64,000 nucleotides of DNA from a virus. Positions within the stretch are counted from its first letter, which is position 1. Each line of letters opens with the position of its first letter. The position numbers and the translations under genes were made by a program. Positions 1-64,000 of the stretch are shown piece by piece. The notes below the pieces were generated by a model. It worked only from the letters and a program-made list of their open reading frames with translations, ran no database searches and was not told the DNA's origin. The stretch is from positions 1 through 64,000 of IMG/VR virus record IMGVR_UViG_3300006737_000020; one strand, given 5' to 3'.

Positions 1-738
1 ATTTTGATTGGCAATACCTGTTATAACTGAATCATATCTTAATCCAACATATGCTTCATTCAACTCTAATGTATAATGTAATACTGTTTTGCCTTTCTTG
101 ACCGCATCTGCTCCGACATTCATTAATGCCCATGATTTACCAATTCCTGCAGGAGCAACCATTACACCAAGTTCACCTTTACCTAAACCACCATCTGTTA
201 GTTCATTTATAACTTCCCATGGAGTAGGTTGTACATCTCTAACTGCATCTGTATATCGTTCATCTATACTTGTCATATAATCATGTCCAATATCTTTATC
301 CGCTCCAGCTTTTAAAGCTTCATCAACTTTTGCTTTGATCCCATCATAGTCACCATTCTTTAATAATTCTACAGATCCTAAAATAGCTTTTTTAATTTCT
401 TGGTTTTTACAAAAATCCATTGCCTGATCTTTGATATATTCTAAATCAGGTGATTCTGTATATTTCCATGCATCCTTAAGATGTGCAACTACTTGTTCTT
501 TTAGTACATCATGGTCAACTTTTTCAAGTTTAACTTTCATCACTTCCAATGTAGGAGATGATTTATATTCTTTAAAGTATTCTAAAATTGTATCTATAAT
601 CCAGGCATTGGCATCAGATTCAAAATAACCTGAGACCATAATATCTGAAATTTGTTGTAGGAATGATTTATCTACTAGTAATGCTGTAATTACCTTTATC
701 TGAAATGCGTATCCGTACGAACTTAATCTATCTGTCAT
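1..738 (-). CDS. 41: Replicative DNA helicase, DnaB/gp41-like, partial (C-terminus off window)
   Basis: The reading frame opens with ATG at 738 and runs without a stop through base 1, giving 246 residues of an incomplete protein. A helical N-terminal region (about 1-140) precedes a RecA-fold ATPase core that starts near residue 170. The Walker A motif APAGIGKS is at about 195-202, followed by a strand reading TVLHYTLELNE, typical of DnaB-family helicases. DnaB/gp41 helicases unwind the replication fork as a hexameric ring on the lagging strand. Walker B and the later motifs lie beyond the window. It is the last gene seen after ssDNA-binding protein, UvsX and exonuclease, which fits a replication module. 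DnaB-like helicase is a firm call; orthology to T4 gp41 in particular is inferred. Confidence 0.88.
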   Translation of the reverse strand, partial: MTDRLSSYGYAFQIKVITALLVDKSFLQQISDIMVSGYFESDANAWIIDTILEYFKEYKSSPTLEVMKVKLEKVDHDVLKEQVVAHLKDAWKYTESPDLEYIKDQAMDFCKNQEIKKAILGSVELLKNGDYDGIKAKVDEALKAGADKDIGHDYMTSIDERYTDAVRDVQPTPWEVINELTDGGLGKGELGVMVAPAGIGKSWALMNVGADAVKKGKTVLHYTLELNEAYVGLRYDSVITGIANQN

Positions 739-740
739 AC

Positions 741-753
741 TTTAATATAATAA
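741..753 (-). promoter_or_regulatory. Weak variant of the recurrent promoter-like motif, upstream of the helicase
   Basis: The coding strand reads TTATTATATTAAA and ends three bases before the helicase ATG. It matches the right half of the window-wide motif YATATTTATAWTAAA but not the left half. The terminase gene has the same variant. Promoter function is inferred from recurrence only. Confidence 0.3.
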
Positions 754-769
754 TTTTTTTTCTAAAATC

Positions 770-1840
770 CTAATCTTTTCGCATTTGAATATACGCGTTA
801 AGAGTATTAAATGATGTTGCAAGCCAAGTATCTAAATCTTTAATGACTGTATACATTTTATCTTGCATAAACATCTTTTTAAATTGGAATGTATTTAACT
901 TATCTACTGTTCCTGTAACCTTATCATGTATCATCATCTTTATAGAACCGGCAATATCAACCTCTTTGAGTTGCATAAGAGAATGGTTCAAGTCAACCTG
1001 GTCCTCTGATTCTACTACGGACTTATAGATTTTGTAGCGACCTTCATCTGCTCCATCTTTTGCATGATTTATAATTTCATGTATTGGTACATGTCTATTT
1101 TCTGTAATCATTGGAAAAAATTTCTTCAATGATTTTAATGCAACTCCTTTAACTCCAGGAATATTATCTGACTTATCACCTAGGAATGTTCTATATAATA
1201 AATAATTTGAAGCGTTAATTCCAAATTCTTCTTGCATTAATCTTGGATTGTACATTTTCTTTTTGATTGGACTCCAAACAGATATCCTATCATTTACTAA
1301 TTGTAAAAAATCTCTATCTGTAGATACAATTTGTACTTTTTGATTTGGTTCTGTATATACTTCGTTTGCAATATATGCTATCGCATCATCAGCCTCAATA
1401 TTATCAACCGCTAACATTGTAATTGGTAAACAATTTAAATATTCAACTAATCTACCAAATTGTTTTTTCATGGAATCTGACTCATCTTCTTGTGTTGCAA
1501 ATTCTTTATATCTGTTAAATGCTGTTTTTACAGCTCTATTTGCTTTATAATCTGGATAAATCTTTTTTCTACGTTTAGATCCACCTTTACCATCAAAACA
1601 AACAATTACTCTTGTCGGCTTTAATAAACGAATATTTGCAGCTAATGATCTTAAAAATCCTGTAACACCACCAATATGATCTCCATCATCATTTAATGCA
1701 GGAACTGCGGAGAATACTCTAATAAAGGTATTAAGACCATCGAGTATTAATATCTTACTATTAATATCCGATGGTCTACCTTCTTGATGTTCCCTAACAA
1801 CATCTTGGAAAAACTTTTGAAGTTGCTTATGATTCTTCAT
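770..1840 (-). CDS. 5'-3' exonuclease / RNase H-type flap nuclease
   Basis: The 356-residue protein has the FEN/5'-3' exonuclease layout. An N-terminal strand with a metal-binding Asp (ILILDGLNTF, Asp34) is followed by a basic stretch with KRRKKIYPDYKANR. Next come an acidic cluster (DNIEADDAIAY), the STDRDFLQL motif and a helix-hairpin-helix region containing FLGDKSDNIPGVKG. In T4 the homologous RNase H removes RNA primers and flaps from Okazaki fragments. The start overlaps the end of the upstream uvsX-like gene by 14 bases, so the two are probably translationally coupled. A separate 5' nuclease gene is in keeping with the polymerase in this window, which lacks any such domain. Family assignment is firm; the match to T4 RNase H rather than to a Pol I-type exonuclease is less certain. 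Confidence 0.9.
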   Translation of the reverse strand: MKNHKQLQKFFQDVVREHQEGRPSDINSKILILDGLNTFIRVFSAVPALNDDGDHIGGVTGFLRSLAANIRLLKPTRVIVCFDGKGGSKRRKKIYPDYKANRAVKTAFNRYKEFATQEDESDSMKKQFGRLVEYLNCLPITMLAVDNIEADDAIAYIANEVYTEPNQKVQIVSTDRDFLQLVNDRISVWSPIKKKMYNPRLMQEEFGINASNYLLYRTFLGDKSDNIPGVKGVALKSLKKFFPMITENRHVPIHEIINHAKDGADEGRYKIYKSVVESEDQVDLNHSLMQLKEVDIAGSIKMMIHDKVTGTVDKLNTFQFKKMFMQDKMYTVIKDLDTWLATSFNTLNAYIQMRKD

Positions 1841-2981
1841 TCACGAATTCTTCATCTATTTCAACATCATCTATTCCAATATTGTCACCAGGTTTGTATG
1901 TTAATATATACGCATTACAAATAGCATTGTATATCTCATCCTTCAATTCCGGATCAGCTTCAAGTTTACCTTGAAAGTCTTTTGATAAGAATTTTACATC
2001 TGTACCATCTGCTTTTGTATATGTATACCACGCACCTGCTGTACTCACCAATTTATGTTGTTTCATAACATTTAACCAGCCACCAAAATTATCTATTCCA
2101 CTTTCAAAGTAAATATCATAATCGATAGTCTTTAAAGGTGGACCCATTCTATTTTTAATAACTTGGCATCTAGTTTTGATACCAACAGTTTGATCAACGC
2201 CATCTTTTTTGACTTTGATTTGCCCTACTGATTTCAATCGTAACCGTACTGATGAGTGAAATGGAATTGCTTTTCCACCACTTGTTGTCCAAGGATCACC
2301 AAATGCTACACCTAGTCTTGAACGAAGCTGATTAGTAAACAATAAGGCAATTCGTTGTCTACCAATAAGATTTGTAATCTTACGCATACCTTTTGATAAT
2401 ATGATAGCTTTGGACGTTGCCCAACCATCTTTATCATAATCTGCTGCTTGCTCAATCTTTGTTGAAGCACCCATTACTGAATCAACGACAATTGTTACCA
2501 ATCGGTCTTTGTTAGATTTTCTAACTGATTCAATAATACTTTCAATTGCTTCAAAGATATCTTCAATAGCATCTAATGGAACATAGAGCATTTTTTCCAG
2601 GTCTAATCCAATTGCTTCGAGAAACTCTCTACTAACTGCATTTTCTGTATCAATATAAACGGCTAACCCACCTTGCTTTTGCGTATCTGCTAAAGCATGA
2701 GCTGCCAATAATGATTTACCTGAAGCTTCTAATCCTGTTATCTCAGTTATTCTGCCAACTGGAAAACCTCCATTTTGTCTATTTGAGATTGCTAAATCTA
2801 GCATAGAAGAGCCTGTACCTACCCAACCACCTACTTCACTAGGTGAATCTGTATCTCCGTCTAGGAAATATGCAACTTTATAGTTAGTATTTTTAAATTT
2901 CTTGTTAAGTCCTTCTCTAATACTTTCTCCTAAAGCTGTTGCTAGCTCGTCTGCTTGTTGTGCTTTACTTTTCTTTGCCAT
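1827..2981 (-). CDS. uvsX: UvsX/RecA-like recombinase
   Basis: The protein has 384 residues, close to T4 UvsX. The RecA core shows Walker A GLEASGKS at about 83-90, the strand AVYIDTENAVSREF typical of RecA (DTE), a Walker B-like strand LVTIVVDSVMG, and the L2-adjacent segment FTNQLRSRLGVAFGDP followed by TTSGGKAIPFHSS. RecA-family recombinases form filaments on ssDNA and drive strand exchange; in T4 this starts recombination-dependent replication. The gene lies between the ssDNA-binding protein gene (15-base gap) and the 5' nuclease gene (14-base overlap), so the three form one operon. The coding-strand leader has AAAGG before the ATG. Confidence 0.93.
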   Translation of the reverse strand: MAKKSKAQQADELATALGESIREGLNKKFKNTNYKVAYFLDGDTDSPSEVGGWVGTGSSMLDLAISNRQNGGFPVGRITEITGLEASGKSLLAAHALADTQKQGGLAVYIDTENAVSREFLEAIGLDLEKMLYVPLDAIEDIFEAIESIIESVRKSNKDRLVTIVVDSVMGASTKIEQAADYDKDGWATSKAIILSKGMRKITNLIGRQRIALLFTNQLRSRLGVAFGDPWTTSGGKAIPFHSSVRLRLKSVGQIKVKKDGVDQTVGIKTRCQVIKNRMGPPLKTIDYDIYFESGIDNFGGWLNVMKQHKLVSTAGAWYTYTKADGTDVKFLSKDFQGKLEADPELKDEIYNAICNAYILTYKPGDNIGIDDVEIDEEFVNEES

Positions 2982-2996
2982 ATATAACCTTTAATT

Positions 2997-3779
2997 TTAT
3001 TCATTAAACAAATCATCAAATGCTGCTGAAACATCATCTACTTTGTTAACACCTTCTTTAACTGCATCTTCTTTCTTTGCTACTGGTTCTGCTGGTGTAG
3101 ATGCAGGATCTGTAGTTGCATCATCTCCATCTGGATTCAACCAATTTGCTAAAGCTTCTTTTAATTCATCATATGATGGCTCTTTAAAAATATCTTTAAG
3201 ATTAGGTTGATTCTTTGCACAAGCTTCTGCAACATTTTTGTCTTCAGTTAAAGCTGTAACATTAGGCTTTACTCTAATTGCTGTTTTAGGAAATTGTCCT
3301 GGACCTTCTGCTGGTGTAAATTCAACTAAGATATCTCTACCATTCATTGGATCTGTAATGTCACCATAATCTGGATCAGCTATTACTCCTAAAAGTTCTT
3401 GATAAACTAGTTTACCAAATCCCCAAAATTTAACACCTTCTGATTCTTTTCCTCTAACTAATACAGGAACATAAGTTCTCATTTTAGGTTCCATTTTCTT
3501 ACCTAATTTCCATTCGTCTGAATTACCAGAAGATTTTAATTTTTCAGAAAATTCAACAACTGGATCTGGTCTACCATGAGTTACTGGTGATAAAAAGTTT
3601 TTCTTACCTAAGTCATAGTGAAAGTACAATTCATTGAATGGATTGTCTTTGTTGTGCTGATAAGGTACGATTCTGATTATTTGTTTGCCTGGTTCAGGCT
3701 TCCATAAGTTTGACGTTCTATTATTCGTCGTTTGTAATTGATTAAGCTTTGCCTTAATCGCGTCTAAGTTAATTGCCAT
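2997..3779 (-). CDS. 32: Single-stranded DNA-binding protein, gp32-like
   Basis: The 260-residue protein has the gp32 pattern. A short basic N-terminal arm is followed by an OB-fold core beginning NLWKPEPGKQIIRIVPY and including FPKTAIRVKPN. A proline-, alanine- and acid-rich linker follows, ending in an acidic tail (DDVSAAFDDLFNE) of the kind that recruits partner proteins in gp32 and SSB. I do not see the His-Cys3 zinc cluster of T4 gp32 in the core, so this version is probably zinc-free. It protects ssDNA and loads UvsX and helicase partners. It sits directly upstream of uvsX and is preceded by a 199-base AU-rich leader with hairpins, described separately. An AAGGA ribosome binding site lies 8-10 bases before ATG. 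Confidence 0.85.
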   Translation of the reverse strand: MAINLDAIKAKLNQLQTTNNRTSNLWKPEPGKQIIRIVPYQHNKDNPFNELYFHYDLGKKNFLSPVTHGRPDPVVEFSEKLKSSGNSDEWKLGKKMEPKMRTYVPVLVRGKESEGVKFWGFGKLVYQELLGVIADPDYGDITDPMNGRDILVEFTPAEGPGQFPKTAIRVKPNVTALTEDKNVAEACAKNQPNLKDIFKEPSYDELKEALANWLNPDGDDATTDPASTPAEPVAKKEDAVKEGVNKVDDVSAAFDDLFNE

Positions 3780-3935
3780 TTTTTTATTCCTTTTTTTTAA
3801 TGGTTAATAATTAATAATTAATATAACAACTTTATTTCAGTAATCCTAATGATTTATCAAAAAAGTTGTAAAAAAGTTTTTATTTTTTATTTTTTAATTT
3901 TGAGTTTAATTATGGCTAAACTCTAATCCTTTTTA
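3780..3935 (-). promoter_or_regulatory. Long structured AU-rich 5' leader of the ssDNA-binding protein gene
   Basis: Between the promoter-like motif at 3936-3950 and the ATG at 3779 the mRNA strand holds a 7-bp hairpin (arms 3902-3908 and 3917-3923), then a long A/U-only stretch (about 3872-3900), then an 8-bp stem (arms 3826-3833 and 3862-3869), then the ribosome binding site. T4 gene 32 mRNA is known to be autoregulated by gp32 binding from an upstream pseudoknot across an unstructured AU-rich operator. The layout here is similar, but the function is inferred. Confidence 0.5.
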
Positions 3936-3950
3936 TTTAATATAAATATA
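3936..3950 (-). promoter_or_regulatory. Promoter-like motif upstream of ssb/uvsX/exonuclease operon
   Basis: The coding strand reads TATATTTATATTAAA, a full match to the recurrent YATATTTATAWTAAA motif. It lies about 160 bases before the ssDNA-binding protein start and just after the end of the preceding gene. Confidence 0.55.
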
Positions 3951-3978
3951 ATGAAAATATTTCATATATCCTAATTTT

Positions 3979-4296
3979 TTATTCAAATTCTCCAAGTGCA
4001 TCTTGCATTGTAGTTATTAAAGCATTTTCTTCAGTACTTGAAAGCTTTGTACCATCTAAATATTTATCATATTCTTTTTCTAAACCTGTATCTTCAATAT
4101 ACTGATTTAATATTTCTAATGAATTTTCATCACTATAGTCGTAAATTGAATTATATACAGCTTGAACTTTTGGGTTTGCATTTTCTTTTATTAAAGTAGC
4201 ATCATTGCTTCTTGTTTTACCTTCAAACAATTGTTTGTATTTTTTACCTAAATTCATTTTTTTTTGTTCTTTTTTATAGTGTTCTGAATATCCCAT
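3979..4296 (-). CDS. Small protein with LFE|G capsid-targeting-like leader, function unknown
   Basis: This is a 105-residue charged, helical protein that I do not recognise. Its key feature is MNLGKKYKQLFEGK starting at Met14, nearly the same as the start of the head-cluster protein encoded at 35176-35592 (MNLKKQYQRLFEGR). LFE followed by G fits the T4 prohead protease rule L-x-E|G, so the N-terminus may be a capsid-targeting leader removed during head maturation. The annotated start overlaps the upstream stop as TAATG, which supports Met1; the conserved leader would instead favour Met14 (base 4257). It sits between replication genes. If the leader reading is right, the product is packaged in the head although the gene lies outside the head cluster. 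Confidence 0.65.
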   Translation of the reverse strand: MGYSEHYKKEQKKMNLGKKYKQLFEGKTRSNDATLIKENANPKVQAVYNSIYDYSDENSLEILNQYIEDTGLEKEYDKYLDGTKLSSTEENALITTMQDALGEFE

Positions 4297-4688
4297 TATA
4301 CATCAAATCTTTTATATAACTCTAATACTATTCTACGGTATCCTTCATTATTAGTTAAGAGTAAACTATTTTTATAATTTTCCCATGCAATAATAAATGT
4401 TTTATCTAGAACTCCATTATTAACTGTTTTAATAATTTCATTTAATGCATTAACTGTATACAATGTATTTGTATCTTTCTTTCTATGTATTAAAATTGTA
4501 TTAGGTGTTTTTTTGTAATCTTCTTTAGGATCTACATTGTATGTAACATAAACATCATTTGGCTTATCTGCATCATTAAACACAAAGATTTTTTTCTCTA
4601 CGATTGTGTAACTTTTTTTAACATAATCGACTATGAGATTTAAATCCTTTCTATGAGCGAATGTACATAATAAATTTGTTCTTGCCAA
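4296..4688 (-). CDS. Conserved-looking phage protein of unknown function
   Basis: The 130-residue protein has an alternating strand and helix pattern: a hydrophobic start (NLLCTFAHRKDLNLIVDYV), a central strand-rich part with TILIHRKKDTNTLYTVNALN, and a C-terminal helix. I do not recognise a characterised family. The IHRKK-NTLYT-NALN block resembles, from memory, uncharacterised proteins of marine phages. A promoter-like motif stands 27 bases upstream and the stop overlaps the next start (TAATG), so it heads a two-gene unit with the 105-residue leader protein. Confidence 0.7.
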   Translation of the reverse strand: MARTNLLCTFAHRKDLNLIVDYVKKSYTIVEKKIFVFNDADKPNDVYVTYNVDPKEDYKKTPNTILIHRKKDTNTLYTVNALNEIIKTVNNGVLDKTFIIAWENYKNSLLLTNNEGYRRIVLELYKRFDV

Positions 4689-4709
4689 AATCTTCTTCCT
4701 GTTTATTAT

Positions 4710-4724
4710 TCTATTATAAATATC
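4710..4724 (-). promoter_or_regulatory. Promoter-like motif
   Basis: The coding strand reads GATATTTATAATAGA, one or two positions off the window consensus. It lies about 27 bases before the ATG at 4688. Confidence 0.5.
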
Positions 4725-4751
4725 AACTTTTATACTGAAACCTATAGTCTC

Positions 4752-5942
4752 TTAACCAAATATTGTTTTTAGATTACCTTTAATAGATCCTCCTGAAACA
4801 TTTAATGCATCTGCAGATTCTGAATCTATGGCAGTAATATCTATTTTATGAAAATGTACATCTGCTTTTCCTGGAATTACATTTGCAATATATCCCATTT
4901 GTCCTGGTTTGCTACCATATTTATTTGCTGCAAGCATTTGTAATACTTGTACTGCAAGTTCATCAGGTGTTGATGATTTAGATAATCTATTAACATTTAT
5001 CTCTACTTTTGACTTTCGACCTGAAGCTTCAAAAGATTTTTCCATATCATCAAATACTGAATTGGCATTCTTTATCATATCTGTAAATATACTATCTGAT
5101 CCGAATATTTCTTCTAATTTTTCTAATCCTGGTAAATTTAGAAAAGTAAATAAAGAAGTTCCTGCTTCTACTATATGTTTTTTACCAAATGTTATTTCTG
5201 TTATTGGATTAGCCACAGACCCCTCCTTAAAAGCTTTTGTTAATGCATGTATTCCAAATATATTTTGCACAATTCTTCTTTCTAGTTTCATGTCTGACCA
5301 CCTACCTAATCCAGTAATTCTAGAATGACTAGGATATGATTTTACTTCAACAGCCTTTTTGTCTATTCTTAAATCGGGTGCACCTGAGCCTTCTTGAGTA
5401 GTATCTTCTGCTCTATTTGCCGAACCTTGTTGGAAATTAAACAACCAATACAATGCAATCTCACCTTTACCTATAATTGCTAGATTATTATTTTCTGCCC
5501 ATAATTCCTCAAATATTTCAATATCTTCTTTTTGCCATGCACCTACTAATGGTCCTGAATCGTTTGGTACACTATATTTACCTTTTACCATTGGAATTAC
5601 TTGAACTTGTAATCTTCTTTTGATTGCCTCATCATAATCAGTTGATGTTCCTGTACGTTCTTTTTCCTCTGATTGAGTAGTATCAACATCTAGTTCATCT
5701 TTGCCTGGTATAAATTGATCGTCTGCTGGTGCTTCTTTTACAGGCTTTGCATCATTAAATGCTTGGTCTAATTGAAAATCATCTTCTGTTAATGATTTGA
5801 TAATAGGTATTGCATTTATTCCTTGTTCTATTAACACTTCTTTTAAAACATGGAGCTCGTCTTGGTTATATGGTTTTATCGCATAACCATTAGGTAGTCT
5901 GTAAAACCACTCTGTTAATATGTCATTTACGTTTCTTTGCAT
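4752..5942 (-). CDS. Putative PD-(D/E)XK-fold protein with N-terminal adaptor-like segment
   Basis: The 396-residue protein begins with a compact segment (residues 1-45, DILTEWFYRLPNGYAI then NQDELHVLKEVLIEQG). An acidic, low-complexity linker (about 60-100) follows. A middle domain (about 110-240) carries GEIALYW (Glu161), then APDLRIDKKAVEVKSY with Asp190, Glu199 and Lys201. A helical Glu followed by PD and E-x-K is the signature of the PD-(D/E)XK nuclease fold. Residues 250-396 are helical and unassigned. The start lies against a promoter-like motif with no visible Shine-Dalgarno sequence. The gene sits just after the DNA polymerase gene. A role in processing DNA (host DNA, packaging or recombination intermediates) is inferred from motif spacing only; the domain could be catalytically inactive. 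Confidence 0.6.
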   Translation of the reverse strand: MQRNVNDILTEWFYRLPNGYAIKPYNQDELHVLKEVLIEQGINAIPIIKSLTEDDFQLDQAFNDAKPVKEAPADDQFIPGKDELDVDTTQSEEKERTGTSTDYDEAIKRRLQVQVIPMVKGKYSVPNDSGPLVGAWQKEDIEIFEELWAENNNLAIIGKGEIALYWLFNFQQGSANRAEDTTQEGSGAPDLRIDKKAVEVKSYPSHSRITGLGRWSDMKLERRIVQNIFGIHALTKAFKEGSVANPITEITFGKKHIVEAGTSLFTFLNLPGLEKLEEIFGSDSIFTDMIKNANSVFDDMEKSFEASGRKSKVEINVNRLSKSSTPDELAVQVLQMLAANKYGSKPGQMGYIANVIPGKADVHFHKIDITAIDSESADALNVSGGSIKGNLKTIFG

Positions 5943-5956
5943 TTATTATAAATATG
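5942..5956 (-). promoter_or_regulatory. Promoter-like motif directly against a start codon
   Basis: The coding strand reads CATATTTATAATAAA with the final A being the first base of the ATG at 5942. A promoter -10 element here would place transcription start at or beside the start codon, giving a leaderless or nearly leaderless mRNA. No Shine-Dalgarno sequence is visible. Confidence 0.5.
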
Positions 5957-5959
5957 TAG

Positions 5960-7306
5960 TTAAACTACTTTCTCGGTCATATTTATCATGTCATGCATAG
6001 ATTTACCTGCTTTAATTTTAACTGGAAATTTATTATTTGTCATAGTATTCTTTAATTTAATAATTAGGTCTCTTCCGTCTTTAATATTAAAATCAAATAG
6101 CAATGAATCATATGTATATAAAATTAGTTTAGTATCATATGGTCCTAACAATGCATTTACTTCATTCATTACAGCCATATTATATTCAGTTTCCATACTT
6201 TGTAAATAATAATTAAATAATTTACTTGGGTTCATATCAGACATTGCAGTTTTAAATAACTTTCTTTTTAATATAGCTGTTTCCATATATCCTTTAGATT
6301 GGAATTCTTTCCACAATTTATAAGTAAAATCTTTTACTTTACCAAAGAATGTAATTTTTGCAAAATCTTTATCAACACCTCCATATAATAATCGGAATGA
6401 TATTTGTTTACTTTGTTCATATTCTTCTTCTGATAATTTATCTTTTCCAAAATATTGTTTACCTAAATATGTATGAACATTTTCTTTTCCAAAATCATAA
6501 TCTATAATATCTCCAATTAATCGTAAATGGTAAGAGTCATAGTCTAACTCTAATAACATACCATATTCATGTCTTGATATAAATGATTTTCTAGATCCAT
6601 CTATTTTATTTATGGCAGCATAATTTACACCACCATGTTTATTTGAAGGACGTCCTGTGGTTGTATAAATATTATATTCTGTATATGCCGTTTTTCCAAC
6701 TAAATTATTTGTTTGGAATTTTTCTACAAATTTATCATAATTAACTTTTAATCCATTTCTTTCAATTGCATATAAGTTATCTATAAATAATTCGTTATAA
6801 TAATCAAATCCATCTGTACGCTTAAATGTAGAATATGATTGTATAAATTTATTTTTCATTGCAGAACATCTTTCATAATGTTTAACTATAGGAACATAAT
6901 CATGCACATTGGTTTCATTATAGTACCATTTATTATACCAATCATGAGCATTTGTATCACAATCTTCTAATTGTAACATTTGATTTGATTGAAAATATTC
7001 AACTAAATCTGCATCATAGGTCTTATGATGGTAGAAATTTACAAAGCGTTTCTTCCCCAAAACATATATATCAGCCTTACTTGTAAGCCTGTTTAGATGT
7101 TCGGATTCTAGGCATATACAATCCTTATGACGGAATGGTACAATATATTCTTTTTTAGTATCCATAACATATATATAAACAAAACTTATTTCATTATTCA
7201 CATAATGTTTATATAAATCAGAAAATACTGGTATCCACAAACTATTAGATGTCTGTAATGCTTGATGTAGCTCTTGTAACCTTTTTTTGTCTTCTACAAT
7301 TTTCAT
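5960..7306 (-). CDS. polA: Family A DNA polymerase with degenerate exonuclease region
   Basis: The C-terminal 300 of 448 residues form a Pol I-type polymerase core. TTTGRPSN (215-222) matches the T-x-TGR-S block. Motif A is LDYDSYHLR with Asp255. Motif B has Lys300, Phe304 and Tyr308 in the K-3-F-3-Y spacing, followed by GG. Motif C is YTYDSLLFD with Asp400. Both catalytic Asp residues are present. The residue equivalent to E. coli Glu710 is His260, and the HDE of motif C reads YDS. Residues about 20-110 look like the remains of a 3'-5' exonuclease fold, but the DxE metal-binding motif is absent. There is no 5' nuclease domain. T4 itself uses a family B polymerase, so this is a different replication solution in a T4-like phage. 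Whether a separate proofreading subunit exists cannot be seen here. Confidence 0.85.
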   Translation of the reverse strand: MKIVEDKKRLQELHQALQTSNSLWIPVFSDLYKHYVNNEISFVYIYVMDTKKEYIVPFRHKDCICLESEHLNRLTSKADIYVLGKKRFVNFYHHKTYDADLVEYFQSNQMLQLEDCDTNAHDWYNKWYYNETNVHDYVPIVKHYERCSAMKNKFIQSYSTFKRTDGFDYYNELFIDNLYAIERNGLKVNYDKFVEKFQTNNLVGKTAYTEYNIYTTTGRPSNKHGGVNYAAINKIDGSRKSFISRHEYGMLLELDYDSYHLRLIGDIIDYDFGKENVHTYLGKQYFGKDKLSEEEYEQSKQISFRLLYGGVDKDFAKITFFGKVKDFTYKLWKEFQSKGYMETAILKRKLFKTAMSDMNPSKLFNYYLQSMETEYNMAVMNEVNALLGPYDTKLILYTYDSLLFDFNIKDGRDLIIKLKNTMTNNKFPVKIKAGKSMHDMINMTEKVV

Positions 7307-7342
7307 TAATTAATTATAATGAATTTTTTTCAAATAACCAAA

Positions 7343-8197
7343 TTAATAGCCAGAAGATTGTCCACCACCGGCTGAGTCTTTAGATCTTGCTTGTTGCATT
7401 GCATGTTGTCCTGGAGTCATTAATTTATCATGTGCAACTTTATTACTATGTTTTTTACCTCGCATTGGACCCATTTGCGAATGAATATGATAATAACCTA
7501 TATATGGAGTTCCGTCTGGTAATACAAACTCTGATCCATCTGTATGAAGATTATCCTGTTGTTGACCTGCAGGTCCATCTCCACGTATTTTATTATACGG
7601 TGAATGTTGAGTTAAGTCTCGTAATGCATCTGAAAGACCTGGCATTTTCATATTTTGTGCAAATGCCGTCCTTCTATTTGTAGATTCTATTCCATATGAT
7701 TTAATTCGTGTTTTTTCTTTATCATGATATATATCATAACGAGGTCCTGCTATTTTCCATCTAATGGATATTTTATCGTATATAAATCCATTAATATTTT
7801 TACCATCTTTTGATTTAACATCTTTATATTGTTTTTTATCAATTTCAATTACTGGTTTATCAAGATCATTTTTTTGTTTAATAAAATATCTCATCATATA
7901 ACCATTTGCAAGATCATTTGGTCCAGGTCCGGGTGTTTTATAAATAGGTGATTTGAATTCATATAAATTCTGTGTTGTTAATAAATCGTATACAATTATA
8001 TCACGAGTAGTAGTTGGAGCTTGATATTTTCGTAATACAATTGAATCATCATTAGGATATGCTCCAGTCATTACTAATTCATAATTACCAAAATAATGAT
8101 ATGGACCTGCATACTCATTGCCACTGAAATCCATAAACTCTTTACCATGAGTATGGTTTCCATAATGTCTATCTTTTTTTGCGTAATATCTTGCCAT
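7343..8197 (-). CDS. Tail/baseplate-associated virion protein with repeated GxYHxH motif
   Basis: This is a 284-residue protein rich in Tyr, His and Gly. Two similar blocks can be seen: YAGPYHYFGNYELVMTGA near residue 29 and YIGYYHIHSQMGPMRGKKH near residue 228, each with a G-x-Y-H core followed by a Met-containing turn. The C-terminal tail is disordered (Gln, Ser and Gly rich). The start overlaps the stop of the upstream baseplate hub-like gene, and the gene closes the tail module. I infer a virion component of the baseplate or tail tip. Metal-binding HxH motifs occur at the tips of some phage spikes, so a tip role is possible but unproven. Confidence 0.6.
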   Translation of the reverse strand: MARYYAKKDRHYGNHTHGKEFMDFSGNEYAGPYHYFGNYELVMTGAYPNDDSIVLRKYQAPTTTRDIIVYDLLTTQNLYEFKSPIYKTPGPGPNDLANGYMMRYFIKQKNDLDKPVIEIDKKQYKDVKSKDGKNINGFIYDKISIRWKIAGPRYDIYHDKEKTRIKSYGIESTNRRTAFAQNMKMPGLSDALRDLTQHSPYNKIRGDGPAGQQQDNLHTDGSEFVLPDGTPYIGYYHIHSQMGPMRGKKHSNKVAHDKLMTPGQHAMQQARSKDSAGGGQSSGY

Positions 8198-10254
8198 TAT
8201 TTTTCTATCCTACATATTGTTTCAACTTCGGTTGTCCACTGATTTGGTGTTAATTCATGTATTGTTTTTTTAACAGTAAATACTATATTTATGTTATTTG
8301 TATAATATCGTGAAGGTGCTAAATTAGTTATACATGCATTACCAAATTGAATACCTGCAATACCTTCTAATGTTGCTGACATTTCTAATGGATACATATC
8401 TTTTCTGAATCCAGCTTTATCACTATGTTCAAATGCAGATTCTACATATGATTTTAAATTTGATTTTGCTGCAGATATTGACTCTTCATTATATCCTGTA
8501 TCATGTATTACTTCACGAGATTCAATTAAACTATTTCGTATCTTAGCTTTATTTACTAATGTTACTACTTGTTCTCCTTTAATAACTTCTACTGCTGCAT
8601 TCTTTTTTCCTGAAGCTGTTCCTGTTCCTCCTACGAATGCCGCGGCTGCCATATCTTTTGGAACTTTACCAGTTAATTGTACATTCCTGGTAGAATTATC
8701 TCCACCTGCATGTCCGCCTGCATTAAATTCTAATTTTGGAGTTTGTCCTGCAGAACCTGGAACCCAATTTCTGTCTACTACATACATGTATTTATCACCT
8801 CCAGCTTCTCCATAATGAGATGCCTGTTCGGGTGTCATTTGAGTTACTGTTAAATCCCATGCTCCTCCAGTATGATTATATATTTCTGAAAATAATTTAT
8901 TTAAAAATTTTCCTATTCCTATCTTTGAACCTTCGCCACCCATTTCAGAAGCTCCAGCTATACTTCTTAATAAATCTCTAGAGATTAATGTATTTGCAAT
9001 TTTTGCTGTTCCTGTGCCATCCATTACCAAAGGATTTGGAAAATTCTTACCCCATATCTTTGATGCACCAAAAAATCGTCCAATAGCTCCTCCACCTGTA
9101 CCTCCGTAATGAGATGAACCTCTTGAGTCTGTACCTCGTATTAATATTTTCATAGGATTAGCAGAAAATAATTTATCATATTCTTTACCTATAGTAACAT
9201 TGTTATTACATACATATTGGATGCCTTGTACATCTACATTTTGACTTTCAATGTTTCCTTGTAATAAATCTTTATTAATTAGTTTATTAATAACATATCC
9301 TAATGATGCAAATATAACATTACCACCTACCATATTATCATTTGCAGGTTCTGGAGCTGCATCTGGACAATCACATCCTGCTATATGTGCTACACCTCCC
9401 ATACCAGGATAAACATATCCTTCATCTTCATCTAAGTCTTCATGATCATCCATTCTATCTTGTACATCATAATCAAATACATCAAATATATTAACACAGG
9501 TTTGAGTTTCATTTAATCCTGCAAAATCAGAAGTAAATTCTCTTCCGTCATCAGCTAATTTTGAATTAACATTTAATTCTGTAATTAAGTTTCCTTTTCC
9601 TACAGCTTTTATTTCACAATCATAACCTAATTCATTATTCATTTTAAATGAATAATCATATACTACTCCTGAAAATTCATCATTATTTGCTGGTCCAGAA
9701 ACTCCTACTCTACCATATGCTATATTAACATCTGTTCCTGGTATCATATAAATCTTTTCAAATTCTTCAAATGATTGTTTATCAAAACATTTTATTTGTA
9801 AAATACATTTTACTAAAGATCCATAATCACCAGACATTTCAACTGTAAATTTTTGGATAGCAGGAGATGGTCTTCCAGATGTTGTAGCATATCTAGATGA
9901 TAAACTTGTATCAGCCAATGTAGATATTTGTCCTTCAGCTGCAATTTTGTGACCAACAACTCGTTGTTTGGTTTCCATAGCTTCAGATTCTTTAGCTTCT
10001 CCAAATAAAACATTTGATGCACCTCTTCCTAATAAAATGTCGGTTGCGCCACGACCTGCAGTTCCAAGACCGTCTTTAATTGCTTGGCCTGTATCTAGAT
10101 CCTGATAGTTTTGTGTTACTGGTTCTGTTCTTCTTGCATTAATAGAAATATAACAACCGTTAACTTTTCGGCTTTCTACATAACCAAGGCCTTTTCGTCG
10201 GTCAAGTTCATCTCGTACAAACTCTTGGGCAGCTAAATAAAATACTCCTGCCAT
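8197..10254 (-). CDS. Baseplate hub-like protein (gp27 / late-control-D type)
   Basis: The 685-residue protein contains a strand-rich domain near residues 130-220 with GSLVKCILQIKCFDKQSF and MIPGTDVNIAYGRVG, a pattern common in hub proteins that build the first ring above the tail tip. The C-terminus (GIAGIQFGNACITNL then ELTPNQWTTEVETICRIEK) matches the way hub/gpD-like proteins end. The middle has a CDCP pair and long Gly-rich loops. It lies after the LysM wedge gene (1-base gap) and before the Tyr/His-rich protein (shared stop/start). A clear GGAGAG ribosome binding site precedes ATG. Baseplate location is well supported by context; one-to-one equivalence to T4 gp27 is inferred. Confidence 0.72.
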   Translation of the reverse strand: MAGVFYLAAQEFVRDELDRRKGLGYVESRKVNGCYISINARRTEPVTQNYQDLDTGQAIKDGLGTAGRGATDILLGRGASNVLFGEAKESEAMETKQRVVGHKIAAEGQISTLADTSLSSRYATTSGRPSPAIQKFTVEMSGDYGSLVKCILQIKCFDKQSFEEFEKIYMIPGTDVNIAYGRVGVSGPANNDEFSGVVYDYSFKMNNELGYDCEIKAVGKGNLITELNVNSKLADDGREFTSDFAGLNETQTCVNIFDVFDYDVQDRMDDHEDLDEDEGYVYPGMGGVAHIAGCDCPDAAPEPANDNMVGGNVIFASLGYVINKLINKDLLQGNIESQNVDVQGIQYVCNNNVTIGKEYDKLFSANPMKILIRGTDSRGSSHYGGTGGGAIGRFFGASKIWGKNFPNPLVMDGTGTAKIANTLISRDLLRSIAGASEMGGEGSKIGIGKFLNKLFSEIYNHTGGAWDLTVTQMTPEQASHYGEAGGDKYMYVVDRNWVPGSAGQTPKLEFNAGGHAGGDNSTRNVQLTGKVPKDMAAAAFVGGTGTASGKKNAAVEVIKGEQVVTLVNKAKIRNSLIESREVIHDTGYNEESISAAKSNLKSYVESAFEHSDKAGFRKDMYPLEMSATLEGIAGIQFGNACITNLAPSRYYTNNINIVFTVKKTIHELTPNQWTTEVETICRIEK

Positions 10255-10255
10255 G

Positions 10256-10561
10256 TTATCTCTCCGATTGTTTAATTTTTAATAACGAATGTAGTTCACG
10301 TCTTGAAGGAATACGCAATCTTATTCCTGCAGGGACCATTAATGTACCTTTACCTATATGATTTGCTTGTGCTAATACCCACCACTGAGATGAATCTTCA
10401 TAATATTCATATGCAAGATTATCTAACCTATCTCCTTCTCGTGCAATAATATAATAATCTTGATCAGTAGCCGCAACCTTTGGTGGTAATGCGGACATAT
10501 GAGTCTTACGCTTTTTCTTAGTATCTAACTTTTCATCAATAATGTATTTATATCTATTCAT
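10256..10561 (-). CDS. 53: Baseplate wedge protein with LysM domain, gp53-like
   Basis: The protein has 101 residues. After a basic N-terminal tail of about 28 residues, positions 32-88 form a LysM domain: YYIIAREGDRLDNLAYEYY, then WWVLAQANHIGKGTLMVPAG and IRLRIPSRRE. T4 gp53 is a baseplate wedge subunit that also carries a LysM domain, and the gene lies between the large baseplate protein and the hub-like protein. A short LysM protein in a tail cluster could alternatively be a tail-tube chaperone of the gpX type, but the wedge or hub-connector role fits this order well. Confidence 0.78.
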   Translation of the reverse strand: MNRYKYIIDEKLDTKKKRKTHMSALPPKVAATDQDYYIIAREGDRLDNLAYEYYEDSSQWWVLAQANHIGKGTLMVPAGIRLRIPSRRELHSLLKIKQSER

Positions 10562-10571
10562 AAATTATCTC

Positions 10572-13500
10572 CTAATCAAATGGGTTCAAGAAATTAATAA
10601 CTTTTTTACCTCCGGATTTTACACCATCATATGCTTTACTTGCCAATCCAGATATTTGTTTAGATGCTGCATTATCTCCTGATTGGTCACCTGGGATAAA
10701 GAAATCTAATAATCCATCTCCTGCATCAACTACTCCGCCTACTACATCTCCTGCTACATCATTAAACATGTTATATGGTTCATCTGCAATAGATGATACT
10801 CCTTCTGGCAATCCTTCAACTAAATCATCTACTGCATCAAACTGTGATGGTTGTTTTCCATCTGCTGCGCCCTTAGCTACATTAGATCCTCTAAATTTTG
10901 CAATGTCATAGAATTTTGCACCGTCTTGAGGAATTTCAGAACCTATATATGCAAATTCTATAGTTACATTACAATATAATGGTAAACGTTTTCCAGCTGT
11001 TATTTCCCATGGTACTTCTGGATCTAAATCAATTCCTACACTTGTTATATAACATGGCATACCATTAAACATATCTCCTAATGTTAATTCAACAAATGTT
11101 CCAGTATATCCATTACCTACATATTTAGGAGCAGTAAATCCTGCTAATACATTTAACTTATCCCACATTGGAACTAATTCACCTGCTGATGCGGCTGCAA
11201 TTGTTAAATCTAAAGATACTGTTCTTGCAAATCCTGTATATATTATTTTTGGATCTGCTCTACCAATTTCTTTTTCTTGACTCCATTCTGGTGAAAATGA
11301 ATCACTTATAGAATTAATTCCAGCTCTCCAATATAATGCATCTCCGCCTCCTTGTCGAGTAATAAAAAATGGAACCATATCTTCTTTACTTGGACTTCCT
11401 CCCACTCCTAATAAATTTAATTCATCTGGTTGGTTGGCTCCACCATATCCTAATTGGTCTCTACTACGAGTTGATATCTCATTTCTTATACCATTGCTAA
11501 TAGCTCTTCTAAATTCTTGTATCTTCTTTGTTCCTGTTACAATACCTGATTGCTTTGCAGCTGCTCTTATTTCTGCATAGTTCATGTAATTGTATACTAA
11601 TGGTGTACCAGCTGAAGTTTTTGGTTTTCCTCCTACTTGTCTAATATTACCTGTGTCGTCTGGTCTTGCTTTTTCATTTTGTAATGGATCTAATTTGGCT
11701 AATATTTCTTGATCAACTGTTGTAAGATCTTTTGTTGATTGTCCTGAAATTGATTGTTGACCAACTGATGGTGATGCTCCTACTTTTGGCGAAGAAGGAC
11801 TATATAGTTGAGTAACTGGTATTTGATTATACATTGGTATTATGGTTGGATCATCTACACCATATACATATGCAAATACATTACCTAAATCATCTCCTGA
11901 TTCTAATTGACCATATTTTTGTTTTAAACTAATATAATCATGTGGTCCACCATCATCAATTTGATCTCTTGTATTACCTGTAAAGAATTTTAAATCTGGA
12001 GTAAAGTAATTAAATATTGCCTCTCCAACTTTAACTGCATTAAGTCCTGAAACATCTTTACTTGATATAAGTCTATTTGGTAAAGATTTATATCCAACTG
12101 GAGATCCTGGTTCAAATACTCTTTCTGCAGATTTTCTTATTTGCGGAGTATTCCTATTGGACGCGTCTCCTAATGCAGGATCTATTAATTGATATAAATT
12201 AACTCTATCTTGTGTATCCCAATCATCACCAAATACTTGACCACCATTTAATACTCTTAATACATATCCAAATGTATAAGATGTATTATTAAACAATGAC
12301 GTACTAGGATTATTAGTTTGTATTCCTTGAGTACTTTCTCCTAGAAATGAATGTACATGTTCTGTAATCTTTTTTCCGTCTACTAATGTACGTATTAAAT
12401 CATTTTCAGCATCTATAGATTGATATATATTATGTTTTGATCCTCCAACAGGTTTTCCTCTTGGACCGCTATTTGAATTTGCTATATTATAATATCCTTC
12501 TGGATAATCAGCATCTCTATTTTGATATACATGATATTTATGAGCATGATCTAATAAATTTTTATCTTCTATATTAACAGCCCTTTGATGTGTTTCTTCT
12601 GATCCATCAAATGATGAACCAACGTATCTACCACCACCAGGATTATCATTAACACCTTCTTCTCTTGATTTGTTTTGAGCAGGAGTAAAACTTTCTAAGT
12701 ATTTTGTTCCTATAGGAAATGATTGTACATCTGATTCAGGTGTTCCTTCTACTATATCTCTACCTTCTCCAACCAATCCAGTTTGTGTATCTACTAATGG
12801 TCTTTCAATTATTTCTACTTCAGAATCTGATCCTACAAATCTACCACCAGCTGGTGACTCATTTTGTATATAAATTAATTCTGATGAAAACTTATCTGTT
12901 ATATTTAATACACTATATCCTCCAGAATCTGCATCTCTATTAGGTATACTAGCTGAATTAGGAAATCCATCCTTTGATTTTGGTGTATAAGTCTTTTCAA
13001 TTGAATTTCCAGGAGAACTTGTATCTCCTAACGTTCTCGCTGCTCCTGGTTGTTCTTCTGATTCATAAGGTGTTGTATTATTATAATGAATACCCCAATA
13101 TGCATTTCCTAAATTATCTTTTAAACCTGTACCTGTTGTTACTGCCCTTCTAATAGAAGTATATCCTATTCCATAAACTGATTTTGGTCCTCCTGGACCT
13201 GACAATGTACTTATTTCTGATCCATCAAATCCTGCTAATGCATTTTGTAATGGTTCAATAAAGTTAGAAAATCCTTGAGCAATTGTTCCTAATAAATCGG
13301 TTGGAGATCCTTGGTCTTCTGATATCGGAGATCCATCGCCAAATAATTCAACCTTTAATCTTGCTAACCTATTTGAAGTAACTTCATTGGCATCAGTTTG
13401 AAGCATTTGTTTTTGTATATCTTCATACTTACCTTGAGCTCCCATACCACCATGATTTGAACTATGTATTCCTTCTGGTGCTGAAATAATATTACTTGCA

Positions 13501-13970
13501 AATTTTACTGGATTATATATTTTGGTTGGACGTACTCCTATATTTGTTTCTACATTTGGATTTGATGCATGTAATCCTATTTGTCGAAGATTCCATATAA
13601 TACCTTTAGGAGATATTAAAAATTTACCCATTCGTAATGCATCTTCAGCTAATCTTGCTGCAAATGCTTGTAATCCTCCTCTTACCAATAAATTTTGTGG
13701 AGCCGTTCTTCCTCCAGGTCCATAAAATTGAGAATCACCATCTCTTCGTTGTATACCTCTTATAATAAATGGTTGGTCTGTAGCTCTACCAAAAGACATT
13801 CTATTAATATTTGGAGTATCATATATAAGAAATTTATTATATTGAGCTTGAATATTATCTTCTTGATATGATGTGACTTTATTTTGAATAGATGTCTGTG
13901 ATAATTGGCCTGGTGCTTCACCTCTTATTCCAGTCCATGTTAAATCAGATTTCATACTAATTAAACCCAT
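10572..13970 (-). CDS. Large baseplate protein with gp48/gp54-like C-terminal domain
   Basis: The 1132-residue protein has a mostly low-complexity, Gly/Ser/Asn-rich body. Two GGR-F/Y-VGS blocks lie near residues 377 and 449. The most conserved-looking part is the C-terminal domain at about 875-1030: GINSISDSFSPEWSQ, EIGRADPKIIYTGFARTVSL, a repeated strand pattern and YVGNGYTGTFVELTLGDMF. This resembles proteins at the junction of baseplate and tail tube. The start codon overlaps the tape measure stop as TAATG and has a GGAGG ribosome binding site. Placement between tape measure and gp53-like wedge supports baseplate assembly. The exact T4 counterpart is uncertain because the protein is about three times longer than gp48 or gp54. 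Confidence 0.65.
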   Translation of the reverse strand: MGLISMKSDLTWTGIRGEAPGQLSQTSIQNKVTSYQEDNIQAQYNKFLIYDTPNINRMSFGRATDQPFIIRGIQRRDGDSQFYGPGGRTAPQNLLVRGGLQAFAARLAEDALRMGKFLISPKGIIWNLRQIGLHASNPNVETNIGVRPTKIYNPVKFASNIISAPEGIHSSNHGGMGAQGKYEDIQKQMLQTDANEVTSNRLARLKVELFGDGSPISEDQGSPTDLLGTIAQGFSNFIEPLQNALAGFDGSEISTLSGPGGPKSVYGIGYTSIRRAVTTGTGLKDNLGNAYWGIHYNNTTPYESEEQPGAARTLGDTSSPGNSIEKTYTPKSKDGFPNSASIPNRDADSGGYSVLNITDKFSSELIYIQNESPAGGRFVGSDSEVEIIERPLVDTQTGLVGEGRDIVEGTPESDVQSFPIGTKYLESFTPAQNKSREEGVNDNPGGGRYVGSSFDGSEETHQRAVNIEDKNLLDHAHKYHVYQNRDADYPEGYYNIANSNSGPRGKPVGGSKHNIYQSIDAENDLIRTLVDGKKITEHVHSFLGESTQGIQTNNPSTSLFNNTSYTFGYVLRVLNGGQVFGDDWDTQDRVNLYQLIDPALGDASNRNTPQIRKSAERVFEPGSPVGYKSLPNRLISSKDVSGLNAVKVGEAIFNYFTPDLKFFTGNTRDQIDDGGPHDYISLKQKYGQLESGDDLGNVFAYVYGVDDPTIIPMYNQIPVTQLYSPSSPKVGASPSVGQQSISGQSTKDLTTVDQEILAKLDPLQNEKARPDDTGNIRQVGGKPKTSAGTPLVYNYMNYAEIRAAAKQSGIVTGTKKIQEFRRAISNGIRNEISTRSRDQLGYGGANQPDELNLLGVGGSPSKEDMVPFFITRQGGGDALYWRAGINSISDSFSPEWSQEKEIGRADPKIIYTGFARTVSLDLTIAAASAGELVPMWDKLNVLAGFTAPKYVGNGYTGTFVELTLGDMFNGMPCYITSVGIDLDPEVPWEITAGKRLPLYCNVTIEFAYIGSEIPQDGAKFYDIAKFRGSNVAKGAADGKQPSQFDAVDDLVEGLPEGVSSIADEPYNMFNDVAGDVVGGVVDAGDGLLDFFIPGDQSGDNAASKQISGLASKAYDGVKSGGKKVINFLNPFD

Positions 13971-16900
13971 TAGCTTTCCTCCCCTGCATTACCTGCTCCT
14001 ATTTGATAGGACTTGTTAACATTCATCATTCCAGAAATTTCTTCAATTACTTTATTTCCAATTACAATTTGTACTGGTCCTTGTGCACCACCACTTCCTC
14101 CTGTTCCTGCAATTGCAGTAATAACTGCATCTAATTTTGCTGCTAGTGCATCTAATTTTGTTGCATTAGTCTCATCAAATACTGGACTTCCTTCTTCAGA
14201 CTCTCCATCTTCTCCTCCTCCAAACATACTACCTAATGCACCACCCATGGCTCCTAATCCACCCATTAACATGCCCATTGGACTACTTCCTATCATTTGA
14301 ATCTTTAATAATTTTCTTGCTGCATCTTTTTGGATATCTTTTAATTCTATTTCTTGAGGTCCTGAATCTGCCATTGACATTGAACCTTCTGGTCCAAATG
14401 CCGCATCATTGGCTTTAAATAAATCTGTTCCTGCTACAATTGTATCTTTATTATTAAATGATATAGCTCCTTCAGGTCCAAACAATACTCTTGATCCATA
14501 TCCACCTGAACCACCACTTGAGGGTCCAATTACACCATCACTCATCATTGCAGATGCACCAGCCATTAATGCAAATAATGCTGCTACTCCAATACCAACG
14601 GCTGCTAATATTGGTGCAATTCCAACACCAAATGATGCTGCAGATGATGTGGTCATTGCGGCAGTTGCTGCTGCAGCATGTGTAGTTGCTAATGCGGCAG
14701 TAGGTGCAATTGCAGCTGCCGATGCGGCTGCTCCTGCTCCAGTTGCTGCAGTAGTTGCAGTTGCGGCAGTCGCTGTCATTGTTTGCCATAACCATACCGC
14801 TCCTTTAGCAATTGCTAGTAATCCTTGTTGTACTGTTTCTTTTAATGTTAATAAGAATGCTGTTCGTTTCTCTGCATTAGTCATCATTTCCCAAGTCCAT
14901 ACAGCTCCTTTCTTAATTGCTAATGCTGCTTGATATCCTATTTCTTTTAATGTATGCATTAATCCTGTATTCTTACTTGCATTAATTTGGTTTTCAATTT
15001 GTGCCTCTGTTCCTTTTAGTCCTAACTTAGTTGCTAACATTCCTTGTTCTGTTGCTGATAATCCAATTCCCAATTTTTGTTTCAATGTAATAAGTCCCAT
15101 TTGGAAATTTTCTTTCATCTTAGCAAGCAATCCTTTATTCTTTAATGTAGTGGCCATAGTTTCATCAGAAATATAATCCTTACTATACATTGAAGCTATT
15201 TTTTGTTGAGCTACTGCTTGTTTATCAGTTATTAATCCCATCTTTTTTGCAAGGTTAGTTGCTGTAGAATACATTTGTTCTTTACTACTAAAAAATTGTC
15301 TAGTTTTCTGTATAGCTAAATTTGCTTTATCTCCTGCCCATATTAAAGCTTTTACTGCATATATTCCTCCAATTATTCCTGCTATTACTTTTAATGCAGG
15401 AGATAAGAATTTAACTACTTTTGCAATTCCTTGAAATACTAATAATACTGGCTTTAATGCAAACATAAATCCACTAAAGATTGCTCCTACTACATCTAAT
15501 ATTGGAGCTAATACATTTGTAAATATTTGTGTTATTGCTTTAATAACAGGATATAATGCTTTCATTAAAGTATTTTTAATTTTATCAAATTGTGCACTCA
15601 TTTCTTTTGCTGCCAAAGCTGCTTCTTGTTGTTTAACTAATTGCTCTCCAGTTAATGTACCACCTTCCAATGCTTTAGATGCATCATCATATCGTTTCTT
15701 TTGTTCTGCCGTAAGGCTATTCATTTGTTCTTGTTTTTGTAATGCATCCTGTAATTGGCCGACTTCCATTCCTGCTGCTTGAGCTAATTTCTTTCTTTGA
15801 AGAACATCTAGTTTATTAAAGTCATGAATTGAACCTACCTGGTCTAACACTGCTTTTGTAGCTCCTTCTATATCACCTTGCAATGCTAATTGTCTTGCAA
15901 GATCCATATTTATTTGTTTTCCTAACATTACAGATGCTTCAAACTCAGCTTCAATTGATGATTCAATATCTAATAAACCATCTGCAATATCAACCATATC
16001 ACCTAATTCCATTCCTAACCTTGCTGCTTCAATTGCTGCTTTTGTTAAGGCTTTTGCATTACCACCCATATATTTGGCAGCTCTTTTAGAATTTTGTGCA
16101 ATATCTTTCATAACCTTTCCTGGAGCAACTCCGGCTGCTTCAGATAGATTAGCTGCTAATGCTTGTGTATTAAATGCCTCTTGTGATGTTTGCCCCATGG
16201 CTTCAAACTGACGCTGAACGGCTGCTGCATCACCTACTGCAATTCCAAATGCAGCTGACATATTAGCTACATTCATTGCTGTTTCATTTGAAAAGTTAGC
16301 TGTACTTCCAAATTCTTCTTTCATGGCAGTCATTGCAGAAACAATTTCTTCTGTATTTGCTAGGTTATTAGCACTCGACGCTTGCATTGCTCTAGCCGAT
16401 TGTAACATTTTTTCAGCTTGGTTTGCTGATTGGCCTGTATTAGCTGCAAGTTCTTCTGTCTCTGCAGACATTTGTTTGAACAACATTAATGCACCTAAAA
16501 GAACTCCTGCTGCTGCTAATGGTAATAATGCAGACTTTAATGACATTCCAAATACTTTGGTAGATGCTGTTAAATCTTTAAATCGCTGTACACCGGCGGC
16601 TGCTCCTTCATTAAGTCCTGTTTGTAATGATAGATTTAATTGTTCACTTAATTTATCACCAAATAGATCTAATCCTATTGCTTTTGATAAAAATTGACCA
16701 CCAGGAAATGATTCTATTGTAGATTTCATTGCTTCAAATGGTCCTACTAATGCATCATGCATTGCCTGTCTTTGAGATATTTGATAATCTAATGCATTAG
16801 ATTGCTCATCTAACATTCCTACTTTTGTACGAGCCTCATTAATTTCTTGCTGTGCCATAAGTAAACTTTTGCCAGTCAATTTATTTTTATTTGCTGCAAA

Positions 16901-17527
16901 TTGAACTTCCATATCTGCTAATCGTTCTTTTGCATATGATGTATTTAATGATTCAGCTAGCGTTGTACTATTTTTTTGTGTATATTTATATAACTGTTGA
17001 GCTTCATCTGCAATATCTGCAGTTAGTTGAGCTGATTCTTCTAATATACTAGCTTCAATATTATAACTCTTAAGAAGTGTATTGGCAGCATCAGCTCTTT
17101 GACCAGTTAAATTGAGTTTAACATTTTCTATAGTAGAAATTCTTTCTTGAACTGATTTTTGTTTAATATAATTCTGACCAGTTTGTTTTGCAAAGGCGGC
17201 AAATGCTTTTTGATTAGATGCTGCTAAGTTTCCTTTCTTTGCAACATTATCAAGAGATGTATCTAATCCATTGAATAAGCTATTTAATTGTTTTGATTTT
17301 TTTAGAAGATCATCTTCTTCTTTACCTATCTTTTTTATTCCAGTTTGTGTAATTCCTAATAACTTATTTAAATCTGCCTGGACCTTATTCTTTTGTTGTG
17401 CTGTCTTTAAAAATTCTTTACTGCCTGTAGCACCTTGCTTGTCTAACTGTTTTAATCGTTTGACTAAGGATAGTTCTTCTTTGATTAAGTCGACTTTTAA
17501 TTGCTGTTCTTTTGGTGTAAGGCTCAT
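13970..17527 (-). CDS. Tail tape measure protein
   Basis: The 1185-residue protein has the tape measure profile. Its N-terminal 300 residues are coiled-coil helices rich in Lys, Gln and Leu. Hydrophobic segments lie near 329-350, 672-730 and 962-995, and there are long Ala-rich stretches (about 930-970). The tail is Gly-rich. Such proteins set tail length and are released on DNA ejection; the hydrophobic segments may insert in the host membrane. It follows the sheath, tube and gp26-like genes, as expected, and overlaps the next gene by one base. An AAAGGA ribosome binding site precedes ATG. Several long plus-strand open frames across its Ala-rich part are shadows. Confidence 0.88.
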   Translation of the reverse strand: MSLTPKEQQLKVDLIKEELSLVKRLKQLDKQGATGSKEFLKTAQQKNKVQADLNKLLGITQTGIKKIGKEEDDLLKKSKQLNSLFNGLDTSLDNVAKKGNLAASNQKAFAAFAKQTGQNYIKQKSVQERISTIENVKLNLTGQRADAANTLLKSYNIEASILEESAQLTADIADEAQQLYKYTQKNSTTLAESLNTSYAKERLADMEVQFAANKNKLTGKSLLMAQQEINEARTKVGMLDEQSNALDYQISQRQAMHDALVGPFEAMKSTIESFPGGQFLSKAIGLDLFGDKLSEQLNLSLQTGLNEGAAAGVQRFKDLTASTKVFGMSLKSALLPLAAAGVLLGALMLFKQMSAETEELAANTGQSANQAEKMLQSARAMQASSANNLANTEEIVSAMTAMKEEFGSTANFSNETAMNVANMSAAFGIAVGDAAAVQRQFEAMGQTSQEAFNTQALAANLSEAAGVAPGKVMKDIAQNSKRAAKYMGGNAKALTKAAIEAARLGMELGDMVDIADGLLDIESSIEAEFEASVMLGKQINMDLARQLALQGDIEGATKAVLDQVGSIHDFNKLDVLQRKKLAQAAGMEVGQLQDALQKQEQMNSLTAEQKKRYDDASKALEGGTLTGEQLVKQQEAALAAKEMSAQFDKIKNTLMKALYPVIKAITQIFTNVLAPILDVVGAIFSGFMFALKPVLLVFQGIAKVVKFLSPALKVIAGIIGGIYAVKALIWAGDKANLAIQKTRQFFSSKEQMYSTATNLAKKMGLITDKQAVAQQKIASMYSKDYISDETMATTLKNKGLLAKMKENFQMGLITLKQKLGIGLSATEQGMLATKLGLKGTEAQIENQINASKNTGLMHTLKEIGYQAALAIKKGAVWTWEMMTNAEKRTAFLLTLKETVQQGLLAIAKGAVWLWQTMTATAATATTAATGAGAAASAAAIAPTAALATTHAAAATAAMTTSSAASFGVGIAPILAAVGIGVAALFALMAGASAMMSDGVIGPSSGGSGGYGSRVLFGPEGAISFNNKDTIVAGTDLFKANDAAFGPEGSMSMADSGPQEIELKDIQKDAARKLLKIQMIGSSPMGMLMGGLGAMGGALGSMFGGGEDGESEEGSPVFDETNATKLDALAAKLDAVITAIAGTGGSGGAQGPVQIVIGNKVIEEISGMMNVNKSYQIGAGNAGEES

Positions 17528-17541
17528 ACTTTAGAATCCTT

Positions 17542-17847
17542 TTATTTATGATCACGCCATTTGAATCCCAAATCTTTAAGATGTTTATAAAGGTTTTTTT
17601 TGCTTTTAAACTTACCTTTTCCATCTGAATCTTGGGTCATTAATTCGGCGCTAATTTCTAATTCACGCTCGAAGTCATCTATTGAGCGATTTAGACGCTT
17701 AATCGCATCTCGCATTCCAGGATCTTTTTCAAAGTCTCTTAACTTCTTTTTAAGCCCTCTTTGCATGAACTTTTTAAATAAAGGTGATAATAACCCTTCT
17801 TTTAAAGCATTTTCTAGCGATTGTTCTAATTTATTTGATTTTGCCAT
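17542..17847 (-). CDS. Small helical tail-assembly protein, unknown
   Basis: The 101-residue, strongly charged, all-helical protein is rich in Lys, Arg, Glu and Asp (LKKKLRDFEKDPGMRDAIKRL, broken here by a Gly). It has no membrane segment or recognised motif. It lies between the frameshift-linked tail chaperone-like genes and the tape measure gene, with a 14-base gap to the latter, so a role in tail assembly or tape measure handling is likely by position. A promoter-like motif lies 28 bases upstream. Confidence 0.7.
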   Translation of the reverse strand: MAKSNKLEQSLENALKEGLLSPLFKKFMQRGLKKKLRDFEKDPGMRDAIKRLNRSIDDFERELEISAELMTQDSDGKGKFKSKKNLYKHLKDLGFKWRDHK

Positions 17848-17869
17848 AGTTCTCGTCCATTTATATTAC

Positions 17870-25988: not shown

Positions 25989-28900
25989 CTATTCTGCTAT
26001 TTCTGCTGTTACTGTATATGTACCTTTTAAATTTTTACCACTACCAAATGTATTTGATACACTTGAGAATACAATTATTCTATCACCTGCTACTGCTCCT
26101 ACATCTGGATTAAATCCACCATGGCCTCCTGCAGCACTTCCTGTAATATAAATTGTATGGAATTGGTTTCCAACAGTTGCAGATGAACCACTACATATAA
26201 ATACTGGATTAGTAGTATTTGATCCTGCTGTTTGAATAGCAAGCATTTTATATACATAATATGATAATGTACCTTGAGCTGTAGAATCTGTTGGTTTTAA
26301 TGTTCCTATCAATTTAATGTTTTTAATATTTTGTGTTACTGCTACACCTAAATTTGAATCTCCATTTGAATTCCAAGTTCCAGTTTCTACAGATGCTTTT
26401 GTTAATTCTTGATTCCATGATCTATCAGACCAACCATATGTACTCGATCCTGCTTGGAAGTTAGCTAATGTTCCAGCTGGTTCATTAAAATACCAACTAT
26501 GTGCTATAATATGAATTGGCATACCTACAAATTTGTTTGCAGTAATTGTTCCTGACGCGCTTATATCTCCTGTTACATTAAGCTTTCGTTCACTTCCATC
26601 AAATATTGCCCAGCTGGTTGATCCTTCATGAATTTGAACATCCGAATCTGGATACAATCTTATAGTTCTATCTGCATAAATATCTAAATCTTCTGGATTA
26701 CCTGATGTTTCTATTTTTGTATTTGTATCTCCATCCCATATGATATCACCTCCAGATGGTAAATGTATTTGACTTGCATGTATATTACCACTCGCGGTTA
26801 TACCACCTGATGCAGATATGTGACCGTCTACAACTAAATTAGTATTGGCTGATGTATGTATTCCTGTTGCTAAAGCATGTATAAATCCATAAGAATTACC
26901 ACTTGGATATATCCTACCTGAGGCAGAACCATAAAAAGATCCTCCTAGTGTTAAACTATTATCTGTTGTTATACTTCCTGTTATGGTTATTCCATCTGCA
27001 AAGTTAGTATTACCTATTGAAACTGATTCATTTCCAACTATACCACTTTCAGGTCCTAATATGAAATGTCTTGAAATACCAGTTGCATCTTTTAATCTAT
27101 AAGCAGTATCAGCATAATACCCAGCTGCATATATATTACCACTTGAAGTTATTCCAGCCGATGCTGTTATACGATTTGCTTCAACAAAACCAGAAACTTC
27201 TAATCCAGAAGCTGCTGCAGATTTTCCAGTTAACACATGAAATGAACCTGTATTGGCCAATACAGATGCATCTGATTTTATATTACCAGAAGCAGTTATA
27301 TGAGTATCAAATTCTGCATTACCGCCAACGTGTAACATGCTTGTATTGCTTGCTCTTCTTCCAATACCTATCAATGCATTGGCATTGCCAATTCCTGCTG
27401 AACTTTGAGATACTATTAAATATTCTTGTGTTGTTGGATTACCAGCATTTGGTGTAAGTACAATATCTCCTTGCTGTGATGTAACAGTTCCTAAAAGGCC
27501 GCCTCCATGAAAGGTATTATCTGCATAAAAGAATACGCCTCCATTTGCAGTTGCAATTGTATTGAGTGTACGATCAGAAAATAAAGTTCCTGCTTTAATA
27601 GTAGTTCCAGTTATTACATCTCCTTTAATATTACCTGAAGCTGTTATATGTCCTTGCGCATTAATATGATTTGCAACATATAAACCAGATGAATGACTTC
27701 CATTTATTCTAGGTGTAGTTAGTGCACCTGTTGTGATAACATTAGCTGCAGTACTATTACCACTTGAACTTATATCACCTGAGGCTGTTATATTTCCAAG
27801 TGCATCCATAATTAAACCTTCACCTGAACCTGATGAAAATATTTTTACACCTTGACCTAAATAAGAATCATGATTTGCACCTAATATTAAAGCATTACTA
27901 TTTACATTTATAGTTGGTTTAACAGATGATAATGCATCTATAAAATAACCATGTGAAGGACTTCTTCCAAGCACTTTAAAATTAGTTGCTATAATATCAC
28001 TACTTGCACTTATATAACCTGATGCTGTAATGTTGCCATTTTCAATCATCACAGAATCATTAGACCCAATTTTCTGAGTTAGAGTTTGACCATTTGTGGC
28101 TCCTATAGTAGCGGTAGTATATGCAGCTATAACTTGACCACTTGAACTTATATTACCTGAGGCTGTTATATGACCTTTAAATGTATGAGTATCATCATCT
28201 GTATCTCCAAATATATTTGAACCTGATGTTTGTAATATTGATGATGAAACTATTGAAGATGTTATACTAGTTACATTTAAACTTGTTGCTTCTATTGATC
28301 CAACTGAAATGTCTGGTGTTCCTGATAACCCTGTTGCATCTCCAATGAACCCTTTACTCGCGCTTATGACTGATGCTGTTATGTCTCCTTCGAATCGATG
28401 TTGATGAAATGTACCAGATTGACCATATTGCATTTGTGAGAATGATCCTGCAGAATTAAAAATTAAACCTGAGATTTGGCCTTCTGCTAGAGGTACAGAT
28501 TGTGTACCTAAATCTATATGATATTTATCTGCATATATATTTCCACTTGCACTTATATTACCTGATGCTGTTATGGCATGTTCTACATATAAACTTTTAG
28601 CATCCAACTCTCCTGTGAAGACTTTTGACTTACCAGTAGTTGCATCTCCAAATGTTGCATTTCCTGCCGATGTCATTTTCAATGTACCTAATCTACTAGC
28701 ACCATCTTTAAATTCAATTGTTTGTCCAGAAGTTATAATATGATCAAATGAACCTGTTCCTAATGAACCTGCAGAAACATCTCCACTTGAACTTATATTA
28801 CCTGATGCAGTTATATGGCCATCTCCAATATAAACATCAGATCCAACTACTCTTAATCTTCCGTATATAGTATGTTCATTCCTATCTCCATTGGTTCCCA

Positions 28901-30191
28901 TTGTAAGAGTTCCGCTCGAACTTATATCTCCAGAGCCTGTTATATTGCCACTTACACGAAGACCCATATTATTTACTACACTAGTATTATCAAATGTTAA
29001 TCTTGCTGAAGCATTATGTGGTCCAATATATACTCTATTTGCTAAAACATGGTCACCGAGAATATTACTACTTGAACTTATTGCACCTGAGGCTGTTACG
29101 TTACCATATAACATAACTGGCTTGGGAGCATTTGATCTATTAATCTGTGTTGCTGCAAAAGCGCCTTGCTCATTAATTCCTAACGTCGTACCCGTATCAT
29201 CTAGTGCTTCTTTATTATTAAGGTAAAGCTTAGCACCTAAATATACATCTCCGCTTGCACTTATATCACTTGAGGCTGTTACTGGTCCTGAGAGTGATAT
29301 GTTAACTGCACCACCACTACCTATTACTAGACCATTTCCAAGTACAAGAGTCTGGCTGTCAGCTGCACCAAACACTTGTGTTCCATATAAATCCCATATA
29401 ACATTGTTGCCTTTCATTTGATATGTAGCTGCTTGTACAACACTTGCACTTATATATCCTGAAGCTGTTATGTGGGTTGTTTCTAAACTTCCTTCTATTA
29501 AAACTTGACCTGGAAGTTTTATTTTATTTGATTCAAATAATAATACATCTGTATTACCTATAGAATATCCTGCATCTGAAAATACACCTGTTGTTGTAAT
29601 GGGACCACTTGCACTTATTGCTCCTGAGGCTGTTATTTGGCCACTACCAGAAACATGTATGTTTCCATTTACAGTTAATTTTTGATCTGGATTATTTGTA
29701 CCTATACCTAATTGACGTTTTTCAGCATCTCCCCATAATATTACGCTGTCAACAGAACCAGAACCAAATACTTTAAAGTTTACATCTTGATATTCATTAT
29801 TCAAATCGATCCAGGAAGCGCCTATAGATAATTTATTTTTACCGGCTGTTTCTACTAGAAATTGATTTGTACCAAAATTTATAAATGTATCTGTATCATT
29901 TTTATGTATTATTTTTCCTGGTAATGTTAGATCACCGTCTATCGTAGAGTCCCCTGTCCTTAAGCCTGTTACTTTAAATGTATCTAATACTGTAGAATCG
30001 ATATATGAAGCTGTTTCTGCAAAAGATGAAGAAGTTTCATAATTTACTTCAGTGATTGCATATGATGCAGTCATTTGTAATGTCGGAACTAATGATCCAG
30101 TTCCATCAAATACTACTCCATCGTCACCGACAGTTAATACTCGTTGGTAAGTATCTTGAATATTTTGGCCTGTTAAGTCTGGTAAAGCCAT
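25989..30191 (-). CDS. Large repetitive tail fibre protein
   Basis: The 1400-residue protein has an N-terminal region without repeats (about 1-150), possibly the virion attachment domain, with the clause DGTGSLVPTLQMTASYAI. A long shaft follows in which about sixteen copies of G-x-ITASG-x-IS-A/S-SG-D/N recur every 60-90 residues among strand-rich segments. Residues about 1215-1400 form a non-repetitive globular tip containing WYFNEPAGTLANF and ending in TVTAEIAE. The composition (Gly, Ser, Thr, Ala, Ile) and length point to a trimeric beta-structured fibre; receptor binding by the tip is inferred. It is flanked by small virion genes downstream of the capsid gene. Confidence 0.78.
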   Translation of the reverse strand: MALPDLTGQNIQDTYQRVLTVGDDGVVFDGTGSLVPTLQMTASYAITEVNYETSSSFAETASYIDSTVLDTFKVTGLRTGDSTIDGDLTLPGKIIHKNDTDTFINFGTNQFLVETAGKNKLSIGASWIDLNNEYQDVNFKVFGSGSVDSVILWGDAEKRQLGIGTNNPDQKLTVNGNIHVSGSGQITASGAISASGPITTTGVFSDAGYSIGNTDVLLFESNKIKLPGQVLIEGSLETTHITASGYISASVVQAATYQMKGNNVIWDLYGTQVFGAADSQTLVLGNGLVIGSGGAVNISLSGPVTASSDISASGDVYLGAKLYLNNKEALDDTGTTLGINEQGAFAATQINRSNAPKPVMLYGNVTASGAISSSSNILGDHVLANRVYIGPHNASARLTFDNTSVVNNMGLRVSGNITGSGDISSSGTLTMGTNGDRNEHTIYGRLRVVGSDVYIGDGHITASGNISSSGDVSAGSLGTGSFDHIITSGQTIEFKDGASRLGTLKMTSAGNATFGDATTGKSKVFTGELDAKSLYVEHAITASGNISASGNIYADKYHIDLGTQSVPLAEGQISGLIFNSAGSFSQMQYGQSGTFHQHRFEGDITASVISASKGFIGDATGLSGTPDISVGSIEATSLNVTSITSSIVSSSILQTSGSNIFGDTDDDTHTFKGHITASGNISSSGQVIAAYTTATIGATNGQTLTQKIGSNDSVMIENGNITASGYISASSDIIATNFKVLGRSPSHGYFIDALSSVKPTINVNSNALILGANHDSYLGQGVKIFSSGSGEGLIMDALGNITASGDISSSGNSTAANVITTGALTTPRINGSHSSGLYVANHINAQGHITASGNIKGDVITGTTIKAGTLFSDRTLNTIATANGGVFFYADNTFHGGGLLGTVTSQQGDIVLTPNAGNPTTQEYLIVSQSSAGIGNANALIGIGRRASNTSMLHVGGNAEFDTHITASGNIKSDASVLANTGSFHVLTGKSAAASGLEVSGFVEANRITASAGITSSGNIYAAGYYADTAYRLKDATGISRHFILGPESGIVGNESVSIGNTNFADGITITGSITTDNSLTLGGSFYGSASGRIYPSGNSYGFIHALATGIHTSANTNLVVDGHISASGGITASGNIHASQIHLPSGGDIIWDGDTNTKIETSGNPEDLDIYADRTIRLYPDSDVQIHEGSTSWAIFDGSERKLNVTGDISASGTITANKFVGMPIHIIAHSWYFNEPAGTLANFQAGSSTYGWSDRSWNQELTKASVETGTWNSNGDSNLGVAVTQNIKNIKLIGTLKPTDSTAQGTLSYYVYKMLAIQTAGSNTTNPVFICSGSSATVGNQFHTIYITGSAAGGHGGFNPDVGAVAGDRIIVFSSVSNTFGSGKNLKGTYTVTAEIAE
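26540..29660 (-). repeat. Imperfect coding repeats (ITASG-x-ISxSG) within the fibre shaft
   Basis: The coding strand repeatedly reads close variants of ATAACAGCCTCAGGTAATAT, each encoding ITASGN-I or a similar block, with synonymous differences between copies. About sixteen copies can be seen. They are far too variable and in frame to be a CRISPR array. Confidence 0.7.
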
Positions 30192-30200
30192 TTATAACCC

Positions 30201-30788
30201 CTATTTTTGTTTTGCTAATACATTCAATACTCCGCTAATAACTTTTCCTCTAGAAGTTTCGTTAATTGGTTTGAATTGAGTATATGTAGCTATAACCTTA
30301 TTTAATTTATCTTTCTTAATTGAAAGATTATTTATATTAACATTTTCATGAATTAGTAATTTCATTATATTTACAATATGTTTCTTTTCTGATTCTGAAA
30401 TTGTTTGTTTTTTATCTTGTTTAACTTTTGTAACTTGGACTTTTGGTCCTTTTGTTTCTACTATTGGTTGTTTAGTAGTTTGTGATTTTATTTCTACAGT
30501 TACTTTTTTACTTGCCTGCACTTCAAAATCACTTTCCCATGGAGTAAAAAATGTATCTTCTGCAATTACTTCTAATTTAATATTACCTTTATTACTTTCA
30601 TCTATAAGGCCTTTTAATTTTTTAATTGGAACTTTACATTTACCATCTGATGTTATTGAACCATTAAACATTAAACTATAATCTGCAGTTTCTACAACTA
30701 GCCTTGCAATTGAATTAGAAAGGCTTGCACCTTCTATTTTAATATCACATTCAAATAATTCTGCTTTGTCTGTAAATAATTTATACAT
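30201..30788 (-). CDS. Virion-associated protein of unknown function
   Basis: The 195-residue protein has two parts. Residues 1-95 form a strand-rich domain (LFECDIKIEGASLSNSIARL, then GNIKLEVIAEDTFFTPW), and a Lys/Thr/Gln linker leads to a helical C-terminal part from about 130 (SESEKKHIVNIMKLLIHENV). In style it resembles capsid-associated proteins of marine T4-like phages. It lies two small genes downstream of the major capsid gene, so a head decoration or assembly role is plausible. The stop is followed after 9 bases by the large fibre gene. Confidence 0.62.
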   Translation of the reverse strand: MYKLFTDKAELFECDIKIEGASLSNSIARLVVETADYSLMFNGSITSDGKCKVPIKKLKGLIDESNKGNIKLEVIAEDTFFTPWESDFEVQASKKVTVEIKSQTTKQPIVETKGPKVQVTKVKQDKKQTISESEKKHIVNIMKLLIHENVNINNLSIKKDKLNKVIATYTQFKPINETSRGKVISGVLNVLAKQK

Positions 30789-30799
30789 TTATATTCTCC

Positions 30800-30955
30800 T
30801 TAATTTTTTGCCCATGGATATTTTTTATTTAACATTTCTCTGCGATCATCACAACCACAATCTTTTCCAGTCATTTTAGATATAGTCTTTACAGCTTTTT
30901 TTATACCAATTACTGATGTAATTTTATCTATACTATCTCCTAAACCTTTAGACAT
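30800..30955 (-). CDS. 51-residue Cys-containing protein, unknown
   Basis: A short frame from ATG at 30955 to TAA at 30800 encodes MSKGLGDSIDKITSVIGIKK, followed by a Lys-rich helix, the cluster KDCGCDDRREMLN and a YPWAKN end. The amphipathic start, the CGC pair next to two Asp and two Arg, and the tight packing (8-base overlap with the gene before it, 11-base gap to the next) argue that it is real. From memory, similar GLGD...CGCD small proteins are frequent in marine phage genomes. Function is unknown; metal binding is possible but two Cys are few. Confidence 0.72.
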   Translation of the reverse strand: MSKGLGDSIDKITSVIGIKKAVKTISKMTGKDCGCDDRREMLNKKYPWAKN

Positions 30956-31277
30956 GAATATTCTCCACTTGCATTTGTATTTTGGCTTCTTTGATTATTG
31001 TTTTAATTTCTTCAATATGAACACTTATATCTTGAACTTCTTTGGATTCATCATATACTTCAATTCCTTTTCTATGCATAATTAATCGTATAAGTTTCTT
31101 TTTCTTTTCAGGTGCTAATGCTTCTACTGCTGGTTGGACTGTTCCACTTGCAACAGCTGTTTCTAATTCTAAAATTATCTCAAGAACAGAGTTCCAAGTA
31201 TATCTTGCTGCTTCATCAGTTGTAGGAGCTTTTTCCCACTTAAAATCTGCATTTTCCCATTTAATCTTGTTTGCCAT
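30948..31277 (-). CDS. Small charged protein after the capsid gene, unknown
   Basis: The 109-residue helical protein begins ANKIKWENADFKWEKAPT and continues with YTWNSVLEIILELETAVASG, a Lys-rich turn and a C-terminal helix with a hydrophobic face. No family is recognised. It heads the cluster after the major capsid gene terminator, with a promoter-like motif only 10 bases before the ATG and no clear Shine-Dalgarno sequence. A capsid-associated role is inferred from position. Confidence 0.65.
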   Translation of the reverse strand: MANKIKWENADFKWEKAPTTDEAARYTWNSVLEIILELETAVASGTVQPAVEALAPEKKKKLIRLIMHRKGIEVYDESKEVQDISVHIEEIKTIIKEAKIQMQVENIHV

Positions 31278-31281
31278 TATC

Positions 31282-31296
31282 TTTAATATAAATATG
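31282..31296 (-). promoter_or_regulatory. Promoter-like motif close to a start codon
   Basis: The coding strand reads CATATTTATATTAAA, a full match with only about five bases between its end and ATG at 31277. A transcript starting in the usual place would have almost no leader. Confidence 0.55.
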
Positions 31297-31310
31297 TAAT
31301 AGAGTAAGAA

Positions 31311-31331
31311 AGGTGCCTAAAAAAGGCACCC
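31311..31331 (-). terminator. Terminator-like hairpin after the major capsid gene
   Basis: A 7-bp stem GGTGCCT/AGGCACC (arms 31312-31318 and 31324-31330) with a T-rich loop is followed on the coding strand by TTTCTT. It lies about 43 bases after the capsid stop. The trailing T run is short, so termination may be partial. Confidence 0.6.
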
Positions 31332-31373
31332 TTCAAACAATAAATCCTAATAAAATTAGTTATTTAACCAATA

Positions 31374-33056
31374 TTATATAGTATCCAATCCATCTACATG
31401 AATCTTACCATAGAATTCTGGTCTTACCATTTTCTTAGCATATCTAGTCATTACACCTTTTCTTGGAGTGAATGAAGCTGGATCATATACTAATGGAGTC
31501 ATGATAAGTGGAATGTATGGAGCATAAACTGCACCAGTTTCAAGGAATTGAGCTCCTCTATATCCCATAAGAATTGTATTCTCAGTCATGTATGGGTTTT
31601 TATAAACTTGGAATCTACTATTAATAGAACCAACTTTTTGTACACCCATTGCAAACTGCATTTTATCACCATCTGTATCAGCAGCATATCCAGGAATAGA
31701 TTCTAGGATAGTTGCAACAGTTGGAGAACATACTAGGAAGTTTGCACCACCTCTTAATGTTAACTGGTGAATTTTGTTACTTACTTTCTGGATTTTAGTT
31801 CCTAAAGTTTGGAACCAAGTACCTTGGTTGTAAGCTGCAGAATTTCCAGCTGTATTAGAGAATGTTGTCAACGTTGAATCATATTCAAAGCCTAATCTTG
31901 CTGACCAGAAGTCAGTAGTTTGAGCATTTTGCATTAACATATCTAATAATTCTAAATCAATTTCTTGCGAAACGTATTCAGATAACATAGAAGTTAATTC
32001 AGCCTCAGCATCAATTGAATGATAAGCATTCAAGTCTTGAGCAAATTCTGGAGTCCAGATTGCTTTTAACTTTCTTGTCTTAGCAACAATCGCCTCAGAT
32101 CTCATCTCTAGGTTGATTTCTGGAATAGCTAAAGCAGAATTAGATGCACCTGAATCTTGTGATTGATCTTCAAAGTCACCTCTTGAAGTATCACCAGGTT
32201 GCTTCTGGTAAGTAATTGTACCGTTCTCAACAGCTGCAGTTGCTACAGATGATTTAACTAAGAATGATACTTTTGGTGTAGCACTTGCTAGACCAGTATT
32301 TCCTGATACAGTAGTAAATTGAGGATAATAAGTCTCAATTCCTGAACCTGAAATTTGGAATGCTCTAACACCATTTGCATCAGCTAAATCAGAAGCTGCA
32401 AATGTAAAGTCTACAGTTGTTAATTGACCGATTCCAACAGATGCAGCAGCTAATGAAGCAGAAAATTCTGAATCATGATTAGTTCTTTGCTCAAAAGTTG
32501 TTTGAGTAAATGCTGAACCTGTTACAATGTTAGTACCAACAACACCAGTTGCAGTTACTTTGTTTCCTAATGATGTTTCGTTAACTGAATAACCAAATCT
32601 ACCTGCGCCATAAAGACCTTCAGTAGCTACGGTTGATCCTAACGTATCATCAGTTACACCGAATACAGAATCGTTTTGTGAATCTTTACCAGAGTTTGTA
32701 GTAAATCCTGGTTGGTTGGTCCCATACTTGAAATCAAGGAAGAATACTAGACCAGAAGGTAAGTTCATTGGTTGTACACTTACAAAATCTTTAGCAGCAA
32801 TCTCAGCAAAAATTCTTCTTACCAATGGTAATGCTACACCTGACCACTCTTCTGAGTTTGCAGATGTACCTGTAGAATTTGCTTCTGATACTAATTGTTT
32901 TGCTTGGTTTTCCAATAGAACTGCCATTCCTGACTTTTCATATTCTTTACCTAAACCTTCAAGAAGACCAGTTCTTTCCCATTTTCTAACCAAACCTGCT
33001 GTAGCAGCTTTTGATTTAGCAACGGAATCATTTGGCATTAATGAATTTATATCCAT
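31374..33056 (-). CDS. 23: Major capsid protein, gp23-like
   Basis: The 560-residue protein has the HK97-type T4 gp23 pattern. A helical N-terminal region of about 58 residues is followed by EEWSGVALPLVRRIFAEIAA and FVSVQPMNLPSGLVFFLDF. Later come EMRSEAIVAKTRKLKAIWTP, EFAQDLNAYHSIDAEAEL and a C-terminal YMTENTILMGYRGAQFLETG. T4 gp23 is trimmed after Glu65 by the prohead protease; likely equivalents here are LVSE|A at 58/59 or LLE|G at 33/34. The ribosome binding site AAAAGGAGA is strong. It follows the scaffold gene by 20 bases and is followed by a hairpin terminator, as suits a very abundant product. Confidence 0.94.
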   Translation of the reverse strand: MDINSLMPNDSVAKSKAATAGLVRKWERTGLLEGLGKEYEKSGMAVLLENQAKQLVSEANSTGTSANSEEWSGVALPLVRRIFAEIAAKDFVSVQPMNLPSGLVFFLDFKYGTNQPGFTTNSGKDSQNDSVFGVTDDTLGSTVATEGLYGAGRFGYSVNETSLGNKVTATGVVGTNIVTGSAFTQTTFEQRTNHDSEFSASLAAASVGIGQLTTVDFTFAASDLADANGVRAFQISGSGIETYYPQFTTVSGNTGLASATPKVSFLVKSSVATAAVENGTITYQKQPGDTSRGDFEDQSQDSGASNSALAIPEINLEMRSEAIVAKTRKLKAIWTPEFAQDLNAYHSIDAEAELTSMLSEYVSQEIDLELLDMLMQNAQTTDFWSARLGFEYDSTLTTFSNTAGNSAAYNQGTWFQTLGTKIQKVSNKIHQLTLRGGANFLVCSPTVATILESIPGYAADTDGDKMQFAMGVQKVGSINSRFQVYKNPYMTENTILMGYRGAQFLETGAVYAPYIPLIMTPLVYDPASFTPRKGVMTRYAKKMVRPEFYGKIHVDGLDTI

Positions 33057-33076
33057 TTTTTAATCTCCTTTTAATA

Positions 33077-34126
33077 TTAAAGTAATCCAGCTAACTTCTT
33101 AAATCTATTAGCAACATCATTTCCTTCTGAAAGGACTTTCTTTGATGGTCTTGTAGATCTCGAAGGCTTACTAGCATACGATTCTTTAATGGTTTTTACT
33201 TTTCTTTTACCACCCAATTTGAATGACTCAGTCAATGTAGCAAATACTAACTTAACTTCTCTCAATGTTTGAGCTCTGTCAAAGTTTTCAATTACTTTCA
33301 TTTTCTGACCTTCATTCAATGAATGATTTCTAAATAATTTGTTCGAGAATAATAGTTTAGCATTTAGCAAGTTAACTTCATTCAACTTAGACTTCATAAA
33401 TCTGATTACTTTGTAAGCTTCTTCAAGGTCTTTTGCTGCATCACCATCATCAACACCTGCTGTGTCGTTTTCTTCTACTGGTTCTGCTTCATCGCCTTCT
33501 TCTTCTCTCAAAGCATTAATGATTTCGTCAAGGTCAACTTCTTCTTCTTCAGTAACTTCTTCTTTGTCGTCACCTTCGTTTTCTTTAAGTTTTCCTTTGC
33601 CTGGGTCTTCTTCATCTGAGGATGATGCTTGTTTCATACTAGTTCCTTTACCAATACCAGTTGAACCAGACTGTTCTTCAACAGTTTCTTCTTCATCTTC
33701 ACCTTCTGTTACAGCTTCTTCATCTTCACCTTCAAGCTCTCGTAAGATTGCTTCTAGTTCTAAATCTTCTGCTTCAGAATGCATATCGGTTGGATCTTCG
33801 TCATCTTCGCGCATACCTTCATCAGTTTCTTCCCCTCTCATTCCTTCTTCTGCCATTTCGTCGTCAGCCATTTCTTCTTCCATTTCTGGAGCTGGTGCCT
33901 CAACTGGTGCTTCCATTTCTGGTTCAGCAGCAACTGGTTCATCCATTGGCATTTCGTCTTCCATAGCCATTTCATCTTCCATACCTTCTTCTTCAGAAAG
34001 TTTAGCAGACAACATGCTTTGAAGTCTTGGAGTAAAAGCTTCTTCTAATGCTATTTTAGCGTTTGCTAATGCTGTTTCTCGTACCGCTTTCGCGTCAGCA
34101 ATAGCTTCTTTCAATAAATTGTTCAT
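33077..34126 (-). CDS. 22: Prohead core scaffolding protein, gp22-like
   Basis: The 349-residue, extremely acidic protein lies directly upstream of the major capsid gene. Residues 1-45 are helical (LLKEAIADAKAVRETALANA). Residues 45-235 are almost entirely Glu, Asp, Met, Ala and Pro, with many E-rich runs. A C-terminal helical domain (about 235-349) includes KVIRFMKSKLNEVNLLNAKL and ends with ANRFKKLAGLL. This arrangement and position match T4-type scaffolds. Possible prohead protease sites include VLSE|G near the C-terminus, as expected for a core protein digested during maturation. The ribosome binding site AAAGGAGAG is strong, behind a 119-base leader with a hairpin. Confidence 0.8.
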   Translation of the reverse strand: MNNLLKEAIADAKAVRETALANAKIALEEAFTPRLQSMLSAKLSEEEGMEDEMAMEDEMPMDEPVAAEPEMEAPVEAPAPEMEEEMADDEMAEEGMRGEETDEGMREDDEDPTDMHSEAEDLELEAILRELEGEDEEAVTEGEDEEETVEEQSGSTGIGKGTSMKQASSSDEEDPGKGKLKENEGDDKEEVTEEEEVDLDEIINALREEEGDEAEPVEENDTAGVDDGDAAKDLEEAYKVIRFMKSKLNEVNLLNAKLLFSNKLFRNHSLNEGQKMKVIENFDRAQTLREVKLVFATLTESFKLGGKRKVKTIKESYASKPSRSTRPSKKVLSEGNDVANRFKKLAGLL

Positions 34127-34207
34127 TTATCTCTCTCCTTTAATAAATTTGTTCGGAAATAAGACTATTAAGAGTCTCAATGTGAATTGTTATAAAAATA
34201 TTCAGGG

Positions 34208-34228
34208 ACGGTGATATTGAAGCACCGT
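34208..34228 (-). other. Hairpin in the scaffold gene leader
   Basis: A 6-bp stem ACGGTG/CACCGT (arms 34208-34213 and 34223-34228) with a 9-base loop lies between the promoter-like motif at 34240-34254 and the scaffold start. Because it is downstream of that motif, it is more likely a leader structure than a terminator. Confidence 0.4.
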
Positions 34229-34239
34229 ATATACTTGTT

Positions 34240-34254
34240 ACAATTATAAATATA
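34240..34254 (-). promoter_or_regulatory. Promoter-like motif before scaffold/capsid operon
   Basis: The coding strand reads TATATTTATAATTGT with the core intact, 119 bases before the scaffold ATG. This is one of the longest motif-to-gene distances in the window. Confidence 0.5.
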
Positions 34255-34262
34255 TACAGTTA

Positions 34263-34285
34263 TTGAAAAACCTACTTTTTTTCAA
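34263..34285 (-). terminator. AU-rich hairpin, possible weak terminator after bS21 gene
   Basis: A perfect 8-bp stem TTGAAAAA/TTTTTCAA (arms 34263-34270 and 34278-34285) with a 7-base loop lies between the bS21 gene stop and the next promoter-like motif. The T run is inside the stem, so terminator activity is uncertain. Confidence 0.4.
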
Positions 34286-34329
34286 GAAAATTTTTAGCTT
34301 AAATAAAAATAATAAAGTATAGATAAAAT

Positions 34330-34590
34330 TTACCTATCTTCTTTGGAATTAATTTGTTGAAAATATTTTGCATTATCCATTTGTTCACGCCTTCTATCGG
34401 ATTTTTTTCTAAAATATCTTCTATCTCTTAACTCTTGCAATGTTCCTGCATCTTTAAGAGCTCTTTTCCAAAATCGAATTGCAAATCCAATATCTCCTTG
34501 ATCTTTAGGATTTTTTGGATTTTTTACTACGGCTGCGCCCAGAGCATGTCCTGGTAAATGCGATTGCCAAATTTTATGTTTCTTATTCAT
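34330..34590 (-). CDS. rpsU: Ribosomal protein bS21-like
   Basis: The 86-residue basic protein carries the bS21 signature from about residue 35: FAIRFWKRALKDAGTLQELR, then RRYFRKKSDRRREQM. The spacing R-x-W/F-KR-x4-AG-x-L-x-E-x-R, a K-x-S turn and a run of Arg/Lys matches cellular bS21. The N-terminal 30 residues are an extra extension (HLPGHALGAAVVKNP). bS21 sits by the 3' end of 16S rRNA and affects Shine-Dalgarno interaction. Phage-encoded bS21 has been reported in aquatic phages. It lies in the head cluster between virion genes and the scaffold gene, and its own start has no visible Shine-Dalgarno sequence. Confidence 0.82.
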   Translation of the reverse strand: MNKKHKIWQSHLPGHALGAAVVKNPKNPKDQGDIGFAIRFWKRALKDAGTLQELRDRRYFRKKSDRRREQMDNAKYFQQINSKEDR

Positions 34591-34615
34591 GTAATTTATT
34601 TTACGTTATAACTAT

Positions 34616-34631
34616 TATTAATATAAAGAAT
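34616..34631 (-). promoter_or_regulatory. Weak promoter-like motif variant before bS21 gene
   Basis: The coding strand reads TTCTTTATATTAATAA, matching the TTTATATTA centre of the motif but not its left end. The same variant precedes the primase gene. Confidence 0.3.
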
Positions 34632-34652
34632 ATATTTCAATTTACCAAATGA

Positions 34653-35174
34653 TTATTTGTTTTTCTTTTGGCTAATTGCAGTTTTCATTGGCTCATCAGT
34701 ATTACCATCTTTATCCATATCTAGATAATCAGGTTTTGCATCATCTTCCTCTCTCAATGCTTCATTTATCTTATAATACTTATTTATTGTAGTACCCATA
34801 TCTTCATATGCAGATTCTAACCTTTGTTGTAACGTCTGAACTTCATTAGCTGTTTTTGAAAATACTTTATATGCTTCTTTCAATTGTTTCATATGACGAG
34901 TTGTAGTAACATTATCAAACCAATGTTCTGATTCTTGTAATGTAAGAGCTTCTGCTACCTTTACTATATTACCCAATTCTTCTGTAATTTCTCTTAATGA
35001 ATGATTTCTATATATAGACTCACCCATTGTATGATAATTACCAACTGCTTCAGTGAAAGATTTTTTTTGTTCTGATGTTATACCAGTTTCTTCTTCTTCG
35101 CCAAAGTTTTCCATAATGTATTTTGATTTTTTCATTATAGTTTTTAATAGTGCATTTTCGTATTTATTTGCCAT
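34653..35174 (-). CDS. Helical head-cluster protein, unknown
   Basis: The 173-residue, mostly helical protein has an acidic segment (ENFGEEEETG), a conserved-looking middle (LQESEHWFDNVTTTRHMKQL) and a long coiled-coil-like helix (VQTLQQRLESAYEDMGTTIN), ending in a Lys-rich tail. The wording recalls proteins of marine T4-like phages located in the head cluster. I know no function. An LQE|S site in the middle could be cut by the prohead protease. It overlaps none of its neighbours and sits one base before the next gene in the cluster. Confidence 0.62.
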   Translation of the reverse strand: MANKYENALLKTIMKKSKYIMENFGEEEETGITSEQKKSFTEAVGNYHTMGESIYRNHSLREITEELGNIVKVAEALTLQESEHWFDNVTTTRHMKQLKEAYKVFSKTANEVQTLQQRLESAYEDMGTTINKYYKINEALREEDDAKPDYLDMDKDGNTDEPMKTAISQKKNK

Positions 35175-35175
35175 T

Positions 35176-35592
35176 TTATAGTCCCTTACCTTTTTGTCTT
35201 TCTAAATATTTTTGAAGTCCTTCTAATTGTTTTTCAGATCCCATAATATATCTAGATAATTGTTTTTCCATAGTTTCATATTCATAGTTACCTGATTCAT
35301 CACCTCTCATTTCAATATCTGTTCCTAAATCTTGATGAAAGTCTCTTACAGCATCCATTAACTTATTAAGTTGATCTGAATAATATTCAATATCTAATGG
35401 TTCTTGTTCTTGACCTGTTGCTCCTGCACCTGGTTCTAATGCTGCCTTTCTTTCTGCATCTGTTTTCATTTTAGGAAATGCTTGAACCATTGGCGCTTCA
35501 TTTAATAAAGAATCTTCCATTTTTAAATTATTTGCCTTTGCAAAATCTGCTCTTCCTTCAAATAATCTTTGATATTGTTTTTTCAAATTCAT
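35176..35592 (-). CDS. Head-cluster protein with LFE|G leader, candidate internal or core protein
   Basis: The 138-residue protein starts MNLKKQYQRLFEGRADFAKA. Residues 1-12 form a short basic amphipathic helix ending in LFE before G13, a prohead protease consensus; a second consensus, LNE|A, is at 32/33. The rest is Gln, Glu and Lys rich and helical (LNKLMDAVRDFHQDL). Almost the same leader begins the protein at 3979-4296. T4 internal proteins carry a similar short N-terminal targeting peptide that is cut by gp21. The protease gene lies one gene upstream. Core or packaged-protein function is inferred. Confidence 0.68.
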   Translation of the reverse strand: MNLKKQYQRLFEGRADFAKANNLKMEDSLLNEAPMVQAFPKMKTDAERKAALEPGAGATGQEQEPLDIEYYSDQLNKLMDAVRDFHQDLGTDIEMRGDESGNYEYETMEKQLSRYIMGSEKQLEGLQKYLERQKGKGL

Positions 35593-35593
35593 T

Positions 35594-35854
35594 TTAAAAC
35601 TCCACGCTATCTATATATAATGTAGGTCTTCCTCCAGTCATACCAAATTTTGATCCATCTTTTACACCTTCTAATCCTACATTCTTTTTACCTTCAAATG
35701 CCATTGGATCTTTTTTTGTAGTTACTGAATACTTAGATGCATTTTCTGCTCCTAAAACTTCAAGTCCACCATTCTTCTTTCCTTCGCCTGCTAATACATC
35801 AGCATTCTTTTGAGTGGCAGTTGGTCCATATTGTGATTGCATATCTTTTAACAT
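35594..35854 (-). CDS. Small Gly-rich protein with internal repeat
   Basis: The 86-residue protein has two related blocks, GKKNGGLEVLGAENASKY and GKKNVGLEGVKDGSKFG, each followed by a T-rich turn, and ends PTLYIDSVEF. No family is recognised. It lies between the prohead protease gene (1-base gap) and the leader-bearing 138-residue protein (1-base gap), so it belongs to the head operon. A minor capsid or core protein is possible. Confidence 0.62.
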   Translation of the reverse strand: MLKDMQSQYGPTATQKNADVLAGEGKKNGGLEVLGAENASKYSVTTKKDPMAFEGKKNVGLEGVKDGSKFGMTGGRPTLYIDSVEF

Positions 35855-35855
35855 A

Positions 35856-36461
35856 TTAGTACTCCTTAATTATATCAGTTATTAATTTATTTACATTTGC
35901 ATATTTATCAAATTGTTTTTTTGATTTTCCTTCATTTACTGGAGATAAAAATGCTCCATGAGTTGATGGATTTGAAACAAAGTCAAATGCAATTAGTTCA
36001 AAATCAGGCTGAACTTCTAATGTATCATCACCTTCTCTCATTACTTCTTTTACAGATCCCATACCTCTTGATGATATACCTAATCTAATACCTGATTTGA
36101 ATAGTTCTTTTAAAATGTTACCTGCAGGAGTACCTAATACTTCTACAGTTCCAACTAAATCATCACCTTGCCAATTCATACCTAAAACGTTATGACTTAC
36201 ATTATTTAAATTAACTACAGATGAATCTGGATGATCTAATTCTCCAAGAGCTCTCTTTTCTTTAATAAATCCTTCAGCATATTTATTTGCTTCTCTCATT
36301 AAAGTTTCTTTTGGATATATTCTTCCATTTTGATTCTTTGATTCAGCTCTTTGCAGAACTCCAGAAACAATTAATTTTCCGCCATTTTTAGATAGACTTT
36401 CATTAATTTGTTGAGGAGTTATCTCAAATGTTTGATAATTAACTAATAATTGCTTTGCCAT
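35856..36461 (-). CDS. 21: Prohead core protease, gp21-like
   Basis: The 201-residue protein matches T4-type prohead proteases, serine proteases of the herpesvirus assemblin-like fold. Features include GGKLIVSGVLQRAESKNQNG, RIYPKETL, GELDHPDS with His77, LGISSRGMG with Ser130/Ser131, and FDFVSNPSTHGAFL. The His in a D-H-P setting and the Ser in an S-R-G setting are the expected catalytic residues. The enzyme cuts capsid and core proteins after L/I-x-E during head maturation. A self-cleavage site INE|S is present at 21/22. The ribosome binding site AGGAGA is clear. It lies between portal-side genes and the scaffold, as in T4. Confidence 0.93.
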   Translation of the reverse strand: MAKQLLVNYQTFEITPQQINESLSKNGGKLIVSGVLQRAESKNQNGRIYPKETLMREANKYAEGFIKEKRALGELDHPDSSVVNLNNVSHNVLGMNWQGDDLVGTVEVLGTPAGNILKELFKSGIRLGISSRGMGSVKEVMREGDDTLEVQPDFELIAFDFVSNPSTHGAFLSPVNEGKSKKQFDKYANVNKLITDIIKEY

Positions 36462-36471
36462 TTTTGATCTC

Positions 36472-36996
36472 CTATTGTGATAATTCTTTTAATCGATTTG
36501 CAATCCTTGTCATTCTCTCATTTATCTTTGCAAATCTATTTCCGGTTGATTTCCAAAAATGATTTGAATTCACACCCATTTCTGTTTTTAACCTTATATT
36601 ATTATTTACGATCTTTTCCATTAACCCTAACATTTTATTAACTTCAGCTATTCCTCTATTAACTTTTTGTTGTGGTGTCGATGTTGGATCTTTTTTATAT
36701 TCTCTATATGATGATTCATTCATTAAACCTGAACTCATTGTCATCTTCATCATTTTTTTATATATTGAGTCTTTAACTAGTTCAAACTCTGTTGCAGTTG
36801 TTGCATTATCTTTTTGTTTCTTTTTACCTTTTTTATCATTTTTATGAAATGCATATGGAGTTTTTGGAGGACCTTCTCCGCCATCCATATTACCAGTTAC
36901 ATTTGCTTCTCCCAATTCATCCTCATTGTGTTGATATTGGATTTCATCTTCTTCTGCTTCCTTAAGGTATTTTTTAAATTTATCTAAATAATCCAT
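36472..36996 (-). CDS. Head-cluster protein with LKE|A leader, candidate core or internal protein
   Basis: The 174-residue protein starts MDYLDKFKKYLKEAEEDE, a short amphipathic helix ending in LKE before Ala14 (prohead protease consensus), with a second site LGE|A at 30/31. A disordered, Lys-rich linker follows (HKNDKKGKKKQKDN) and then a helical C-terminal domain (about 85-174) with NRGIAEVNKMLGLMEKIVNN. It is the gene before the protease gene with a 10-base gap. The leader and location suggest a prohead core or packaged protein; no enzymatic motif is visible. Confidence 0.66.
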   Translation of the reverse strand: MDYLDKFKKYLKEAEEDEIQYQHNEDELGEANVTGNMDGGEGPPKTPYAFHKNDKKGKKKQKDNATTATEFELVKDSIYKKMMKMTMSSGLMNESSYREYKKDPTSTPQQKVNRGIAEVNKMLGLMEKIVNNNIRLKTEMGVNSNHFWKSTGNRFAKINERMTRIANRLKELSQ

Positions 36997-36999
36997 ATC

Positions 37000-37314
37000 T
37001 TATTTCCTCAATAAATAAATTTCTGCAGAACTTGCTGCTGTTATATGTGATACTGTAAAGTTATATATTTCCTTTGTAGTTAATTTACTTGCTGCAATTG
37101 AACCTCCTCCTGGAAAATGTAATACTGCACTACCATGAGTTACAACCATAACTCCATTCCATCTTGCAGCACTTGAACCAGTATAATATGTTGCACCATC
37201 TGCAACTGTTGTTACTGCATGATAGCCGCCTAAATGTCCGCTTACATTATATAAACTTCCTGAATCTGGATAAGAATTAAACCAGGTTTCTCTTTGTGAT
37301 GGATTAGCGCTCAT
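37000..37314 (-). CDS. Small beta-rich virion protein
   Basis: The 104-residue protein is rich in Gly, Ser, Thr, Ala, Tyr and His (GHLGGYHAVTTVADGATYYT, then WNGVMVVTHGSAVLHFPGGG) and ends with a strand, AEIYLLRK. It looks like a small beta-sandwich. Its start overlaps the stop of the preceding gene by one base. Capsid decoration or a head-tail accessory role is possible; I recognise no family. Confidence 0.6.
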   Translation of the reverse strand: MSANPSQRETWFNSYPDSGSLYNVSGHLGGYHAVTTVADGATYYTGSSAARWNGVMVVTHGSAVLHFPGGGSIAASKLTTKEIYNFTVSHITAASSAEIYLLRK

Positions 37315-38186
37315 TATTTAGTCTCCACATTTTTAAGTTCTTTAATCAATTCATAATAACGTAACATTGTTAATACATCTTTATCTTTAACGGCTGATGA
37401 ATTTTTTAACTCTGTTAACATATTATTAACTTCATTCAATTTTATTTTAACTACTTTTGATCCTACTCTAGCAGATGCTCGTTTTAATTCTTTTTGGACA
37501 ACTGGAATTTCTTTTTGAATAAATTCTTTTAACGCAACAGTATTTGTTACATTATTAATATATTCTCTCAAAATATTTTTTTGTCGTTGATTAAGTCCAT
37601 TATATTTATCATTAAACTTATCAATTAACATTTTATAAGATAACAATCTAACATCCTTTGGTTGAACTGAATATGTTTCTTTTATAACATTTCCTTTCTT
37701 TACTTTAACTGGATTGTTGATTGTATTTCTTAATACATGTTCTACCAATGTAGCTTTTGATCTTACTATCTGAGCAGGATTGTCAACTTCTGCATATTCA
37801 AATAATTTATATGCCGCGGCCATTATATTATAATTTGATACTCTTGCTTTGAAAAAGTTATCTACTATAAATTGGTCATTGATTTCTTTTATTAAATTAT
37901 ATTTTTGTCTTCTCAATGCTGTTTGATTTAAAGACTTTTTTGCAGTTATACATGCTTGTAAAAATTTTTGAGCACTATTTTCTGTCTTAAACTCTTCTTC
38001 TTGAATAGTTCTATATAATTGTAATTCTTTTCCTAATTCAGTACCGGCCTTGAAATGCCTCTTGATAATCGGTAATGCTTTTGTCTTACGTCCTTGCATT
38101 GTATCTGCAGCGACTTGACGTACGAGCATCTCGAAAAGAATCCCGGTATTTTTATACTTTGAATGCTTTATTTTTTTCATTGACAT
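37314..38186 (-). CDS. Conserved-looking head-cluster helical protein, unknown
   Basis: The 290-residue basic, helical protein starts with SKYKNTGILFEMLVRQVAAD and contains TELGKELQLYRTIQEEEF, YNIMAAAYKLFEYAE and a long C-terminal helix rich in Lys and Glu. From memory this NTGILFE-LVRQ start is common to an uncharacterised protein of marine T4-like phages lying after the portal gene. The Lys-rich composition would suit a DNA- or core-binding protein. A promoter-like motif variant lies 31 bases upstream. Confidence 0.7.
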   Translation of the reverse strand: MSMKKIKHSKYKNTGILFEMLVRQVAADTMQGRKTKALPIIKRHFKAGTELGKELQLYRTIQEEEFKTENSAQKFLQACITAKKSLNQTALRRQKYNLIKEINDQFIVDNFFKARVSNYNIMAAAYKLFEYAEVDNPAQIVRSKATLVEHVLRNTINNPVKVKKGNVIKETYSVQPKDVRLLSYKMLIDKFNDKYNGLNQRQKNILREYINNVTNTVALKEFIQKEIPVVQKELKRASARVGSKVVKIKLNEVNNMLTELKNSSAVKDKDVLTMLRYYELIKELKNVETK

Positions 38187-38211
38187 ATCGTCCCGTTTAT
38201 TTGCTATCTAT

Positions 38212-38226
38212 TTTTAAATAAATATA
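38212..38226 (-). promoter_or_regulatory. Promoter-like motif variant after portal gene
   Basis: The coding strand reads TATATTTATTTAAAA, the same one-base variant as before the tail sheath gene, 31 bases before ATG at 38186. Confidence 0.45.
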
Positions 38227-38243
38227 GACTAAATTAACTTTCA

Positions 38244-40127
38244 CTACGCTTTTTCTTCTTGAATCAGTATATCTTCATCCAACATTGTACCTTTATCAGG
38301 ATCAGCTTTTTCAGTTGAAAGACTTTCTTGTAAAACTTTTGAAGATTTTGATTTATTTTGTAGCAAATCTGCAAATGCTTTAGCTTCTGTGCTTAGTGGT
38401 GAACCACCTCTATATTTATGTTGTAGTGGCGACTTATCTGTTGCAAATGCTTTATCTAATCCTTTTGCACCAACAGCGTCTCGTCCATAATCAGAATTAG
38501 CTCTTCCAAATGCACCAAATTTCTTTGGTCTTCCTGGTCCTGCTACTGGATCATTAGCTCCTTCATCTTGCTGACCTGGTATGTCTAGATTTCCCTGCAC
38601 ATGCATCGAAGCTATATCATGAGGTGTTCCAAACGATTGATTTGTCTTTTGAGGATCATTTCCTTCTGACTTAATTTGTTCTTTTCTGAATTCTTCTTTA
38701 AGATCTTCAATAACTTGATCTTGTTCTGTATTCCATTCATTTTGGCTCATACCAAATACATTTTCATATATGTATCTTTCTGAGAACATACCTGATTCTT
38801 TAAAATTAGATACTAATCCTAATTTTTCATTTAATAATTCTACCTTTTGTTTTTCATAAACAATTGATGGATTAGTTAAAGTTAATTCAAAATTGATAAG
38901 ATCGGCATCTGTATATCCTTGTGTATATAAATGTACAATTGCAATTTTAGTTAATTCAGATGTAAATATTTTTTGTATTCTTTCTATAGTTCTTGCAAAC
39001 CTAATATCCTCTGCTGCTAATGTTGCCTTTCCTTCTACACCTTCATCATATCCTAAAAATGCTTTTGGTATTCTTAATGCAGCATGCATTTTATTTCTTA
39101 AATAATCTATATCTTCAGTTTGTCCATCATTACTTGTACCAGGTAAAGATTCTATATTAGTTCCAGATTCACCACCTCTTACTGGTAAATAATAATCTTC
39201 TAACATGTTTTGTAGATTAAATTTAAGATTATAATCACCTGTTTGTTCATCCATATAAGGAACTTTTTTCATTTTGTTCATTATTTGTTGCATATGTGAA
39301 TCAACTTCATTTGGTGGTATATTACCTACATCAATTTTAAATATTCTTCTTTCTGGAGCTCTCATTATTCTATGTAACAACATTGCATCTTCCATAAGAG
39401 TTAATTGTTTGAATACTTTTCGTGCACCTTCTAACATTGATTTACCATACGGTAAAAAGTTTGTATCTGACAATAATCTAAAATGTGCTACCTCAAATGG
39501 ATCATATTCCATTTGTGAATTACCTCCTTGGCCAATATTACTCATTCCTTCATAATAAAATTTAACGGCATACGGATTTTTATCATCAAACTGCTCTTCA
39601 CGTCTCATTTCATATGCAGACATTGGAACTACATTTACAATACCAATTTCTTCATCAATATCTAAATGTAAATAAAAGTCACCATATTTACATGCATTTC
39701 TAATCCAAGGCCATAAGTTATATTCTACATTTAATACATCATAAAATAAATTTCTTAATATTTTTCGTATATTATCATCAGATGATTTAATTGTTAAAGT
39801 ATCACCATCAGCATCCTTCACTGTACTTTCATCTGCATATATATCTAATGCTGAAGATATAATTGGGTCCATATCCATACCTTCATAATCTGTATATAAT
39901 TCTACTCTATTTTGATGATAATTTGCTGTATTATTATATGTGCTCCATCCTGGGTTTTTTGTATGAATTCCTGAAAACCGATCAATGTATTTTGTCTGTC
40001 TCATGTTACCCATTGATTGTAACTTATTTGAATCTACAACTTGTAGTCTCTTTTTACCAATTCTACGAACTATTACATTCGTTGAAAAAAGTCTTCTAAG
40101 TCTAGATCTTAATGATTTGTTTGCCAT
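38244..40127 (-). CDS. 20: Portal protein, gp20-like
   Basis: The 627-residue protein has the T4-type portal pattern: YTDYEGMDMDPIISSALDIY near residue 80, LWPWIRNACKYGDFYLHLDI, FRLLSDTNFLPYGKSMLEGA, LMEDAMLLHRIMRAPERRIF and LRNKMHAALRIPKAFLGYDE. The C-terminal 120 residues are polar and probably disordered, ending near KVLQESLS. Portal subunits form the dodecameric ring at the DNA-entry vertex and bind the terminase. The gene follows the large terminase gene by 32 bases with a promoter-like motif in between. Its length is close to T4 gp20 (524) plus a C-terminal extension. Confidence 0.93.
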   Translation of the reverse strand: MANKSLRSRLRRLFSTNVIVRRIGKKRLQVVDSNKLQSMGNMRQTKYIDRFSGIHTKNPGWSTYNNTANYHQNRVELYTDYEGMDMDPIISSALDIYADESTVKDADGDTLTIKSSDDNIRKILRNLFYDVLNVEYNLWPWIRNACKYGDFYLHLDIDEEIGIVNVVPMSAYEMRREEQFDDKNPYAVKFYYEGMSNIGQGGNSQMEYDPFEVAHFRLLSDTNFLPYGKSMLEGARKVFKQLTLMEDAMLLHRIMRAPERRIFKIDVGNIPPNEVDSHMQQIMNKMKKVPYMDEQTGDYNLKFNLQNMLEDYYLPVRGGESGTNIESLPGTSNDGQTEDIDYLRNKMHAALRIPKAFLGYDEGVEGKATLAAEDIRFARTIERIQKIFTSELTKIAIVHLYTQGYTDADLINFELTLTNPSIVYEKQKVELLNEKLGLVSNFKESGMFSERYIYENVFGMSQNEWNTEQDQVIEDLKEEFRKEQIKSEGNDPQKTNQSFGTPHDIASMHVQGNLDIPGQQDEGANDPVAGPGRPKKFGAFGRANSDYGRDAVGAKGLDKAFATDKSPLQHKYRGGSPLSTEAKAFADLLQNKSKSSKVLQESLSTEKADPDKGTMLDEDILIQEEKA

Positions 40128-40137
40128 AATTTTCTAC

Positions 40138-40152
40138 TTTTATATAAATATG
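40138..40152 (-). promoter_or_regulatory. Promoter-like motif before portal gene
   Basis: The coding strand reads ATCATATTTATATAA, a core match, about 16 bases before ATG at 40127 and just after the terminase stop. Confidence 0.55.
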
Positions 40153-40158
40153 ATTGTA

Positions 40159-41742
40159 CTATAAAAGCCAGGTTAAATCGTCGTTGTCTTTATCTCCACT
40201 CTTCCAATCCCATCCTGAACCTTTTAAGTCTGTTTTTGTTGAATATACTCCTTCTGATGTCTTTCCTATACCGCCTAATGATTTTCTATTTAAATCCATA
40301 CCTTGTTGATGAAGTCTTAATGCTGTATCTCTCATCCATAATCCTGTTGCAAATGACATTACTAAATCATCATTATAGCCCCTTGCAGCTTCTGCTCTAT
40401 GCCCTAACCAAATAAATGTAAATAATTCATCTACTAATCTTTTTGAATGAACCAATGGTGTTTTATCTCTAAAATATGTTTCTAATTTAGATATTACTAA
40501 TGGACGAGTTCTTGATGTCATTGAAAATCCAGGAACTTTTTGTGATTTCTTTTTTAAATCATATCCTTTCTTCAAGTGTATTTCCTCATCTAAGTATCCA
40601 TCTTGTTTATAAGAATAGTATAGATTTTGGTATCCTTTGTCTAATGCTACCTGAATGGATGCCCATCCTATATTTGCATTTTCAATAACTAGTAATGCAT
40701 TATTATATTCTGTTGCAACTGATATTAACATATTACCATATTCGGTAGTTCCTATTTTACCTCTATATTCTGCAACTTGTTTACATTGTTCTGTATCAAA
40801 TACATGGAATGCAGAGTAATCAGTTGAATCTCCTCTTGCAACGTCAGCTACAACCATATATGATTTTGAATAATTTGGATATTCCCATATCCAATAATTT
40901 CCATCCATTCCTCGCTTTTCAATTGGATCTTTAACATATGTTTCCTGATACCATTGTAGTATTTCTCCATCTACTACTGTATGTCCAGATGATATAAAAT
41001 CACAGTCACATTCTTGAGCGGCCATTTTCTCACCTAACAATTCTGTTTGTTTATCTCGCCAAGCTTGATCTCTATCTGGATGTACTGTCCAATGTAATGA
41101 TATATTATTAAATTCTCCGCCTGCAGTTGCTTCTACCCATTGTTTATGAAACCAATTACCAACTCCATTAGGTGTAGATAATGCAATACAATCTCCACCA
41201 GTTGCTAATGTTTGTTGAGCGGCTGTCCATATATCATCAATTTTATCAATAAATGCTGCTTCATCAAATATCAATAATGATAATGCTTCAGATCTACCTG
41301 CATCACCTTTTGATGATATGGCCTTTATTTGCGACCCATTACTTAATCTTAATGAAAGTTTATTATCTTCAGCAACTGCCCCCTTTAACCATTTAGGTAA
41401 GTTTTCATGCATTACTCTAACCTTTGTTACAAGGTTCTTTGCAACATCTTGTTTAGTTGCAATTACTAGACAGTTAAAATCTGCCTTAAATAACATTTTC
41501 CATAATGCATATCCGGCTGTTAAAGTTGAAATTCCTAACTGTCTAGACTTAAGAATAATATTATATCTATTTTGAGATATCTGTGTTAATGATTCTTCTT
41601 GGAATGGATACAGATTAAAATATATTTTTCCTTGAGTAGGATGTTGAATTATACAGTATTTACGCATAAAGTGTATAGGATCTTGTACACACTTCTTATA
41701 TTCATCGCGTATGATTTCTTTTAATGTTTTCTTTACTGACAT
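40159..41742 (-). CDS. terL: Terminase large subunit, gp17-like
   Basis: The 527-residue protein has both terminase domains. The ATPase part shows LKSRQLGISTLTAG (66-73 as the Walker A position) and LLIFDEAAFID with Asp160-Glu161 (Walker B and catalytic Glu), followed by the coupling motif ALSTPNG. The nuclease part shows MVVADVARGDSTDYSAF (Asp300), LLVIENANIG (Glu354) and RGYNDDLVMSFA with the third acidic position. Terminase pumps DNA into the prohead through the portal. The Walker A segment has Ile where T4 gp17 has Lys (T4 SRQLGKTT, here SRQLGIST), a variation discussed under findings. I see no clear small terminase gene in the window. Confidence 0.95.
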   Translation of the reverse strand: MSVKKTLKEIIRDEYKKCVQDPIHFMRKYCIIQHPTQGKIYFNLYPFQEESLTQISQNRYNIILKSRQLGISTLTAGYALWKMLFKADFNCLVIATKQDVAKNLVTKVRVMHENLPKWLKGAVAEDNKLSLRLSNGSQIKAISSKGDAGRSEALSLLIFDEAAFIDKIDDIWTAAQQTLATGGDCIALSTPNGVGNWFHKQWVEATAGGEFNNISLHWTVHPDRDQAWRDKQTELLGEKMAAQECDCDFISSGHTVVDGEILQWYQETYVKDPIEKRGMDGNYWIWEYPNYSKSYMVVADVARGDSTDYSAFHVFDTEQCKQVAEYRGKIGTTEYGNMLISVATEYNNALLVIENANIGWASIQVALDKGYQNLYYSYKQDGYLDEEIHLKKGYDLKKKSQKVPGFSMTSRTRPLVISKLETYFRDKTPLVHSKRLVDELFTFIWLGHRAEAARGYNDDLVMSFATGLWMRDTALRLHQQGMDLNRKSLGGIGKTSEGVYSTKTDLKGSGWDWKSGDKDNDDLTWLL

Positions 41743-41747
41743 AGTAT

Positions 41748-41762
41748 TTTAATATAATAAAT
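41748..41762 (-). promoter_or_regulatory. Weak promoter-like motif variant before terminase gene
   Basis: The coding strand reads ATTTATTATATTAAA, sharing the right half of the motif, six bases before ATG at 41742. The helicase gene has the same variant in the same close position. Confidence 0.3.
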
Positions 41763-41791
41763 TATCTACAGAAAAACAAGAAAAAGAATGA

Positions 41792-42190
41792 TTATTTTTT
41801 CTTTGTCTTTTCAAGTGATCTACCACCAAAATAAGCACCAATTACTGTAATAAGTACTAATTGTAAAAGGTCCGTCCATTTATCTTCTACTACAAATTTA
41901 ATTGTTCCTGCATCAATAAAAATTAATAATACTGTACATACTACTAAAAATATTAATACTAATGGTCTTACATTTTTACTTAACCAAGAATCTGAATTCA
42001 TATCAGCTGACCATCTGTCTGTGATATTCTTTTCCATTGCCGCCTCATGGTTGGCAATTAATTCTTTCATTTTTCTTTTTGCTTCTAATTTTTCTTCTTT
42101 CGAGGTTGTTAGATTATCAAGTACACCACCAACTGATTCTACTAGTTCTCCGGCTCCACCTGAAAATAATTTTCCTAATCCAAATCCCAT
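41792..42190 (-). CDS. Holin-like membrane protein (GTA/3TM holin type)
   Basis: The 132-residue protein has a Gly-rich amphipathic N-terminus, a charged helix (SKEEKLEAKRKMKELIANHE), then two membrane segments at about 75-95 (RPLVLIFLVVCTVLLIFIDA) and 105-123 (WTDLLQLVLITVIGAYFGG), and a basic C-terminal tail (RSLEKTKKK). The SWLSKNVRP motif before the first membrane segment is typical of the GTA-type holin family. A holin would open the inner membrane for lysis. No endolysin gene is seen nearby, so the lysis role is inferred from family resemblance. Confidence 0.7.
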   Translation of the reverse strand: MGFGLGKLFSGGAGELVESVGGVLDNLTTSKEEKLEAKRKMKELIANHEAAMEKNITDRWSADMNSDSWLSKNVRPLVLIFLVVCTVLLIFIDAGTIKFVVEDKWTDLLQLVLITVIGAYFGGRSLEKTKKK

Positions 42191-42194
42191 AATG

Positions 42195-42842
42195 TTATTC
42201 TCCTTTTAATTCTGATAATATTTGTTCTTTATATTCTTTATATTTTTGCAATACAGTTTCTTTAAATTTTTCTTTACTCATTGCAGCATCAAACGTTTCA
42301 ATATCTCCATCAGCATTTTGTACTTGTCGAATAGCTTCTGTCATCATCTTTTCTAATCCTTTAACATCTTCATCAGCATCTTTAAAGAACGATTCAGCAT
42401 TTTTTAACATTCTATCACGTTTGTAATTTTCCCATGCATCTTTATCATTCCTCAGGTTAGTTTCAAATTTAACAACACAATCAAAACATTGTTTATGTGT
42501 TATCCAAAACTTTTCATTTAATCGTTTTTCTGATGTATGAGTATTCTTTCCACAGTTTGGACAAGTATCTGGCATTTGAAATTGTTTTTGTACTTGTCTT
42601 ACTAAATAACCATTTTCGGATTCACGTGATTTAAATCCATTATTTTGAGTAACTCGAGTTCTATTTCCATTTGGATCTGTTTCAATCCAAATCTTAGGTT
42701 TTCCGTCTTCAAATTGTTCAATAACATCTTCCTTTTTTATTTCAGATTTTGTATTTCCAAAATAATGAGACTTTCTTGTTTGTGATTTATGCGTTCCAGA
42801 TAACATATCTTGGATCGCCTTCACGTTCTTTAACTTACTCAT
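42195..42842 (-). CDS. Protein with a C4 zinc-ribbon-like motif, unknown
   Basis: The 215-residue protein has a polar N-terminal third (SGTHKSQTRKSHYFGNTKS), a middle with ETDPNGNRTRVTQNNGFKSR, then two Cys pairs about 24 residues apart (DTCPNCGKN and KQCFDCVVKFE) that would form a zinc ribbon. A helical, acidic C-terminal domain follows. It starts after the leader-bearing 103-residue gene and ends five bases before the holin-like gene. It could bind nucleic acid or join a packaging complex; I cannot assign a function. Confidence 0.68.
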   Translation of the reverse strand: MSKLKNVKAIQDMLSGTHKSQTRKSHYFGNTKSEIKKEDVIEQFEDGKPKIWIETDPNGNRTRVTQNNGFKSRESENGYLVRQVQKQFQMPDTCPNCGKNTHTSEKRLNEKFWITHKQCFDCVVKFETNLRNDKDAWENYKRDRMLKNAESFFKDADEDVKGLEKMMTEAIRQVQNADGDIETFDAAMSKEKFKETVLQKYKEYKEQILSELKGE

Positions 42843-42859
42843 ATAACCTTTTTTTTTAA

Positions 42860-43171
42860 TTAAACTTCTTGATCCCTACCAGATCTTTTTGCAGCTGCTT
42901 TCATCTTTACCAATTGACTTCTTAGTTGAGCCACTTTATTAATTGGTAAACCTACTTCATCTGCAAATCTTGCAATGGCTTGAGCTTTTTCAATATCTGT
43001 TTTCAACATATTTAAAAATCTAGATAATCCTTTTCTTTCTAAATATTGAAAAATTCTAGACACTTTTTGTCTTTCAGATCCACCTAAACCAGAACCATAC
43101 TTTGATGGAGCTTCTTTAAGTGTTCTACGAATTTCAGTTCTTATTGCTTTTCTTAAATTTTCTTCGTTCAT
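42860..43171 (-). CDS. Small helical protein with LKE|A leader, candidate packaged protein
   Basis: The 103-residue protein starts MNEENLRKAIRTEIRRTLKE followed by A21. The first 20 residues form a basic amphipathic helix ending in the prohead protease consensus LKE|A. The rest is helical and basic (SRIFQYLERKGLSRFLNML, then KAQAIARFADEVGLPINKVA) and would fit a small DNA-binding or core protein. It follows the mosaic nucleotidyltransferase gene and has its own promoter-like motif 20 bases upstream. Small terminase is an alternative for a small helical protein here, but nothing specific supports it. Confidence 0.66.
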   Translation of the reverse strand: MNEENLRKAIRTEIRRTLKEAPSKYGSGLGGSERQKVSRIFQYLERKGLSRFLNMLKTDIEKAQAIARFADEVGLPINKVAQLRSQLVKMKAAAKRSGRDQEV

Positions 43172-43185
43172 GGTTATTCCCTATT

Positions 43186-43200
43186 TTTTATATAAATATG
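43186..43200 (-). promoter_or_regulatory. Promoter-like motif
   Basis: The coding strand reads CATATTTATATAAAA, about 20 bases before ATG at 43171 and directly abutting the stop of the upstream gene. Confidence 0.55.
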
Positions 43201-45660
43201 CTACTTATCGCCAAGTCCGCCTATTCCTAACAATTGATTGATAGGAGCAAATAAACCTGTTAATTTATATGTTTTTCCTTTATATACAAATACTATACCC
43301 TCTGTTGGCACTAATTTTTCAAATCCACCTAAATCTTCAATACGTTTTAATTCAAACTTTAATTTGTCAAGTGACGCTAAATCCTTAGATTTCTGTATGA
43401 CTTTGATTTTTGCAGCTATCCGCCTTTTCATATCCTTTATTGCATCTGTAGGAACAATTGATAAATAATCTGATATATTATGTAGTATTTCAACTCCTAA
43501 TTCTAAAAAGATTTTTTCAAAATTATATACATTTTGTTTGTTTTGTTGTTTAAAATTTTGTTTATCAAATTCTTTAGCTTTTTGTAATATTTCTGGATCA
43601 GGTATATTTTTTGAATTCATTCTAAATGATTTATCAAAATATGCCCATCTTTTTAATAATCCTAATTTTATATCATCTGTTGCATTAGGTATTATTTGAT
43701 TTATTCTTACTTCCCACCATTTTTGATGCCACATTTTTAATTCATCTGAATCCTTTAATTTGAATTGAGATTGTAAGGATGTTACTTGATCTATAAAATA
43801 TTTTTCCTTTTCTTCAAAATCAGGTAATTGTTTTGTAGTTAGAATTTTAGGTGGAATTATTTCAAATCGCTTTTGTATATTTGCATTAACATTGGCTATT
43901 GTTTTTTGTAATAATGGTGCATATTCAGGATATGAATCAACTTTAACTGCTAATTCTAAATCATATTCATCTACTCCATGAAATTGTATATATGCCTTTG
44001 GTCCATACATTATAACATTTTGAGTTCCTGGGTATATAATTTCCATGTTTAAAAATCTTGAACCGTTTTGAAATATTTCAAATAATTTATCTTTTGGTAC
44101 TCTTAATAATGCGCGTTCTAAATCTTCCATTGCAAATGTAAAAGCTTTTTCTATTTCACCTCTACCTGCAAATTTCATTCTAACAGCATCAATATCCATT
44201 GGATTCTTAATTGTAGTTTTGTTTCTTGCTGCTCCAAGTTTACCATCTTTAAAAGTAACTAATAAATTTTGTCCGTCTGTTTTTTCTTGAACTCCAGATT
44301 CAATATTTAATTTACCTTCTAATGATAATCGTATCATTTGTTTCATATCCGCAAATGTAATATCTCTATCATCAAATGGATGATTCATGTGTCCGGCTGC
44401 TCCACCCTCTGTTAATAACTGTAATGCAATTGATTCTCCTAATGATTTAGGTTTTGGTTCTTGTGGCATAATTCTAAATCTTGCTGCAGACCTACCATTA
44501 ATTAATAAGTCTCCTTTATCATTAAAATTAATTGTTTTCACTACTACCTTTTTATTTTTAAATCTACCCATCATAATTGTATCGCCGATATTGATTGGTA
44601 AATTAATATCTTCTTTTAATGTAGTTGGCACTAATATCTCTCCTTTACTTGATTCAATAGAATCTTCTGCTCCTAAAAAATCTAAAAATTTATATCCTAC
44701 AGATTGAGCAATATTTGAAATATAACTCTTCCATTTTGAATACCCAGGCCTTCCTTTGTAATCTTTAATATAATCTGTACCAGAAAACTCTCCTCCCTTG
44801 ACACCTGTTGGAAAGTATGATACTGTCAATGGTGGTCCATCTGGAAAATTTGTATTATGAACTTCAATAGGATTATCCTTTACAATATAATTTATAACTT
44901 CATATCCTAAACGTTTTGCCATGGCATCTGTTTTCTTTCTATATGTATTCTGATTTCCATAAAAGTATCTTGGTCCATCATCTACATCAGCTTTACCTTG
45001 GCCTGTAACATTACTTCCTTCTTTAACTATAAATGATTCCATTATTGCAGAAAACTTTTTTCTTAATAACTGATATATTTTTGGATCATACCAGCCCATT
45101 ATATTTTTAAATGTTTTCATGTCTGCGGTTGCCAATGCGGCTCTAATTGTTGTACCTGACATTTCACCAAATCCTGGTACTTTTAACTCTATATGCGGTG
45201 ATATAACAACGTATCCATGTTTATCATATCCTTTTAGATTTGATTTAGACTTTGCAAAATCCTGGAAATAACCAGGTGAACCATCTTTTTTTGTATATCT
45301 TAATCTTCCTGCATCTTTTTTTCCATATACAAATACCACTGCAGTAGTTTCAGGATTATATTTTTTTAATATATTTTCTGGAGCATAAACATTTTTTTCT
45401 TGAGAAACATTTGTTATTCCATGTTTTCTAATTACCTGAACCTTTTCTCGAAAGTTTAATGGAGATTTTGGCAATGCAACTTTATCTGATGTTGCAATAT
45501 ATGTATTTTGTTTTCCAAATTGTTTTGCTAACCAGTCATATACTTTTGCATGATGTTGACCCATTGGTTGAAATCTACCTGGATATATTGCCACTACGGT
45601 TTTAATCGGAGAATCCATTTCCGTTAATAAATTGTCTACTATTTGTTCACCTAAATTCAT
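43201..45660 (-). CDS. Mosaic protein: nucleotidyltransferase domain plus ligase-like domain joined by leader-like peptides
   Basis: The 819-residue protein appears to be several units in one. Residues 1-14 (MNLGEQIVDNLLTE) form a leader-like helix. Residues 20-200 are a cytidylyl/NMN-adenylyltransferase-like domain with YPGRFQPMGQHHAKVYDWL and the SGTTIRAAL motif. A second leader-like stretch (FSAIMESFIVKEG) precedes a domain at 216-345, then a small beta unit (355-400). LGESIALQLLTEGG (407-420) nearly repeats the N-terminal leader and ends in a prohead protease consensus, LTE|G. Residues 440-819 have the ligase/nucleotidyltransferase hallmark QEKTDGQN (Lys460) and a motif III-like FLNMEIIYP. 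The first His of the HxGH motif is replaced. A packaged polyprotein cut by the protease is my inference. Confidence 0.68.
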   Translation of the reverse strand: MNLGEQIVDNLLTEMDSPIKTVVAIYPGRFQPMGQHHAKVYDWLAKQFGKQNTYIATSDKVALPKSPLNFREKVQVIRKHGITNVSQEKNVYAPENILKKYNPETTAVVFVYGKKDAGRLRYTKKDGSPGYFQDFAKSKSNLKGYDKHGYVVISPHIELKVPGFGEMSGTTIRAALATADMKTFKNIMGWYDPKIYQLLRKKFSAIMESFIVKEGSNVTGQGKADVDDGPRYFYGNQNTYRKKTDAMAKRLGYEVINYIVKDNPIEVHNTNFPDGPPLTVSYFPTGVKGGEFSGTDYIKDYKGRPGYSKWKSYISNIAQSVGYKFLDFLGAEDSIESSKGEILVPTTLKEDINLPINIGDTIMMGRFKNKKVVVKTINFNDKGDLLINGRSAARFRIMPQEPKPKSLGESIALQLLTEGGAAGHMNHPFDDRDITFADMKQMIRLSLEGKLNIESGVQEKTDGQNLLVTFKDGKLGAARNKTTIKNPMDIDAVRMKFAGRGEIEKAFTFAMEDLERALLRVPKDKLFEIFQNGSRFLNMEIIYPGTQNVIMYGPKAYIQFHGVDEYDLELAVKVDSYPEYAPLLQKTIANVNANIQKRFEIIPPKILTTKQLPDFEEKEKYFIDQVTSLQSQFKLKDSDELKMWHQKWWEVRINQIIPNATDDIKLGLLKRWAYFDKSFRMNSKNIPDPEILQKAKEFDKQNFKQQNKQNVYNFEKIFLELGVEILHNISDYLSIVPTDAIKDMKRRIAAKIKVIQKSKDLASLDKLKFELKRIEDLGGFEKLVPTEGIVFVYKGKTYKLTGLFAPINQLLGIGGLGDK

Positions 45661-45674
45661 TTTATATAAATATA
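45660..45674 (-). promoter_or_regulatory. Promoter-like motif directly against a start codon
   Basis: The coding strand reads TATATATTTATATAA with AA then ATG following; the core ends four bases before the start codon at 45660. No Shine-Dalgarno sequence is visible. Confidence 0.5.
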
Positions 45675-45678
45675 TAGA

Positions 45679-47070
45679 TTATGCGTTCTCTAATGATATT
45701 ATTCTAGTTTTCAAGTCTTCTATAATATCTTGTTGTTCTTTTATGGCCTCTGATAATATTGGGATCAAAGCAGAATAATTTATACTCTGTTTATTAGATA
45801 TTATCGGATTTCCCATTTCTTCTGGTAATGCATTTCCATGTTGATCATGAGAACTTGTAAGATTACCGACCCACCAAGTTGTACCATCTTCTAAAAGACT
45901 TCCAGATTTATACAGTTTTACTTCTGTTGCTGTATTTACCACTCCTGGTAGTATAGGTTCTACTTCATCTGCTATATATCCATAACTTGCACTAACAGGT
46001 TTATTATATTTTATCCAATCAAATGAAACTGCTTTTAATTGTTTTACAATAGATATTGCATCCATCGCAGAACCAGTTAAATATTTTATATTTGTTTTTA
46101 GTCTTCTATCAGAAGAACTATATGAACCATGAATAGCAAAATCACCATCATTATCCATATTCCATCCTTCCCAGTCTGAACCATCATAATTTAACCATCT
46201 AGATTTTTGAGTATCTGTATTATAACCATAAATAGCATATTGAGTGCTAATAGCATCTTCATCATATATTTTCCACCAAGCAGTATGTTCAGCTCTTACT
46301 TCAGTAGCTGCATAAGTTTCGTTACCAGGTAATCCACCTGAGTCATCAGTTGTTTCAATTAATATCTTTGTTGCTCCAGTATCTTGGAAACCATCTGTTC
46401 CACCAGCGCCTGTACTTATATACAATTTACCTTTAATTGCTAGATCTCCATCAGCTGACATTTGGCCAACCATTGTATCTCCATTTTCATATTGTCCTAT
46501 TGTTACACTGCCATCATAATGATTCCACTTACCATCTCTTCGAATTACTCTAACAGTATTATCTGTATTAGTATCATCATCCCAATCTTGTAATTGAAGA
46601 GATTTAATCTCTCGCAATTCACAATCATTAAAATCGATATTATCATGAACACCAGCTGTACCAATAATATTATCTACTCTTAATGTATTATGAATCATTA
46701 CGTCTTCATTTGAAGTATCAATAGTTAAAGCTAAGGTTGATCCTATATTAGAACTGTTTCCAATTGAAAATCTATTGGATTGGTCATTATCAGATCCTAC
46801 TGACCAATATGCACTATCTGTTCTAAAACAAATTCCTGCGTCACCTGCTCCTGTGTTCCAACAAAATATAGTAGGTCCGTATTGAGTAGTACCGTTATTT
46901 GATTTAACCGTAAGTTGTGCATTACTGGTGCCTTCTATATCTTCTATATGAACTTGGTTATGAAAATAATTCACATCTCCTACATTATCGGAAGATTCTA
47001 GTAACACAGGTGATCCTGCCGAGGCGGCGAATTTATATCTGTGTCCTGCTGTCATTGTTACTGTTGCCAT
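45679..47070 (-). CDS. Tail fibre/spike protein with C-terminal S74 intramolecular chaperone
   Basis: The 463-residue protein has a beta-rich, Asp/Asn/Gly-rich body (about 1-310), then the S74 peptidase/chaperone domain. This begins SSDRRLKTNIKYLTGSAMDA near residue 315, continues with LKAVSFDWIKY and YGYIADEVEPILPG, and ends in a coiled coil (LIPILSEAIKEQQDIIEDL). In endosialidases and related fibres the S74 domain trimerises the protein and then cuts itself off at the Ser before DRRLK. It follows the giant fibre gene by 14 bases, so the two probably assemble in the same fibre system. The ribosome binding site is AGGAG-like. Confidence 0.85.
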   Translation of the reverse strand: MATVTMTAGHRYKFAASAGSPVLLESSDNVGDVNYFHNQVHIEDIEGTSNAQLTVKSNNGTTQYGPTIFCWNTGAGDAGICFRTDSAYWSVGSDNDQSNRFSIGNSSNIGSTLALTIDTSNEDVMIHNTLRVDNIIGTAGVHDNIDFNDCELREIKSLQLQDWDDDTNTDNTVRVIRRDGKWNHYDGSVTIGQYENGDTMVGQMSADGDLAIKGKLYISTGAGGTDGFQDTGATKILIETTDDSGGLPGNETYAATEVRAEHTAWWKIYDEDAISTQYAIYGYNTDTQKSRWLNYDGSDWEGWNMDNDGDFAIHGSYSSSDRRLKTNIKYLTGSAMDAISIVKQLKAVSFDWIKYNKPVSASYGYIADEVEPILPGVVNTATEVKLYKSGSLLEDGTTWWVGNLTSSHDQHGNALPEEMGNPIISNKQSINYSALIPILSEAIKEQQDIIEDLKTRIISLENA

Positions 47071-47084
47071 TTTATTCTCCTATT

Positions 47085-50000
47085 CTAATCTCGTAAAGCG
47101 TTCATTTGTTGCATTGATGTACTAATACCATCATCAAATCCAGTTATAGCTACTATAACATCTATTAATATTTGCGATTCAACTTCGGTGCCATCATCAA
47201 CTAAATCAAATCCTTTTATTAATCCTGGGTCATGATCTAAAATCATATGCATAACTCTATCTCCTCCTTGTGATCCATCAAATACTAAATTAACTCCACC
47301 TGTAACAGCCCTTGTATAATCAGACACGTTACCATTTGTCACTGTCACAACTTTGGTTGCAAAATTGGTTGCTACTGCAGAACCTGATAACAACATGCTT
47401 GATGCAGTTATTTGTCCATTTGCTTTCAAGAATGTTTGTCCTCCATCTCCTGAATTACTTGTAAGTTGTGTGCTATCAAATTGCCATCCTGCTATTTGAT
47501 TGTCATCTGAACCTGCTGTTTCTCCTAGATGGAATATTGTCCCGCCGGCTCCATTACTTGTTTTTCCTTCAATACCCCATGTATCAACATCATGGTCTTG
47601 ATACATTCTAACATAGTTGGAAGTACCTACTCCCGTTCCATCAGATGAAATTCTAATTTCTGTTTGTCCTGAATCTGCAGAACTTTGTCCCATCCATATC
47701 ATTCCGCCTGCAGAGTCATACTTTATATAATTATTTGCAATCAACCAACCACCTATTTCACCTGCTGATGATGTGATAGCTCCACCTTTATCAACTTTGA
47801 AATTACCAGTATCTATTATATAATGGCCTGCAGAATTAATAGTTAAGTTTGTTGCGGCCAAATCAAATGTTTCTGCTTTCATTGTTAATGCAGTTCCATC
47901 TTTCTTAAGATAATTATTTGCATCTCCATATGCAAGGAAGTCACCAGTACCATCCATGTATATACCAGCATTTGTTCCTGCCACAGATGTGTTTGGAGTT
48001 GAACCTAATGCAATCTTACCTGAATTGGTTCCACTATCTAATATCATAGTTGATGTTGCAAGATCAAATGTATTAGCTTTAATTTCAACTGATGTACCAG
48101 ATGCATCAAATTTTACAAAGTTAGTTGAATTACCATATGCAAGGAAACTACCATCTCCGTCCATATAAATACCTTTATTGGTTCCGGCTACAGATGCATT
48201 TGGTGTAACACCTAATGTTAAAATACCACTACCACTCAAGATGGCATTACCACCTTTTATTTTATCAGTTGATATTGTCCAACCACCTACAGTTCCATCA
48301 TGAATAGATGGTTCTTTGTATGCATATACTCGATCAACAATTAATGGATCTCCAGCTGCTATATCAGTCCAATTTAAAACAATTAATGAAGCCCATTTAG
48401 CTGTGCTAGTTGGTCTATATATAAATTCATAATCTGTAAATGAAGTTGCAACAGGTCCATTTTCAACACTTGTTCCAGCTATTCTTTCAAATTGGAATGA
48501 ACCACTTGAATTTTGAGTTCCTTGCGTCACTTGCCTTGTAGCTTCTTGTACGCCAGCTTCTGAGATACTAGCATTATAAGATACATGAGTATCTCCAGAA
48601 TCTAACTCAGAATCATATTCTTGCATTCTAATATAAAGTCCGGATGAATCAACTACTTCTCCTCGAAGCCTTACTTGTACTCGATATTCAGATCCAACTG
48701 ATACATGAAAGGCTGGCCAGCCAGCGCCAATATGGGCATCACTATCATTAACAATTACTAGTTGTTGACTTGCTGCTAAACTTCCAGAAAAACTAATATT
48801 GGTTGCGGTTGCACCACCATACACGGCTTTTACTCCGGCTGGTCTTCCATCAGGCGCAGCTAATTCAAAATTAGGATTATAAATTAAAGAACTTCCTTGA
48901 GTGGTTGAACCTGTCTGATTCAATGTATTGGCTTCTGTTAAATCTGAAGTTCCAATAGTTACTGTTCCTGCAAATCCTGCATTACCTGTTGCTGTATCAA
49001 CATAGAATTGTTTTGTATGAATTCCATCTGCACCAATGGTTATATCTGCATTGTTTGCGGCAAATCCAGAAGTGTCTTTTGTTCCAGAATATATTGCATC
49101 TTCTTCAATTGTAAAGCCTGCTATTAATCCACCAGATGCTGATATTCCTCCTGATACAATTAAATCTGTTCCGTCAAATTCTAATGATGGATTTGTATCT
49201 CCACCCATTTTAAATGTGCCATCATTAAGATTAAACTCAGATCCTACTTGGCCACCATCGGTCCAATTATTAGATTGCACTTTACCAGTTTTAACCATAT
49301 CACCAGTTATTTTGGTAATACCTTGTTGATATGATTCTTGGTCTAAATCTTTCTTAAGTAGGAAGTCTAAACAACGTTCCAATGGTGTTTCTTTAATATA
49401 ATTATATCTTGTAGTTGATATAATTATTCTACCTCCTCTTGGATTAGTACCATAAAATGCTAAATAGGCTGCAGTTGTATTTGTAGCTATATTACCAGTA
49501 TCTGATATTGTAGGTATCGAACCAGATATTGCAATTGGTGCATATGTAGAACCTCCTCCATCTGAATAAACTGTTATTGGAATATTACCTGTATCAGCAG
49601 GAGCCGAATCTGACCATACCGACCAACCTTGACCGATTGGATCTGTTTCTTGCAATCCAGATCCTGTTGCTATATGACCGTTTTCATATGGATTTGATGC
49701 AACACCACTAGTATGCTGTTTAATAGGATAATCAGTACCACCTGATCCGGTTACATCTGCACCTGCCATATTATTCGCTTGTACAAATACAGACTGTCCT
49801 TCATCAAATAGATTCATAACCATCTGTTCTTTTTCTACATTCCATACTTCACCTGAAAATACATATAAATCATATCCTTGATCGTAACCTAAAATATCCG
49901 AAGGCGTAGTTGAACCTGTAGTTGTATTTTCAAAGTAATTTGTATATCCTAATGAACTTGAAATAACTCTACTACCTGGTGTAGGATCTGCTGAAGCTGA

Positions 50001-53000
50001 TTCTATTAATGCAATTCTATAATCTGCCTTTGTTTTATTTGGCATATAAAATGATTCAGAATTTTGTACTTGAATATTTCCTATTATTTGTAATGATGCA
50101 TCAGCTGCGCTCCACATCAATGAACCAGTACTATCTCCTCCTAAATAGAAGTTACCAGCACTATCCATATAAGTTGCAAAACCACCATTATAATATCCCA
50201 TGTATTGAGATGTTAAATTTAATCCTTCAGCTGCTGTATTTGTTGTCAATGTGAATCCATCTCCTCCAAATGCATAATTGGATGGATTATGTAATGATGT
50301 AGTAGCTGCGTTAGTTGTATAAGGTCCTAACATTGAACTGGTTGCTGTTTCTTCTATGAATCCTCCAATCAATAATGTAGTACCGTCCCAAGATAATTTT
50401 GGATTGCTAGAACCTCCTAACTTGAATGTTCCATTATCTAAACTAAATTCAGAACCAACTGATGGGCCCCAATTATTTGATCTTAAATGTCCTGATGTTA
50501 TAGAATCTCCTTCAATGATTGTTCTACCAACACCTGCATTAGGACTTAAATATAATGCTTGAACTTCTTCATCAGTTAATGAACCAGTATAAATTCTAAA
50601 GTCATCTATTTCACCTTTAAAATTATATGCATATTGTGCTCCTTGGTATCCTCCGATGTTAAGATCTGCTCCTACAGCTGGTCCCATTGTTGGATTTCTA
50701 TATTTTGCCCAACCTTTCCATTGACCATTAATATATAAACTTGCAGTCAATGTTAATGTATCATTTACAACAGCAAAGTGAGTCCATAATCCATCATATT
50801 CTTGCCAAGTAACATCTGGTCCTCCTGGATATTCTTGGAAAGGATTATTGTCACCATCACCTGTATTCCATAATATTTTAGTGCCATTAAACCAAAGATC
50901 TAATTGAGCATTATTACCAGCACCACCAACACCAGCTACTAATGCTCCTCCTCCGTGAGGATTTGTAAATGAAGTATCTGCATCAACTGAAAATGACATT
51001 TGAGAAGTATCTGATTTGTCTATCTTTAGCCAATGTGCAAATGTATGGTTATCATATAATTGTATTGGATTCAATGTTAACTTACCAGTTTTATCAGTTA
51101 CACCTGGAAATACTGCAGAACCACCTATTTTGGCACTTGAAGAATTGCATGTAACGGCCGTACCGGCGTCTATCTGAATGGTTCCATTTTCATGTTGTCT
51201 AAATCCTGACACATCTTGTAATAAACTACTTGAACCAAAAGATCCAGTTGATATAAATCCATCAAATGGTAAATGTAAAATTAATCCTTCACTTGGAGGA
51301 GCGGTTGGTAATGAACTTACTTCAATCTTTCCTTTGAAATATCCATTGGTTGTATAAATACCATGACCAGTTACTCCATCACTAAATGAACTATCTGTTA
51401 TTCCTGATAAATCTCCTACTTGTGCTGCAAGATTCAAATCATATAATCCTGAACCTGTTCTTTCTACAATTTGCATATATGGTGTAAATGGGTCATTTGG
51501 ATTGGCATTTAATCTAATATATCCAGTATTAATTTTACCTGTTGATACAATTACCTGAGAACCTGTATATGATTGTGCAGCAAATGGAGAATCTCCTAAT
51601 GAACCTGATGGTCCATGAGTAGGAGAACCATCATAACTTATACTCCTAGTTACAAATAAGAAGCCACCAAAGTCAGTATCGCTTGATGCATCAAATCTAG
51701 AAGCTGATTGAACTCTTACGTACTCTGTAGTAAATCCAGTTGATGATACTTTTTTAAGTGATAATATTTCTCCATATGTAAATCCAGATACATTTGCAAT
51801 TGACATTGTTGTATCTGTTGCATCATGAAAGGCTCCTGGATGTAATGCTGATCCTGTTAACACTGATGAGTTTGCAACATATAATTGTCCACCAACCGCA
51901 TTAACTGTTTCTTTTTCAAATACTGCAGTAGATAATGTTCCTCTTATTCTTGCATTCTCTACTTCTAGGAATCCTCCTGACACCGCAGTTAATCTAAATC
52001 CTGAACCTGCTAAGTTTGAAACAAATCCATCTGATTCAATAGTTCCTTCTTTTCTGATGATCATATTACCACCAGTTAATTTTTCATTATCAAATGCCCA
52101 ACCAGCAATTTGATTATCTTCTTCTCCTGATTCTACATTGGCTCCTAAAGCAAATAATATATTGCCTCCAGATTTGCCCATCAATCCCCAATTATCACTT
52201 GCAGCAAAATGTGTTCTTACAAAATCATCTGCAGATTTTCTAACAAGTAATTCAGGAGTAGCTCCTCCTTCAAGGAATGCATTTGATGATGATAACATAT
52301 CACCGTTTATATTCCAACCTGCAATATCTCCTCCATCAAATAATACCTGTGATCCAGTTATTCTACCATCAGATCTTAATATCAAGTCTTCATTTAATGA
52401 TTTAATTACATCTGTTTGTACTTCAAATCCACCAATACTTGCAGATACAAATTTGGCTAAACCTTGAGATGTAATAGATGCAGATGCATTTGATAATGTT
52501 GATGGCGATCCTCCAATTGAAGCAGGAGTTTGAATATTATCAGCTGTAATTGTTCCTTGTACTGTTAATGTACTTCCTAAAAATTGTAAGAAGTTACCAG
52601 CTGCTTTATCACCTAATAATATATCAGAACCTGTAATTGTTCCATCAGCTGATACTTTAAATGCTGAAGAAGATATAAATGATACTGGATCTGCTGTATC
52701 TAATGATGCTGATATTCTCCATCTATTAGATCTATATAAAGAACCACTTATAAAATTAATTCCAGCTATTTGATTTTCTGATCCTAATTCAAATATTTTT
52801 TCTGTTCCTACTGTTCCTAATAGTCCCCAATCAGTTGCACTATTATAAAACATATTTACTGTATTATTTGTATCAGATTGTACTTTTACAAACGGTGTAT
52901 TATCTCCTTGCAATACAATATAATCACTTGTAGATTTTAAATTTGTTCCATCTATTGTCCATCCAGCTACCACTCCTCCATCAAATTGTACATCAGATCC

Positions 53001-56000
53001 TGTTACTTCACCTGAGTGTTTTACTTTAAATGTACTTGAACTAATAAAATATGTTTGAGTAGAATCATTTAATTCTACCCCTGAGGTTTCTAAACTATGG
53101 TCTCCTAATGTAAATCCTCCTATCAATCCTGCACTTGCAGATACTCTACCATCTGAATCTACTTGGAAACCTGAAGATGAAATATGATATGGTCCATCTG
53201 CATCTAATATAACTGAATTATTACTTGATGATAATGTAGTTGTTCCTATACCCCAACCACCAATAGTTCCTCCTGCTTCTGCGGTGATTGTTCCTTGCAT
53301 GATAACATCACCTTGTCTATCTAAATGGAAATTAGATGATGTAATTTCTATTGCTCCATTTGCACCAGATATAAACGAATCATCACCTCCTAGGAAGAAT
53401 GAATCAGTACGTATTTCTAAACCAGCTGGTTTTCCAGAAATTGATCCTGATGTTGCAAATCTGAAGAAACTTGATGAGTCTTGTACAAGTTCTAATCCTA
53501 CACCACCATAGCCATCTGGGGAGTCAGGTAAAACAGATGCACTATAAAATAAGAATCCTGATCCTTTACCTGCAGATGCAGATGTAAATCCTTGATAACC
53601 TATAGACCTAATAAATGCTGAACTAACACCTGCAAGTTCTATACCAGATCCTACTGTATTACCAATTGTTATTGAACCTGTTATAAGTCCGCTATCACCT
53701 TCAAAATAATTGTTATCGCCATCAAATATAGCTCCTTGGGCATAAGTTTCAGTTTGTGCAGGAGCTCCTAAATAATCTACATATTGGAATCGGAATGCCA
53801 TTGGTGCATTCATTGCATCAGTTGGTATTCGAATATTCAATGTATGGAAGTTAGGAGAAAATCCTGTATCTAGATTTGCCGTTAAAGATATATTTGTAAT
53901 AAACCAACTTCCTTTTCTAATTACAAATATTGGTGTAAATGTTTCTGTATATTCAGGTACAAATTCTACTCTATTAAATACTGCTGCTCCTCCTGCTACT
54001 GATTCAAGAGTTCCTAAATAATTTCCATATTGTGAATCTGTAAATGGACCTGTTAATCCTCCACCTATCTGTGATTGCTGGATACCTCCATTATATGTTC
54101 TTGCATCACTTATTGATGAACCTGACATATATACATCTATCCTTGCATCTGTAGGAGATACATTTTGAGCATTCATTGAACCTGTATTAATTGCCTTTGC
54201 AAAAAACTGAAATGCATATTCTGAATTTGCAAAACATATTGGTCTAAATTCTTTTTTCAATTGCATTTTAACACCTGTATTTTGTGTTAATGGATCAGTT
54301 GATTTTATTTGTATAGATTCATTTAAAGTATCCATATCAAATTTTCCTTCACCACCAGTGAATTCATAATACAATCCAATATGGTTTTGATCTGCAATTT
54401 GTCCTATTTTAGTTTCTGTTAATCCTAATGTTACATCAGCTGAAGTAGATCCTGTATCGACCATCACTTCTTGTAATTCTAATATTGATGTTCCAGTATC
54501 TATAAAGTCTCCTGGAGCTCCCATCATTTTATAAGAAGTTTTAACTCCCATTACATCACCAGTTGCTGGTTCTATATTTGATAATTTAATATGAGCAAAT
54601 GACATTGAATTTTCTGTCTCAGCTGTCATTTGTGGAACCCAGAAGCTCATTGTCACAGTTGATGGATTAAAGTCAATTATATGTTCTCCATCTTGAGGTT
54701 TACTAACTCTTCCAACTGAGAAATCAAATGCCGGAGATAATTTAGCTGTGGTTGAATTTTCTATATCTACAATTGTTGCAACATATGTACAATCTATTGT
54801 TTTTGATCCTCCTCCTTCACTTACATGTTCACTTGCTGCTGATACATGGACTGCCTCTCCTGCTGAATTTAACCATGTATCATTTGGAACGGTAGCTACT
54901 GGTCTATTAATTATTACTGTTGCACCTAAATGTAAACTACCTGTTAATGGTAGTCCTACAAATGTTGCTGTTGTGGTATCAGGTGGATTATATACAACGG
55001 TTTGGATTGATGTAACTTCATTTTGAGGAGCTGCCATCAAATCAGCCGCGGCCTTAGTTGGTGGTGGTAATGCTGTTAATGTAGTTCCACCAGGTCCTTG
55101 ATTACCAACATTTCCAAGTGCATTATTTATAACCTGTGCCGGATCGGCTATCTGTAACTGTGTCTTTGTTTGTGCTGCAGTTAAATTATTTATTGTACCT
55201 GCAACTGCTGGTGAATTGGCTAATGTAGATGGCATTGCAGATGCTACCTTTGATTTTCCCATTGCTTTTGCAATTGTCTTACCAGAAAATTGTGCTTCTT
55301 GTACCATCACCATATTTGCATTTGCTTGTGCCTGTGCTGCAAATGCAGGCCAAACAGCTGTTACTACTTGGTTTGCAATTCCTGCTGCAGTAGGTACAGA
55401 TATATTTGTAGTTATAGTTGAATATCCTCCTGCAGGTCCCGTTCCTGAAACTGACATACCTGTTGCAACAGATCCTGATACTTGTTTAAAGAATGTTGGC
55501 AGATCAGTTATCTGGGCAAATGTTTTTACTTGTTCTGAAATAGCTACTTTAGGTTGTTGTAAAAATATTATTTCTGAACCATTTCTTCTATTTGGTGCAA
55601 TTCTTGTTGTACGTTTCCATAATACATTTGGTAAATTTTTATATAAGTCTGAATTTTGATCTGAACTATATCTATACCTCTGTCCTGATTCCGGATCAAG
55701 CTGCATACGACCAGCTAAATAAAATGTACATCTTCCTTCTGGTGTATCTGGATATACCCATACGGCTAATACCCTTACACCATCTTTTTCCATATATGGA
55801 AGTACATCATAATAAACTGGATCGCCATTATAATCTAATATTTCTACATATATATTAGAATCATCTACTAGTGAGTCAGGATCACCACGAAACTTAAACA
55901 CATTTTTACCTGCTGTTAATGTTTCTGGAAATTCTACTACTTCGAAAAAGTCTTTGGATAATGGATCACGATCAACTACGTCATACCGTAACTGTTCATT

Positions 56001-56042
56001 ATCTTTTAATCCTATATAAGAGGCTTCTCTTCTTATCGGCAT
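47085..56042 (-). CDS. Giant modular tail fibre protein
   Basis: The 2985-residue protein is the largest here. Residues 1-180 form a beta-sandwich-like attachment region (EVVEFPETLTAGKNVFKFRG). Residues about 180-330 are Ala-rich and helical. Residues 330-800 are beta-rich. The shaft carries many units of the form GGW-x-I-x3-L followed by an F-x-V-x3-G-x-I turn. A LamG/concanavalin-like domain lies at about 1580-1830 (GLILHLPFDGFI, then LWTHFAVVNDTLTLT and GEIDDFRIYTGSLTDEEVQA). A 72-residue tandem duplication lies near residues 2600-2730. The length and domain mix suit a long host-recognition fibre or baseplate-attached spike. No protease or glycosidase motif is recognised. Confidence 0.8.
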   Translation of the reverse strand: MPIRREASYIGLKDNEQLRYDVVDRDPLSKDFFEVVEFPETLTAGKNVFKFRGDPDSLVDDSNIYVEILDYNGDPVYYDVLPYMEKDGVRVLAVWVYPDTPEGRCTFYLAGRMQLDPESGQRYRYSSDQNSDLYKNLPNVLWKRTTRIAPNRRNGSEIIFLQQPKVAISEQVKTFAQITDLPTFFKQVSGSVATGMSVSGTGPAGGYSTITTNISVPTAAGIANQVVTAVWPAFAAQAQANANMVMVQEAQFSGKTIAKAMGKSKVASAMPSTLANSPAVAGTINNLTAAQTKTQLQIADPAQVINNALGNVGNQGPGGTTLTALPPPTKAAADLMAAPQNEVTSIQTVVYNPPDTTTATFVGLPLTGSLHLGATVIINRPVATVPNDTWLNSAGEAVHVSAASEHVSEGGGSKTIDCTYVATIVDIENSTTAKLSPAFDFSVGRVSKPQDGEHIIDFNPSTVTMSFWVPQMTAETENSMSFAHIKLSNIEPATGDVMGVKTSYKMMGAPGDFIDTGTSILELQEVMVDTGSTSADVTLGLTETKIGQIADQNHIGLYYEFTGGEGKFDMDTLNESIQIKSTDPLTQNTGVKMQLKKEFRPICFANSEYAFQFFAKAINTGSMNAQNVSPTDARIDVYMSGSSISDARTYNGGIQQSQIGGGLTGPFTDSQYGNYLGTLESVAGGAAVFNRVEFVPEYTETFTPIFVIRKGSWFITNISLTANLDTGFSPNFHTLNIRIPTDAMNAPMAFRFQYVDYLGAPAQTETYAQGAIFDGDNNYFEGDSGLITGSITIGNTVGSGIELAGVSSAFIRSIGYQGFTSASAGKGSGFLFYSASVLPDSPDGYGGVGLELVQDSSSFFRFATSGSISGKPAGLEIRTDSFFLGGDDSFISGANGAIEITSSNFHLDRQGDVIMQGTITAEAGGTIGGWGIGTTTLSSSNNSVILDADGPYHISSSGFQVDSDGRVSASAGLIGGFTLGDHSLETSGVELNDSTQTYFISSSTFKVKHSGEVTGSDVQFDGGVVAGWTIDGTNLKSTSDYIVLQGDNTPFVKVQSDTNNTVNMFYNSATDWGLLGTVGTEKIFELGSENQIAGINFISGSLYRSNRWRISASLDTADPVSFISSSAFKVSADGTITGSDILLGDKAAGNFLQFLGSTLTVQGTITADNIQTPASIGGSPSTLSNASASITSQGLAKFVSASIGGFEVQTDVIKSLNEDLILRSDGRITGSQVLFDGGDIAGWNINGDMLSSSNAFLEGGATPELLVRKSADDFVRTHFAASDNWGLMGKSGGNILFALGANVESGEEDNQIAGWAFDNEKLTGGNMIIRKEGTIESDGFVSNLAGSGFRLTAVSGGFLEVENARIRGTLSTAVFEKETVNAVGGQLYVANSSVLTGSALHPGAFHDATDTTMSIANVSGFTYGEILSLKKVSSTGFTTEYVRVQSASRFDASSDTDFGGFLFVTRSISYDGSPTHGPSGSLGDSPFAAQSYTGSQVIVSTGKINTGYIRLNANPNDPFTPYMQIVERTGSGLYDLNLAAQVGDLSGITDSSFSDGVTGHGIYTTNGYFKGKIEVSSLPTAPPSEGLILHLPFDGFISTGSFGSSSLLQDVSGFRQHENGTIQIDAGTAVTCNSSSAKIGGSAVFPGVTDKTGKLTLNPIQLYDNHTFAHWLKIDKSDTSQMSFSVDADTSFTNPHGGGALVAGVGGAGNNAQLDLWFNGTKILWNTGDGDNNPFQEYPGGPDVTWQEYDGLWTHFAVVNDTLTLTASLYINGQWKGWAKYRNPTMGPAVGADLNIGGYQGAQYAYNFKGEIDDFRIYTGSLTDEEVQALYLSPNAGVGRTIIEGDSITSGHLRSNNWGPSVGSEFSLDNGTFKLGGSSNPKLSWDGTTLLIGGFIEETATSSMLGPYTTNAATTSLHNPSNYAFGGDGFTLTTNTAAEGLNLTSQYMGYYNGGFATYMDSAGNFYLGGDSTGSLMWSAADASLQIIGNIQVQNSESFYMPNKTKADYRIALIESASADPTPGSRVISSSLGYTNYFENTTTGSTTPSDILGYDQGYDLYVFSGEVWNVEKEQMVMNLFDEGQSVFVQANNMAGADVTGSGGTDYPIKQHTSGVASNPYENGHIATGSGLQETDPIGQGWSVWSDSAPADTGNIPITVYSDGGGSTYAPIAISGSIPTISDTGNIATNTTAAYLAFYGTNPRGGRIIISTTRYNYIKETPLERCLDFLLKKDLDQESYQQGITKITGDMVKTGKVQSNNWTDGGQVGSEFNLNDGTFKMGGDTNPSLEFDGTDLIVSGGISASGGLIAGFTIEEDAIYSGTKDTSGFAANNADITIGADGIHTKQFYVDTATGNAGFAGTVTIGTSDLTEANTLNQTGSTTQGSSLIYNPNFELAAPDGRPAGVKAVYGGATATNISFSGSLAASQQLVIVNDSDAHIGAGWPAFHVSVGSEYRVQVRLRGEVVDSSGLYIRMQEYDSELDSGDTHVSYNASISEAGVQEATRQVTQGTQNSSGSFQFERIAGTSVENGPVATSFTDYEFIYRPTSTAKWASLIVLNWTDIAAGDPLIVDRVYAYKEPSIHDGTVGGWTISTDKIKGGNAILSGSGILTLGVTPNASVAGTNKGIYMDGDGSFLAYGNSTNFVKFDASGTSVEIKANTFDLATSTMILDSGTNSGKIALGSTPNTSVAGTNAGIYMDGTGDFLAYGDANNYLKKDGTALTMKAETFDLAATNLTINSAGHYIIDTGNFKVDKGGAITSSAGEIGGWLIANNYIKYDSAGGMIWMGQSSADSGQTEIRISSDGTGVGTSNYVRMYQDHDVDTWGIEGKTSNGAGGTIFHLGETAGSDDNQIAGWQFDSTQLTSNSGDGGQTFLKANGQITASSMLLSGSAVATNFATKVVTVTNGNVSDYTRAVTGGVNLVFDGSQGGDRVMHMILDHDPGLIKGFDLVDDGTEVESQILIDVIVAITGFDDGISTSMQQMNALRD
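47850..48290 (-). repeat. In-frame tandem duplication in the giant fibre gene
   Basis: Two successive units of about 215 bases encode the pattern VAGTN-K/A-GIYMDG-x-G-x-FLAYG followed by ANTFDLA or AETFDLA. The protein copies are very similar while the DNA differs at many third positions. Confidence 0.65.
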
Positions 56043-56069
56043 ATATGTTCCCTAGTTTTACCTTAAATA

Positions 56070-56084
56070 TTTATTATAAATATG
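56070..56084 (-). promoter_or_regulatory. Promoter-like motif before giant fibre gene
   Basis: The coding strand reads CATATTTATAATAAA, a full match, about 33 bases before ATG at 56042. Confidence 0.6.
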
Positions 56085-56092
56085 GTAAAACA

Positions 56093-59000
56093 TTAATTAT
56101 AGGAAATATTTGAGTAGCCGTTTGTCTTTTTAATTTCAATTAATTTATCTACTATGTCTCGCATTGCATCTATATGAGAAATACACATAATAAATCCAAA
56201 CTGTGATTTTAAATAATCAAATAACATATACATTGAATTAAGATTGTCTGAATCTAATACTCCAAAACCTTCATCAATTGCAAGAAAATTTGGCCTAGGA
56301 AGATTTGATACATTTATTAGAGAAGTTCTAATAGCTAATGATGAAATAAATTTCTCCATACCAGATGTTAATTCTAATGGCCAGTAATTATCATCATCAT
56401 ATACAATAAATGCATTTATATTTTTGCCATCTGTATGTAATATAATTGTAAATTCAACAATTTGATTTAAGATATTATTTATTTCAGCTTCTATTTGTGG
56501 AAGTGCTCTAGTTATTAAATGATAAGGAACTCCATTACGCTGAACTGCTTTTTGATAATATTCATATCCTTGATATTGTTGTTCTAATGATTTTAATCTA
56601 TTAATACCATCAATTGCATCTTGTCTAGACTTTTCAGCCATTTTTAATTTACCTGAAAGAGATAATAGTTTAGTATGTAATTGTCCTAATTCTGAACTTA
56701 CTGTTGTTATTTCTTCTCTAATTTCAGATATTTCAGAATTTTTAGTTTTATTAAATTCAATATTATCTTTTTGTTTTTGAGATTTTGTTAATTGTTTTTT
56801 CTTATCACGTATATCATTATTTATAGATTCAATATCCCATTTACACTTTTCTAATTCATGTTTATATGCAATTAATGTTCCATTATTTATTCCTAATGAA
56901 TGTTTTAAATCAGCTAAAACTTTTAATTTTTCTTTTGGTTTATCTTCATGTTCTATTTTTGCAATACCATCTTCATGATGTTTAATATCAAATTCTAAAA
57001 CTTGTTCTTCATCAATTAATTTAGGCAATAAGTCTGCAACTTGTTGAGTTTCTTTTAACCATGGATTAGCCATACAATAACTACAATCTTCATCCCATTC
57101 ATGTTTGTCTAATTTTGAAACCATTTTTTGAGCATGTTGTATTTTTAATTGTTTTAATTTAAGATCGTTATTTAATTTAATAACAGTATCATTATAATCT
57201 TTTAATTCTACTAATGCATCTTTTAAAGATTGTTCATCAATCTTATTTATTTTTTGGGTTATTTCTTTTATTAATTTTTGTTGAGACTTAATTAAATCTT
57301 TTTGATGTTCTCGGTCTAATTTTAAATTTCCAATTCTATCAGATAATTGAGTAATTTCATATTTAATATCATCTGGTGAATCTAATGTATCATCAACTTT
57401 TTTTAATTCTTTTGTTAACGAAAAAATGATATCATTGAGATTTGTTTTCATTTCTTCATGTTCTGTCTTGTCAACTTTCATTTGTTCATATGATCCGGTA
57501 TATTGAGATATAATTTCCCTAGCAGTTGATAAATCAGTTGAAAAATCTTTTCTTTTGTATTCTCTTATTAATGCAGCTGTTTCTCTAATATCTTCATGGC
57601 CTACCAAATATTGTTGTTCAAAAATATCAATATCTAAAAACTGTGATAATAAATCTTTTCGTTCTCTTTGAGTTTTATCAATAAAGCCTGTATTATTATT
57701 TTGTAATGATAATGCTGTTAATACAAAGTCTTCATATGATCCAAGATATTGTCTTATACTTTTATTTGTAGAATCTCTTTGGTCTCCATTTAATGATTCT
57801 TCATTTCCGTCTTTATCAACTCTCCAAAAATTTACATCTACTTTTACATGACCACGATTATTCTTTTTTCCTGTCCTTTCAATAAAGTATATATATTTTC
57901 CTAATTCAAATTCAAACTTACAATGGAATCTAGATTTTTTATTATTTAATACATGAGCAGCTTTTTTTGTACGACTACATCTATCAAAACAAGTAAATGC
58001 TAATGCATCTAATAATGTTGATTTACCAGATGCATTTGGTGCAAATAATCCATATGTTCCATTCATATTTGAAAAATCAATTTCATTATCTTCACCATAA
58101 CTAAACATGTTTGAAAATTCAAATTTCTTAGGTTGCCAAGTAATATTTCTTGTTAATGTATTAGTTGGTAATTTTGAATGAACGGTTCTATTTATATGTC
58201 TAACTGTATCTAGCAATTCATCATCAAGCGCAAATTCATCTGTTAGATATTCTGTAATAACATTGTTTTGCCATTCTACATCTCGCACATTTCCAAAATT
58301 AATTTTATTTTTTGAATCTGTTGTATTTAATGCATTTATTTTTTGAATTGAAATATCTTGGACTTTATATTTAGATCGAATATCTGCAATTATTTGTTTT
58401 AAGGTTCCAGAATCTGTATCTTTTACTTTTAATCTCAATCTTGGTTTTTTAGGTACTCTTGAGTCTGGATTGATAATTTTGCCATTATCAATTTCGTATG
58501 TATAATAACCATAATCATTTTCAATTTCAACAAATTCAGATTTTTTAGTTTTTAAATCCCAAATCATTATTCCATGACCTAAAGATTCTCCATGATTTTG
58601 TTGAATTAAAGAACCAGCATATGCAATTGTTTTCTTATCATCTAAATATTGTGGTTTATGGATATCACCTAATAATACCAAATCATGTCCTATAAACATA
58701 TCTGTTGTAACATGAGTATTACTTAATGTAAATCCAGCATCTGTTGATGCGTTATGTACCGAACCATGATGTAATGCTATCTTAAAATTACCTTCAAAAT
58801 CAGATGCTTTTATATATTTTGCAGGCTTTTCATCCACCGCCATTACGTTAAAGTGTACACCTTGGATATCATATACATCGTTGTCTTTAAGATAGTGTAA
58901 GTTCTTATGATTGATGGCTTTAACAATAGGACTTAAGGCATCCAGTCTATAATTGTTATTTAGGTTACAATCATGATTTCCTAAAATTACTATGGTAGGT

Positions 59001-59224
59001 AATAAATCTGCTAAATTAGAAAAGAATTCAGATGTTAAATCAATTAACTCTGGTGACATATCTGTTTTTGCGTGTACAATATCTCCAGCAATATAAATAA
59101 TATCATTTTCTTGTTTTGTCTTTTTTATATAAGAATATAATCGTTTAAATACTTGTCTATATTCTTTATGACGTTTAACATTTCTTATATGTACATCTGC
59201 TATGTGATATATTCTATTTATCAT
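56093..59224 (-). CDS. Mre11-Rad50 type fusion (gp47-gp46 / SbcD-SbcC in one chain)
   Basis: One reading frame joins both subunits of the recombination nuclease. The N-terminal third is a calcineurin-like phosphoesterase with IYHIADVHIRN, YIAGDIVHAKTD, VILGNHDCN and IALHHGSVH. From about residue 360 it is Rad50-like: Walker A GLFAPNASGKSTLLDAL (near 395-405), long coiled coils, a zinc hook CSYC near 710, and LELTSGMEKF followed by FLAIDEGFGVLD near 980. In T4 the complex resects DNA ends to feed UvsX. I chose the start at 59224 because its ATGA overlaps the primase stop; an in-frame ATG at 59254 would add 10 residues. T4 encodes the two parts as separate genes 47 and 46, so the fusion is notable. 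Confidence 0.9.
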   Translation of the reverse strand: MINRIYHIADVHIRNVKRHKEYRQVFKRLYSYIKKTKQENDIIYIAGDIVHAKTDMSPELIDLTSEFFSNLADLLPTIVILGNHDCNLNNNYRLDALSPIVKAINHKNLHYLKDNDVYDIQGVHFNVMAVDEKPAKYIKASDFEGNFKIALHHGSVHNASTDAGFTLSNTHVTTDMFIGHDLVLLGDIHKPQYLDDKKTIAYAGSLIQQNHGESLGHGIMIWDLKTKKSEFVEIENDYGYYTYEIDNGKIINPDSRVPKKPRLRLKVKDTDSGTLKQIIADIRSKYKVQDISIQKINALNTTDSKNKINFGNVRDVEWQNNVITEYLTDEFALDDELLDTVRHINRTVHSKLPTNTLTRNITWQPKKFEFSNMFSYGEDNEIDFSNMNGTYGLFAPNASGKSTLLDALAFTCFDRCSRTKKAAHVLNNKKSRFHCKFEFELGKYIYFIERTGKKNNRGHVKVDVNFWRVDKDGNEESLNGDQRDSTNKSIRQYLGSYEDFVLTALSLQNNNTGFIDKTQRERKDLLSQFLDIDIFEQQYLVGHEDIRETAALIREYKRKDFSTDLSTAREIISQYTGSYEQMKVDKTEHEEMKTNLNDIIFSLTKELKKVDDTLDSPDDIKYEITQLSDRIGNLKLDREHQKDLIKSQQKLIKEITQKINKIDEQSLKDALVELKDYNDTVIKLNNDLKLKQLKIQHAQKMVSKLDKHEWDEDCSYCMANPWLKETQQVADLLPKLIDEEQVLEFDIKHHEDGIAKIEHEDKPKEKLKVLADLKHSLGINNGTLIAYKHELEKCKWDIESINNDIRDKKKQLTKSQKQKDNIEFNKTKNSEISEIREEITTVSSELGQLHTKLLSLSGKLKMAEKSRQDAIDGINRLKSLEQQYQGYEYYQKAVQRNGVPYHLITRALPQIEAEINNILNQIVEFTIILHTDGKNINAFIVYDDDNYWPLELTSGMEKFISSLAIRTSLINVSNLPRPNFLAIDEGFGVLDSDNLNSMYMLFDYLKSQFGFIMCISHIDAMRDIVDKLIEIKKTNGYSNISYN

Positions 59225-60144
59225 ATTCCCATTATCCTTTGCTCTATTAGCCAACTAGAAGTAAGTTTTTCTGTTCCAGCTAATATGTTATTAATTTTTC
59301 CAAAACCTACTTCACTTGGATCTTTTTCTTTTAAGTCTACAAAATATACATCTACTCCATTTGCCATAAAATATTCAGCCGTTTCAATAGCTTGTTTTCT
59401 TGCATCCTGGTCAAGACATATATAAATTATTTTTACATTATTTTCTATAATACGATGTTTAAGTTGATCTGGTATTGTTTTACCAAATAATGGAATTGCA
59501 TTCCTTCTTATTGCAATTGCATCAAAAGCTCCTTCAACTAAACATACTGGATAATTCCAGTTAATATGTAACTCAAATCCTACAATATCTTTTGATACCT
59601 GTGGATTTTTATGTTTAAAATTATCATCTTCATAGTAAGCTCTTCCAACAAAGTAATTTAATACTCCATTTGCATCATAACTAGGAATAATAACCTTTCC
59701 TGAATATTGTCCAGTTTCGCAATATCCTATTCTATATTTAAGAATATCATGAATAGTAATACCTCGTTTTTTAAGATAATAAACCGCATTTCTATATTCT
59801 GGTGATAATGTGTTTATTTTCCATAATGGCTTGAACTCGGGTGGTAATTCTACTGCCTTTGTATTTGTAGTAGTTATTTTAGGTCTATATTCTGTTTCTT
59901 CAATATATTCAAATAATTTAGATATTTTAAATCGTTCAACTTTTAACTTTTTAAATAATGTAATTATTTTACGGCCTGCCGCATTACATACCCAGCAATG
60001 CCAGTGTTGAGAAAGGATGTTAACTTCTAACTTCTTTTTGTTATGATGGCAAAAAGGACAGTGAAAAGCTACATTGCCTTTATTAGTAGATCTACCCTTT
60101 CCAAGTACAGATTCTATTAATGTTAGTAATTTAAAATTCGTCAT
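59221..60144 (-). CDS. DnaG-like DNA primase
   Basis: The 307-residue protein has an N-terminal zinc ribbon (Cys29, Cys32, Cys50, Cys53 in FHCPFCHH and HWHCWVCNAAG) and a TOPRIM domain with LVEGAFDAIAI (catalytic Glu) and YICLDQDARKQA (DxD-type acidic motif). It is short for a primase and lacks a helicase domain, so it would act with the DnaB-like helicase encoded at the left edge, in the way of T4 gp61 with gp41. It ends overlapping the Mre11-Rad50 gene by ATGA. Endonuclease and PhoH genes lie upstream in the same unit. Confidence 0.88.
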   Translation of the reverse strand: MTNFKLLTLIESVLGKGRSTNKGNVAFHCPFCHHNKKKLEVNILSQHWHCWVCNAAGRKIITLFKKLKVERFKISKLFEYIEETEYRPKITTTNTKAVELPPEFKPLWKINTLSPEYRNAVYYLKKRGITIHDILKYRIGYCETGQYSGKVIIPSYDANGVLNYFVGRAYYEDDNFKHKNPQVSKDIVGFELHINWNYPVCLVEGAFDAIAIRRNAIPLFGKTIPDQLKHRIIENNVKIIYICLDQDARKQAIETAEYFMANGVDVYFVDLKEKDPSEVGFGKINNILAGTEKLTSSWLIEQRIMGI

Positions 60145-60149
60145 GTATA

Positions 60150-60163
60150 CTAATATAAAGAAA
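60150..60163 (-). promoter_or_regulatory. Weak promoter-like motif variant before primase gene
   Basis: The coding strand reads TTCTTTATATTAGT, the same variant as before the bS21 gene, six bases before the ATG at 60144. Confidence 0.3.
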
Positions 60164-60181
60164 ACTTTTCAAATAACCAAA

Positions 60182-60592
60182 TTATTTTTCAGAAAACCAT
60201 GAAGTTGGAATTGTTTTTTCTGCCCATGGAATTCCATGCTTATCACACCACATTCCATATGTAGTTGGTGAACCTTTTCTAATTTTTGTTTTACCAGACA
60301 TGAATACTATCCTTATATCTAACTCAGGATGTTGTTTTTTAATAAGTAAGTGTTTTTTACGGTCTTCTGCTACCCACCTTCCTTTTGTTTCAACTAGTAT
60401 TCCATTTGGTAATGTAAAATCAATTGTATAAGTATGTTTAGTTTCTGGTTTGATATATGGTATTACTGTTGTTTCATATTCAAACTTAATTTTGTTTTCT
60501 TTTAACTGATCTGATACTTTATGTTCGAATCCAGATCTATAACCATGTTTAATTGCATTTCTACGTAATTTACTTTTACTTCTCCAAGCCAT
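60182..60592 (-). CDS. T7-type endonuclease I (Holliday junction resolvase)
   Basis: The 136-residue protein matches phage T7 endonuclease I (gp3). SGFEHKVSDQL supplies Glu23, YTIDFTLPNGILVETKG supplies Asp58, Glu68 and Lys70, and the C-terminal half has FMSGKTKIRKGSPTTYGMWC and IPWAEKTIP. The distances between the four catalytic residues (35, 10 and 2) equal those of T7 Glu20, Asp55, Glu65 and Lys67. The enzyme cleaves branched DNA before packaging. T4 uses the unrelated endonuclease VII for this, so the gene may be a functional replacement. It starts one base after the PhoH gene ends. Confidence 0.9.
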   Translation of the reverse strand: MAWRSKSKLRRNAIKHGYRSGFEHKVSDQLKENKIKFEYETTVIPYIKPETKHTYTIDFTLPNGILVETKGRWVAEDRKKHLLIKKQHPELDIRIVFMSGKTKIRKGSPTTYGMWCDKHGIPWAEKTIPTSWFSEK

Positions 60593-60593
60593 A

Positions 60594-61262
60594 TTAATGA
60601 TAACCGTTTAATAATTCTAACAAATCATCTATTGCACTATGTCTATGTGAATCTTCTAATACACATTTAAATACATAAGCTGAATTTGTTAGTTTAGCCA
60701 TATCGTGGTAAGCTGAATAATTTTTATCTTTTAGATCGATTTGGTAAGAATCTCCACAAAATAACATTTTGGAATCTTTACCTAATCTACCAATTGCCAT
60801 CGCCAATTGTGATCTTGTTAAATTTTGAAACTCATCTACAATTACAATTGAATTATCAAAAGTTCTACCTCTAAAGTGAGCTAATGATACTAATTCAATT
60901 TGTTCAGACTTTTCCATTTTTTCTAATATAGGTGGTTTATTATAAACCTTTCTCATATTACTTCTAATTGGTACTAACCATGGTTCCATTTTTTCTCTTT
61001 CAGATCCAGGTAAGAATCCATTATCTTCTGTAGAAATAGTTGGTCTTGTAATTATTATTTTATTATATTGTTTTTTAAAAAATTGATCCAATGCTACTTG
61101 CACTGCTAATAGTGTTTTACCACTACCAGCTTTACCTACAATAAAATTATAAGGATGTTTTAGAATTTGTGTTTTTGCTTTCTTTTGTTCTGGTGATAAA
61201 GAAATAGAAAACCTTATAGCCCCTTTTGGCGGACTCTTAACCATATTATCTTTTACTGCCAT
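60594..61262 (-). CDS. phoH: PhoH-like ATPase
   Basis: The 222-residue protein is a compact PhoH-family P-loop ATPase. It shows Walker A IVGKAGSGKT (43-50), the PhoH-specific TRPTISTEDNGFLPGSEREK, the FRGRTFDNSIVIVDEFQN block with Walker B Asp143-Glu144, and CGDSYQIDL. PhoH-like genes are common in marine phages; RNA-related or helicase-like roles have been proposed but are not settled. It heads the unit PhoH, endonuclease I, primase, Mre11-Rad50 with a promoter-like motif 31 bases upstream. Confidence 0.92.
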   Translation of the reverse strand: MAVKDNMVKSPPKGAIRFSISLSPEQKKAKTQILKHPYNFIVGKAGSGKTLLAVQVALDQFFKKQYNKIIITRPTISTEDNGFLPGSEREKMEPWLVPIRSNMRKVYNKPPILEKMEKSEQIELVSLAHFRGRTFDNSIVIVDEFQNLTRSQLAMAIGRLGKDSKMLFCGDSYQIDLKDKNYSAYHDMAKLTNSAYVFKCVLEDSHRHSAIDDLLELLNGYH

Positions 61263-61287
61263 TCTCGTGACTCCTTTTATTAACCTA

Positions 61288-61302
61288 TTTAATATAAATA
61301 TC
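61288..61302 (-). promoter_or_regulatory. Promoter-like motif before PhoH/recombination unit
   Basis: The coding strand reads AGATATTTATATTAA, a core match, about 31 bases before ATG at 61262. It shows the motif is not limited to virion genes. Confidence 0.55.
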
Positions 61303-63437
61303 TAGTAATCCCATTTAATTAGGAAATTCATATCAACATCATCTCGTTTTTGTACTGGTCTAGCCAATTTTGCTACAGCTAATAACTGTGCATTGTCGTC
61401 GTACAATCCAATTGTTGTTATATATGGTTTCCAGGCACTACTTGTAAATTGATTTTGTATCAATTCACTTTTTGGTTTACGTAATGTTGGATTCATACTA
61501 ACATTACATTCTCCCATTGGAACTTTACATAGTATTTCATTTTCATAAATAGTTCTAGACGATTTATGTTCTATATCAAAACCTTCTTGTAATGCATAAT
61601 GATATTTTGGTAATGGTGATGAAACTACTATTTGTCCTGATCTGTAAAATACATTACCTGCAACATTTGTTTGGTATGCACTACTACTCATCCAATGATT
61701 ATTTGCTAATGACTCTGCAGATGCAGAATGTAAATATGTATTGAAAATTCTTATTTCATCAATACTTCCTGATAAGGATGCATTACAATCCTCATCTAAT
61801 GCTCCAAACATTAAATGTGATGGATTCATTAAATTATCATCAGCTGTATGGAATTTATCTGTAACTCCACTTTCCCATACACCATTAACAAACATTGCAA
61901 GATCTGATCCTGATTTGCTACACATTACATGATACCAAGTATCATTAGACGATGTAACACATGTACTTGAAGTTACTTCCAATGTATCAATTCCATTACT
62001 TCTACTAAACAATATTTTTCCGGCCGGATATGTTGGATGATTTTTATTTGTAACACTTATATCATATGGAAATCTAGTACGATGTATATTTGTATTTCTA
62101 TAAAATGTTTTTCTATTTGATTTTCTATTTACTCTTACTAATTCTTGTTCAACACCTCGCTTTGTAATTATACAATTTGAACCAGATGTACGATATGCTG
62201 TTGATCCTGTATCTGATTGAGTTGGTGGTAATTTACACCAAAATGATATTGCAAAGTCTTGGTCTTGTCTAAAATTAAACTTATTATTATTTGGAGTAAT
62301 TATATATGCTTTTGAACCTGAATCAAATGCGGCTGCAATTCCTGAATTAGGAAAATTAATTCTAGATAAATGTACGTTATCTATAGTACCTGCTGCATTA
62401 CCTACTGGTGTTATATAAAGGTGGCTGGCATATGGTAAAGTACTTTTTATAACAAATTGATGAACACCTACTGTAGTGAAGGTGTCAGAAAAATTAGTTC
62501 CTTGACCGACAGAAACTTTGTATCCTGTTCCTGAAGTTAATGATTTTATTTCAAGTGATCCAGAATAAGTAATACCTGATCCACTATGCTGATGTCCATC
62601 AGGTACGGAGCCATAATTGAGGTTACCATTTGAAGATCCATCACTTGCTGCAACTCCACTTCCTATCGTCCAGTTAGAGTTTTTATTCCAATTGGTATCA
62701 GATGCAAAAGTAGGATTTGGTACTATTTCTGATCCTAATGTGATTCCACCTAAACCTGTTGTTTTAATACCTGGTTCATATCTTACTAAATGTGCTGTTG
62801 ATACAATATCCTTATTGATACGATTGGTATTCTGAATATGTTTATATGTTTTTCCTCTGGTATGAACTCCTAGACGACCAAAGTTTAATTCAAAATGACG
62901 AAACTCATCATTGAATCCCCAATATGCAATAGACTTTGATTGAGATATAAAACTACCAGTATTTATTGTATGGTCACGTAAATTTCCATATTTATCATCA
63001 TATAAATCTACTAATTGATAATCATCAGATCCTGTAAAAGATACATGCACTGATGTTTTCTTAATATTTTCTCCATGTTTAACATATGGTATTGCTACTA
63101 CACTACATGAATAAAATAAATTCTTTTCTGTATATCTTGGATTATAATGTTCCATAGTATGCATAGGAACATTTTTTGTTTCTGGTCTATAAAATAAATG
63201 GTCTATTGCTTTCCAAGTAGGAGTTTGATATGTTCCGTCTGGATTTCTTGCATTATCAGCATCTAGATTTGATGCACTAATTGGTGTAGTCTGTACATTA
63301 TGTATTCCATGTCGAACTACATATCCATCAGTTAGATATGATGTTTCATCTGTTTTAAATATTGTATTTGCTTCAAACGGTGTAATTGATACATCATCTT
63401 TATTAATTGGTCTGAAGACTACTGCTCTTGAAGCCAT
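61302..63437 (-). CDS. Virion/fibre protein with LamG-like domain
   Basis: The 711-residue protein begins MASRAVVFRPINKDDVSITP, a style of virion attachment region. Residues 370-585 form a LamG/concanavalin-like domain (DFAISFWCKLPP, TWYHVMCSKSGSDLAMFVNG, GSIDEIRIFNTYLHSASAES). The C-terminal block PYITTIGLYDDNAQLLAVAK followed by LARPVQKRD recurs in the protein at the window edge, so the two are paralogues at least at their ends. The start follows a strong terminator hairpin. LamG domains often bind sugars, so host-surface or fibre-fibre contact is plausible. I cannot say where in the virion it sits. Confidence 0.72.
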   Translation of the reverse strand: MASRAVVFRPINKDDVSITPFEANTIFKTDETSYLTDGYVVRHGIHNVQTTPISASNLDADNARNPDGTYQTPTWKAIDHLFYRPETKNVPMHTMEHYNPRYTEKNLFYSCSVVAIPYVKHGENIKKTSVHVSFTGSDDYQLVDLYDDKYGNLRDHTINTGSFISQSKSIAYWGFNDEFRHFELNFGRLGVHTRGKTYKHIQNTNRINKDIVSTAHLVRYEPGIKTTGLGGITLGSEIVPNPTFASDTNWNKNSNWTIGSGVAASDGSSNGNLNYGSVPDGHQHSGSGITYSGSLEIKSLTSGTGYKVSVGQGTNFSDTFTTVGVHQFVIKSTLPYASHLYITPVGNAAGTIDNVHLSRINFPNSGIAAAFDSGSKAYIITPNNNKFNFRQDQDFAISFWCKLPPTQSDTGSTAYRTSGSNCIITKRGVEQELVRVNRKSNRKTFYRNTNIHRTRFPYDISVTNKNHPTYPAGKILFSRSNGIDTLEVTSSTCVTSSNDTWYHVMCSKSGSDLAMFVNGVWESGVTDKFHTADDNLMNPSHLMFGALDEDCNASLSGSIDEIRIFNTYLHSASAESLANNHWMSSSAYQTNVAGNVFYRSGQIVVSSPLPKYHYALQEGFDIEHKSSRTIYENEILCKVPMGECNVSMNPTLRKPKSELIQNQFTSSAWKPYITTIGLYDDNAQLLAVAKLARPVQKRDDVDMNFLIKWDY

Positions 63438-63455
63438 TTATATTCCCTTTATAGT

Positions 63456-64000: not shown

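Follow-up and report, generated by a model that had tools for sequence, protein, structure and literature searches.

Results

Unrelated proteins of a marine relative of phage T4 begin with short leaders ending in L/I-x-E, and these are probably capsid-targeting propeptides of the T4 type, cut by the S77 prohead protease. The window, a stretch of 64,000 nt covering positions 1-64,000 of IMGVR_UViG_3300006737_000020 (parent record 103 kb, 98 proteins), comes from a marine virus that, judged by its capsid protein, is a distant T4 relative of the far-T4 phages, a clade of uncultured T4 relatives (PMC4360716). The text of that study mentions neither internal proteins nor proteases nor leaders, and searches of open-access papers turned up the T4 and giant-phage systems, with none describing the leaders of the far-T4 clade. 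In T4, a capsid-targeting sequence is found on IPI, IPII, IPIII and Alt, together with the protease gp21 (Mullaney and Black; reviews PMC9026906, PMC3012670), and the published cleavage motif is L/I-X-E (PMC9026906). The initial annotation had proposed similar removable leaders on unrelated proteins of the window, including some whose genes lie well away from those of the head. The proposal is well supported in silico by the enrichment of the motif, the swapping of leader classes between orthologues, the T4 controls including a match to gp24, the boundary Glu residues of an NMNAT-ligase protein and the leader of a superoxide dismutase (SOD).

Enrichment near N-termini

The simple motif tested was [LI]xE↓[AGS] (the arrow marks the putative cut) with Glu at residues 6-25, the expectation being the rate in the rest of the same proteins. 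In the 103-kb record the motif occurs in 15 of 98 proteins against 4.5 expected. Shuffling the N-termini, a check that the initial annotation had called for, gave 3.6 ± 1.9, and 15 was reached in none of 500 shuffles. The strict form L[KTNLF]E[AG] is found 7 times (0.5 expected), and the pooled far-T4 set of 16 sequences carries the simple motif in 165 of 1689 proteins against 75.6 expected, a 2.2-fold excess. Control motifs with D, with K or reversed were flat in both the record and the clade, and T4 gp24, IPI, IPII and IPIII were all recovered as positive controls.

Glu-rich helical N-termini would often yield L-x-E, and six phages in which no S77 protease was detected lie slightly above their shuffles (41 vs 29 ± 5). 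These phages do not, however, exceed the 39.5 expected from their own proteomes, and the sharing of leaders by unrelated proteins and the flat controls also speak against composition, an explanation that we consider highly improbable and that is largely refuted. The leaders are real and not a product of chance. Simple-motif enrichment is little or absent in some phages with S77 (HTVC008M, RM378, Mel-JY01, G002), and phi14:2, where S77 was not detected, has 10 motifs vs 6.4. The protease is encoded in all 14 far-T4 contigs tested, and leaders co-occur with it in the far-T4 sequences examined.

Leader classes

A short N-terminal extension ending in L/I-X-E is common to otherwise unrelated proteins, and the extensions themselves fall into several mutually unrelated classes, defined post hoc after the data had been seen. 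Leaders are mostly basic, amphipathic and helical, as initially described; the single helix type implied there gave way to this plurality. The short class, M..KL..LL.E[AGS] (9-12 residues), has 17 N-terminal occurrences vs 0.24 expected from internal sites, and its only match in the control set of ten phages (1699 proteins) is T4 gp24, whose propeptide is removed by gp21 (PMC5694885, PMC9026906). The long helical class, M..eLRkIIREEI..vL.E, was found by HMM at 48 N-termini vs 8 internal sites in the clade, with zero N-terminal matches in the control phages. A search of 50,697 phage records with its consensus matched LR756508 only, which has a major capsid protein 55% identical and an S77 gene ~3.5 kb away. 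The SND-type class has the 25-residue consensus M(N/K)LKxxYxxLFxGKxxSNDxxLLxE↓, drawn from relatives; tblastn against INPHARED gave no match to it. By eye, the long, SND and KW classes are unlike T4 MKTYQEFIAE. Classes swap within one orthologue family, and also between two homologous LR756508 proteins.

The proposed L/I-x-E core fits these leaders; the accompanying limit of P1' to A/G/S does not hold, most long-class members having other residues there. With P1' thus unrestricted, many of them may be poor substrates.

Leaders might instead have another role, for example attaching proteins to the tail, the baseplate or a membrane, controlling their degradation or being cut by a host protease, and N-terminal helices on tail-region genes (the 77027 family, 17542) and the scatter of the cargo genes would suit such roles. 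The absence of the long leader from control phages, its confinement among the phage records to a single member of the same capsid clade, and the gp24 match make these roles improbable. Three candidates were rejected: the N-terminus of TerL, starting LKEIIRDEYKKC, is class-like and was judged a false positive, clearly no leader; the similar helix of the 77027-family tail-region protein was likewise judged a false positive; and the C-terminal E↓AEYQGR module (101258-101698) was set aside because other types of phage, among pelagiphages and roseophages, also have it.

Prohead protease and head genes

The clear gp21-like protease noted in the initial annotation was confirmed as Peptidase_S77 at 35856-36461 on the minus strand (PF03420, 8.3e-26; PHROG 207, 7e-54), and its own N-terminal region contains INE↓S at residue 21, present in 42 of 47 matched proteins. 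The gene at 33077-34126 (minus strand) encodes a scaffold-like core protein in the gp22 position, assigned by location and composition, without a family match; its N-terminal region contains LLKE↓A (57/77 relatives) and ALEE↓A (LEE↓A in 65/77). The major capsid protein gp23 (31374-33056, minus strand; Pfam Gp23, 7.5e-77) carries GLLE↓G at residue 33 (72/73) and VSE↓A at residue 58 ([VI]xE↓[AV] in 71). Conserved L/V/I-x-E sites are thus found in the capsid protein, the scaffold and the protease themselves.

Leader genes in the window

All four leader strings named initially are present, on the minus strand, while some of the cuts assigned within them are not conserved. In the core-protein gene 35176-35592 (start 35592) the string is MNLKKQYQRLFE↓GRAD. 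The Glu of its LFE↓G (residue 12, 35557) is not kept, relatives with an SND-type leader having N, T, S, A or K there, and LLNE↓A at residue 32 is the likelier cut, which would give a leader MNLKKQYQRLFEGRADFAKANNLKMEDSLLNE↓APM (35497-35592). Among orthologues of this gene five or more leader classes occur, with L/I-x-E at their ends. The minus-strand gene 3979-4296 contains the proposed ...MNLGKKYKQLFE↓GKTRSND with 13 extra residues ahead. By comparison with relatives, Met14 (4257) appears the better start, from which an SND-type leader, MNLGKKYKQLFEGKTRSNDATLIKE↓N (4183-4257), is read; the Glu of LFE↓G is again replaced by N, T, S, A or K, and the SND-type consensus end takes the place of the proposed site. 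Leaders of this type are found on proteins of five relatives (G002, G003, G005, G006, G010).

The N-terminal segment of 36472-36996 on the minus strand, MDYLDKFKKYLKE↓AEED (36958-36996), is followed by another L-x-E↓A, at residue 30 (36907). In place of LKE↓A, near-orthologues have LKE↓T, LKEEE, LAEEE or LEEDH, so that P1' Ala is not kept and the predicted cut position is not firmly conserved. The fourth string, MNEENLRKAIRTEIRRTLKE↓APSK (43112-43171, minus strand), is a long-class leader on gene 42860-43171; genes adjoining the NMNAT gene in relatives bear leaders of the same class.

Additional carriers beyond those named initially are 17542-17847 and 43201-45660 and, outside the window, 92599, 92904, 95988 and 100716. 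The first has the leader MAKSNKLEQSLENALKE↓G (17797-17847, minus strand), and small proteins resembling it in relatives (G001, G002, G005, G008, G010; by likeness only) have diverged leaders ending in L/I-x-E↓[GSA]. Pfam and PHROGs profiles mostly gave no match to the small leader proteins, and the predicted structure of the 95988 protein (mean pLDDT 37.5) was too poor for use.

Enzymes with leaders

The best evidence for leaders that would be cleavable comes from the 819-aa NMNAT-ligase protein (43201-45660, minus strand), in which an NMN-adenylyltransferase-like domain (PHROG 395 cytidyltransferase, 1.4e-7) precedes a ligase-like domain with the EKTDG motif of nucleotidyl-transferring ligases, read by eye. 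A relative in the same neighbourhood of Flavobacterium phage immuto is annotated as NMN adenylyltransferase. The leader, MNLGEQIVDNLLTE↓M (45619-45660), ends in [LI]xE in 29 of 29 homologues with N-terminal NMNAT while the flanking residues vary. Between the domains lies a leader-like segment, LGESIALQLLTE↓GGAAGHMNH (residues 407-418; 44407-44442, minus strand), whose E418 is invariant in 19 aligned homologues as the upstream linker diverges. The C-terminal domain joined exactly at E418, as E↓G or E↓A, is one of two that share no homology (GGAAGHMNH.. or AKANTHLTH..), and free-standing relatives begin M↓GGVAGH. This point of domain exchange is the putative second protease site, at which the NMNAT and ligase domains would be split. 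The predicted structure of the whole protein was too poor for use (mean pLDDT 38.0).

Relative G003 encodes a protein with the N- and C-terminal domains of Fe/Mn SOD (Pfam 3.8e-18 and 1.1e-33; PDB matches to 7e-48); alignment places its residue 16 opposite residue 3 of SOD. The 10-11 residue extension of eight close phage SODs terminates in L/I-x-E, with the Glu kept and the rest varying. Among marine contigs leader-SOD and S77 could be observed together only in G003, the others being fragments. LR756508 has a candidate ADP-ribosyltransferase with YRG/YHxT-like strings seen by eye and no Pfam or PDB match.

Targeting with little or no cleavage, the helices attaching proteins to the core or elsewhere in the virion and L-x-E being simply part of the helix, would accommodate the unrestricted P1' of the long class and the loss of A/G/S in the near-orthologues of 36472. 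It is nevertheless unlikely, given the invariant Glu at the internal junction beside a diverging linker and the Glu retained in otherwise variable SOD and NMNAT leaders.

Discussion

We favor targeting followed by cleavage: a mostly basic, amphipathic N-terminal segment of 9-32 residues would dock an otherwise unrelated protein onto the core of the prohead, the S77 protease would cleave after the Glu of the terminal L/I-x-E, and the mature protein would be freed inside the head and presumably ejected alongside the DNA. In far-T4 phages the labels would be interchangeable sequence classes on core proteins, small unknown proteins and enzymes, and in NMNAT-ligase a second, internal label and site would split the two-enzyme precursor inside the prohead.

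As with the T4 sequence, these would be 10-20 residue N-terminal propeptides with an L/I-X-E site on diverse proteins, accompanied by an S77 protease (here predicted from sequence), and the short class accommodates MAKINELLRE, the propeptide of T4 gp24. Unlike T4, where leaders are mainly of the MKTYQEF type, far-T4 phages have several unrelated classes that swap between orthologues, a two-enzyme protein with a leader-like site inside it, and predicted cargo including NMNAT-ligase, SOD and many unknowns. phiKZ and SPN3US (PMC5694885, PMC10052503) similarly use an S77-related protease that cuts many head proteins after Glu, but with the motifs S-X-E in phiKZ and A-X-E in SPN3US, and several SPN3US propeptides exceed 100 residues. 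Enzymes have likewise been predicted to be packaged and injected among head-packaged ADP-ribosyltransferases and polyvalent proteins (PMC9503650); packaging was deduced there from T4 Alt and from fusions with MuF and portal domains, and in far-T4 from a removable leader.

If labels route proteins to the head and the head protease removes them, ready-made enzymes could be delivered into the host. Whether this amounts to a general modular head-delivery system in far-T4 phages seems to us evenly balanced. Leaders would then bring enzymes, including SOD and an NAD-synthesis/ligase precursor, to the capsid interior, where the prohead protease would serve as a polyprotein processor, and upon infection the phage would inject preformed functions in oxidative stress, NAD and nucleic-acid repair. 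A short sequence rule would, if right, predict injected virion cargo among the unknown proteins of abundant marine phages, cargo otherwise learned only via proteomics of cultured phages, with SOD and NMNAT-ligase as testable cases. The labels may also be of use for loading other capsids with foreign proteins, as is done with the T4 capsid-targeting sequence.

Phage identity and head genes

On the identities of its major capsid protein (31374-33056), the source phage is a far-T4 phage: the protein is 57-60% identical to its counterparts in Flavobacterium phage immuto and Microcystis phage Mel-JY01, 55% to that of the uncultured phage LR756508 (484 kb) and 38% to that of Rhodothermus phage RM378. 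The record is 103,223 bases long, the window covers bases 1-64000, and almost every gene is encoded on the minus strand. The head genes follow a T4-like order of terminase (40159), portal (38244), prohead protease (35856; Peptidase_S77, 8e-26), scaffold-like protein (33077-34126) and capsid protein (31374).

Leader motifs at protein N-termini

The initial annotation proposed helical leaders cut at L-x-E before A or G, and all four strings it named are found in the sequence (below, ↓ marks the putative cut). The N-terminal enrichment it proposed to look for is seen in the record, where 15 of 98 proteins carry [LI]xE[AGS] with Glu at residues 6-25, against 4.5 expected from the remainder of the same proteins; shuffled N-termini gave 3.6 ± 1.9, reaching 15 in 0/500 shuffles. 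Most of the 14 relatives' contigs tested were similarly enriched. The pooled, de-duplicated far-T4 clade gave 165/1689 against 75.6 expected (shuffles 63 ± 8), these counts coming from kin and thus not being independent; gene calls were our own and the contigs are mostly fragments. Other S77-bearing T4-like phages gave 52 against 34 expected, and six Cellulophaga phages with no detected S77 protease 41 against 39.5, mildly above shuffles (29 ± 5). Control motifs (E to D, E to K, reversed) were not enriched. In T4, the same script recovered the internal proteins (MKTYQEFIAE↓A twice, MKTFKEFTSTTTPVSTITE↓A), gp23 and gp24.

The leader class patterns were drawn up post hoc, with control phages as a safeguard against circularity. 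The long helical class, M..(S/E)eLRkIIREEI..vL.E, includes 42860 in the window, 92599, 92904 and 95988 in the record, and ~27 proteins within 140 kb of LR756508. In the clade its HMM matched 48 N-termini versus 8 internal sites, and ten control phages gave no N-terminal match. Of 50,697 phage records, the consensus matched LR756508 only, near that phage's protease gene. The terminase N-terminus (40159-41742; LKEIIRDEYKKC) also fits this model and was rejected as a false positive. The short class, M(I)(K/R)L..LL.E↓, occurs in full at 17 N-termini against 0.24 expected from internal frequency. Its single match in 1699 control proteins is MAKINELLRE↓S of T4 gp24, a known gp21 substrate with a propeptide of 10-20 residues (PMC5694885). 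The SND type, M(N/K)LKxxYxxLFxGKxxSNDxxLLxE↓, comprises 35176 (diverged), 3979 and several proteins in relatives, and the KW type reads M..FD.HKW...LxE↓. In immuto, MKKQILSEQF(K/R)RMQ(F/K)LAGIITE↓S is common to two unrelated proteins, and two further proteins share a leader of 24-25 residues that terminates in L(L/I)(K/N)E↓G. Scaffold C-termini (NRFKKLAGLL, ARWKKLANLK; 33077-34126 in the window) resemble the end of an immuto leader, RMQKLAGIITE↓S, and the leader may mimic the docking segment of the scaffold.

Some of the cut sites first proposed did not hold. LFE is not conserved in the SND-type family (35176, 3979), its last residue varying among E, N, T, S, A and K while the terminal LLxE is kept; the cut is likely LLNE↓A at residue 32 in 35176 and LIKE↓N in 3979. 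LKE↓A of 36472 is replaced in near-orthologues by LKE↓T, LKEEE or LAEEE.

Orthologues of 35176 carry a homologous C-terminal part under SND-type, short, KW-type, MIKLSGIAQGIKKLHE↓A and other leaders, and two LR756508 homologues (mature parts 41% identical) carry a short leader on one and a long leader on the other. The leader classes therefore appear to share one job.

Enzymes behind leaders

On contig G003 of a relative, which also encodes the protease and the capsid gene, an Fe/Mn superoxide dismutase (SOD) carries the leader MIRLRDIITE↓S, with residue 16 aligning to residue 3 of bacterial SODs. Near phage SODs (56-61% identity) retain the leader (MIKLANLLKE↓Q, MMIKLTSLLTE↓A, MIRLKNILTE↓A, MISLKSLLRE↓A, MIKLKNILTE↓E). 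A second group of SODs bears another extension, which terminates in [LI][SNT]E right ahead of the SOD start; genes for S77 and gp23 are present on three contigs of this group. SOD relatives occur in at least 146 viral stretches (L116:6125-6805 of G003; L370-L449), and one SOD group is fused to a HEWSHE (metallopeptidase-like) motif domain, with [LI][SNT]E at the junction. A polynucleotide-kinase-like protein (PHROG 415) on contig G001 (L103:17046-17801) carries MIRLADLLNE↓A.

The protein encoded at 43201-45660, a putative NMN adenylyltransferase (NMNAT)-ligase, begins with a domain similar to phage cytidyltransferase/NMNAT families. The preceding segment ends [LI]xE in 29/29 homologues starting with that domain and otherwise varies; it is followed mainly by A or S, at times by M, N or Q. 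A second leader-like segment, LGESIALQLLTE↓GGAAGHMNH, lies between its two domains. E418 is invariant across 19 aligned homologues. The linker upstream of it differs among them, and the downstream part is one or other of two unrelated domains (GGAAGHMNH... or AKANTHLTH...), whose free-standing relatives start M↓GGVAGH or MSLLDE↓GKANTHLTH. Domain exchange exactly at an L-x-E shared with the leader is the appearance to be expected of a protease site separating two packaged enzymes.

Elsewhere, a basic C-terminal module (AEYQGRKVKLGKP...; PHROG 7595, HVA1-like; record 101258-101698, L011:19258-19698; also L269-L348) is joined to many unrelated upstream sequences, nearly always after Glu, and is present too in phages of other types, namely pelagiphages and roseophages. 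LR756508.1 has a cluster (~177.7-183.6 kb; L195:7696-13575) of paralogues that bear leaders and contain YRG-like strings; they gave no database match and are possibly ADP-ribosyltransferases like T4 Alt.

A model by analogy with T4

In T4, the capsid-targeting sequence (CTS) is sufficient for head entry and gp21 cuts after L/I-X-E (PMC9026906). By analogy, the leader would bind the growing prohead core, the shell would form, the protease would cut the leader, which would leave, and the mature protein would remain with the DNA and might be ejected; every step beyond the leader's presence we infer from T4. Such a leader-tagged head protein system is of a known kind, since T-even internal proteins are described as diverse defence proteins with the CTS as their sole common feature (PMC3012670). 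The new elements are the several leader classes, their clade-wide spread, the predicted enzymatic cargo and a putative two-site enzyme precursor.

Follow-up and report, generated by a model that had tools for sequence, protein, structure and literature searches.

Why should a phage gene join enzyme modules of unlike kinds into one chain and separate them by short, leader-like stretches? The question is raised by an 819-residue reading frame in a 64,000-nucleotide stretch of a marine T4-like phage (IMG/VR record IMGVR_UViG_3300006737_000020, positions 1 to 64,000; the window). An initial annotation placed the frame at 43201-45660 and named no strand; the interval stands, and on checking the frame is real and lies on the minus strand (45660..43201). 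A chance reading of the wrong strand was rejected, as the plus strand is crowded with stops. We consider it quite probable that the product is a polyprotein that is packaged in the head and cut by the prohead protease.

A chain of unlike modules

The distinct modules proposed for this chain can be told apart as D1 to D4 (Table 1); judged by fold, D1 and D4 bring unlike activities together in one protein. A search of 50,697 phage records with the whole protein gave just 4 matches, S-PM2, HTVC008M and Melnitz not among them. The supposed near-repeat of the N-terminal leader inside the chain holds up: LGEQIVDNLLTE (residues 3-14) and LGESIALQLLTE (exactly residues 407-418) have 8 of 12 residues in common, a value reached in 1 of 400 shuffles of the whole protein. 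Of the other stretches pointed out earlier, TTLKE ends at residue 350 and KTDG lies in the ligase-like domain as described, and ESFIVKE is present and ends at residue 214, not 215.

Table 1. Features of the 819-residue protein and of neighbouring genes (window coordinates; a slash marks a predicted cut)
Feature	Coordinates	Strand	Basis or remark
N-terminal leader, CTS-like, MNLGEQIVDNLLTE, residues 1-14	45619..45660	-	predicted cut after E14 (LLTE14)
D1, residues 15-214, NMN/pantetheine-adenylyltransferase-like	45019..45618	-	phrog_395 1.4e-7; predicted site IVKE214/G at end
D2, residues 215-350, conserved (DDGPRYFYGN...)	44611..45018	-	alignment; predicted site TLKE350/D at end
D3, residues 351-406, small beta unit, LPINIGDTIMMGRFKNKKVVVK...	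44443..44610	-	alignment
Internal leader, residues 407-418, LGESIALQLLTE	44407..44442	-	predicted cut after E418
D4, residues 419-819, RNA-ligase-fold module	43204..44406	-	KTDG 460-463; EGIV from E787; K799
Prohead (head maturation) protease, gp21-like	35856..36461	-	phrog_207 7e-54; proposed processing enzyme
Major head protein	31374..33056	-	phrog_138 2e-72
Terminase large subunit	40159..41742	-	phrog_5989 5.2e-47, phrog_2 3.4e-44
Small neighbour gene, 103 aa, CTS-like start MNEENLRKAIRTEIRRTLKE/A	42860..43171	-	ORF and leader site

Structure comparison gives D1 a nucleotidyltransferase fold, in line with its first description as an NMN/cytidylyltransferase-like domain; NMNAT, NaMNAT and PPAT chains score alike (Z 11-12, 141-168 residues aligned) and do not discriminate the substrate. 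D1 carries GRFQPMGQHH (residues 28-37) and SGTTIR (residues 168-173), where HxGH and SGTxxR are what we take to be the active-site motifs of NMN/NaMN adenylyltransferases. The first His of HxGH is missing in D1 (GQHH); some family members have HKGH, HSGH or similar, and SGTTIR is kept. D2 is modelled with low confidence in the full-length prediction, and no fold is claimed for it. A Pfam search of the whole protein returned a sub-threshold CTP_transf_like hit and one chance-level match and nothing else, and thus no DUF6267 (PF19782), a family that module D5 of a relative matches at 5.8e-96. Pfam and PHROG searches of the protein turned up no peptidase family; one relative (L064) has a weak match to the metallo-protease phrog_87 (0.0017).

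D4 was modelled alone and without its leader because a single domain filled the 50 structure-match rows listed for the full-length model, leaving no ligase among them. The resulting AF2 model (pLDDT 94.6, pTM 0.90) retrieves RNA or tRNA ligases as the first 5 Foldseek rows and the first 23 VIA rows, with the best VIA score for Naegleria RNA ligase (Z 9.5, rmsd 3.8, 186 aligned) and a similar one for T4 Rnl1 (Z 8.6, rmsd 3.9, 181 aligned). We take KxDG, EG and the following Lys of D4 to be motifs I, IV and V; K460, E787 and K799 fall in invariant columns of one D4 alignment (A6), and E41, K42, D44, G45, E369, G370 and K381 are invariant across the 77 sequences, from the matches listed, of another (A8). 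The ligase-like domain suspected at the outset is thus borne out by a predicted RNA-ligase fold with catalytic-type residues kept. Several observations weigh against this assignment: the best VIA score goes no higher than Z 9.5, Foldseek gives a single match under 0.001 (9do4, 6.9e-4), the D4 sequence has no Pfam or PDB-sequence match to known RNA-ligase families, and D4 holds a large helical insertion between motifs. Neither the whole protein nor profiles of D4 and D5 matched a ligase when searched against PDB sequences, and profile comparison did not demonstrate homology of D4 and D5 (E 0.042, probability 1.2%). When cellular genomes were scanned with D4, 22 pattern matches came down to 3 metagenome-assembled contigs, so no cellular function can be read from them. 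According to its model, D4 would resemble T4 RNA ligases 1 and 2 and Pnkp tRNA repair in fold and motif set, whereas the T4 ligases are without its extra helical region. T4 makes its RNA ligases after infection; D4, in contrast, is predicted virion cargo.

A cleavage-type motif at module junctions

Our survey of 280 loci, which include overlapping stretches of shared contigs, yielded 214 non-redundant family ORFs (286 matches minus contained copies) with over ten module orders among the matches listed. The viral-contig scans used the best 80 of 531 relatives for D4, of 460 for D3 and of 590 for D5, so all counts describe close relatives. ORFs were started at the first ATG and some leaders may be misplaced; junction counts cover copies with a recognised anchor, and even distinct junctions share ancestry.

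The motif LxE by itself was rejected as evidence: the 819-residue protein has 14 of them, and 1451 of 4280 random 24-residue windows of family proteins (34%) hold one. Because it is this common, the signal is its constant placing at the junctions between modules in relatives, where the proposal that such stretches lie between the modules is supported. Among the matches listed, E stands at -1 in 112 of 130 distinct internal D4 junctions, always as [LIVMF]xE/GG, the form of T4 gp21 sites, and is absent from -4 to -2 and from 0 to +10; for the other 18, residues are given per linker cluster. The Microcystis phage Mel-JY01, an isolate with the family, has the junction IIAE/GGLGGHM. Median pairwise identity is 8% on the linker side and 83% beyond the junction. 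The mostly unrelated linkers fall into 57 clusters (single linkage, 42% identity; matches listed), 47 with LxE, 8 with M and 2 with C. Glutamate is common at -5 and -6 as well (29 and 44 of 130), so the linkers before D4 are Glu-rich there, which weighs against cutting.

The same form precedes the other modules. In the matches listed it occurs at 21/21 D5 junctions, 15 of them within one linker cluster, at the start of 68/74 internal D3 copies (shifted controls, 0-6 of 72-74), and at most 25 residues before the anchor in 120/120 recognised D2 copies, 117 of them at 8-15 residues. Among the long members sampled, it lies always 11 residues ahead of the kinase module (8/8) and 26-31 residues ahead of the CCA module (7/7). 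D1-first genes carry it ahead of the domain core in 76/78 of the matches listed; the 5/38 internal D1 copies there with no LxE nearby weigh against cutting. A protease would also need to spare LxE inside modules, as at +10 of D5 in 21/21.

Two details of the initial annotation change with these data. The GG after LLTE had been read as completing a perfect protease site; GG instead opens the ligase module as its invariant first residues (77/77 in A8), and its part in the site was rejected. Likewise, of the idea that several separately targeted proteins were fused, the fused modules with boundary sites remain and the separate targeting falls. A simple pattern, which may miss some, finds the N-terminal type at only 12 of 142 internal D4/D5 junctions in the matches listed and a different TKxWW leader at 29 of the 142; the four internal leaders were therefore rejected as separate targeting signals, and the constant element is the LxE cleavage form.

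Might LLxE simply belong to the ligase fold as its intrinsic opening element, and be no protease site? The retention of LLL in the ELLLM junctions described below speaks for this, yet the stretch is missing from all six leaderless D4 starts, recurs in the same form ahead of D5, D3, D2, kinase and CCA modules, and stays under a pLDDT of 50 when the full-length protein is modelled, while D4 without it is still predicted to fold (pLDDT 94.6). We regard this explanation as very improbable. In the full-length AlphaFold model the internal leader forms a helix (407-417), and pLDDT is below 50 across residues 396-426; the internal leaders are thus placed in low-confidence linkers and not within a single fold, the latter being the outcome that had been named as counting against a polyprotein.

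Some relatives appear to reach the same ligase start by another route. In a second count, of 124 D4 junctions owing to 12-residue instead of 15-residue de-duplication, 16 are exceptions to LxE; 14 of these read [KR]ELLLM/GG with an in-frame ATG, and 11 of the 14 have a Shine-Dalgarno 4-mer (matches listed). Per copy, the 4-mer occurs at 19/25 ELLLM junctions vs 379/4225 other in-frame ATGs. The remaining two junctions end in C and weigh against the rule, as do relatives without leader, a few D5-first and six D4-first; the latter begin MGG (four) or MGT (L063 and L061) among the matches listed, two further rows of the eight (L107 and L175) being fragments left out of the count.

Modules were also sought as separate genes and found, many with T4-like leaders, for example gp127-gp130 of HTVC008M. 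In the matches listed, 62/66 D5 modules preceded by a Met show an LxE within 14 residues; most of them are D5-only ORFs, and the count takes in some internal D5 modules. The leader MKTFAEFLTE/D of a D5 gene can be set beside MKTYQEFIAE/A of T4 ipIII, whose 10-residue leader is much like those of several D5-only relatives; T4 ipI has no LxE at its tenth residue, which weighs against the parallel.

These data also bear on an uncut multifunctional enzyme of the cytoplasm, in which the modules jointly form one NAD/RNA-metabolism protein and LxE is a mere linker habit. NMNAT-like and ligase-like modules are constantly coupled, some relatives fuse them without a leader, and GxFxP..H, a loose pattern, lies upstream in 17/17 D4-only ORFs that have a complete 5' end and >150 residues upstream. 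However, mostly unrelated linkers hold one motif at a fixed position, one group swaps E for ATG, usually with a Shine-Dalgarno sequence, module order is permuted among relatives, and the gene lies near that of the terminase. An uncut enzyme therefore seems improbable to us.

Head genes and a proposed packaging route

Among the matches listed, a terminase gene lies near the family genes in 136/161 loci, at a median of 1.7 kb. The major head protein of the window has an LxE-type site, KQLVSE58/A, near the place of T4 gp23 FLTE65/A; T4 gp23 (LTE65/A) and gp24 (LRE10/S) fit the removed lengths given in the available part of PMC9958956. A relative of the 103-residue neighbour gene occurs in 12/161 family loci, a median of 17.5 bases off (matches listed), and this neighbour is possibly a further packaged protein. 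In S-PM2, HTVC008M and Melnitz, related genes lie near replication genes, which weighs against a link to the head; there the modules form separate or two-part genes, whereas here they share one chain.

From module identities, their shuffling, the junction motif with its alternatives and the gene context, all at the level of sequences and models, we infer targeting, cutting, injection and RNA repair as follows. The polyprotein would be made together with the head and packaging genes, and its 14-residue N-terminal leader would steer the precursor to the prohead core. There the T4-type prohead protease would cut after hydrophobic-x-Glu at E14, E214, E350 and E418, releasing an NMN-adenylyltransferase-like enzyme of about 23 kDa, D2 of about 15 kDa, a piece of about 8 kDa in which the beta unit D3 keeps the second leader, and an RNA ligase of about 46 kDa with the N-terminus GGAAGHM. 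Three of the four products are predicted to be basic (pI 9.8, 9.9 and 9.0), with D2 at 6.8. The cleaved products would then enter the host with the phage DNA.

Parts of this route have precedents. T4 IPI-III and Alt share the short N-terminal leader ending in hydrophobic-x-Glu, a prohead protease in their own genome and, by analogy, the logic of an injected protein; according to the part of PMC9026906 at hand they are single cargoes that lose terminal propeptides, whereas here several enzymes would be parted at internal sites. In T4 IPIII, an Asp where the cut would fall inhibits processing (PMC9026906). Polyvalent proteins (Iyer et al. 2017, PMC5512222, in part) likewise combine unlike enzymatic domains in shuffled architectures and, by analogy, a virion-borne chain with presumed injection. 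Their processing is ascribed there to fused zincin-like peptidases, in contrast to the prohead-protease-type sites at junctions seen here, and in that portion no RNA-ligase association of 2H domains is given, whereas RNA ends are the theme here. Cuts after x-Glu, several in some packaged proteins, are also described for phiKZ and SPN3US; in the available portions of PMC10052503 and PMC5694885 they strip propeptides, and no case of one chain giving several free enzymes is reported. We found no LxE-cut enzyme polyprotein in the open-access literature searched, including parts of PMC9503650 and PMC7824862.

What the putative cargo might do

If the chain is packaged and cut, we lean modestly towards RNA repair as its purpose. 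The most likely job would be to mend RNA, and probably tRNA, that host defences cleave in the opening minutes of infection. A scan of 39 of the 61 proteins of 900 residues or more found a tRNA-nucleotidyltransferase module in 7/39 and a P-loop kinase-like module in 10/39, and PolyA_pol, AAA_33 and HD domains occur in comparable chains of relatives. PolyA_pol has no match in the phage's own record, and this phage would therefore carry no more than part of the repair kit.

The same packaged and processed polyprotein could instead serve NAD+ supply or another early takeover of the host, a purpose that overlaps with our preferred explanation because repair is favoured only modestly once packaging is granted. 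D1 resembles NMN/NaMN adenylyltransferases, and NMNAT-like proteins from other cyanophage virions have been read as affecting NAD+ (PMC9602691 and PMC10665884, in part). Against this stand the predicted RNA-ligase fold of D4, with catalytic-type residues kept, and the tRNA-nucleotidyltransferase and kinase-like modules added in long relatives, and we hold the NAD+ purpose to be rather unlikely. The T4-GC190 cytidylyltransferase has been reported from S-SM1 cyanophage virions (PMC3037559, in part), which, like the NMNAT-like proteins of other cyanophage virions, speaks for packaging; as in the family described here, cyanophage T4-GC190/DUF6267 neighbours tie an NMNAT-like stretch to DUF6267 (D5).

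Returning to RNA repair, we tentatively propose, at somewhat short of an even chance, a wider scheme for T4-like phages. Their prohead protease, as in animal-virus polyproteins, would free an exchangeable RNA-repair set of ligase, end-healing kinase, tRNA 3'-end nucleotidyltransferase and adenylyltransferase, and host tRNAs would be mended before phage expression; in some members an internal ribosome start would have taken the place of the protease site and would yield the same ligase N-terminus. If true, capsid maturation would double as polyprotein processing, and RNA repair would begin at injection and not following early expression, so that phages could respond to tRNA-cutting defences from the first minute. 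The rule for junctions, LxE followed by a module start, would then reveal virion cargo in many uncultured marine phages and offer a testable role for the cyanophage virion protein T4-GC190 and for DUF6267, whose function is unexplained.

Layout and folds of the window protein

The 819-residue protein is encoded in a virus record of 103,223 bases, whose first 64 kb make up the window, and combines four modules with an N-terminal leader that recurs ahead of the last module. The two leaders agree at 8/12 positions, which was equalled by 1/400 shuffles. The same strand also bears the terminase large subunit, portal protein, head maturation protease and major head protein. Other small proteins of this phage, encoded in the window and at L069 and L068, begin with leaders that resemble LRKxIR or KDLLNE and end in LxE (hydrophobic-x-Glu, the form of T4 gp21 cut sites); they may be additional head cargo. 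One of these loci, L069, encodes a signal-peptide protein that we take to resemble a small outer-membrane β-barrel, perhaps a hint at a Bacteroidetes host.

Coordinates of the window protein, its parts and features of related loci (L-numbers)
Feature	Location	Strand
819-residue ORF	window 43201-45660	minus
N-terminal leader	residues 1-14	minus
D1, NMN/pantetheine-adenylyltransferase-like	residues 15-214	minus
D2, conserved module	residues 215-350	minus
D3, small β unit	residues 351-406	minus
Second (internal) leader	residues 407-418	minus
D4, RNA-ligase fold	residues 419-819	minus
Small proteins with LxE-ending leaders	window 42860-43171; L069 8904-9299, 11988-12938, 16716-17264; L068 13027-13512	minus
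Signal-peptide protein	L069 8044-8451	minus
KNRDR module	L066 7986-9302; L191 870-2498; L193 after D3	
HTVC008M unfused module set	L072 5929-10122	

D1 matches cytidyltransferase families in PHROG (1.4e-7). The structures closest to its model are adenylyltransferases for NMN/NaMN and pantetheine phosphate (VIA Z 11-12, 141-168 residues, rmsd 2.6-5.2; Foldseek 1k4k, 2.5e-4). D4 modelled alone from 77 sequences (pLDDT 94.6, pTM 0.90) finds RNA/tRNA ligases at Foldseek places 1-5, T4 RNA ligase 1 (9do4, E 6.9e-4) being the sole match below 0.001, and at VIA places 1-23 (best Z 9.5, rmsd 3.8, 186 aligned); from place 24 onward (Z 7.4) DNA ligases are intermixed and, further down, capping enzymes too. 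TM-scores to ligase structures are low, about 0.2-0.3, with roughly half of D4 aligned, and a long additional helical part lies between the ligase motifs. Sequence searches of D4 against RNA-ligase families gave no match. In the family alignments the Lys of KxDG, the Glu of EGxV and the final Lys of D4 are invariant, and D2 and D3 are both conserved. The full-length model is confident for D1 and D4 and falls below pLDDT 50 at 208-305 and 330-354, so that D2 is modelled with low confidence, and at 396-426, where the second leader forms a short helix. Leaders built into a single fold, the outcome that would have counted against the initial annotation, do not appear in this model.

Glutamate at the module joints

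Among 130 distinct internal D4 junctions, 112 carry Glu at -1, always as [LIVMF]xE, and none has Glu at -4 to -2 or 0 to +10; it is common too at -6 (44, 35 of them as LxE) and -5 (29). Linkers before D4 are mostly unrelated (median identity 8%) and form 57 clusters (LxE 47, M 8, C 2), and the 12 residues past the junction are 83% identical. D5 (DUF6267, 5.8e-96), which occupies the position of D4, follows LxE at 21/21 junctions, 15 of them with related linkers, and has a further LxE at +10 in all 21. For D3 the count is 68/74, with 0-6 of 72-74 in six shifted control windows. LxE lies at most 25 residues upstream of D2 in 120/120 (8-15 in 117), constantly 11 residues ahead of the P-loop stretch of a kinase module (8/8), and 26-31 residues ahead of VGGAVRD in a CCA module (7/7). 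Internal D1 is weaker, with LxE within 24 residues in 33/38 as against 34% of random windows. The T4 record served as yardstick (slashes mark junctions or presumed cut sites): gp23 FLTE65/A and gp24 LLRE10/S agree with the removed lengths given in PMC9958956, and FIAE10/A is present in ipII and ipIII, ipI having no LxE there.

Among 124 D4 junctions of a second count, those without Glu read [KR]ELLLM/GG in 14 cases (L193, L178, L173, L189, L199, L195, L157, L169, L035, L154, L201, L275, L269, L271) and LLxC/GG in 2. The M codon of the former is an in-frame ATG sited exactly at the LxE position of other members. A Shine-Dalgarno 4-mer precedes 11/14 distinct ELLLM junctions versus 15/108 E junctions and, counting copies, 19/25 ELLLM ATGs versus 379/4225 other in-frame ATGs of family ORFs; reference rates at the same loci are 42/93 for ORF starts and 382/4960 for any ATG. 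Translation of the ligase module probably begins internally at this ATG; in T4, internal starts are annotated for genes 17 and 21. The six D4 genes that lack a leader begin with MGG (four) or MGT (two). Hence three routes seem to lead to D4 with a free N-terminal GG: a site of the protease type, initiation inside the chain, or the start of a gene of its own. The exceptions argue in favour of the LxE rule.

Shuffled, fused and separate modules

Five profile HMMs applied to 280 loci gave 286 ORFs, or 214 once contained copies were removed; the scans took the best 80 of 531 D4, 460 D3 and 590 D5 relatives, and all counts describe close relatives. More than ten module orders occur: D3-D1-D2-D4 (32 ORFs), D1-D2-D4 (29), D1-D2-D3-D4 (26), D4 without the other four modules (20), D1-D2-D3-D5 (16), D1-D4 (9), D1-D3-D2-D4 (6), D4-D1 (6), D1-D2-D5 (4), D5-D1 (2), the remainder being rarer or truncated. 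The longest protein (1846 residues) also contains a nucleotidyltransferase of the poly(A)-polymerase/CCA type (2.9e-29); extra modules of other members are HD, P-loop kinase-like or of the RNA_ligase family (PF09414). In 39 of the 61 proteins of at least 900 residues, scanning found CTP_transf_like (25), AAA_33 (10), PolyA_pol (7) and HD (2). A GxFxP..H motif lies upstream in 17/17 D4-only ORFs examined (complete 5' end, >150 residues upstream); in two D4-only ORFs (L226, L257) the N-terminal domain is NMNAT-like but of another kind (PGGFKPITGAH), and further modules precede D4.

Inserts between modules at L266, L193, L178 and L034 contain recurrent short segments, among them PSPSRKxVKKMKxKGxTSVPYGSGYKK and KKRGYEPV, which sit between LxE sites of different chains and resemble exchangeable internal peptides. 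One module, in which a Cys precedes a KNRDR stretch, resembles an Ntn-hydrolase; family scans gave no Ntn-hydrolase match for it.

A search for relatives that encode the segments as separate genes, which the initial annotation had called for, found such genes, many of them preceded by leaders. Genes with D5 alone start, for example, MKTFAEFLTE/, MKFTEFLTE/ or MQSFKQYLSE/, resembling T4 ipIII (MKTYQEFIAE/). Across 66 modules with an upstream Met, mostly D5-only ORFs in the D5-scan loci, LxE lies at most 14 residues from D5 in 62, and three of the other four start M[GA]KA. In Pelagibacter phage HTVC008M the adjoining genes gp127-gp130 encode D5, D3, the kinase and a protein annotated as cytidyltransferase. 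The gene for the kinase starts MIPFILKE/GLYDPGIFKA, a junction found within polyproteins too. This unfused form of much the same modules adjoins replication genes.

Gene context and proposed function

A terminase relative occurs in 136/161 family loci (median distance 1.7 kb); protease (8/161) and head-protein relatives (0/161) are uninformative on linkage, as the stretches examined rarely span them. A putative cytidylyltransferase of the cyanophage core, cluster T4-GC190, was found in virions of S-SM1 (PMC3037559); in S-PM2 the gene of this cluster encodes the C-terminal portion of D5 and, after it, an NMNAT-like GRFNPPTTGH stretch. The D1 profile picked up neither this stretch nor HTVC008M gp130, so the D5 match, the annotation and the motif are what link both phages to the family. 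Published virion analyses list NMNAT-like proteins for S-CBWM1, S-SCSM1 and S-SZBM1, as well as a cytidylyltransferase for S-CREM2 (PMC9602691, PMC10665884), with the caveat in PMC9602691 that such proteins were possibly left in suspension after CsCl purification.

Earlier literature describes internal proteins packaged in the head, processing by gp21, and injected polyvalent proteins that combine several enzymes (PMC9026906, PMC9958956, PMC5512222). Among the papers listed by our literature searches we found no report of an enzyme polyprotein whose shuffled modules are joined at sites of the prohead-protease type, nor of an internal start substituting for such a site.

From module identities, junction rule and gene context we infer how the chain would be processed and used. 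The N-terminal leader would target the precursor, and a gp21-like protease would cut after E14, E214, E350 and E418, with predicted products of 22.7, 15.1, 7.6 and 46.2 kDa; D2 has a predicted pI of 6.8, and the other three are basic (pI 9.8, 9.9 and 9.0). RNA repair, less certain than processing, is favoured because of the D4 fold and the accompanying kinase-like and CCA-type modules, the latter absent from the window phage's own, possibly incomplete, record. Alternatively or in addition, D1 might supply NAD+. Most likely, the protein is a head-targeted chain whose cut products would be packaged with the DNA and injected, there to serve RNA-end repair.
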